Shown one piece after another: positions 1 through 34,940 of a stretch of DNA of 34,940 nucleotides. Position numbers and translations under genes: made by a program. The DNA is from Verrucomicrobiaceae bacterium. GTDB taxonomy: Bacteria > Verrucomicrobiota > Verrucomicrobiia > Verrucomicrobiales > Verrucomicrobiaceae. Numbering within the stretch: the stretch's first letter is position 1; the number at the start of each line of letters is the position of its first letter. The stretch lies in the NCBI GenBank assembly GCA_027487315.1, contig JAIYDW010000105.1, positions 1 through 34,940 of the forward strand, read 5' to 3'. The notes beneath the pieces were generated by a model that saw only the letters and a program-made list of their open reading frames with translations, searched no databases and was not told the DNA's origin.

Positions 1-53
1 CCGACACCGTCCTCCAATCCGTCCTAAACACCGTCCAAGCCCCCCGCACCTAA
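1..53 (+). CDS. 3' end of an unidentified gene (partial)
   Basis: Reading from base 3, the plus strand gives DTVLQSVLNTVQAPRT followed by a TAA stop at 51-53. The other two plus frames either stop early or read as arginine/proline-rich shadow. The strongly C-ending codons match the neighbouring real genes, so this is probably the C-terminus of a gene that begins upstream of the window. Sixteen residues are too few to assign a family. Confidence 0.4.
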   Translation, partial: DTVLQSVLNTVQAPRT

Positions 54-98
54 CCCCTCCTCCTCCTCGTCCTCGCCCCCCACATCCTCAGACCCCCA

Positions 99-131
99 AT
101 CCGCAATCCGAATTCCGCAATCCGCAATCCC
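99..131. repeat. Dispersed 'AATCCGC' intergenic repeat, copy 1
   Basis: A short run of near-identical 7-8 bp words (AATCCGCA, ATCCGAATTCCGCA, AATCCGCAATCC) ends two bases before the ATG at 133. The same words recur at 33046-33061 and 33124-33149, just upstream of purD. On the minus strand the run reads as an IADCGIRIADW-type peptide, which I take to be a spurious translation of the repeat rather than a gene. Confidence 0.6.
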
Positions 132-132
132 A

Positions 133-1287
133 ATGCCCTCCCCACCAACCAGCGTCACCGAGCTCGCCCAAGCCCTAGTCCGCATCCCCTCCGTCAACCC
201 CGACGGCGACCCCGGCACCGCCCCTGAAAACATCGGCGAAGCCGCCATCGCCGCCTACATCGCCACCTTCCTCCAATCCGCCGGCGCCACCACCTTCCTC
301 GAAGAAGTCCTCCCCGGCCGCCCCAACGTCATCGGCCACTTCCCCACCCTCCCCTCCCCCACCGGCCAGCCCAAACCCCGCCTCCTCTTCGCCCCCCACA
401 CCGACACCGTCTCCGTCGCCGGCATGACCATCCCCCCCTTCGGCGGCGACCTCCACGACGGCAAACTTTGGGGCCGCGGCGCCTCCGACACCAAAGGCCC
501 CATGGCCGCCATGCTCTGGGCCCTCTGGACCCTCCGCGATCAAATCCCCCACCTCCCCGTCGAAGTCCACTTCGTCGGCTTCATGTCCGAAGAATCCCAT
601 CAATACGGCTCCAAACACTTCGCCGCCCATCACCCCCGCTACGACCTCGCTCTCGTCGGAGAACCCACCGAAATGCGTGTCGTCCACACCCACAAAGGCT
701 GCCTCTGGATCGACGTTCACACCCACGGCCGCGCCGCCCACGGCGCCCGCCCCGAACTCGGAGAAAACGCCATCACCAAAATGGCCAAACTCATCCACGC
801 CCTCGACACCGACTTCCGCGACCTCCTCGCCGACCTCTCCGGCCCCTCCGAATACCTCACCCCCTCCACCATCAACCTCGGCATGATCGAAGGCGGCTCT
901 CGCTACAACATCGTCGCCGACCGCTGCACCCTCCGCCTCGACATCCGCGTCACCCCCGGTCTCGAAGCCCACGGCGGCGCCGAACACCTCCTCAAAGAAT
1001 TCATCCACCGCATCGACCCCACAGCCACCCTCAGCGACGCCCCACCCGTCCACGCCCTCGACACCGACCCTTCAAATCCCCTCATCCAATCCCTCCTCGC
1101 CACCGGCACCACCCTCACCGGCGCCCCCTGGTTTTGCGACGCCGTCTACCTCGCCGCCGCCGGCACCCCCGCCATCGCCATCGGCCCCGGCTCCATCGCC
1201 CAAGCCCACACCAAAGACGAACACATCAAAATCGAAGCCCTAGAATCCGGCACCGAATTCTTCCAAAAATACCTCACCTCCCTCTAA
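133..1287 (+). CDS. M20 family metallopeptidase (ArgE/DapE-type deacylase)
   Basis: A 384-residue cytoplasmic zinc-dependent amidohydrolase of the M20 family (acetylornithine deacetylase / succinyl-diaminopimelate desuccinylase / carboxypeptidase G2 group). The family metal and catalytic motifs appear in order: APHTDTV with H89 and D91; GRGASDTKGP with bridging D119; SEES with catalytic E153 and metal ligand E154; GEPTE with E177; and a late AHTKDEHI histidine. The lid/dimerisation domain lies between roughly residues 185 and 295, starting near GCLWIDVHTHGRAAH. The length is typical. The ATG at 133 is the only good start and sits directly after a dispersed repeat. The substrate cannot be read from the sequence, because ArgE, DapE and dipeptidase members share these motifs. 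No other arginine or lysine biosynthesis gene is adjacent, so a salvage role is as likely as a biosynthetic one. Confidence 0.9.
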   Translation: MPSPPTSVTELAQALVRIPSVNPDGDPGTAPENIGEAAIAAYIATFLQSAGATTFLEEVLPGRPNVIGHFPTLPSPTGQPKPRLLFAPHTDTVSVAGMTIPPFGGDLHDGKLWGRGASDTKGPMAAMLWALWTLRDQIPHLPVEVHFVGFMSEESHQYGSKHFAAHHPRYDLALVGEPTEMRVVHTHKGCLWIDVHTHGRAAHGARPELGENAITKMAKLIHALDTDFRDLLADLSGPSEYLTPSTINLGMIEGGSRYNIVADRCTLRLDIRVTPGLEAHGGAEHLLKEFIHRIDPTATLSDAPPVHALDTDPSNPLIQSLLATGTTLTGAPWFCDAVYLAAAGTPAIAIGPGSIAQAHTKDEHIKIEALESGTEFFQKYLTSL

Positions 1288-1300
1288 CCCCAAAAGTACC

Positions 1301-1317
1301 ACGCCTGTCCCAGGCGT
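1301..1317. other. Perfect 6-bp hairpin in the M20-ldh intergenic region
   Basis: The sequence ACGCCT-gtccc-AGGCGT forms a perfect 6-bp stem with a 5-base loop, 13 bases after the M20 stop codon. There is no following T-run, so it is a weak candidate for a rho-independent terminator. Just downstream, 1325-1351 carries two imperfect direct copies of a word like CATTCTGCTGCC. The rest of the 188-bp gap (1288-1475) is pyrimidine-rich and holds no gene that I can support. Confidence 0.45.
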
Positions 1318-1398
1318 CTCCCGCATTCTGCTGCCCCCATTCTGTTGCCATCTCTCACTCCCTCAACTCTCCCTCCTCCCCCCTCTGCGCCTCCCCCA

Positions 1399-1414
1399 CC
1401 TCCGCGCCTCTGCG
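1399..1414. repeat. Dispersed CCTCCGCGCCTCTGCG repeat, copy 1
   Basis: This 16-bp word is repeated exactly at 4430-4445, and C-rich sequence precedes both copies. Words of this kind (the complement of a CGCAGAGGCGCGGAGG motif) are familiar to me as dispersed intergenic sequence in many GC-rich environmental bacterial genomes. Here both copies lie between genes. Function unknown. Confidence 0.5.
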
Positions 1415-1475
1415 TGAAAAAATTCCCGTTAATCCCTTAGAAATCCCGTCAATCCTGTCCAAAATAAACGTCACC

Positions 1476-2600
1476 ATGCCCACCACCTACCGCGTCATCC
1501 CCGTCTCCGTTCACAACGACCTCGTCACCCGCGCCTACCTCCACCGCGGCTACACCGCCGCTGAAGCCACCGACGCCACCCGCTTCTGCGAGCTCGCCGC
1601 CGCCCACGGCATCCGCACCCACAACGTCATCAAAGCCCTCCACCTCGACCACCTCTTCGGCTCCGGCAACGGCGGCTGCGTCCCCGGTGCTGAGATCGAA
1701 GTCATCGGCAAATCCTTCGCCGCCTCCGAAGCCTGGGACTGCAAAAAGAAACTCGGTCAATCCGTCGCCTTCGCCGCCATGGACCGCTGCATCGAAATGG
1801 CCGACAAATACGGCATCGGTCAGGTCAGCGTCGACAACGCCTTCCACTACCTCTGGGGCGGCGGTTACGTCATGGACGCCGCCAAACGCGGTTACATCGC
1901 CTACACCAACTGCACCTCCACCCTCGCCGAGGTCGTCCCCTTCGGCGGCAAGTTCCCCGTCCTCGGCACCAACCCCCACTCCTGGGGCCTCCCCACCACC
2001 GACGCCATCGGCTACCCCATCGTCATCGACTGGGCCACCTCCACCGTCGCCATGGGCCGCGTCCAGCAGTTCCGCCGCGAAAACAAACAACTCCCCGAAG
2101 GCGCTGCTGTCGATGCCCAAGGCAAACCCACCACCGACCCCCACGCCGCCCAGTGGCTCCTCCCCTTCGGCGCCCACAAAGGCTACGGCTTGTCCCTCTT
2201 GATTGAAGTCTTCGGCGCCCTCATCGGCGGCTCCCTCCCCACCCTCCGCGGCGGCGGCGCCCACGCCGACGTCGTCGGCAAGCCCCTCGCCGATGGCGAA
2301 AAACGCACCTCCTCCTTCTACTTCCAGGTCATCCACCCCGACGCCATCAGCACCGGCCTCTTCGCCCAAAAGCGCAACCAAGCAGCCAACATCAAAGCCG
2401 TCTTGGATGACATCCTCCGCACCGGCAACGAAACCTGCCTCCTCCCCGGCCAACCCGAAGCCCAAAACGCCGAGCACACAAAGAAAGCCAACGGCCTCCT
2501 CTTCACCGAAGCCGAAATCAACGCCCTAAACGAAATCGCCGAAGAATGCGGCTCCCCCCTCATCGATGCCGCAGCCTTGCCGAGTTACGAAGTTCCCTAG
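1476..2600 (+). CDS. Ldh family oxidoreductase (malate/L-lactate/ureidoglycolate dehydrogenase type)
   Basis: A 374-residue cytoplasmic NAD(P)-dependent dehydrogenase of the Ldh_2 family (relatives: AllD, ComC, YbiC), which oxidises 2-hydroxyacids. This is a different fold from classical lactate dehydrogenase. Family landmarks: an AAAHGIRTH segment with H44 and R47; the VDNAFHYLWGGGY segment with a histidine near 124; the nucleotide-binding GTNPHS at about 164-169; and PFGAHKGYGLSLLIEVF with K235. The ATG at 1476 is chosen because the family N-terminus begins just after it. The frame stays open far upstream through the M20 gene, but that stretch is Arg/Pro-rich shadow. The exact hydroxyacid cannot be read from the sequence. 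Bases 2491-2543 of this gene, coding for GLLFTEAEINALNEIAEE, have a degenerate second copy at 3332-3384. Confidence 0.9.
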   Translation: MPTTYRVIPVSVHNDLVTRAYLHRGYTAAEATDATRFCELAAAHGIRTHNVIKALHLDHLFGSGNGGCVPGAEIEVIGKSFAASEAWDCKKKLGQSVAFAAMDRCIEMADKYGIGQVSVDNAFHYLWGGGYVMDAAKRGYIAYTNCTSTLAEVVPFGGKFPVLGTNPHSWGLPTTDAIGYPIVIDWATSTVAMGRVQQFRRENKQLPEGAAVDAQGKPTTDPHAAQWLLPFGAHKGYGLSLLIEVFGALIGGSLPTLRGGGAHADVVGKPLADGEKRTSSFYFQVIHPDAISTGLFAQKRNQAANIKAVLDDILRTGNETCLLPGQPEAQNAEHTKKANGLLFTEAEINALNEIAEECGSPLIDAAALPSYEVP

Positions 2601-2648
2601 TTGATATCAACACAGGTATGACTTGAAGCACTTCACCTTGTTTCCATC

Positions 2649-2897
2649 ATGCCAACCATCTTTCGCCATCACGGGTATCGGTTCTTCTTCTTCAGTCGTG
2701 AAGGAGAGGAACCCATCCATGTTCACATTGAAAGCGCCGAGAAATACGCCAAGTTCTGGCTCGAACCGCTTTCCGTTGCTGAATCCCACGGATATAGCCG
2801 CAGCGAACTGAAAGAGATCAGGCTATTGATCGAACAAAACGAAGAACTCATCAGAACCACTTGGAATGAGCACATCACTCGTCACCGCCAGAGTTAA
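2649..2897 (+). CDS. DUF4160 domain protein
   Basis: An 82-residue protein starting MPTIFRHHGYRFFFFSREGE, followed by PIHVHIE, a KFWLEP strand and a C-terminal helix with ELKEIRLLIEQNEELI and a tryptophan. This is the full DUF4160 pattern at normal length. The molecular function of the family is not established. It is known to sit next to DUF2442 genes, and that is the case here: the next gene starts inside it, with a 32-bp overlap in another frame. Small paired overlapping genes of this kind look like toxin-antitoxin modules, but I see no catalytic motif that would prove it. Codon use is less C-biased than in the flanking ldh gene, which suggests acquired DNA. Confidence 0.85.
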   Translation: MPTIFRHHGYRFFFFSREGEEPIHVHIESAEKYAKFWLEPLSVAESHGYSRSELKEIRLLIEQNEELIRTTWNEHITRHRQS

Positions 2898-3123
2898 GAC
2901 CGACGCCCGCGCCACCCATGTCGCAGTCGATGAGGATTCTCTCACTGTCACGCTCTCAGATGGCCGCACTGTCACGGCTCCGCTGGAATGGTTCCCCCGC
3001 CTTCGCGATGCCACCCCACAGCAGAAGCAAGAGTGGCGACTCATCGGACCCGGCATCGGCATTCACTGGGAAGCCATCGACGAAGACATCTCCGTCAAAA
3101 GCCTCCTCGCCTCAGACAACTAA
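2866..3123 (+). CDS. DUF2442 domain protein
   Basis: An 85-residue protein matching DUF2442: an N-terminal strand (ATHVAVDEDSLTVTLSDGRTV), the PLEWFPRLRDATPQQKQEWRLIG core, and IHWEAIDEDISVKSLL near the end. DUF2442 proteins are often partners of DUF4160 proteins. Some carry an extra DNA-binding domain, but this one is the short form without it. It overlaps the DUF4160 gene by 32 bp and lies 31 bp before the DUF2283 gene, so the three are probably one transcript. The start ATG at 2866 is the first in frame that gives the complete domain. Function unknown; a regulator or antitoxin-like role is inference from the gene arrangement only. Confidence 0.85.
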   Translation: MSTSLVTARVKTDARATHVAVDEDSLTVTLSDGRTVTAPLEWFPRLRDATPQQKQEWRLIGPGIGIHWEAIDEDISVKSLLASDN

Positions 3124-3154
3124 TCACTCAGCATCGGTCGGGAGCCTCCAAACC

Positions 3155-3325
3155 ATGAAGATCGGGTACTTCCCCGAAACCGACAGCCTCTACATCGAAC
3201 TCACCAACCGCCCCGGCGCGGACACCCGGGAAATCGAAGATGGCATTGTCCTAGACATCGACAAAGCCTCCAAACACCTCGATCTCCGCCATCTCCCCTT
3301 AACCGTCCAGCAATTCGGCTCATGA
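3155..3325 (+). CDS. DUF2283 domain protein, apparently with an internal deletion
   Basis: A 56-residue protein beginning MKIGYFPETDSLYIELTNRP and continuing with REIEDGIVLDID, the standard DUF2283 beginning. In the family as I remember it, a segment like DADGNLVGIDIDHASKxLDL follows. Here the text runs straight from VLD into IDKASKHLDLRHLPL, so about ten residues around the Asp-Gly-Leu-Val-Gly-Ile turn seem to be missing in frame. The protein may therefore be non-functional or a variant. The start ATG at 3155 follows a GGTCGGGAG stretch that may serve as a ribosome binding site. It is the third member of a small DUF4160-DUF2442-DUF2283 cluster. Its TGA overlaps an ATG at 3322 that opens the ldh 3'-end remnant. 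Confidence 0.75.
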   Translation: MKIGYFPETDSLYIELTNRPGADTREIEDGIVLDIDKASKHLDLRHLPLTVQQFGS

Positions 3326-3414
3326 TCCTCCACAGCCTCCTCTTTACCGACGCCAAAATCCCCGCCCTCAACGCGAAATCGCCAATTTACTTGAAACAAA
3401 ACGTCTGCCCCTGA
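3322..3414 (+). pseudogene. Degenerate duplicate of the ldh 3' end
   Basis: The stretch 3332-3384 aligns with 2491-2540 inside the Ldh gene: by eye about 43 of 50 positions match, with a two-base insertion near 3373. Translated in its own frame it reads MILHSLLFTDAKIPALN, against NGLLFTEAEINALNEI in the intact enzyme. After the frameshift it runs on to a TGA at 3412. It therefore looks like a decayed fragment of the C-terminal coding region of the dehydrogenase, displaced about 840 bp by the DUF trio. Whether the short frame is translated is doubtful. Confidence 0.65.
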
Positions 3415-3450
3415 ATTGCACGAATAACCTAGCGCATTCAGTCTCTAACA

Positions 3451-3783
3451 ATGAAGTCGTTGCTAATCAGTCTCCTCGCTTTGGCCACATGTTTCTTTGT
3501 ATGGCAACAAGTTTGGCGAGAAACGCTTTCGTCAACTAGCCTGAGTCCCGACGGCTCAATGAAAGTGGAAATCTACCGGGTTCCCTGGTGGAAGCTCAAA
3601 CCAGCCCCAGGAGCTTCGGGTGACGCTCCAGTAGTCGTGTATGTAAAAGGTAGCTCGGGACATGTTCGAGCTAAATGGTCAGATCTAATGGTTCAGAACG
3701 CTGGGCCAATTGAATGGTTTTCCGACCACGTTTCAGTTGGGCCAAAGATGTTCTTTTTTCACAGCCAGCCCAAACCCAAATGA
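3451..3783 (+). CDS. Small exported or membrane-anchored hypothetical protein
   Basis: A 110-residue protein with one N-terminal hydrophobic segment (MKSLLISLLALATCFFVWQQV, about residues 3-21). This could be an uncleaved membrane anchor or a signal peptide. A short soluble domain follows, with SLSPDGSMKVEIYRVPWW, VVVYVKG and a C-terminal strand region ending PKPK. I do not recognise the family. The SPDGSMKVEIY pattern resembles small periplasmic beta proteins of unknown role. Base composition and codon use are clearly more AT-rich than in the surrounding housekeeping genes, consistent with horizontal acquisition as part of the 2.6-4.4 kb island. The ATG at 3451 is the natural start because it is followed at once by the hydrophobic segment. 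Confidence 0.7.
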   Translation: MKSLLISLLALATCFFVWQQVWRETLSSTSLSPDGSMKVEIYRVPWWKLKPAPGASGDAPVVVYVKGSSGHVRAKWSDLMVQNAGPIEWFSDHVSVGPKMFFFHSQPKPK

Positions 3784-3989
3784 GCTTCCGACTTGCCTAT
3801 CATTCTGATAGAAGCTGCCGGCACCTGAATCGGTGACATCGCGGAAACGGGGCCAGGCTGCAACTTGCTAACAAATTCCTCCTTCCCTCTCCCTGAAACC
3901 CGACCCTCGAAGCACCCGTCACCGCCCCCAGAACCCTCGTTACCACACCCCTCCCCCCCAACCCCGCAGACCCCAGCGCCCCCCCCCAA
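3784..3989. other. Non-coding pyrimidine-rich spacer with a C tract
   Basis: No gene can be supported here. The stretch becomes increasingly pyrimidine-rich towards the repeat array and ends in a run of nine C residues (3979-3987) directly before the first 21-bp unit. Homopolymer runs of this length are prone to slippage. Confidence 0.6.
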
Positions 3990-4325
3990 AAACCGCTAGC
4001 GGTTTTCCGAAAACCCGTAGCCCTTTTCACCAAACCGCTAGCGATTCTCCCAAAACCCCTAGCGGTTTCTCCAAAACCCGTAGCCCTTTTCACCAAACCC
4101 CTAGCGGTTCTCCCAAAACCCCTAGCGGTTTTCCGAAAACCCGAAGCCCTTTTCACCAAACCGCTAGCGGTTCTCCCAAAACCCCTAGCGGTTTTCCGAA
4201 AACCCGAAGCCCTTTCCTCCAAACCGCAAGCGGTTCTCCCAAAAGCCCTAGCGGTTTCTTCAAAACCCGTAGCCCTTTCCACCAATCCGCTAGCAGTTCT
4301 CCCAAAACCCCTAGCGGTTTTTCCA
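3990..4325. repeat. Array of sixteen 21-bp tandem repeats with palindromic CTAG cores
   Basis: Sixteen consecutive units of exactly 21 bp cover 3990-4325 with no gaps. Three unit types alternate in strict order: type A (AAACCCGTAGCCCTTTTCACC without its last base), type B ending TTCTCCCA, and type C ending TTTTCCGA or a variant. This gives a 63-bp higher-order repeat in about 5.3 copies. Most B and C units carry a CTAG core inside an inverted repeat; the first unit is a perfect 18-bp palindrome (3989-4006, AAAACCGCT/AGCGGTTTT). Because 21 is divisible by three, all reading frames stay in phase and encode seven-residue periods, for example KPLAVLP on the plus strand and TARGFGR on the minus strand. 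I do not call these genes: no plus-strand start precedes the array, and every frame is similarly open by arithmetic. Degenerating copies continue to about 4350. Confidence 0.93.
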
Positions 4326-4458
4326 AAAATCCTTCAGATTCTCCTCCAGAATCTTCACGGTTCACCTCAGCAACCCGCCCATTCGCTAGACGAAATCGCC
4401 AATTCGTCAAAGCCCCTTCTAAGTCTCCCCCTCCGCGCCTCTGCGAACGGCACCACGT
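4326..4458. other. Spacer with a repeat word and a possible second ldh-like fragment
   Basis: This stretch holds decayed edges of the 21-bp array, then CTAGACGAAATCGCCAATT at 4386-4404. The first 15 bases of that word match the ldh gene (2526-2540) with one difference, and the last 14 match the ldh remnant at 3374-3387. The CCTCCGCGCCTCTGCG repeat (copy 2) follows at 4430-4445. No gene is supported. Confidence 0.4.
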
Positions 4459-5226
4459 TCAAGGAACCAGGAAGATATGCCCCGTGGCCGGGTCTCGAAC
4501 CTTCGTTCCGGGCGGAATGCCCCGAACATCCACCCTGTTTTCAGGAGTCTTCGCCGCGCCCGGCGGATACACAAGCCCGGGGCTCCCGGGAACCGGAAGG
4601 CCAAACGTAGGTCCCTTTGGCACTGGCGGTGCCGCAACCGGCGAAGCCTCCGCCACCTCCCCTGAAGGGCCGTCCGCAGAAGCGTCGCTCGCCACAGGAC
4701 TGCTAACAGCCGTGTCAGCATCCGGTGACGCCGTCTCAGGGTCACGTTTCTGAGTGACCCCGTTTGCCGAAGGCGAAACATCCTCCTTCTTTGAAGGCGG
4801 GGTTTGGGGTTCCCCCGCGTCAGATCCCGGAACATCCCCCGAGGGTCTCGGCGACTCCGAAGTCACAGGCGACCGCTCCTTGCTTGGACGCTTGCTCTCA
4901 CCCCGCATCGCAACATCGGGGTCCAGTTCGAGTTTGCCCGAATCACTGCGCCGAACGACATCGCTCTTTTCTTTGGGCGGACGCACCGCTGCAGGCTTCG
5001 GCGGCACACTGGGGTCCCGCTTTTCCTCATCATCGTTCCCCCCGATCTTTCGCGCCGTGCGCCCCACAAAATCACCCACCTTCTCGATTCGATCCACGAT
5101 TCGAGGAAGGGGATTCGGAATCCTCAGTCGAAAACGGCGTTCCTCGGCTTCAAGAGAGGTTCCCGGGCCAATCAAAAAGGCCCCGCAGACCAGCAGGCCC
5201 AAAGGTTTGACAGAGAGGTTTTTCAT
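4459..5226 (-). CDS. Secreted low-complexity protein with a conserved C-terminal motif
   Basis: A 255-residue protein with an N-terminal signal peptide (MKNLSVKPLGLLVCGAFLIG, cleavage probably near TSLEAEE). A basic/amphipathic stretch with RIPNPLPRIVDRIEKVGDFVGRTARKIGG split over two parts follows. Then comes a long Pro/Ser/Lys/Glu/Asp-rich disordered region, about residues 60-205. The end is compact: FGLPVPGSPGLVYPP, then VDVRGIPPGTKVRDP and GHIFLVP. That last module (aspartate-valine-x-glycine, PGTxVxDP, IFxVP) is one I associate with verrucomicrobial exported proteins of unknown role. The ATG at 5226 is chosen because the signal peptide begins there; the frame is open further upstream, but only from a TTG. 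Downstream in the same frame, just after the TGA, the 21-bp repeat region remains open. Confidence 0.7.
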   Translation of the reverse strand: MKNLSVKPLGLLVCGAFLIGPGTSLEAEERRFRLRIPNPLPRIVDRIEKVGDFVGRTARKIGGNDDEEKRDPSVPPKPAAVRPPKEKSDVVRRSDSGKLELDPDVAMRGESKRPSKERSPVTSESPRPSGDVPGSDAGEPQTPPSKKEDVSPSANGVTQKRDPETASPDADTAVSSPVASDASADGPSGEVAEASPVAAPPVPKGPTFGLPVPGSPGLVYPPGAAKTPENRVDVRGIPPGTKVRDPATGHIFLVP

Positions 5227-5426
5227 ATTCGAATGAGATGAATTTTGCCAGGACTGTCCCAGCTGAACATGCTGTGCGAAAGGCATTCTGTCCACTCTTA
5301 CAACAAGGTGCATCTCTAAACATCGGTTCGAGAACCGGCCCAACCCTACCCGCGCTGCATGCCCAGCAGCGGGCCTATCTCCGACTTTAGTCCTCCTCCA
5401 AAAGCCCGATACCCGATCCCACCCGG
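5227..5426. promoter_or_regulatory. Divergent intergenic region
   Basis: This 200-bp gap separates two divergent genes and must contain both promoters, but I see no convincing -35/-10 pair. It contains an imperfect hairpin near 5350-5374 (CCCGC-GCTG against CAGC-AGCGGG with one bulged base), which could be a regulatory structure. Confidence 0.35.
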
Positions 5427-6068
5427 ATGCCCCACCATGAGTTCGTCATGAACAAGCACGCCACATCAACGCATCCCTCATCCATCCCCCCAATGGCCAA
5501 ACCTCCTTCCGCCCTACCCAGCTTCAAATCCCTCTACTACATCGACTCCACCATCGGCCGAGCCGGATTCACCACACTCTTCGCATTGGTCGCCGCCGCC
5601 GGCTTCTACTGGGTCTCGCAACCCGTGAATGCCGTGGTCAAAGTCGAAAAGTCACCCCTCGAAGAATGGGTCATGCAGTGGGGACCCGCCGTCGCCTTGA
5701 GCGTGGCCGCCCTCGCCCTCCTCATCTTGGTGCGTCGCCACGCCTGGCTGAAAAACATCCTCACCCAAGGCACCCCCATCAAAGGCACCGTCGAGGACGT
5801 GACCATCTACGAGCGGGAAGCCCCCAGGAGCGAGAACTCACCCGCTTTCAAAACCACCAAAATCCGCACCTACTACACCGTCATCCGCTACGCCTGGAAG
5901 GGCATTGAGAACCAAGTGCGCTTCAAACTCCCCTTCAGCCCATCCACCTACCAAATCACCAAAGGCGGCGAAGTGGACATCCTCCTCCTCGAGTCCCACC
6001 CCAAAAAGCCAGTCATCCGCAAAGTCTATCTCGGCAGCATTGCCCCCAGAAGTCGCAGTTGGCTTTGA
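5427..6068 (+). CDS. DUF3592-like two-helix membrane protein
   Basis: A 213-residue protein of unknown function. Two hydrophobic segments are visible, about residues 46-65 (GFTTLFALVAAAGFYWV) and 85-105 (GPAVALSVAALALLILV). A C-terminal soluble beta domain follows, with a GTPIKGTVEDVTIY strand, TYYTVIRYAWKG, and a closing KGGEVDILLLESHPKKPVIRKVY. This arrangement resembles DUF3592 proteins, in which a soluble domain follows or sits between two membrane helices. Translation could start at 5427, at 5448 (MNKHATS) or at 5493 (MAKPPS). None has a clear ribosome binding site and the first 30 residues are unstructured, so the start is uncertain. It stands alone, divergent from the secreted protein gene and convergent with the tandem patatin gene. 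Confidence 0.65.
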   Translation: MPHHEFVMNKHATSTHPSSIPPMAKPPSALPSFKSLYYIDSTIGRAGFTTLFALVAAAGFYWVSQPVNAVVKVEKSPLEEWVMQWGPAVALSVAALALLILVRRHAWLKNILTQGTPIKGTVEDVTIYEREAPRSENSPAFKTTKIRTYYTVIRYAWKGIENQVRFKLPFSPSTYQITKGGEVDILLLESHPKKPVIRKVYLGSIAPRSRSWL

Positions 6069-6280
6069 TCAACATTTCGACGGCGCACCTGCCAAAGCAA
6101 GGTGCGACAACCCGTGAAAAAATGGCCTCGAATGCTCTCTCCAACCTTCTTCCAATCCAACCATGAACTCGTCATCATCCCTTTTACTTAGAGGCATTGG
6201 GTCTAACCCGATCCCCCATCCCGCTCATCACCCAATCTCCAAAGCCATCAAGAAACCAGACACGTTCACCGGCAATACCC

Positions 6281-9200
6281 TCACGCACCTCTCGCCACAT
6301 GATTGTGCCGTGCGCCGCAAGCGACATAAATCGTCTGAAGTTCTTCACTGACCTCATCCTTCTCCTCACAACTTGTGCTCTGGCTATGAAACGGGCAGAT
6401 CGGCCTCTTCCCTGTTGCCGGATCCACTCTTCGAAACCAGCAGAACCCCTGCTTTTGCTCCTCCTCCGACAGTTTCGCGGGACCAAATCCAAGAACACCG
6501 TCCGCTCCCGGATGAATTCGCTCAGGCAACTGCCCCAAGGCAATCCCTCTTTCCATCGCCCACCCCCTCAACGCCTCCACATCCACCGCATGGGCCTTGT
6601 TGTTCGCATCAAAGTGATCCGCCACAGCGCAAATCGTCGAGGCACAACCATGGGCAATGCTCTCGGCCTGCTTCTCTCGACTGAAACCCAGCATCGGATG
6701 AAACGCGAAAGTCCCGCAGAGCCACTTCGGCTTCACGGCCAACACATCCAAGTTAAGAGGAATATCAGCAGCCCGAACATCCGAATCACCCTCCTGCGTA
6801 CGCTGCTTTAGAATCCGTCGGATATCACGTTGCCCCCCCTGAAACTTATCGATCTTGCCATTGTAACGCAGTTGACCGGCACGCGCGCGAATTTCTGTCC
6901 AGCAAAGACGATCCAAATCAGCCCGCTTCGTCCAATCCGCCTTCTCAGGCTCTAACGTCGCCGTTAGAATGAGATGCGGCACGTCCGGACGGCGCTCATA
7001 ACGAGTCGCGGCATCCTTCCCCCAAAGGTAGTCAATCACCGCACCCAGCGGCAGGTTATCCATGATCCCCCCATCCGCATACTGCGCCACTTGCTGGGGA
7101 TGACGATACACCTCCCATGACCATCTCGGACGAAACACCATCGGAAAAGCGCTGCTTGCCAGCAAACCTTGCGTGAAACGCGGATCCCAAGGATGCGTGC
7201 TTCTGAGAATATCCAGCGTTCCCTGGGTCAAATTCGTGGTCGTTCCCATCAGCGGAAAATCAAAATGGTCAAACCTGCCACCCGAATTCGGCTTCCCATC
7301 AAACACGATGCCATCAATGAGTTGTTCCAGCGGTTCCGGTCCCAGCATCTCCAAACCAACGCCATAACGGTCCATCATTTCCTGGGTCAACGTTTTGATC
7401 CGCGCTGCCGCCCCGTCCCAGTTGCTCGCTCGCACCAACTGCGCCATCTCGAGAATCTCAAAAGGACTCAAACAGAAAAGCCTTTCCATCCCGGAAAAAA
7501 CACGCCTCGCCCGCCGGCTGAATGCCGTTGCCGAATCCTTTTCGTAACGCCGGAAAATCAAATCCAAATCATGCGGCGAAAAATCCGCATCCGCCGCGTG
7601 GATCGAGAAATGCCTGATGAAGTCCGCAAAACGGTCGGTCAGAACAAATCGATCGATCGTCAAGAACGTGGCCGCAAGTTGCCGTGTCTGACGCTGCCTT
7701 TCCACCAACTCATGTCCCGCTGGCTTCTGGAAAATCCGACCCGTCAACGCTCCAATGATCGTCCCCACCGAAGCACCGGCAATCACATCCGGATGAATCC
7801 CCAACTCGCTGACCGCATTCGCAAAACCCACCTGAAAGACACCTCGAAACACCCCGCCACTAAACAAAAAGACAACAGCCGGACCCTTCTTCTCTTCCAC
7901 TTTCGGAGGTTCTACCTTTTCAAATGCAGGACCACGGCGCGGCAACTTCACATGCTGTCGCAGCTCTCCTTCAGATACCCCGTCAACATCGGACTTCCCA
8001 GCACAGGCCATGCAACATCGACACACCTCAGATACCCCCGGCCCAGGCTCAGGGTTTCGAGCGGTCACAGGATCCCCTCCAGGAAGTGCCTTCAAATCCC
8101 CCCAGGCAGCCATCAATTTTCGACAGGAAACATACTCCGTCCCATCACGCCGTATGACTGTCTGTCCTGATGCCCTCAACTGACCAACCGCTTCCCTCAA
8201 TGTCGCCTTGTTCGACGGATCGCGATGCGGCCACTCGTCTGGCTCTTCCTCATCGGGTTCCAACATCAACTGCCTCTCTTCCAGAGTCCTTGTGTCAGGA
8301 AGAGCATCCGTTACCAGTCGTTCAATCATCGCCCGGCATCCGTCAGCAACCGCGGTGTCAATCAGTTCGCGCTGCTCGACGACAGATCCAGCCTTGGTCA
8401 TTCGCAGCGTCAATTGATGCGCCCGATCAGGTGCCACCAACCGAATCTTAGCAGGCACAAACGTCTGAGGCTCCTCTCGCCCTTCCGAAACCGTCACCGC
8501 TTTTCCGCCTAATGACCGACTCACCCGATCAATCAAACTCTTGTCGAGCAACATGTCTTGAAATCGCTGCAACTCACGCGCCCGCAATGCCACATCCACC
8601 AAGCCCGTGTAGGGCTCACTCTGCCCTTCCGGTTGCTCCTGCCTCAATGGCAATAGCGGCACCGAAACAATCCGCAAAGTATCCCATCGCGCCTCTGTTT
8701 GCTTGCCCAAAATCTTGCAGGCCTCCTCATACACCGGCACAATCGGATCATTTGAAACACTGATGCCATCAATAAAGGTCGACGTGATACCTTGTTTCTG
8801 AATGGACTGCGCTTTGTAAAAAGGCACGACTGCACAAGCGCACATGAGCGCATCAACAACCGATGTCTCTTGCGGTATCGCCTCAATTTTTCCATTGGCC
8901 AAATTCGCAGCCAGCGGCACCAACCTCACCCCACCCGCTTCATCCGAATCATCACGATAATCCGCCAGCACCTTCTTGTTCGCACTCCCTCCTTCAGTAG
9001 GCACTTCATGCTTCAACGCTCGCTGCACGCTATCATAGAATTTAAACTCGCCGTAGTAGCCCGGATCAAAATTCTGCACCAGCACCTCCATCAGCGCATA
9101 GGAATCTCCCAGATCATTGAAAATCTGATAATGCTTTAGAACATTGGTAAAGGTCGATTTCTGCTTCGATAACGAACGCCACGCGATCAGTGCCAATGCA

Positions 9201-10138
9201 GTCGCCATTCCTCCAATCACCAGCCCCCAAGCAATCAAAAGACAAATTGGCGGCAACTCAATCACTGAACAGCTAGACACTACTAGCAACAGAACCGCCG
9301 GCGAAAGGCTCAACAGAAGTGTCAGGGGCAATAGGCCCAGAAACAACCAAAGACAATGCTCCCAAATCCAGCGCAACCAACCCCAGCGATTGAAAATGAT
9401 GTGTCCGGCATCAACCCCCACCGCACGTGATCGACCATTGATCCCAAACAACTCACTAAGTTCGACTCGAGCAAGCAAACTCAAAGGCATGCTGAGAGAA
9501 AACAAATGGGTTGCAGCCAGCCACCAAAGCCGTGCCAGCAATCCACCACGATTGCCCCAGCGAACAACTGCGCTCTTTTCAGTGAAGGCATTCCAGCCCA
9601 ACAGAATCCTCATCAGTTGCGTGAAGACGCGCACACTGACCCGCAGTCGAATCAAATGATTGAACAACCGAATCAGGCCCGTTCGGCTTGCCACCGACTC
9701 CTCACGATGATCACGCTCCTCTTTGAAGTGCCGGGGCAATTCCACCGGCTTCAACGCAAACGCCGCATTCGTCTCAAGGGGATCCGGTAAGAAACCCTTC
9801 AACACTGTCGATGGCGCGTTTCGAAACGCTTCTAGCAATTCACTAAAGCGCGCTACCCGCACCTCTTCATCCTGCTTTGACGACCCTTCGCTACCTCCGG
9901 TTGCCCGCAGCACCTCTCCAAGCGCCGTCGCCGTAATGGCTCCAACCGAAATACCCGCCACCATCTCCGGTGCTCGACGTCGCGTCACCAGCATCGCATG
10001 CACAACCCCCATCTGCATGACGGTATCAAATCCAGCCCCAGGAAAGGAAAAAATCCGATAGGGTCGCTTCACTCCTCGTCCAGGATCGGATTCCGTTGAG
10101 GCAGAGGTCTGATCAGAGATAGGAGACTTCGTTTCCAT
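6281..10138 (-). CDS. Giant tandem patatin-like phospholipase with membrane segments
   Basis: A 1285-residue protein with two patatin domains. Domain 1 (about residues 28-465) has the nucleophile motif GISVG with S64 and a late DGI at 457-459, the position of the catalytic Asp. Its oxyanion loop reads GAGFDTVMQMG and lacks the usual arginine. It is interrupted by hydrophobic segments around 205-225, 262-290 and 297-320, so the protein is probably membrane-embedded. Domain 2 (about 753-1040) is canonical: GGVFRG at 761-766, GASVG with S790, and ADGGIMDNLPLG with D1022. Between them are an acidic linker and a cysteine cluster (CRCCMAC, about 706-712). The C-terminal tail holds further cysteines around FCWFRR and ICPFH. 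Patatins cleave acyl ester bonds of phospholipids through a Ser-Asp dyad. The gene lies 76 bp downstream of a lipoprotein hydrolase gene on the same strand and is probably co-transcribed. GGAAG lies about 8 bases before the ATG. Confidence 0.88.
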   Translation of the reverse strand: METKSPISDQTSASTESDPGRGVKRPYRIFSFPGAGFDTVMQMGVVHAMLVTRRRAPEMVAGISVGAITATALGEVLRATGGSEGSSKQDEEVRVARFSELLEAFRNAPSTVLKGFLPDPLETNAAFALKPVELPRHFKEERDHREESVASRTGLIRLFNHLIRLRVSVRVFTQLMRILLGWNAFTEKSAVVRWGNRGGLLARLWWLAATHLFSLSMPLSLLARVELSELFGINGRSRAVGVDAGHIIFNRWGWLRWIWEHCLWLFLGLLPLTLLLSLSPAVLLLVVSSCSVIELPPICLLIAWGLVIGGMATALALIAWRSLSKQKSTFTNVLKHYQIFNDLGDSYALMEVLVQNFDPGYYGEFKFYDSVQRALKHEVPTEGGSANKKVLADYRDDSDEAGGVRLVPLAANLANGKIEAIPQETSVVDALMCACAVVPFYKAQSIQKQGITSTFIDGISVSNDPIVPVYEEACKILGKQTEARWDTLRIVSVPLLPLRQEQPEGQSEPYTGLVDVALRARELQRFQDMLLDKSLIDRVSRSLGGKAVTVSEGREEPQTFVPAKIRLVAPDRAHQLTLRMTKAGSVVEQRELIDTAVADGCRAMIERLVTDALPDTRTLEERQLMLEPDEEEPDEWPHRDPSNKATLREAVGQLRASGQTVIRRDGTEYVSCRKLMAAWGDLKALPGGDPVTARNPEPGPGVSEVCRCCMACAGKSDVDGVSEGELRQHVKLPRRGPAFEKVEPPKVEEKKGPAVVFLFSGGVFRGVFQVGFANAVSELGIHPDVIAGASVGTIIGALTGRIFQKPAGHELVERQRQTRQLAATFLTIDRFVLTDRFADFIRHFSIHAADADFSPHDLDLIFRRYEKDSATAFSRRARRVFSGMERLFCLSPFEILEMAQLVRASNWDGAAARIKTLTQEMMDRYGVGLEMLGPEPLEQLIDGIVFDGKPNSGGRFDHFDFPLMGTTTNLTQGTLDILRSTHPWDPRFTQGLLASSAFPMVFRPRWSWEVYRHPQQVAQYADGGIMDNLPLGAVIDYLWGKDAATRYERRPDVPHLILTATLEPEKADWTKRADLDRLCWTEIRARAGQLRYNGKIDKFQGGQRDIRRILKQRTQEGDSDVRAADIPLNLDVLAVKPKWLCGTFAFHPMLGFSREKQAESIAHGCASTICAVADHFDANNKAHAVDVEALRGWAMERGIALGQLPERIHPGADGVLGFGPAKLSEEEQKQGFCWFRRVDPATGKRPICPFHSQSTSCEEKDEVSEELQTIYVACGARHNHVARGA

Positions 10139-10155
10139 GGGGGATACTTCCGCAA

Positions 10156-10176
10156 GGGTAGACCTACACTCTACCC
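10156..10176 (-). promoter_or_regulatory. Perfect hairpin just upstream of the tandem patatin start
   Basis: GGGTAGA and TCTACCC form a perfect 7-bp stem around a 7-base loop. It lies in the 76-bp gap between the lipoprotein hydrolase stop and the patatin ATG, ending 17 bases before that ATG. No T-run follows, so it may act on mRNA processing or translation of the second gene rather than as a terminator. The regulatory role is inference. Confidence 0.45.
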
Positions 10177-10214
10177 CCCTTCCCTCACTTCATGCAAACT
10201 CGAAAACCTCCTCG

Positions 10215-11882
10215 TTACAAACTGCCAGAAGCTTTGCCGAGGTGCTTGAGCAAGATTCGCCTTACTTCCGCAATGGCCGCAGGATGCTGGTGAGACCAGT
10301 GACCCGTCGGCACGATCACTTCGCTCTCCGCCCCGTCAAGGTGACTGCTCCAATACGGCACTATGCCATCCGTGCTAACGGGCTTGGTTCGATCAAGATT
10401 CCCCCCTTTGCCCCGATCTCCTATAATCGAATGATAAGGCACGCCTTTCACCGGCGGCAGTTTGTCCATAGTCGTCACAAATCGATTGTTCGGCTTGAGC
10501 GCATCAATGCTGTTCGGCATGCGCTTGAGTTGTCCGCCTGATTCACTGGGCTTGCTCAAACTCACCGCATCCATCGCATAACTCGGATCCCCCAGACTGT
10601 CTCCCGTGTTAGCAATGATCCGGCTTCCCAACTTTCCCAAAAAATGCTCAGCCAAATCCGCTCCTCGATGTGATGCCGACGCATAAATCACTCGGGCAAC
10701 CTCTGGCCGATGTTTGAAAATCAACGCACTCACAATCGCCTTCTTGGCATCCGCTGGCAACGCAATCTCATCCGGCGGCAAATCATAGTATTGATCCCAA
10801 AGCTTCATCCCGCTGTCAGTGATCAACTCCCTCGCGATCATGCCTCCCATGCTGTGCCCGATGACCACCATCCGTTTGTGGTCCGGATAAAAGGCCCGAA
10901 TGGCATCCAACTTACTCCTCAACACCGCCGCCATCAAGGGATAGGCATATCCAGTCGGATAACTGAAGAACCAGATTTGGTAGTTCTGGCGAATCGTCGC
11001 ATCCCCACGCAAAGCCTCAATCATCGGCACCCAGGTTGCTTGAGAATCACCGAGACCATGAATGCAGAGAATCGGAATCTTTTTCGGATCGTACGGCTGC
11101 AACCTGGCCAAACGCGCATTCTCAGCAAAAGCACCCGGCCGAAGAAAGCTCGCAATTTCTGATTTTCTTGGCTTCAGCTCCGCCAGTTGCAAGCCTGTTG
11201 GTGCCGTAAAGTCCGCCGCAACCGGGAACGTATGCCCTCCAAACTTCACCGTTTCGGTCGCAAGCGGATCCATGTAGGCCGCCGTGCATGACCTCCCCTT
11301 GAAAAACAACACCTCGGTCACCCCATAATAAACAGCAGGCCCCTGGATGAACGGATCAAATCGAGTTGGATCAAACCCCTTGCTGGCGATAACCATCGGA
11401 GCACCCAATCCGTCCTTCATCGTTCGCTCCTTCACCAGTCTTCCCCGAAACTGGTAGCGATCCGCCGGCAAAATCCGGAAGTGCGAAGGATCGTGCTCCG
11501 GCTTGCCATCATGGGTCATGCTAAAACTCCAGCCCCCCCCAACCCCGGGGCAAATCACAGGCGCCTTCCAGGGCTGCAGTTTTGACTCGTGCAGAACTTC
11601 AAACAGGCGCCCCACAGCAAAGTTGTAGTCCTTCCTCGCCTGGTCATCTTGCGGATTCTTCTCCAAAACGGCCCCGGCAGTGGCTGCCGCATCAATGTAA
11701 TGCCCCATCTGGGCGCGATAGTCTTTGGAAGGATGCCTTAGCCCTTCGACAATCATCTCCCCTGCCGGCGTCTCTGCATCATAGCTCGGCCTCCGCTCCC
11801 TGACTTTCGCGTAGTTCTTACAACCCGATGCTACAAGCACCAACCCGAGAAAGAAGGCGCGAATCAGAATAGGCGTTTTCAT
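10215..11882 (-). CDS. Lipoprotein alpha/beta-hydrolase (lipase/esterase-like)
   Basis: A 555-residue predicted lipoprotein: MKTPILIRAFFLGLVLVASG is followed by C21 in a VASGC lipobox, so the mature protein should be lipid-anchored outside the cytoplasm. The first 260 residues are a family-unknown region with predicted helices and beta strands. An alpha/beta-hydrolase domain then begins at ILCIHGLGDSQATW (oxyanion HG at 275-276), with the nucleophile elbow GHSMGG (S344). Late histidines in VPTGHWSHQH (528-533) offer the catalytic His. The layout resembles PGAP1/triacylglycerol lipase-like serine hydrolases; the substrate is unknown. It is upstream of, and co-oriented with, the tandem patatin gene, which suggests joint action on envelope lipids or acylated proteins. 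A trailing hairpin at 10156-10176 separates the two. Confidence 0.85.
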   Translation of the reverse strand: MKTPILIRAFFLGLVLVASGCKNYAKVRERRPSYDAETPAGEMIVEGLRHPSKDYRAQMGHYIDAAATAGAVLEKNPQDDQARKDYNFAVGRLFEVLHESKLQPWKAPVICPGVGGGWSFSMTHDGKPEHDPSHFRILPADRYQFRGRLVKERTMKDGLGAPMVIASKGFDPTRFDPFIQGPAVYYGVTEVLFFKGRSCTAAYMDPLATETVKFGGHTFPVAADFTAPTGLQLAELKPRKSEIASFLRPGAFAENARLARLQPYDPKKIPILCIHGLGDSQATWVPMIEALRGDATIRQNYQIWFFSYPTGYAYPLMAAVLRSKLDAIRAFYPDHKRMVVIGHSMGGMIARELITDSGMKLWDQYYDLPPDEIALPADAKKAIVSALIFKHRPEVARVIYASASHRGADLAEHFLGKLGSRIIANTGDSLGDPSYAMDAVSLSKPSESGGQLKRMPNSIDALKPNNRFVTTMDKLPPVKGVPYHSIIGDRGKGGNLDRTKPVSTDGIVPYWSSHLDGAESEVIVPTGHWSHQHPAAIAEVRRILLKHLGKASGSL

Positions 11883-11994
11883 AATGACAGAGGGTTAAAC
11901 TGCCAGAAAAGTGCCTCCCGGTCAAACAACACCCGAAGGAAGGGAAAGTGCCTTCAAAGCACTCCCCTCTCAATCCGCGCATCACGGTTCCAGT

Positions 11995-13857
11995 CTAAGC
12001 TTTCCTGAACGCCTCGATCCCCGTAATGCGCACCTTCCTCTTAACACCCGCACTGTCTGAAGGCAGTTCAACCTCCGCACCAACCGCATTCCCAATCAAA
12101 GCTTTCGCAGCCTCTGACAAATACGAGATGATCCCCTTGTCCACATCACCATCCCAGGCTCCAAGAATCGTGAACGTTTCTTTGTCACCAGACGCCAAAT
12201 CCTCAATGTTCACAATGGTTCCGATCCCGACGGAATCGCACGGCACGTTAGCAAAGTCAGTTCCCTGCGCGCGCTCAATGTCGCGCTGTGCCTCACCCTG
12301 CATCCGCTGCAACACAGCCTGCTGCTGCTTCGCCGATTTATACTCAAAGTTCTCCCGAAGATCACCGTATTCACGGGCAATTTCGATGTCCTTCTTATTC
12401 TGAGGAATCTTGACGTTCATGATCTCCTCAAGTTCCTTCTTCTTCCGCTCAAGACTTTCCCAGGAAACAATCAACGTGTTGTCCTCCCGTGCTCCGGCCT
12501 TCTCATCGACCATATCCTGGAGTGCTGGACGCTGCTTGATCATCTTCGCCATCAAAGATCGACGGCTTAATTCATCCAACCCGGTGAATCCAAGGATCCG
12601 TTTCGCAAACAAACGAACATCCTGCTCCTCAGCGTCGACCACCATCTCACCGAGGAGATCCGGATCATCGGCGAACGCATCCTGCAATCGACCCGTGCGC
12701 TTCGGCCCACCCTCAAGGTGATCCGCATGCATCGCATCCATGATCGCGTTGCCCAAATCAAGATTGAACACTCCCGCAGCATGGCCCTTGCGCTCTTTGC
12801 AGATCCAAATCAACAGATCCGCACTCGCTTTGCGATTCCGCACGGCCGTGCGCAAAAACTCTTCCAGCACTCCTGCGCGATCTTTCTCGTGCAACACCGC
12901 AGCGATTTCGCCCACCGCACGTCCACCTGTTCGAGCCAAATGAAGCAAACACTGATCCACCCAGGTCTCATCAGGGAACGCCTCTGGAAAGGCCCGGTAA
13001 ACACGTCCCAACAACCCGCCCGCCAGACCCGACACTGCGTCCGTCAACTGCTCACGGAACTGTCCCACCAACTCCGCCACCTTGACCGAACCTGCTGGAG
13101 CCTCACCCAATCCCGCGCTCTCCATCAACTCATCACGAGTCAAAACCAGCTGCAGGGCTTCCTTCAATTGGTATCTCGCGCCCATTCTCACCACCCCGGT
13201 CAAATCTTGAAACACTGGCGCCAACGCCTGTGCCTTGTCCGGAAACAAATCGATGTCCGTCGCAATCATCTTCAGCGCTGCAACCCGCGCCTTCAAATCC
13301 TTAGCCTTCATGAAGGCCTCCACCATGCCAGTTCCCGCTGCCGCTTCACTCTCACGCAAAATCAACGGCTCGGTGCGCTTGGACGGCACAACAATGTTTC
13401 GCACCGATTTCAACGCCTTCTTCGCCCCATCCCACCACTTTTTGTATTCCCCGTCTCCAACGATCCGCCCCTTGACCATCGCGTCCAGTTCATCAAGGGA
13501 CATCTTCCCCCCGGAACTCTGCAGCGCCATTTCCACAAGCTTGGTAGGCTCCTCACGCGCAATCTTCTTCATCCCCTCCAAATCCGACAACCGCCGCGCC
13601 ATGAAATGATCCTCTGGCAGAATGTCGAGTGACGTCACCGCGAAGCTCAATTTCAAAGGATGCCCCGGCTTGCCCTCAAAATCGATGATCGCTCGATCCC
13701 CCAAAAGATCCCATGAAGCGATCTTGCCCACTCCCCAGCTTTTGTGAAGGCAATACACCCCCGGTTCCAGCAGGGAGAGCTTTTTACCCTCCGTGACACT
13801 CAATTTGCCTGCAGCTACCAGTTTCTGAACCTCGTCATTCATTAGAACGTTGACCAT
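11995..13857 (-). CDS. greA: GreA-family transcript cleavage factor with long N-terminal extension
   Basis: A 620-residue protein whose last 155 residues are a full GreA. The coiled coil (ESLERKKKELEEIM) leads to IAREYGDLRENFEYKSAKQ, whose acidic tip residues D499 and E502 position Mg2+ for cleavage of backtracked RNA in RNA polymerase. A FKBP-like C-terminal domain follows (VGIGTIVNIED, FTILGAWDGD, ISYLSEAAKALIG, VGAEVELP). Ordinary GreA has about 158 residues. Here some 460 residues precede it: a small beta domain (GVYCLHKSWGVGKIASWD) and then a long helical region. Chlamydial GreA is also a fusion of about 700 residues, so this architecture points to the PVC group. The start ATG at 13857 is preferred because AGGG stands 6 bases upstream; the frame is open to a TTG at 13884, and an ATG at 13842 lacks such a site. 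Confidence 0.9.
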   Translation of the reverse strand: MVNVLMNDEVQKLVAAGKLSVTEGKKLSLLEPGVYCLHKSWGVGKIASWDLLGDRAIIDFEGKPGHPLKLSFAVTSLDILPEDHFMARRLSDLEGMKKIAREEPTKLVEMALQSSGGKMSLDELDAMVKGRIVGDGEYKKWWDGAKKALKSVRNIVVPSKRTEPLILRESEAAAGTGMVEAFMKAKDLKARVAALKMIATDIDLFPDKAQALAPVFQDLTGVVRMGARYQLKEALQLVLTRDELMESAGLGEAPAGSVKVAELVGQFREQLTDAVSGLAGGLLGRVYRAFPEAFPDETWVDQCLLHLARTGGRAVGEIAAVLHEKDRAGVLEEFLRTAVRNRKASADLLIWICKERKGHAAGVFNLDLGNAIMDAMHADHLEGGPKRTGRLQDAFADDPDLLGEMVVDAEEQDVRLFAKRILGFTGLDELSRRSLMAKMIKQRPALQDMVDEKAGAREDNTLIVSWESLERKKKELEEIMNVKIPQNKKDIEIAREYGDLRENFEYKSAKQQQAVLQRMQGEAQRDIERAQGTDFANVPCDSVGIGTIVNIEDLASGDKETFTILGAWDGDVDKGIISYLSEAAKALIGNAVGAEVELPSDSAGVKRKVRITGIEAFRKA

Positions 13858-13995
13858 AGTGAACCCTGTGCCCGTAGCAAACAAAACCCTTCCTTCTTTG
13901 AAGATGCTTCTTCAGAGGTTCTAAAACCCCCCACTCTTTCTAATGGCACCCCCCTCCCTTTGCGGCCATCCTACCCCGTCAAAGCCCCTAACAAT

Positions 13996-14415
13996 ATGAG
14001 CACTCCCATCCCCACCCACAGCAAACTAATCGGCTACATCCTCTGGATCTTCGGATTTACCGGTTCCCACCGCTTTTACTACGGCCGCCCTGTCACTGGT
14101 ATCATCTGGTTCTTCACCCTCGGCCTCGTCGGCATCGGTTGGCTGATCGACCTCTTCTTGATCCCGTCCATGGACCGAACCGCAGACCGCAAATATCTCG
14201 CTGGCCCTTATGATTACTCAGTCGCCTGGATTCTTCAGACCTTCCCTCTCTTCGGCCTGATCGGCCTCCATCGCTTCTATTTGGGCAAATGGGGCACCGG
14301 CATTCTTTACCTCCTCACCGCTGGCCTGTTCGGAATCGGCTGGGTCTATGACTTCCTGACCCTCAACACCCAAATCGACGAGCGCAACCGGGCAGCCCTC
14401 GCTGCCAATAACTAA
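13996..14415 (+). CDS. Tandem TM2-domain membrane protein
   Basis: A 139-residue integral membrane protein with two TM2 domains back to back. The first runs from KLIGYILWIFGFTGSHRFYYGR to GLVGIGWLIDLFLIP (about residues 9-58); the second from VAWILQTFPLFGLIGLHRFYLGK to GLFGIGWVYDFLTL (about 75-127). Each has the typical GxHRFYxG motif in the turn after the first helix and the GIGWxxD motif in the second helix, giving four membrane helices. The function of TM2 proteins in bacteria is unknown. The ATG at 13996 is preferred over an upstream TTG. A strong terminator follows directly, so the gene is probably monocistronic. It is divergent from the GreA-family gene. Confidence 0.85.
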   Translation: MSTPIPTHSKLIGYILWIFGFTGSHRFYYGRPVTGIIWFFTLGLVGIGWLIDLFLIPSMDRTADRKYLAGPYDYSVAWILQTFPLFGLIGLHRFYLGKWGTGILYLLTAGLFGIGWVYDFLTLNTQIDERNRAALAANN

Positions 14416-14435
14416 ACCTCGCTCCTCCCTCATTC

Positions 14436-14470
14436 AAAGCCGGACTCCTCCACCGAGGGTCCGGCTTTTT
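14436..14470 (+). terminator. Rho-independent terminator after the TM2 gene
   Basis: AAAGCCGGAC pairs perfectly with GTCCGGCTTT (14459-14468) around a 13-base loop, and the stem ends in a run of five T on the plus strand. It lies 20 bases after the TM2 stop codon. Confidence 0.88.
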
Positions 14471-14508
14471 CATGCCCCACACCCAGTGGAAACTTAGCAA
14501 ATCCGTAA

Positions 14509-14544
14509 TATAAACCTTGTAAATGTATCTATAAGTTTTAGATT
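14509..14544 (+). promoter_or_regulatory. Candidate promoter of the secretin gene
   Basis: The gap before the secretin is locally AT-rich in an otherwise GC-rich region. TTGTAA (14517-14522) and TAGATT (14539-14544) are spaced by 16 bp, and TATAAA (14509-14514) and TATAAG (14530-14535) offer alternative -10-like boxes. Only the composition and near-consensus hexamers support this. Confidence 0.35.
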
Positions 14545-14559
14545 CTCTGTAATAACCCT

Positions 14560-17037
14560 ATGAAGCGCTTTCCGCTCTCGCATCCATCGCGCCAACTCGG
14601 CCCCCTCTGCCTCGGCCTCAGCCTGCTGCTCTCCGCATCAGCTTCGGTCTCGGCTCAAAACGCTGCCCCCCAAGCCGCTCCCCCTCCCCAAGGCAACGCC
14701 GGCACCCCGCCACCAGCAGCCGCCCCAACCGCCGGTTACTCCCCCATCAGCAGCGACGCGACCATCAAGGTCAACTTCCCCAATACGCCGATCCAGGCCA
14801 TCATCCCTTTCTACATCCAGCTCACCGGCAAAAAAATCATCCTCGACTCCTCCCTCCAAGGCGAGTCGCTCAAGATGATCGCCCCAGAGCCGCTTACGAA
14901 GGAAGAAGCCATCAACTTCATCCACGCCACCCTCCTGCTCAATGGCTACGCCATCATCCCAAAGGGCGATAGCACCGTGATGCTTATCCACCATCAAGGC
15001 GGCAAAAACCCCGCCCCGGAAGGCCTCCCCGTCATCAGTTCGATCCGCGATCTTCCCCAGGATGAGCAAATCGTCCACTACGTCATGCCCCTGGAGCACA
15101 TCTCCGCAGACGACGCCTCAAAGGCCTTCAAAGAGGTCGTCAAACTCCACGCCTACGGTGCCATCACCCCCATCGCCAACTCCTCGGCCATCATCATCAC
15201 AGAAAACACCGCGACCATCCGGAGCCTCCACGAAATCGCCCAAATCATCGACGTTCCTCCTGCCGAAATCTCCAACGAACTCATCGCCCTGGAACGCTCC
15301 GATGCCGAACGCATCGCCGAAGTGATCAACGAAATCTACGCCCAGCAGGATGACAGCAGCGCGGGTGCAGGCAGTTCGCAAAACGCCGCCCCTCAAAACG
15401 GAAACGCCCCAGCCACATCCATCAATCCCAGCGCCTCCGCCGCCCTCGCCGCCGCCACCGGTTCAGCCAATACCGCCAATACCAACCCCACAGCCGCCAA
15501 AGTCCGAGTTATCGCCGACCGCCGCACCAATAGCCTCCTCGTCATCGCTCGCCCCGTCGACATCACCTACATCCGTGGCCTCATCGAGAAGCTCGATCAA
15601 CAAAGCGGCGGCATCACCTTCATGAAGCGCAAACTCAGCTTCATGAATGTCGCTGACTTCCTCCCCGTCGCCTACGACTCACTCTCCCGCGACACCGACA
15701 TCCAAACCGAAGGCGGTGGCCTCGCCATCAGTGGCGGCGGCGGCAACGGTGGCGGTCTTGGCACAGGTTCAGCCTCACCACGCAATTCCAGCACCCCATC
15801 AACCAACGCCAATCGCGGCGGTGAAACCAACGCGGGCTTCGCTGGCGGCGGCTTTGGCGGTGGACTCGGTGGCGGCACCGGCTTTGGCGGCAATTCCAAC
15901 CGCAGCCTGCTCGACGACCCCGCACAACAAGCCGCACCCCAGTCCCTCATCGTCGGTCGCACCCTGCTCATCGCAGACAGCCAGTCCAACAGCCTCATCG
16001 TTTCCGGCTCACCCGAGCACATCGACATCATCGACCGCCTACTTCAGGAAATCGACATTCGCCCGCAGCAAATCTACATCTCGACCATCATTGGCCAACT
16101 CACCCTCAATGACGAAACCAAGTTCGGCTTCGATTTCCTTAGACTCCTTGACGACTTCTCTCTTCAACAAAACATCACGACCAATACCGCATCAAACAGC
16201 GGCACCAACACCTCCACCTTCAATACCGATATCGATGCCAACGGCATCCCCACGACCACAGGCACCGTTACAGGCGAACGAACCAACTCATTCAACTCAG
16301 AAACCGCCCCTGGCGAGCCCGGCAACATCGTACTGCCCATGGGACTCTCCAATTTCAATTGGAACAGCCTCAATCTCTATGGCCAGCTCGGCGCCATCTC
16401 CAAATACGTGAATCTCCTCGAACGGGACACCAACTTCAAAGTCATGTCCCGCCCCAGCGTCTACACCACCAACAACGGCAAAGCAGTCATCTCCTCTGGA
16501 CAGCGCATCGCCGTCCCCACGCAAATTCTCTCCAACGGCGCCGGCATCGGCGGCATCGCCTCCACCAGCGCCAGCATCGACTACCGTGATGTCGTGCTCA
16601 AACTGGAAGTCGTCCCTCTCATCAACTCCGACGATGAAGTCACCCTCCGCATCGCCCAGATCAACGACAACATCATTGGCGAACAAGTGATTTCAGGAAA
16701 CACCATTCCCACCCTCAGCACCCAGGAACTCGTCACGACAGTCACCGTAAAAAACGGCGGCACCGTTGTGCTCGGCGGACTGATCACCGAACGGGCGGCG
16801 GACAATCAACGCGGCACCATCTTCCTGCGCCGCATCCCCATCATCAAACACCTCTTCGGCGTCACCACCAAAACCTCCACTCGTGACGAACTCCTCATCT
16901 TCATCCAACCCAACATCATCAACAACAAATCCCCTTCAGATACCCCGAATCAAATCGAACGCGGTCGCTCCAGACTGATGGACGACACCATGCAATTCGG
17001 CGTCCCCCGCGGCCAAGCCTCTGTCAATCGCAATTGA
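14560..17037 (+). CDS. gspD: Type II secretion-type secretin (GspD-like)
   Basis: An 825-residue outer-membrane secretin subunit. In order: a signal peptide ending near SASVSAQ; a Pro/Ala-rich linker; an N0/STN-like domain from about residue 68 (IKVNFPNTPIQAIIPFYIQ); N1 from about 170 (VHYVMPLEHISADDA); N2 from about 315 (VRVIADRRTNSLLVIA); a Gly/Ser/Asn-rich insert at about 383-451; N3 from about 465 (LIADSQSNSLIVSG); and the C-terminal secretin beta-barrel core (about 625-790) with MSRPSVYTTNNGKAVI, ISSGQRIAVP and VVLGGLITER. Secretins form 12-16-mer gated channels through the outer membrane for type II secretion or type IV pili. No GspE, GspF or pseudopilin genes are within the window, so it is an orphan here. 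Its stop codon forms one arm of a hairpin shared with the convergent PBP2 gene. Confidence 0.92.
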   Translation: MKRFPLSHPSRQLGPLCLGLSLLLSASASVSAQNAAPQAAPPPQGNAGTPPPAAAPTAGYSPISSDATIKVNFPNTPIQAIIPFYIQLTGKKIILDSSLQGESLKMIAPEPLTKEEAINFIHATLLLNGYAIIPKGDSTVMLIHHQGGKNPAPEGLPVISSIRDLPQDEQIVHYVMPLEHISADDASKAFKEVVKLHAYGAITPIANSSAIIITENTATIRSLHEIAQIIDVPPAEISNELIALERSDAERIAEVINEIYAQQDDSSAGAGSSQNAAPQNGNAPATSINPSASAALAAATGSANTANTNPTAAKVRVIADRRTNSLLVIARPVDITYIRGLIEKLDQQSGGITFMKRKLSFMNVADFLPVAYDSLSRDTDIQTEGGGLAISGGGGNGGGLGTGSASPRNSSTPSTNANRGGETNAGFAGGGFGGGLGGGTGFGGNSNRSLLDDPAQQAAPQSLIVGRTLLIADSQSNSLIVSGSPEHIDIIDRLLQEIDIRPQQIYISTIIGQLTLNDETKFGFDFLRLLDDFSLQQNITTNTASNSGTNTSTFNTDIDANGIPTTTGTVTGERTNSFNSETAPGEPGNIVLPMGLSNFNWNSLNLYGQLGAISKYVNLLERDTNFKVMSRPSVYTTNNGKAVISSGQRIAVPTQILSNGAGIGGIASTSASIDYRDVVLKLEVVPLINSDDEVTLRIAQINDNIIGEQVISGNTIPTLSTQELVTTVTVKNGGTVVLGGLITERAADNQRGTIFLRRIPIIKHLFGVTTKTSTRDELLIFIQPNIINNKSPSDTPNQIERGRSRLMDDTMQFGVPRGQASVNRN

Positions 17038-17052
17038 GCCAATCTCGGCTCA
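17035..17052. terminator. Hairpin made of the two convergent stop codons
   Basis: TGAGCC-aatctc-GGCTCA forms a perfect 6-bp stem. Its left arm begins with the TGA of the secretin gene and its right arm ends with the complement of the TGA of the PBP2 gene. The genes are separated by only 12 bases. It could serve as a compact bidirectional terminator, though no T-run is present. Confidence 0.45.
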
Positions 17053-19146
17053 CTCACCCTTGAACAACTTCCTGAAGAAACCCTTGAAGGTCTTCTTCTC
17101 TTCGATCGGTTGAGCAGGCTTAACCTCTTCCACCGGACGCGCACTCGGCGGTGGCGTATCCCCGTCATCTCCACCGCCCGAGAAATCCTGCTCGCCCTCG
17201 TCGACCTTCACAAACTTGTCGGTATCCTTCATCGCCAACACCAGCGGATCATCCGGACTCGCCTTCTCAAAGATGTTGGTGAAGACCTCTCTCACCATCG
17301 GAGCCGCCAAACCACCACCACTCACCCGCTCCCCTGGGCGACCTTCATACAACACAGCAAAAGCATAAACCGGATTGTTAGCTGGCAGAAATCCGGTGAA
17401 CCACGCCAAATTCTGCTGCTGAGCCGGCTTCCACTGCGCCGTCCCCGTCTTTCCCGCAATCTGAGCCTGCTTGATTCCAGCCGCCTTGCCCGTACCGCCA
17501 CTGCCGGAAACCACCGCTACCATGCCCTTCACCACCGCATCGCGATGCTCCGGATTCAAATCAATGCGACGCCTCACTTCAACCTCCGTAGCCATCACCA
17601 CCTGCTCATTCACATCCTGCACCTGTCGCACCAAACGCGGCTGCATCAGGTTAACCCCGTCCGCTAGGGCAGCCATGCTTTGGCAGACTTGCAAAGGCGT
17701 CGCCAAAACCTCCCCCTGACCAATCGAGATGTTAGCCAGTTCCCCCCCAATGATTTTCGTCCCTCGCTGCTCCAACTTCCGCGCATTCGTCGGAACGTTC
17801 CCGGCGGCTTCCGCCTTGATCGGGATTCCCGTCTTCTCCCCAAAACCCATTCGCATCGCCATATCCGTGATCGGATCCGCACCCACCGCCAAAGCCGCCT
17901 GATACATCCACGTATTGCAAGACCGCTTGATCGCCGTGATCACATTCATCATCCCCTCACCCGACTTCGTATGGTTGTTGAAGTATCGATCTCCAATATA
18001 CAATGACGCACTGCAATTGAAGGATGTCTTCTCCGTCACCTTCCCGCTTTCCATCGCCCCTAACGCCGTCACAATTTTGAATGTCGAAGCCGGTGGATAA
18101 GTCCCAAAAGTCGCCCTCGGATAAAGTGGCTTGCGCGGATCGTCATTTAGCTTTTGCAGCATCTCCGACTTGATCCCCGGCACCCAGGCATTGAGATCGA
18201 AACCAGGATTCGAAGCCAGTGCGAGGATATCACCCGTCTTCACGTCCATGATCACAAACGCCCCCCCATTACGCGCCCCCTTTTTCAGCGCATTCTCCGC
18301 ATACTTCTGAATGTTGTAATCCAGCGTCGTGACCACATTCCTTCCAGGAACAGGCCTCCTCAAAACCTCTTCAGAAAGCAACTTGCCATCCGGACTATAA
18401 AGCTTGTTCACCATTCCAGAGGTGCCGGTCAAATCTCGATCAAACGTTGCCTCCAGCCCTTCACGGCCCTCCAACTCCTCAAACAAAGGATCACCATCTG
18501 AAATCGGCCCCAGCGGCAGTCCCCTCACCTTCCCCACATAGCCAATGATGTGGCAGGCACTATCCCCCTTCGGATAATACCGAATGTAAGCCGGTTGCAC
18601 CACCAACCCCGAACCCAGATGCGGCTGCAACTTGTCCAACTCCTCATTCGTCAATTCCACATTCAATCCCTCTTCAATCGCAAACACCAGAGGCAACCAG
18701 CGCCGATGCTCATAATGACTCACCAGCTTTTCCTCTTCCATTGTCCAGCGACGCCCCAGCAACTGATTGGCCTTTCCAATCTTCTCCCCCGCATACGCCA
18801 GAATTTGCTCACGCGTCGCATCCTTCATGAACGGGAAATTCAACGCCAAATAATTGACCACTCGCGACTGCGCAAAAGGCACCCCATGCCGATCCACAAT
18901 TTGACCTCGCGGCGCCGGAATGCTTAACGTCAAAGCACGCGCCTGACTCTGCGTTTTCCAATCCGCAGGCAACGGAGCCGCCTTCGCCGGCGCTTCAGTC
19001 GCATCAACTTTGTCTGCCTTGGTCTCCTCCACCACCTCCGCCTTCAAAATCAAAGGCGCCGGGGTGCCCTCCTGTCCCCACATCGGAGACCAACACAAAA
19101 TCGTAAAGACCAGCTGAACTGGCACCCGAGGCAAATGACGTTTCAT
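17050..19146 (-). CDS. mrdA: Penicillin-binding protein 2 (peptidoglycan transpeptidase)
   Basis: A 698-residue class B PBP that cross-links peptidoglycan during cell elongation. The N-terminal region has the hydrophobic segment VQLVFTILCWSPMWG. The pedestal begins near PAPRGQIVDRHGVPFA; the dimerisation/regulatory region contains IRYYPKGDSACHIIGYVG and EGREGLEATFDRDLTGTSG. The transpeptidase domain carries all three catalytic motifs: PPASTFK with acyl-acceptor S354; SCN at 409-411; and KTGT at 566-569. A basic tail (KKTFKGFFRKLFKGE) closes the protein. The ATG at 19146 is preferred because the family N-terminus starts there; the frame runs further upstream to 19227. The hydrophobic segment could be cut as a signal peptide after WGQ, which would be unusual for PBP2. 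No rodA or mreBCD genes are adjacent. The tRNA-Phe gene lies just upstream on the same strand. Confidence 0.92.
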   Translation of the reverse strand: MKRHLPRVPVQLVFTILCWSPMWGQEGTPAPLILKAEVVEETKADKVDATEAPAKAAPLPADWKTQSQARALTLSIPAPRGQIVDRHGVPFAQSRVVNYLALNFPFMKDATREQILAYAGEKIGKANQLLGRRWTMEEEKLVSHYEHRRWLPLVFAIEEGLNVELTNEELDKLQPHLGSGLVVQPAYIRYYPKGDSACHIIGYVGKVRGLPLGPISDGDPLFEELEGREGLEATFDRDLTGTSGMVNKLYSPDGKLLSEEVLRRPVPGRNVVTTLDYNIQKYAENALKKGARNGGAFVIMDVKTGDILALASNPGFDLNAWVPGIKSEMLQKLNDDPRKPLYPRATFGTYPPASTFKIVTALGAMESGKVTEKTSFNCSASLYIGDRYFNNHTKSGEGMMNVITAIKRSCNTWMYQAALAVGADPITDMAMRMGFGEKTGIPIKAEAAGNVPTNARKLEQRGTKIIGGELANISIGQGEVLATPLQVCQSMAALADGVNLMQPRLVRQVQDVNEQVVMATEVEVRRRIDLNPEHRDAVVKGMVAVVSGSGGTGKAAGIKQAQIAGKTGTAQWKPAQQQNLAWFTGFLPANNPVYAFAVLYEGRPGERVSGGGLAAPMVREVFTNIFEKASPDDPLVLAMKDTDKFVKVDEGEQDFSGGGDDGDTPPPSARPVEEVKPAQPIEEKKTFKGFFRKLFKGE

Positions 19147-19264
19147 AGAAGAACTCAGCCCCTGAACTGAGGCGGATCCCATCTTGCCACCCCCATAAGC
19201 AAGCGTCAAGCCCACCTCAGCCCTCAATCACTCCCTCCATTCACCACTTTCCCGATCAGAAAAG

Positions 19265-19340
19265 TGGTGGCTCGGGACGGAATCGAACCGCCGACACGGG
19301 GATTTTCAATCCCCTGCTCTACCGACTGAGCTACCGAGCC
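19265..19340 (-). tRNA. tRNA-Phe (anticodon GAA)
   Basis: The minus strand gives a complete cloverleaf of 76 bases: acceptor arms GGCTCGG / CCGAGCC, a D-arm with AGCTCAGTCGGTAGAGC, an anticodon stem GGGGA/TCCCC with loop TTGAAAA (anticodon GAA, phenylalanine), a T-arm with GGTTCGATTCC, discriminator A and an encoded CCA end. It lies between the DUF58 gene and the PBP2 gene, all on the minus strand. Confidence 0.97.
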
Positions 19341-19433
19341 ATCAACACTCCACAAGGTGAAGCGAGCCGCGAAGTAAGCAGGGGTTCTAACCTCGCGCAA
19401 CGGGAAAATGCATTCGATTCACGAACCCCTCTA

Positions 19434-20333
19434 TCAGCCCCCGCCCGCCAAAGCCGAACCCCTCATCAGCATCGACAAAAACCGCTCCTCAAAGGGCTCA
19501 TTCGTCTGACATTGCATGAAATCAATCCGCCGGCCTGCACATTCACGACTCAAACTCTCAACAAAGGCGTCAAACGCCTCCGCATACCGCTTGGCGTCAC
19601 GCTTGGTGAACCAAAACCTTCTCCGCTCCCCCGTCTCCACCTCAGCCAGTTCAATCTCTCCTTCCAACTGCGGCTCCCGCTCCTCAGGATGCAAGATCTG
19701 AACAAAATGACTCTCTCCCGGCCAGGCCGCCGCCTGCGCCACCGCTTCCTGCGCCGCATTCACATCACGACCAAAGAAATCTGAAATCACAAAAATCACT
19801 CCATGCCGTTGCCGGGTCGGCCTGAACGTCTCAAAACAGTGCTTCAAATCCGTGAAACCATCGAACTTCAGTCGGGTCACGCATTGAATGATCTTGTCCA
19901 CACTCCCTTGCCCCCGCAAAGGCGGCAACTCCTGCCGGGTCGCATCGCTCATCGAATAAACACTGACCCGCTGCTGATTGCTCAACCCCAAATACGCCAA
20001 TGCCACCGCAAACCGCAACGCCTGACGTCGCTTCTCCGCAAAAGGCCGCTCCATCGACCCACTCACGTCCAGGACAATGTGCAAATTCAGCTCCTGCGTC
20101 TCCTCGTAAAGTCGCACAAACAACTTGTCGAGCCGGGCATACAACCGCCAATCAATCGCCCGATAATCCTCTTTCGGCGTGTAATGGCGATAGTCTTTGA
20201 ACTCTCGCGTGAACCCCGTGCTCGGCGTGCTCTGATTGCCCCGCCGCATCAACTGCCGTCGCTTCCGCAGCCGAACCGCCAGCATTCGCAGTCGGTCAAG
20301 AAACGCTGCATCAAACAACTCCTCGTCAGCCAT
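19434..20333 (-). CDS. DUF58 domain protein (von Willebrand A-like)
   Basis: A 299-residue cytoplasmic protein of the DUF58 family. The signature is complete: EFKDYRHYTPKEDYRAIDWRLYARLDKLFVRLYEE at about residues 44-78 (written here in pieces: YRHYTPKEDYRAIDW, LYARLDKLFVR). It is followed by a vWA-type metal-dependent adhesion site DVSGSM with a later FDGFTDL loop and ISDFFG. DUF58 proteins usually travel with a MoxR AAA+ ATPase and membrane vWA proteins and are thought to help metal insertion or complex assembly. No such partner is next to this copy, so it is isolated here. A GTG at 20336 and an ATG at 20333 are adjacent; an AGGGG stands just before them, which makes the exact start uncertain by one codon. 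Confidence 0.88.
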   Translation of the reverse strand: MADEELFDAAFLDRLRMLAVRLRKRRQLMRRGNQSTPSTGFTREFKDYRHYTPKEDYRAIDWRLYARLDKLFVRLYEETQELNLHIVLDVSGSMERPFAEKRRQALRFAVALAYLGLSNQQRVSVYSMSDATRQELPPLRGQGSVDKIIQCVTRLKFDGFTDLKHCFETFRPTRQRHGVIFVISDFFGRDVNAAQEAVAQAAAWPGESHFVQILHPEEREPQLEGEIELAEVETGERRRFWFTKRDAKRYAEAFDAFVESLSRECAGRRIDFMQCQTNEPFEERFLSMLMRGSALAGGG

Positions 20334-20416
20334 CACCCCCTATCTTCCCCAATTCCCACCCCCGACGCAAGCACAGGCCTGCAAAATGCGCTCCACCATG
20401 ACGTACCTCTCCCTCC

Positions 20417-21151
20417 ATGCCTTCACCTTCTATCCGCCTCACCGTTACCTCCGCCCTCTTCTTCGCTGGCTTCGCCATGGCCGACCCTACCCCGCCCGAA
20501 GGCTTCCGGGCCATCTTCAATGGCAAAGATCTCACCGGTTGGCACGGCCTGAACCCCCACACCTCAGCCAAAATGGTTGGCGACAAAAAAGCAGCCAACC
20601 ACCAGCAGCAACGCGCCGAGTTCCCCTCCCATTGGCACGTTGAAAACGGCGAACTCGTCAACGTCGGCACCGGCCCCTACGCCACGACCGACGAAGAATT
20701 CGGCGATATCGAGCTTCTCATCGAATACAAAACCGTCCCCGGTGCAGACAGTGGCATCTATCTCAGAGGCACCCCTCAAATCCAAATCTGGGACAAAACA
20801 CAGTCCTTTGACCTCAAAAAACCCGACCGAAAACCCCATCTCGGTTCCGGCGGCCTGTTCAACAATACCCCAAACGCCCCGGGACGCGATCCCGCCACCG
20901 TCGCCGACAAACCCTTCGGCGAATGGAACCAGTTCCGTATTCGCCAAATCGGAAATCGCACCTGGGTTTGGCTCAATAACCAGTTGGTCGTCGACGGAGC
21001 CCCCATGGAGAACTACTGGGATCGCACCCAACCCCTGCCAGCCAAAGGCCCAATCATGCTCCAAACTCACGGCGGCGAGATCCGGTGGCGGAACCTTTTT
21101 GTCAGGGAAATCAGCCCGCAAGAATCTACCCTCCTCCCTTCAAAGTCATAG
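20417..21151 (+). CDS. Secreted DUF1080 protein (3-keto-disaccharide hydrolase domain)
   Basis: A 244-residue exported protein: signal peptide MPSPSIRLTVTSALFFAGFAMA, then a concanavalin-like beta-sandwich of the DUF1080 family. Landmarks are GFRAIFNGKDLTGWHG, WHVENGELVNVG, FGDIELLIEYKTVPGADSGIYLRG, FGEWNQFRIRQIGN and IMLQTHGGEIRWRNLFVREI. This family is very abundant in Verrucomicrobiota and Planctomycetes. It has been linked to hydrolysis of 3-keto-glycosides in the periplasm, but most members, including this one, have no tested substrate. The ATG at 20417 begins the signal peptide. It is divergent from DUF58 with an 83-bp gap. No partner sugar dehydrogenase genes are in the window. Confidence 0.9.
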   Translation: MPSPSIRLTVTSALFFAGFAMADPTPPEGFRAIFNGKDLTGWHGLNPHTSAKMVGDKKAANHQQQRAEFPSHWHVENGELVNVGTGPYATTDEEFGDIELLIEYKTVPGADSGIYLRGTPQIQIWDKTQSFDLKKPDRKPHLGSGGLFNNTPNAPGRDPATVADKPFGEWNQFRIRQIGNRTWVWLNNQLVVDGAPMENYWDRTQPLPAKGPIMLQTHGGEIRWRNLFVREISPQESTLLPSKS

Positions 21152-21255
21152 TCCCTCTCCAAAAGACGCTTCAGCACCCCTCCCCTCAAAACTCCCATCG
21201 TTGCCGCTGCTCTTGCCGAACGCCGCCCAATGATCTGCCGCTTGCGGTTCAACGT

Positions 21256-21286
21256 TTGTTAAGCCAGATTGAGCATTCGTCTAAAT
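21256..21286 (+). promoter_or_regulatory. Candidate secA promoter
   Basis: TTGTTA (21256-21261) and TCTAAA (21280-21285) are spaced by 18 bp in the 184-bp gap before secA, about 50 bases upstream of its ATG. The match is weak and rests on hexamer similarity only. Confidence 0.25.
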
Positions 21287-21335
21287 CCGCCCTCAACTCC
21301 ACCCTTGGACGCCGGTCGGACTGCCCCCTTTTCTC

Positions 21336-24300
21336 ATGCTCAACTGGATCATCAAAAAAATCATCGGCACCAAGAACCAGCGCACCGTCAAGCGCCTCCA
21401 ACCGGTCGTTGCCGAGATCAACCGCATTGAAGCCCAACTCCAGAACGAGCCCGAAGACGCCCTCCGCTCGCGCATGGCCGCTTGGCAGGAACAATTCCGC
21501 GCCTTCCACACCCCAGCTTTCCTCGGTGGTGTCTCCCTCCGCATCGCAGACGAATCGGCCGTCGACGAATGCCTCGCCAGACTCACTGACGCTTTCAACC
21601 GCCTCAAACCCCACTTCCCCGCACTCGACTCCTCCGCCCTCAATGTCGCAGGCCAATCCCTCGATCAAAAAAAAGCCGCCATCGACAAAGCCCGCGATGC
21701 TTGGAATGAAGTCGAACCCAAATTCGACGCCATCGTGCGCAAAATGCTCGAGGACATCCTCCCCGAATGCTACGCCGTCGTCAAAAATGCCGCCCGCCGC
21801 ATGTGTGGCCAGGTCCACAACGTCTGTGACATGCCCCTTACCTGGAACATGGTCCACTTTGACGTCCAACTCATCGGCGGCATCGCCCTCCATCGCGGCA
21901 TGATCGCAGAAATGGCCACCGGCGAAGGCAAGACCCTCGTCGGCACCCTGCCCGTCACCTTGAACGCCCTCACCGGCCGAGGCGTCCATGTCATCACCGT
22001 CAACGACTACCTCGCCCGCCGTGACTCCGAATGGATGGGCTACCTCTTCAAATACCTCGGCCTCACCGTCGGTTGCATCCAAAACGACCAACCCCCACAC
22101 CTTCGCCGCGCCCAATACGAGTGCGACATCACCTTCGGAACCAACTCCGAATTCGGCTTCGACTACCTTCGCGACAACGGCATGGCCTCCAGTCGCGAAC
22201 AGCAGGTCCAGCGCGGCCATTACTTCGCCATCGTCGACGAAGTGGACTCCGTCCTCATCGACGAGGCTCGCACCCCCCTCATCATCAGCGGCCCTGTCAC
22301 CTCCGCCGCCAGCACCCACCAGTTCGAACGCTACAAACCCCTCGTCGAACAACTCGTTCGTCGCCAAAACACCCTCACCAGCCGCCTCATCACCGAAGCC
22401 AACGAAGCCGCCAAAGCGGGTGACCTCGAACTCGCCGGTCGCAAACTCTACCAAGTCCATCTCGGGCAACCCAAACACCGCGGCCTCCTTCGTGCCATGG
22501 AGGACCCCGAACTCCGCCGCGCCCGCGAAAAAGCCGAACTCTCCGTTTACCAGGACACCCAAAAGGTCGAGCTCTTCAAACTCAAAGAAGAACTCTACTA
22601 CTCCATCGACGAGAAAAGCCACGACGCCGATCTCTCCGAAATGGGCCGCAACTTCCTCGACCCGGATGATCCAGACGGCTTCGTCCTCCCCGACCTCGCC
22701 ACCCTCTACTCCGAAATCGACGGCGACACCTCCATCTCCGACAAAGAGCGCGCCGAGAAAAAAGAAGCCCTCCAGGCCAAACTCGACCACCAAGGCCAGC
22801 GCATCCATCAAATCTCCCAACTCCTCCGCGCCTACTGCATCTACGAAAAAGACGTCGAGTATGTCGTCGAAGAAAACAAAGTCATCATCGTCGACGAACA
22901 AACCGGTCGCAAAATGCCAGGCCGTCGCTGGTCTGACGGACTCCACCAGGCGGTCGAAGCCAAAGAAGGCGTTCAAATCGATGCCGAAACCCAAACACTG
23001 GCCACCATCACCATCCAGAACTACTTCCGCCTCTACCAAAAACTGGGCGGCATGACCGGCACCGCCGAAACCGACGCCGCCGAGTTCCACGACATCTACA
23101 ACCTCGACGTCCTCACTATCCCCACCAACCAGGCCATTCGCCGCGTTGACACCAACGACAGCATCTACAAAACCCGGCGGGAAAAATACAACGCCGTCAT
23201 CGAACTCATCAAAGAGCTCCACGCCAAAGGTCAACCCATCCTCGTCGGCACCGCCAGCGTCGACTCCTCGGAGACCTTGAGCCGCATGCTCAAACTCCAG
23301 AAAATCCCCCACGCCGTCCTCAACGCCAAATACCACCGGCAGGAAGCCGAAATCGTCGCCCGAGCCGGTCAAAAAGGCTCCCTCACCATCTCCACCAACA
23401 TGGCCGGTCGGGGCACCGACATCAAACTTGGCGAAGGCGTCGCCGACCTCGGCGGGCTCTTTGTCCTCGGCACCGAACGCCACGAATCCCGCCGCGTCGA
23501 TCGCCAATTGCGCGGTCGCTCCGCCCGTCAAGGCGACCCCGGCGCCAGCAAATTCTTCCTCAGCTTCGAAGACGACCTCATGCGCAACTTCGGGGCCGCC
23601 GAACGCATGACCAAAGTCATGGAACGCTTCGGCATGAAGGAAGGCGAAGAACTCCAGCACCCCTGGCTCAACCGCTCCGTCGAAACCGCTCAAAAACGCG
23701 TCGAACAACGCAACTACACCTGGCGGAAACGCGTCCTCGAATACGATGACGTCATGAATCAACAGCGTGAGGTCGTCTACGAATGGCGCAACGAAGTCCT
23801 CACCAGCAACGACCCACGGATCTTGCTCGAGGAAGGCGTCCAAAAAGGCCTCGCAGATCGCCTCGAAGAGTTCATCCCGAAAGCCGACCCCTCCATGGCC
23901 AATTACGAAGGCCTCCTGAACTGGGTCAATGCCTCCTTCCCGATCGGCCTGACCGCCGAGGAAGCCCAGTTCGAATCCCGCGACTTCGACGGCAACGCCG
24001 CCTTCCTCCAGCAGCGCATTCTCAAGGCCTACGATCTCAAAGTCAGCGGAGCCAATCCCCAGGCTCTCCAAGAGGTCGAAAAAATGATCCTCCTCAACGC
24101 CATCGACCGCCTCTGGCAGGAACACCTGTATGCGCTCGATGCCCTCAAAGAAGGCATCAACCTCCGCTCCTACGGCCAAAAAGACCCCCTCATCGAGTTC
24201 AAGCAGGAAGCCTTCAACATCTTCTCGGCACTCATCACCAACATCAACAACGAGATCCTCTCCAACCTCTTCCGCAGCAGCCAGCAGCTCGCCGCATTTG

Positions 24301-24575
24301 AACAGTTTCTCGCCCAAATGGCCCAAATGCAGCGCCTTCAAAGCGCGCAGCAGGACGGTGAATCCAGCAGCACTTCCACTGGCAAACCACGCCAAGTCCA
24401 AGAGGAAGCCCCCCCGCATAACCCCGCTACGGACGGCCCGCGGCTCATCCTCCCAAGTTCAGCACCCAAAGGCCCAAGCGCTCTCAAGCGCCCAAACGCC
24501 AATGTCGGACGCAACGATCCCTGCCCTTGTGGTTCCGGCAAAAAATACAAGCAGTGCTGCGGTCGCATGGCCTAG
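21336..24575 (+). CDS. secA: Preprotein translocase ATPase SecA, enlarged form
   Basis: A 1079-residue motor ATPase that drives unfolded preproteins through SecYEG. The Walker A motif is MATGEGKT at 193-200. The Walker B/DEAD-like segment is [19 protein letters not shown] from 301. [44 protein letters not shown] and [23 protein letters not shown] cover both nucleotide-binding domains. WQEHL lies in the C-terminal helical region. The protein ends in a zinc-binding SEC-C motif with C1063, C1065, C1074 and C1075, which binds SecB or lipids in other bacteria. E. coli SecA has 901 residues. The extra length lies mainly in an N-terminal helical insert (about 58-130), in the preprotein cross-linking region (about 335-480) and in a disordered Ser/Pro linker before the zinc motif. 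A perfect 13-bp hairpin follows the gene. Confidence 0.97.
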   Translation: [1079 protein letters not shown]

Positions 24576-24602
24576 CCTGCACCGCCCCTGACATTCAAGC
24601 AC

Positions 24603-24631
24603 CGAAGGGCGAGCCGCTGGCTCGCCCTTCG
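24603..24631. terminator. Perfect 13-bp hairpin after secA
   Basis: CGAAGGGCGAGCC pairs with GGCTCGCCCTTCG around a 3-base loop (GCT), 28 bases after the secA stop. There is only a short T-poor tail, but the stem is long and perfect, so termination of secA transcription is likely. Confidence 0.75.
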
Positions 24632-24668
24632 TCGTATTGCCTAGCAACTCCCCATCCCTCCATCAAAC

Positions 24669-25703
24669 ATGGACCCCCTCACCCATGCCACCCTCGGTAT
24701 CGCCGTTGCCCTCGCCGTCGCGCCGCGCGGTGCTTCCCTCCCCTCGATTGCCCTCGCCGGATTCGCCGCCGGCACGCTTCCTGACATCGATATCTTCCTT
24801 CACTCGGAGACCGATCCCCTCTTCAGCCTCGAATACCACAGACACTTCACCCACAGCATTCTCTTTTCTCCAATTATTGCCCTCATCGGCACCGTCTTGG
24901 CATGGCTCGCTCTTCTCTGTTTCGGAAAACATTCTCCCTATCGCCCCATGCTCTTCCCAGCTTGGCTCGCCGCGCTCAGTCACCTCTTTTGTGACCTCTG
25001 GACCAGCTACGGAACCCGTATCGCCTGGCCCTTCAACAACGTCCGCTACTCCCTCGACTGGATCTCCGTCATTGATCCCCTTTTCACCCTTCCCGTCCTC
25101 GGCCTCACCCTCATTGCTCTGGTAAAAGCCAGGCCCCGTCCGGCGCGATTCGCCTTAACTTATGCCACCATCTACCTCGCCCTTTGCTTCGTCCAACACG
25201 AACGCGCCACTCGCGCCCTGCAGTCCTGGCTGAAAACCTCAGGTCCCGGCTCGGCAGACCGTCTCGCCGTTCACCCTTCTTTCGGCAACATCCTGGTCTG
25301 GCGTGCCCTCGTCGAAAAAGACCGTGTCGCCCACAACGTCGCCATTCGCTGCGGACTCGGTGCCCCAACCATCCTTCCTGGCCAATCGACCCTCGTTTTC
25401 AACCATCCAGATCAAGCCATCTCCGAACTCAAAATCGACCCCGCCTCTCCCCAGGCCCGAGATGTCCGTCGCTTCTTCCACTTTTCAAACAATTGGGTCG
25501 CCCAACTCCCGAAGGAACCCCAAACCCTCGGTGACCTCCGCTATTCCGCCCTTCCCGACTCCCTCACCCCTCTCTGGGGCATGCAAATCCTCCCCCCAAA
25601 CACCATCCCACCCATCAAATGGCGAGAGTTCAACAAAATCGAGACCCGCAATTGGGACCGTTTCCGATCACTCATCACCGGCGAAGCATTCCCGGCAAAA
25701 TAG
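24669..25703 (+). CDS. YdjM-like membrane-bound metal-dependent hydrolase
   Basis: A 344-residue membrane protein of the YdjM/DUF457 family. It begins MDPLTHATLGIAVALA. Conserved charged residues are LPDIDIF (D39, D41), the HRHFTHS box (H57, H59, H62) and SHLFCDLWTSYGT (H105, D109), as expected for this putative metal hydrolase. At least four hydrophobic segments lie at about 8-20, 66-85, 97-108 and 135-150, with one more near 160-175. The C-terminal 170 residues are soluble. The natural substrate is not known; the E. coli relative is only annotated through LexA regulation. The ATG at 24669 starts the conserved N-terminus. The gene is downstream of secA, separated by the terminator hairpin, and convergent with the next gene. 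Confidence 0.82.
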   Translation: MDPLTHATLGIAVALAVAPRGASLPSIALAGFAAGTLPDIDIFLHSETDPLFSLEYHRHFTHSILFSPIIALIGTVLAWLALLCFGKHSPYRPMLFPAWLAALSHLFCDLWTSYGTRIAWPFNNVRYSLDWISVIDPLFTLPVLGLTLIALVKARPRPARFALTYATIYLALCFVQHERATRALQSWLKTSGPGSADRLAVHPSFGNILVWRALVEKDRVAHNVAIRCGLGAPTILPGQSTLVFNHPDQAISELKIDPASPQARDVRRFFHFSNNWVAQLPKEPQTLGDLRYSALPDSLTPLWGMQILPPNTIPPIKWREFNKIETRNWDRFRSLITGEAFPAK

Positions 25704-25748
25704 AAACCCCTCCCAAATCCTCTCCCCGCATCTCAAAAGCAGCCAATC

Positions 25749-26534
25749 CTACGGCTTCAAATCAGCCGACACCACCTTGTCAGACACTCCCGGATCGCTC
25801 GAAACAGGCCAGCCCGCCTCCAAATTCAAAAACACAGGAGGCACCATCGTCAATGCTTCACCACCCGTTGACTTGAACCCTGCATACACCAAAGGCACCA
25901 CCGTGCCGCAAACACGCTCATCATTCAGTTTCTCCACGTGGACCAGCGCACCAAAGGTCGACCGCTTGTCCAGTGTGATGGATTCACCCACTTCGAAAGG
26001 CGCCTCGCTCGACTCCAACCCCGGCATCAAAATCTCCACATCCACGTCTTCCAAATCCACCGCTCTCGCCCGAACCACCCATCCCGCCTGCATCACGTCA
26101 GACTTCTCCAATGGGCGCACCTCCATCGCCAGAAACTTCCCTGTCAAATACACCGGCGGATCCTGCTTGTCGTAGTTCCGAATGTAAGCCCGCTTCAAAA
26201 TGTCATTCGCCACACGCAACTGCTCCGGCGTGTAGGCATAGTAGGCTGACATCAACTCTCTCGGCGATTTCGCCGAACCATCCGGCACCGTGTAAACCGA
26301 AAACTTCCGAATCACCGGAAGCTTGTGCAGCTTCGCCAGCACTTTGTAGTTCAACGGCTTCTCCGGATGTTGGAAAACCATGATGCTGAAAAACCAGCAA
26401 AAAGTCGCTACCCCCATCATGAGTGTAATCAGAATGGTCCACCAAAACAAACTCGATCCGTCCCCACTTTTCGCGAAACTCCCACCGCCGTAACCACGAC
26501 GCTCCTTCCCATCACTCAAATACTCTCGACGCAT
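25749..26534 (-). CDS. Single-pass membrane protein of unknown function
   Basis: A 261-residue protein with a short cytoplasmic N-terminus (MRREYLSDGKERRGYGGG), one membrane segment (about residues 30-53, LFWWTILITLMMGVATFCWFF) and a soluble extracytoplasmic domain. That domain shows KLPVIRKFSVYTVPDGSAKSPRELM, an IRNYDKQDPPVYLTGKFLAMEV strand region and a beta-rich end with VEILMPGLESSE. I do not recognise a named family. The order of segments resembles conserved verrucomicrobial hypotheticals. The 106 bases between this gene and the Fe-S carrier gene upstream are AT-rich and probably hold its promoter. Confidence 0.7.
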   Translation of the reverse strand: MRREYLSDGKERRGYGGGSFAKSGDGSSLFWWTILITLMMGVATFCWFFSIMVFQHPEKPLNYKVLAKLHKLPVIRKFSVYTVPDGSAKSPRELMSAYYAYTPEQLRVANDILKRAYIRNYDKQDPPVYLTGKFLAMEVRPLEKSDVMQAGWVVRARAVDLEDVDVEILMPGLESSEAPFEVGESITLDKRSTFGALVHVEKLNDERVCGTVVPLVYAGFKSTGGEALTMVPPVFLNLEAGWPVSSDPGVSDKVVSADLKP

Positions 26535-26640
26535 GTATCAAAAATCGCTCTTACTTGCTTTCACACTGCTCAGTCGAATTCGTGCCAATTTAACAGAAAT
26601 CAAATGGTTTGAAAAGATTTTCTTGCCAAACCCTCTGCGT

Positions 26641-26985
26641 TCAGCTTGTCGCTGCCATTTCCGCCGGTTCAAATGATGTCCCACACCCGCAGCTCCTCGC
26701 TGCCTTCGGGTTCCTCACTTTGAACCCTGAATCATTCAATCCATCCTCATAATCAATCACACTGCCGTCCAAAAACTTCAGACTTTCTGCGTCAATGATC
26801 ACCGAGACCCCATCCCGCTCGCTCACCACATCCCCTTCCGCCACTTGATCCACCTTCATCTCATACTGCATGCCCGCACACCCACCGCGCGTCACCTGCA
26901 ATCGCAATCCCATCCGCAATTCCGGATCACGTCCCTCTAGCAACTCACGAAGTTGTCCCGCAGCCGATTCAGTTATCTCAATCAT
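26641..26985 (-). CDS. A-type iron-sulfur cluster carrier (IscA/ErpA/HesB family)
   Basis: A 114-residue carrier that accepts Fe-S clusters and delivers them to target enzymes. The three conserved cysteines are present: C36 in RGGCAGMQYEM and C99/C101 in SCGCGTSF. Family strands such as LRLQVTRGG, VVSERDGVSVIIDAESLKFLDG and DYEDGLNDSGFKVRNP fill the rest. The length is standard. The ATG at 26985 opens directly into the family N-terminus (MIEITESAAGQLREL). It is divergent from mutL and not next to other isc or suf genes, so whether it is ErpA, IscA or SufA cannot be decided. Confidence 0.92.
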   Translation of the reverse strand: MIEITESAAGQLRELLEGRDPELRMGLRLQVTRGGCAGMQYEMKVDQVAEGDVVSERDGVSVIIDAESLKFLDGSVIDYEDGLNDSGFKVRNPKAARSCGCGTSFEPAEMAATS

Positions 26986-27120
26986 GTCTCAACTATACGC
27001 TGCGCTCCCGCTCATTCCATTCATCTTCATTCAAAAATCTCAGAACCTCATGGAAACCCGGTCGTCCTTACGCTAATCCCATCACAGCATTCGCCCCGCC
27101 CCTTCGATCTCTCCTCCCCA

Positions 27121-28983
27121 ATGTCCCGCATTCGCATCCTCTCCGACGCCCTCGCCAGCCAAGTGGCCGCCGGTGAAGTCGTTGAACGCCCCGCTTCCGT
27201 CATTCGCGAATTGGTCGAAAACAGCCTCGACGCCGGTGCCCTCCACATCGAAGTCCACGTCCAACGCGGTGGCGCGGCCCTCATCAAAATCGTCGACGAC
27301 GGCGCTGGCATGGATCGCGAAGACGCGATGCTCTGCCTCGAACGCCACGCCACCAGCAAAATCCGCACCAAAGAAGACCTCGCCGCCATCTACACCTTCG
27401 GCTTCCGCGGCGAGGCCCTCCCCAGCATCGCCAGCGTCTCCCGCTTCCGCCTCGCCACCAAACAAGCCGACTCCCTCTCCGGCACCGAGGTCGAAGTCCA
27501 CGGCGGCAAACTCATCCACGTTCGCGACAGCGGCAACGCCAACGGCACGGTCATCGAAGTCCGAAACCTCTTCTTCAACCTCCCCGCCCGCCGCAAATTC
27601 CTCCGCACGGAAGCCACCGAGTACTCGCACGTCGAACAGCAGTTCCGCCTCCACGCCATCGCCAATCCCCGCACCGCCTTCACCTTGACCCGCGATGGCG
27701 AACTCATGTTCCACCTCCCCGCCACCCAGGACCTCCTCGAACGCATCCGCGGCCTTGCCGGTGCCGAACTCGCCGCCCGCCTCATCGAAGTCCCGACCAC
27801 CGAGCGCCTCGGCGTCCGCATCCAGGGCTTCATCGGCGGCGCCGGCCTCAGCCGCTCCACCCGCCAGATGCAGTTCACCTTCCTCAACGGCCGCCCCATC
27901 GAAAGCCCTTCCATCTCCTATGGCCTCCGCGAAGGCTACCACACCACCCTCATGAAGGGTCAGCACCCCGTGACCTTCCTCTTCCTCGACATGGACCCTC
28001 ACGGCTTCGACGTGAATGTCCACCCCGCCAAAAAAGAAGTCCGCTTCCACGATGGCCATGGCGTCCGTGAAGCCGTCGCTTCCGCCGTCAGCGCCGCCCT
28101 CGCCGCCAGCCGCACCCTCCCCACCGGCCACCCCTCCTCAGCCCGGCACTCGCCCATCGAACTCTCTCCCGAACGCCCCCCATCTTCCCTCCACCTAGAG
28201 CCCGAAACCACCCCCGCGCCTCCCCCCGCCCAAACCTTCCTCCCCATCCCCGCCACCTTCTCCACCCCCTCCCGCTCCTTCCCCCAGCCCACCGCCCCTC
28301 CACCACCCACCTCACCCCAAACCGCCCCCCAAACGCCCCCCACCCCCGCCCCTCGCCCAACCACCCCACCCGAACCCGCCGCTCCCTCCGAAGACTTCAC
28401 CCGCTACCGCATCCTCGGCGTCCTCCACCGCCTCTACGTCCTCCTCGAAAGCCCCGAAGGCCTCGTCCTCATGGACCAACACGCCGCCCACGAACGCGTC
28501 ATGTTCGAACAAATACGCCGCGCCATGGAACACGACGGCGTCCCCACCCAGCGCCTCCTCATCCCCCTCACCCTCCAACTCTCCCCCAAAGACGCCGACA
28601 TCATCTTCCGCAACCTCGAATCTCTCAACCGCCTCGGCATCGAACTCGAACCTTTCGGCCCAAACACTTTCAAAGTCGAAACCCTGCCCACCTTCCTCAA
28701 AACCGATGACCCCATGGACTGGCTCGACCAGGTCATCGAAGAACTTCGCGGCCTTTCAGGTTCCTCTTCCTCCCTTCGCCTGGGCGAAGACATGATCGCC
28801 ACCACCGCCTGCCGCCACGCCGTCAAAGCCAACGACCACCTCTCCCTCCCTGAACTGCAGGCCCTGTTAAAAGACCTCGCCGCCTGTGAAATGCCCTACT
28901 GCTGCCCCCATGGCCGTCCCACTCTCATCCAAATCTCCCACTCCGAACTCGAACGCAAATTCGGCCGCCGCGCCCCCGGTTAA
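27121..28983 (+). CDS. mutL: DNA mismatch repair protein MutL with endonuclease motif
   Basis: A 620-residue MutL that couples MutS mismatch recognition to strand incision. The N-terminal GHKL ATPase carries ENSLDAG (33-39), DDGAGM (59-64), ATSKI (77-81) and GFRGEAL (94-100). A proline-rich linker, about residues 340-420, joins it to the dimerisation domain. That domain has the metal-binding endonuclease motif DQHA(X)2E(X)4E exactly (D452, E458, E463). It also has the supporting segments ACRHAVKAND and CPHGRP (595-600). So this is a nicking MutL, as in bacteria lacking MutH. The start ATG at 27121 begins the family N-terminus (MSRIRILSDALASQVAAGEV); the frame is open further upstream without support. 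Confidence 0.95.
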   Translation: MSRIRILSDALASQVAAGEVVERPASVIRELVENSLDAGALHIEVHVQRGGAALIKIVDDGAGMDREDAMLCLERHATSKIRTKEDLAAIYTFGFRGEALPSIASVSRFRLATKQADSLSGTEVEVHGGKLIHVRDSGNANGTVIEVRNLFFNLPARRKFLRTEATEYSHVEQQFRLHAIANPRTAFTLTRDGELMFHLPATQDLLERIRGLAGAELAARLIEVPTTERLGVRIQGFIGGAGLSRSTRQMQFTFLNGRPIESPSISYGLREGYHTTLMKGQHPVTFLFLDMDPHGFDVNVHPAKKEVRFHDGHGVREAVASAVSAALAASRTLPTGHPSSARHSPIELSPERPPSSLHLEPETTPAPPPAQTFLPIPATFSTPSRSFPQPTAPPPPTSPQTAPQTPPTPAPRPTTPPEPAAPSEDFTRYRILGVLHRLYVLLESPEGLVLMDQHAAHERVMFEQIRRAMEHDGVPTQRLLIPLTLQLSPKDADIIFRNLESLNRLGIELEPFGPNTFKVETLPTFLKTDDPMDWLDQVIEELRGLSGSSSSLRLGEDMIATTACRHAVKANDHLSLPELQALLKDLAACEMPYCCPHGRPTLIQISHSELERKFGRRAPG

Positions 28984-29050
28984 AAACGCCCCTCATTTCC
29001 ACTAAGACTCCCCCTCCCACCGTCGTTTCCACCACCCACCTGTCACCACC

Positions 29051-30025
29051 ATGAAATCTCGCCCGCTCGCCGCCTGCCTTTTCCTGCTCACCTTCGCTCA
29101 GGCCCCCGCTCAAACGCCCGACACCCCGCCCGCCCTCGGCCAGCGCCCCACCGTCCCGCTCACCCCCGAGCAAATCGCCATGATCACCAAACAGCTCGCC
29201 GAGCTCGAAGGTCAGATCGACAAAATGCGCAACGACAACCTCGGCTCCGTCCTCCAAAAACTCCGCGCCGCTGTCGGTAGCGACGCCGCTGCCCTCGCCT
29301 TCTACACCGACTGCGAAAAGCTCGTCAACGTCGAGCGCAAAGAACTCGACCGCGATGAAGCCAAGCGCATCGCCGAACGCATGGAACGAGAGAAAGAACG
29401 TCGTGGCACCGAGGACAAAGACGAAGGCGATGCCGCCATGGCCATCCGCCTTCAACTCCAATACCTCATCCTCACTCTCGAAGCCCACGAGGCCAAAGAC
29501 CGCGCCCCTCTCATCCCCAAACTCCAGGCCTACATCCAGGACGTCCTCGCCAACGCCCCCAAACTCAAAGGCCGCGCACTCGGCCAACTTGGTGGTGACC
29601 TCCGCGGCGATCGCAACCCCATCGTCGCCGCCTTCCAAATCCAACGCTACCTCCAAACCGAAAACTGGACCACTCGCCCCGCCGATCTCCCGGGCATGTG
29701 GTCCCAAGTCATCCTCCCCTGGTACCTCGAAAACAAACCCACCGAACTCGCCACCATCTGGGACAACCGCCTCACCGCCGAAGCCACCCTCCTCAAAGCC
29801 ACCATGCCCGAAGCCGAATACGCTCTCTGGCTCCAAAACGAATACCCCGCCCTCCGTTGGGACCGCGCCGAATACCTCGTCATGAAAGGCCCCACCCCCG
29901 TCAATGGCCTCGCCGACATGCTCAAACTCATCAAAGAATTCCCCGGCCACCCCGACGCCCCCAAATGGCTCAAAGGCATGCGCGCCTTCGTCGAAGGCTC
30001 CACCAACGCCCCCGCTGGCTCCTGA
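29051..30025 (+). CDS. Exported hypothetical protein, mostly helical
   Basis: A 324-residue protein with a signal peptide (MKSRPLAACLFLLTFAQAPA) and a cleavage site near AQT. The mature part starts with a coiled-coil-like stretch (ITKQLAELEGQIDKM). A charged helical region with ELDRDEAKRIAERMEREKE follows. The rest alternates helices with PADLPGMWSQVILPWYLEN and GPTPVNGLADMLKLIKEFPGHPDAPKW. I do not recognise a family or an enzymatic motif. The charged helix is similar to structural periplasmic proteins. It lies between mutL (67 bp upstream) and the ABC transporter genes, all on the plus strand, but the gaps do not prove an operon. Confidence 0.75.
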   Translation: MKSRPLAACLFLLTFAQAPAQTPDTPPALGQRPTVPLTPEQIAMITKQLAELEGQIDKMRNDNLGSVLQKLRAAVGSDAAALAFYTDCEKLVNVERKELDRDEAKRIAERMEREKERRGTEDKDEGDAAMAIRLQLQYLILTLEAHEAKDRAPLIPKLQAYIQDVLANAPKLKGRALGQLGGDLRGDRNPIVAAFQIQRYLQTENWTTRPADLPGMWSQVILPWYLENKPTELATIWDNRLTAEATLLKATMPEAEYALWLQNEYPALRWDRAEYLVMKGPTPVNGLADMLKLIKEFPGHPDAPKWLKGMRAFVEGSTNAPAGS

Positions 30026-30085
30026 TCCCCAATCCAGGTCCCTCACATTTCGAGTTGGCGTCTTCTCCGTTCTGCATCAACCATC

Positions 30086-30805
30086 GTGAGTAGCCATTCT
30101 CACGTCGTGATCCCGGATCCCCCGCTCTCTCACCCGGCCCGCCTCCAGGCCGCCGGGCTTCAGTTCACCTACCCCGGCACCGACTTCTCCCTCCACCTGC
30201 CCGAGCTCACCCTCGCTCCCGGCCAAACCGTCCTCCTCTCCGGCCCCAGCGGCATCGGCAAAACCACCCTCCTCCGCCTCCTCTGCGGCCTCCTCCGCCC
30301 CACCTCCGGCACCCTCGTCGCCAACACCTCCGTCCCCCTCCACCAGCTCTCCACTCCCCTCCTCCGCGCCTGGCGCCTCCAGCACGTCGGCCTCATCTTC
30401 CAGGACTTCGCCCTCCTCGACTACCTCACTGCCGCCGAAAACTGCCTCCTCCCCGCCCGTTTCCTCAACCTCTCCCCCTCCGCTTGGTCCACTCTCCAAG
30501 CCTCCCTCCCCGACCTCGCCGAGCGCCTCGACATCGCCCACCTCCTCCACCGCTCCTCCGCCCACCTCTCCCAGGGCGAACGCCAGCGCGTCGCCATCCT
30601 CCGCGCTCTCCTCACCTCTCCCCAACTGATCTTCGCCGACGAACCCACCGCCTCCCTCGACCGCAAACGCCGCGACCAGGCCCTCGCTGTCATCGACGAC
30701 CACATCCAAAAATCCGGCGCCGCTCTGGTCCTCGTCACCCACGACCCCGAAGTCGCCTCCCGCTACCCCTTCCACCTCAACCTGGAGGACCTCCACGCCC
30801 AATGA
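30086..30805 (+). CDS. ABC transporter ATP-binding protein (LolD/MacB-like)
   Basis: A 239-residue ATPase subunit. Visible motifs: Walker A GPSGIGKTT at 53-61, Q-loop FQDF at about 105, signature LSQGERQRVA near 161-170, Walker B with ADEPTASLD near 184-192, and the H-loop VTHD near 217-220. The signature uses SQGE in place of the common SGGE, as in the LolD/MacB/FtsE group. Translation starts with GTG at 30086; no in-frame ATG lies nearby. Its TGA overlaps the ATG of the permease gene (ATGA), so the pair is co-translated and forms one transporter. LolD, MacB and DevA relatives act mechanically on lipoproteins, peptides or lipids in the envelope. Which applies here cannot be read from the sequence. 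Confidence 0.92.
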   Translation: MSSHSHVVIPDPPLSHPARLQAAGLQFTYPGTDFSLHLPELTLAPGQTVLLSGPSGIGKTTLLRLLCGLLRPTSGTLVANTSVPLHQLSTPLLRAWRLQHVGLIFQDFALLDYLTAAENCLLPARFLNLSPSAWSTLQASLPDLAERLDIAHLLHRSSAHLSQGERQRVAILRALLTSPQLIFADEPTASLDRKRRDQALAVIDDHIQKSGAALVLVTHDPEVASRYPFHLNLEDLHAQ

Positions 30806-31992
30806 GCGCCCTCCCTCCAGCCATCCACCTCGCCACCCGCTACCTGCGTCAGCACCCCCTGCAAACCGCCCTCCTCGTCGGCACCCTCAGCCTCCTGCTC
30901 TCCCTTCCCCTCGTCCTCCGACTCCTCCTCCACGAAACAGAACACCGCCTCCACCAGCGCGCCCTCTCCACCCCCCTCGTCCTCGGCGCCCGCGCCAGCG
31001 CCCTCGACCTCGTCCTCTCCGCTCTCCACTTCCGCCTCCCCCCACCTCCCCACATCACCCTTGCCGATGCTCGGGAAGCCTCTCGCACCGGCCTCGCCAC
31101 CGTCATCCCCCTCCACATCGGCCACCACGCCCAGAACGCCCCCATCGTCGGCACCGAACTCGACTACTTCTCCTTCCGCCACCTCTCCCTCGCCCAAGGC
31201 ACCACCTTCCTCCGTCTCGGCGACTGCGTCCTCGGCGCCTCCCTCGCCCAAAGCCGAAACCTCCGCCCCGGCGATTCCCTCATCTCCTCTCCCACCCAGG
31301 CCTTCGACCTCGCTGGCGCCTACCCCCTCAAAATGCGCATCACCGGCATCCTCGCCCCCTCCGGCACCCCCGATGACGACGCCGCCTTTGTCGACCTCAA
31401 AACCGCCTGGCTCATCGACGGCCTCGCCCACGGCCACGACGACCTCACCCGGGCTCCCTCGGATCAAATCCTCACCCACACCGACACCAACGTCGTCGGC
31501 AACGCCTCCGTCCGCCTCTACAACGAAGTCACCCCCTCAAACTTCGCCAGCTTCCACTTCCATGGCGACCCCAAAACCTACCCCCTCACCGCCGCCCTCG
31601 TCTTCCCGAATGACCCCAAATCCGACGCCCTCCTCAGCGGACGCTACCAGGAAAAAAAGACCGCTGCAACCCTCCAACTCATCGCCCCCGAAACCTGGAT
31701 CACCTCTTTGATGTCCACCCTCTTCCGCCTCGAAAGCCTCATCCTCATTCTCCTCATCGCCACCGGAACCGCCGGCCTCCTCATCATCACCCTCGTCTTC
31801 GCCCTCTCCTTCCGCCTCCGCCGCCGCGAATTCCAAACCCTCGAAGACCTCGGCATCGCCCCCTCCTCCCTCCTCACCGTCAAACTCTTCGAAATCCTCC
31901 TCGTCCTCCTCCTCGCCATCGCCCTCACCGCCTTGACCCTCCCCGCCGCCCACCTCGCCGCCCCCCACCTCGTCCGCTCCATGCTCCACTAG
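30802..31992 (+). CDS. FtsX-like ABC transporter permease, possibly lacking the last helix
   Basis: A 396-residue membrane subunit. It has one N-terminal helix (about residues 22-44, TALLVGTLSLLLSLPLVLRLLL) and a large extracytoplasmic domain (about 45-305) of MacB periplasmic type with PIVGTELDYFSF and LGASLAQSRNLRPGDSL. Two C-terminal helices follow (about 310-334, SLILILLIATGTAGLLIITLV, and 358-380, FEILLVLLLAIALTALTLP). Typical MacB/LolC/FtsX permeases have a fourth helix at the end. Here the protein stops shortly after the third with HLVRSMLH. The cytoplasmic coupling segment is RRREFQTLEDLGIAPSSLL. It overlaps the ATPase gene by ATGA. The next gene starts 12 bases after its stop. Confidence 0.85.
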   Translation: MSALPPAIHLATRYLRQHPLQTALLVGTLSLLLSLPLVLRLLLHETEHRLHQRALSTPLVLGARASALDLVLSALHFRLPPPPHITLADAREASRTGLATVIPLHIGHHAQNAPIVGTELDYFSFRHLSLAQGTTFLRLGDCVLGASLAQSRNLRPGDSLISSPTQAFDLAGAYPLKMRITGILAPSGTPDDDAAFVDLKTAWLIDGLAHGHDDLTRAPSDQILTHTDTNVVGNASVRLYNEVTPSNFASFHFHGDPKTYPLTAALVFPNDPKSDALLSGRYQEKKTAATLQLIAPETWITSLMSTLFRLESLILILLIATGTAGLLIITLVFALSFRLRRREFQTLEDLGIAPSSLLTVKLFEILLVLLLAIALTALTLPAAHLAAPHLVRSMLH

Positions 31993-32004
31993 TTATCCTT
32001 GCCC

Positions 32005-33024
32005 ATGAAGCTCCACCTCCGCAACCTGACCCTGCCCCTCCGCCACCCCTTCACCACCTCACACGGCACCCTCACCACCCAGCACAACCTCCTCGTCACC
32101 CTCGAAGACGAAAACGGCCTCCAAGGCCTCGGCGAAGCCCCCTCCTCCCGCGCCTGGCCCCAATACACCCTCGCCTCCTTCCACACCGCCCTCGAATCCG
32201 CCCGCCCCCTCATCGAATCCACCCCCTTCGCGGATCCCGACCACCTCTGGACCCTCCTCGCCCCCCTCCTCAGCCCCCACCCCTTCGCCCTCTGCGCCCT
32301 CGACCAGGCCGCCCACGACCTCTGGGGCAAACAACAAAACCAGCCCGTCTGGCAGCTCTGGGGCCTCCCAGACCATCCCCTCCCGCCTACCTCCTACACC
32401 ATCGGCCTCGACACCATCGACCGCATGGTCGCCAAAATGCGCGAGTTCTCCCCCTGGCCCGTCTACAAAATCAAACTCGGCACCGCTGACGACCTCGCCA
32501 TCGTCCGCGCCCTCCGCCAGCACACCACCGCCCCCTTCCGCATTGACGCCAACACCGCCTGGACCGTCGACCAAACCCTCGCCCTAGCCTCCGAACTGAA
32601 AGCACTCGGCGTCGAATTCATCGAACAACCCCTCCCACGCGACGACTGGACCGGCATGAAACAAGTCCACGCCCACAGTGTCCTCCCCGTCTTCGCCGAC
32701 GAATCCTGCCAGACCGAATCCGACGTCGACCGCTGCGCCGGTCACTTCACCGGCATCAACATCAAACTCAGCAAAGCCGCCGGCCTCACCCCCGCCCGCC
32801 GCATGATCCGCCGAGCCCGCGAACTCGGCCTCCAGATCATGGTCGGCTGCATGAGCGAATCCAGCGTCGGCATCAGCGCCACCGCCCAGCTCCTCCCCCT
32901 CCTCGACCACGCCGACATCGACGGCGCCCTCCTCCTCGCCCAGGACATCGCCACCGGCATCACCATCGACCAAGGCATCGTCCACCTCTCCCCCCTCCCC
33001 GGCACCGGCGCCCGCCTCCTCTAG
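32005..33024 (+). CDS. Dipeptide epimerase (enolase superfamily)
   Basis: A 339-residue enzyme of the muconate lactonising / mandelate racemase subgroup. The N-terminal capping domain covers about residues 1-120. The barrel contains KIK (K155 and K157), metal ligands D181 (RIDANTAW), E207 (FIEQPL) and D232 (FADES), and the opposing base K254 (NIKLSK). DID at 304-306 near the end is the motif that marks dipeptide epimerases such as L-Ala-D/L-Glu epimerase. These enzymes invert one alpha-carbon of a dipeptide, often from murein recycling. The true side-chain specificity is not readable. The start ATG at 32005 follows an unsupported TTG at 31999. It lies 12 bp after the permease gene, so it may be part of the same transcript. 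Confidence 0.88.
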   Translation: MKLHLRNLTLPLRHPFTTSHGTLTTQHNLLVTLEDENGLQGLGEAPSSRAWPQYTLASFHTALESARPLIESTPFADPDHLWTLLAPLLSPHPFALCALDQAAHDLWGKQQNQPVWQLWGLPDHPLPPTSYTIGLDTIDRMVAKMREFSPWPVYKIKLGTADDLAIVRALRQHTTAPFRIDANTAWTVDQTLALASELKALGVEFIEQPLPRDDWTGMKQVHAHSVLPVFADESCQTESDVDRCAGHFTGINIKLSKAAGLTPARRMIRRARELGLQIMVGCMSESSVGISATAQLLPLLDHADIDGALLLAQDIATGITIDQGIVHLSPLPGTGARLL

Positions 33025-33045
33025 CCAAGCAAAACTCCCCCCTTC

Positions 33046-33150
33046 CATTCCGCATTCCGCAGCCGAGCGGAGCGAGACAGACAGCCTATGGCTGCCCGAA
33101 GGGTTGGCACGGAGGTGCCAATCAATCCGCATTCCGCATTCCGCAATCCC
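33046..33150. repeat. Intergenic element with two hairpins flanked by ATTCCGC repeats
   Basis: ATTCCGCATTCCGCA stands at 33047-33061, and the run AATCCGCATTCCGCATTCC closes the element at 33124-33142, with a further GCAATCCC to 33150. Between them lie two perfect hairpins: CAGCC-tat-GGCTG (33082-33094) and TTGGCAC-ggag-GTGCCAA (33104-33121). The flanking words recur at 99-131. Both sites stand just upstream of a gene start (purD at 33190, M20 at 133). No open frame of interest lies inside. Confidence 0.7.
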
Positions 33151-33189
33151 CTTGCACCTCCATCCCCCCCTCGCTAATCATCCCACCCC

Positions 33190-34443
<1,254 letters not shown>

Positions 34444-34459
34444 TCCCTCCCCCCAAGGA

Positions 34460-34480
34460 GTGACGGCTTCTAGCCGTCAC
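34460..34480. terminator. Perfect 9-bp hairpin after purD
   Basis: GTGACGGCT and AGCCGTCAC pair perfectly around a 3-base loop (TCT), 16 bases after the purD stop. No T-run follows, so it is a structural rather than classical terminator. It resembles the other perfect intergenic hairpins in this window (1301-1317, 33104-33121). Confidence 0.55.
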
Positions 34481-34541
34481 CATCCCATCTCCTGAAATCC
34501 CCTGTGCCCCGAGCCCGAACCCTGCAGTTCCACAAAATCCC

Positions 34542-34940
34542 ATGTGCGTTCTCAGAGTATCAAGCCGACGGAAAACACTGACAGACTTTCTGTCGGAATC
34601 TCAGATTCCCCATTACGACGCCCACGATAAAAACACACCGCAAACGTTGGTCCGCGAGAAGGGAAAGCCATTTGGTTATTCGGGATTCAAATCCTCAGTC
34701 AGTGAGAAGGAATGGGATGATCTCCCCGGGCAGATTGCAGATGCGATTAGGTTCCTTCAGCGATACAAATCAGATCTGAAGCAACTACGTGACGAATACA
34801 AAGTGCGAGACCTGACTCTCGACTTCCCCTATTACCTTCGCATCGGAACAAACAACGTGGTGGTGCAATTCGATTTCCTGCCTCCAAAACTGATTGTCCT
34901 TGCCGGCGAACTAGGCATCGGAATTGAACTTTCCCTCTAC
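34542..34940 (+). CDS. Conserved hypothetical protein, 3' end beyond the window
   Basis: The frame opens at ATG 34542 and runs to the window edge without a stop (133 codons). Readable landmarks are MCVLRVSSRRKTLTDFL, GYSGFKSSVSEKEWDDLPGQ, ADAIRFLQRYKSDLKQL, LDFPYYLRIGTNNVVVQFDFLPP and LAGELGIGIELSLY. I have an impression of similar small proteins (an MCVLRV start, LDFP-LRI, QFD--PP, LGLGIE-SLY) in many bacteria, annotated only as hypothetical; I cannot name a family. The codon use is clearly less C-biased and the region is more AT-rich than purD, so recent transfer is plausible. The protein is probably almost complete, since the familiar end of the pattern is already reached. Confidence 0.7.
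   Translation, partial: MCVLRVSSRRKTLTDFLSESQIPHYDAHDKNTPQTLVREKGKPFGYSGFKSSVSEKEWDDLPGQIADAIRFLQRYKSDLKQLRDEYKVRDLTLDFPYYLRIGTNNVVVQFDFLPPKLIVLAGELGIGIELSLY

Follow-up and report, generated by a model that had tools for sequence, protein, structure and literature searches.

The iterons of plasmids such as R6K, pSC101 and F are direct repeats of about 17-22 bp, set in phase with the DNA helix, specific to their replicon and bound by a protein as dimer or monomer. The multi-site operators of XRE/Cro/CI-type regulators, on the other hand, consist of two to four palindromic sites placed two helical turns apart. Repeats of other kinds have been described as dispersed elements of bacterial chromosomes. 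BrickBuilt, a minisatellite/MITE of Porphyromonas gingivalis, forms dispersed intergenic arrays of 23-nt units with conserved and variable positions, which differ in copy number between strains and are often found next to surface-protein genes; its copies share one unit, a leader, a tail and terminal inverted repeats (PMC4596501). GTAG-tagged REP elements, also known in Verrucomicrobia (Opitutus terrae), are dispersed short palindromes that form stem-loops, alone or in pairs, carry a GTAG tail and are tied to RAYT transposases (PMC3733652).

The window analysed here is a stretch of 34,940 nucleotides that makes up the whole of contig C208 in the 5.87-Mb, 256-contig draft assembly of a Verrucomicrobiaceae bacterium (genome G000), and it holds a 21-bp array belonging to a class that resembles several of these systems. 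Like the plasmid iterons, the repeats are in helix phase, with a period that is exactly 21 bp over 16 units in the window and 21-22 bp in the class; unlike them, the arrays lie on chromosomal contigs with no Rep gene nearby, their units are dyad-symmetric and ordered into 42- or 63-bp patterns, and they stand upstream of an FN3-type gene or as orphans. With the XRE/Cro/CI operators they share the two-turn spacing and dyad-symmetric sites (symmetry in the window array is above that of its column-shuffled versions at p about 0.003, the lowest value that the test can give), whereas the number of sites is 6-28 per locus instead of 2-4, the copy number changes rapidly and binding is predicted. Five of the arrays have an XRE-type HTH gene, a candidate cognate regulator, beside them. 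The arrays are dispersed, intergenic, of roughly two-turn unit, variable in copy number and often close to probable surface-protein genes, as in BrickBuilt, but their units differ from locus to locus. They resemble the GTAG REP elements as dispersed short palindromes and differ from them in being gapless head-to-tail 21-bp units, those of the window having a CTAG centre. Partly palindromic repeats in a regular array also recall CRISPR, from which the window array is set apart by having no spacers and no cas genes among the window ORFs examined. No description of the class was found in the papers searched on 21-bp repeats, iterons, minisatellites and Verrucomicrobia.

The window array and its surroundings

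TRF describes one and the same tract (Table 1) either as 16.2 copies of 21 bp (score 309) or as 5.4 copies of 63 bp (90% matches, score 543), in agreement with the sixteen units in a 63-bp three-unit pattern that a sequence-only reading of this DNA had proposed. The units are contiguous and every one of them is 21 bp long. Units three or six places apart have an identity of 0.90, against 0.69-0.70 at lags 1, 2, 4, 5 and 7, which bears out the proposed A-B-C order. Slicing of the units also gave the CTAG count of that reading, 10 of 16, and the supposed rarity of this tetranucleotide holds in the window, where 20 copies lie outside the array and base composition predicts about 113 (about five-fold depleted). 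Unit 1 is the perfect palindrome claimed. The description of the units in general as palindromic stands only in part: the dyads are above the shuffled level, but palindromy is partial, with a mean of 6.1 of 9 pairs and 3-5 of 9 in the B units. It had further been stated that all frames encode seven-residue periods; three of the six frames run through the array without stops, whereas the others contain 13 (+ frame 3), 11 (- frame 1) and 3 (- frame 3).

Table 1. Features in and around the window array (positions in the window).
Feature	Positions	Strand	Basis
Array of sixteen 21-bp units, consensus AAAACCCCTAGCGGTTTTCCC, 63-bp A-B-C higher-order repeat	3989-4328		TRF, unit slicing, lag-3 identity 0.90
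Unit 1, perfect 18-bp palindrome AAAACCGCTAGCGGTTTT	3989-4006		9/9 complementary pairs
Degenerate end of the array on its 3' side (2 copies, period about 22)	4322-4368		Permissive TRF
ORF of 110 aa without a match in Pfam or NCBIfam; about 206 bp separate its end from the array	3451-3783	+	ORF list, profile searches
ORF of 294 aa without a Pfam match, running towards the array (convergent)	4459-5343	-	ORF list, profile search
Array-holding segment of about 1.23 kb, missing at the syntenic site of congener G007	3134-4361		blastn of window 1-8000 against G007:C36; junction sequences

The array is found among chromosomal genes (SecA, MutL, PBP, tRNA-Phe). No sigma-70-like promoter was found near it and no HTH gene beside it in the window, and the window ORFs scanned with Pfam included neither a replication initiator gene nor a transposase. 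The syntenic region of G007 is 89-97% identical, and the stretch 4362-6033, just beyond the missing segment, is kept there at 89%. In the window this segment is edged by CTCAGCA direct repeats; as the motif bounds the segment and G007 has one copy of it, the difference may be due to either an insertion or a deletion, and the copies may represent either a duplication or deletion microhomology. Adjoining the segment, at 2649-3325, are toxin-antitoxin-like genes (DUF4160, DUF2442, DUF2283) whose order differs from that in G007. Tandem repeats of seven nucleotides (CAATCCG / TCCGCAA and others), in up to 29 copies, occur at 97-134 and on many other contigs of the genome, and they constitute a class separate from the 21-bp arrays.

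Arrays upstream of an FN3-type gene family

A search for the window unit revealed a second array in the same genome, on contig C147, and none in any other genome of the 68 in the family. The C147 array also has 16 units, with a 42-bp higher-order period, and it occupies the region 70-400 bp upstream of a 242-aa gene, ending 70-75 bp before the gene start. The protein encoded (model pLDDT 86) has no Pfam family; it consists of a helical N-terminal part with an N-terminal W-D motif and a C-terminal FN3 domain, recognised by profile and fold. Fold searches matched only this FN3 domain, to FN3 domains of phage tails and receptors, and returned no function for the helical part. The gene 3' of it carries collagen-like GXY repeats. 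In both CTAG arrays AA (positions 2-3), C6, AGC (10-12) and TT (15-16) are invariant, positions 7, 8, 13 and 14 toggle almost only between C and G, and variation is about 0.11 per column in the dyad core (positions 2-16) and 0.27 in the spacer. Compared with the core, columns of the spacer are 2.4-3 times more variable. The best reading of the window copy is that of an orphan relative of the C147 array, without the FN3-type gene. Vsr activity is known to deplete DNA of CTAG. Upstream of the C147 array, ORFs resembling a cytosine-5 methyltransferase and a Vsr endonuclease are found, and the array is rich in CTAG despite the latter.

Homologs of the FN3-type gene were fetched from the 68 family genomes, and the 900 bp upstream of each start were tested for the best lag. 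This lag was 21, 42, 22 or 43 in 20 of 32 upstream regions at a match of at least 0.60 and in 23 of 32 at 0.55 or more, in a gene set drawn from one family's relatives and with the starts of divergent homologs set by motif or profile edge. The usual period was 21, with 22, 43 or 44 as rare variants. Random 900-bp windows from two genomes reached 0.60 in about 10 of 1169 cases (about 0.9%, 7-bp repeats set aside), so that arrays are about 70 times more frequent upstream of this gene family than in the background. Two of these ten windows are themselves gene-linked (L183 and L326), the gene at L326 being a distant family member (13.7 bits) followed by a collagen-like gene. Among homologs found by HMM outside the first set, 5 of 12 have an array upstream, including one from another family of the class (G080); some members of the gene family have no upstream array at all. 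Unit sequences are unrelated between most loci, while period and dyad symmetry are kept. A third array of different sequence (array 3, contig C164) precedes a homolog that is 47% identical to the C147 gene.

Array 3, its FN3-type gene and an apparent antitoxin and PIN-toxin pair occupy 3.19 kb (L183, 14079-17267) that are missing in congener G006, and the site is an insertion hotspot since G007 has different content there. At another locus of the same genome (L252, contig C139), a module of array, FN3-type gene and collagen-like gene is directly preceded by a tyrosine integrase that resembles integron integrases and is located between 2.0 and 1.0 kb ahead of the FN3-type gene.

Random stretches amounting to about 1.1 Mb were also examined, and every high-identity non-coding array with a unit of at least 12 bp in them had a period of 21/42/63 or 44 bp. 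Scanning the phylum for TAGC at 21-bp steps returned mostly 7-bp repeats, together with the arrays of genomes G002 and G330, the latter next to a protein that is unique among 338 genomes. The CTAG pattern gave 86 stretches in named genomes, mostly scattered single matches in cyanobacteria and Bacteroidota.

Genes with HTH_3/HTH_31 domains above the Pfam cut-off accompany five independent gene-linked loci (L208/L213, L209, L223, L228 and L254), in each case on the strand of the FN3-type gene and within about 1.5 kb upstream; at most array loci, no HTH gene adjoins the array. With leave-one-out profiles, four of the five loci were found again, and 497 kb of control sequence gave nothing comparable; the profiles missed L228 and also a 140-aa HTH-like protein at C147, which scores under every Pfam cut-off and is considered a candidate only. 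An upstream ORF at L238, HTH-like by eye, has no Pfam HTH match and was left out of the count.

Orphan arrays and copy-number turnover

The relation between the C147 and window arrays has a parallel in genome G002, where the gene-linked array on contig C49 has its unit in common with two orphan arrays on contig C4. These shared units indicate that arrays also occur as orphans, at a distance from the gene. In G002 orphans are frequent; a sampled half megabase has about one array per 80 kb. One 21-bp array of 21.7 copies (L305, 395-849, contig C10) lies downstream of an HPF-like (ribosome hibernation) gene, with no FN3-type gene on the part of the contig seen. Near another orphan (L145, contig C58) there is a 159-bp tandem repeat (10069-10529 and 10558-11046) with GTAG and GGCGCTTGG...CCAAGCGCC hairpins and an adjoining ORF for a Y1-type (RAYT-like) transposase, which is probably a REP/RAYT system.

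At the orthologous loci L208 and L213, from two species, about 15 and 2.6 units are present between flanks that are 85-90% identical, as counted in draft assemblies of short-read type, in which array copy numbers may be misstated. The core GCCGCATCCGA is common to both loci and the spacer has changed, the period still being 21 bp. Judged from such comparisons, the arrays gain and lose copies fast.

Explanations for the arrays and a proposed role

Column variation in 29 arrays has no codon (mod-3) periodicity (Fisher p = 0.53), and among mismatched dyad pairs G.T (126) and A.C (113) are about equal; the dyads therefore look like DNA-level sites. The sequence-only reading had offered a coding minisatellite as its alternative, in which 21 bp would be seven codons of a coiled-coil heptad. 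Most arrays do have open frames on one or both strands, with heptad-like peptides such as FGRTASGLVKRATG, but the missing mod-3 signal, the stops in all six frames of array 3, the periods of 22, 43 and 44 bp and a best + frame without start codon at the window array refute this as a general explanation and leave it very improbable. Transcription of the array into serial hairpins (as a terminator, a 5' UTR or an array of small RNAs) would explain the much stronger folding of both strands relative to shuffled sequence (z about -8 to -12), a property to be expected of any palindromic repeat; this reading is improbable, given that neither strand prefers wobble, that the window-array mismatches are mostly of C.C and G.G type, and that the array contains no terminator-like site and has no Rfam match above the gathering score. 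Slightly better placed, and still unlikely, is a sequence-independent DNA structure, whereby phased small bends would create a curved or stiff segment or a nucleoid-protein site upstream of promoters. The two-turn period, kept as the sequence changes, and the existence of 22- and 44-bp variants agree with it, whereas dyad symmetry is not predicted by it and several arrays (L208, L211 and L216) have no A-tracts.

Dyad symmetry exceeds that of column-shuffled units in 17 of 32 arrays (p < 0.05; Fisher combined p about 5e-17), under a null that permutes columns without keeping dinucleotides and in a set whose members are not all independent, as window/C147 and L211/L317b are pairs of common origin; the dyad falls short of significance in about half of the set. 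This enrichment weighs against the strongest rival, a selfish or neutral minisatellite travelling with a mobile gene module, in which slippage or recombination and local amplification would build the arrays, the 21-bp period would derive from their manufacture and the gene link from hitch-hiking. Such an origin has a minority chance: copies turn over fast, arrays are species-restricted, orphans are many and some have duplicated flanks (L317), the gene region of array 3 lies inside the insertion relative to G006, and higher-order repeats of 42 and 63 bp are what local amplification typically produces. It does not lead one to expect a period that is almost only 21-22 bp though units differ, the recurrent position upstream of one gene family or a spacer more variable than the core. 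Absence from relatives together with random copy order had been named as the mark of a neutral satellite; the window array is absent in G007, the sole relative with the syntenic site, but its copy order is non-random, as are the position and period of the class.

The reading preferred here, with a probability of roughly 0.55, is that the arrays are tandem dimer-binding sites two helical turns apart, similar to iterons or operators and unstable in copy number. The iteron-type array for cooperative dimer binding of the sequence-only reading is thus the best-supported one, on the grounds of the two-turn period, the dyads, the position beside one gene family and the five HTH loci, the binding protein itself being putative. 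Dyads on one face of the helix would allow a dimeric protein to assemble cooperatively, as on plasmid iterons or a multi-site operator, a row of dyads exactly two turns apart being what such loading calls for. Each array's own unit would presumably be matched by its own regulator, for which the XRE/Cro-type HTH genes adjoining some arrays are candidates. Gene-linked arrays probably control transcription of the gene for a helical bundle and FN3 domain, which can precede a collagen-like gene, and the window orphan would be bound in trans by the protein of the C147 array (a candidate regulator). Blocks of two or three units would be duplicated locally, shifting the copy number and producing the 42- and 63-bp patterns. 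The presence of orphans near unrelated genes (HPF, quinone oxidoreductase, the convergent genes of the window) argues against a single regulatory role.

A broader proposal, more speculative and on balance doubtful, is that Verrucomicrobiota have a new kind of regulatory module. Arrays of dimer sites, fixed in period and diverse in sequence, would each co-evolve with an XRE-type regulator of their own and would control mobile helical-FN3 and collagen-like (probably surface) genes; copy number would act as a dial for tuning or phase variation, and orphans as trans-titration sites. The class keeps its spacing and not its letters, which is unusual for repeats and indicates that helix geometry and dyads are what is kept. 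The class also accounts for an intergenic repeat that recurs in genomes such as G002. Should every array have a regulator to itself, these loci would form a natural set of evolving pairs of protein and DNA site, and the change in copy number may serve as a dial for surface-gene expression.
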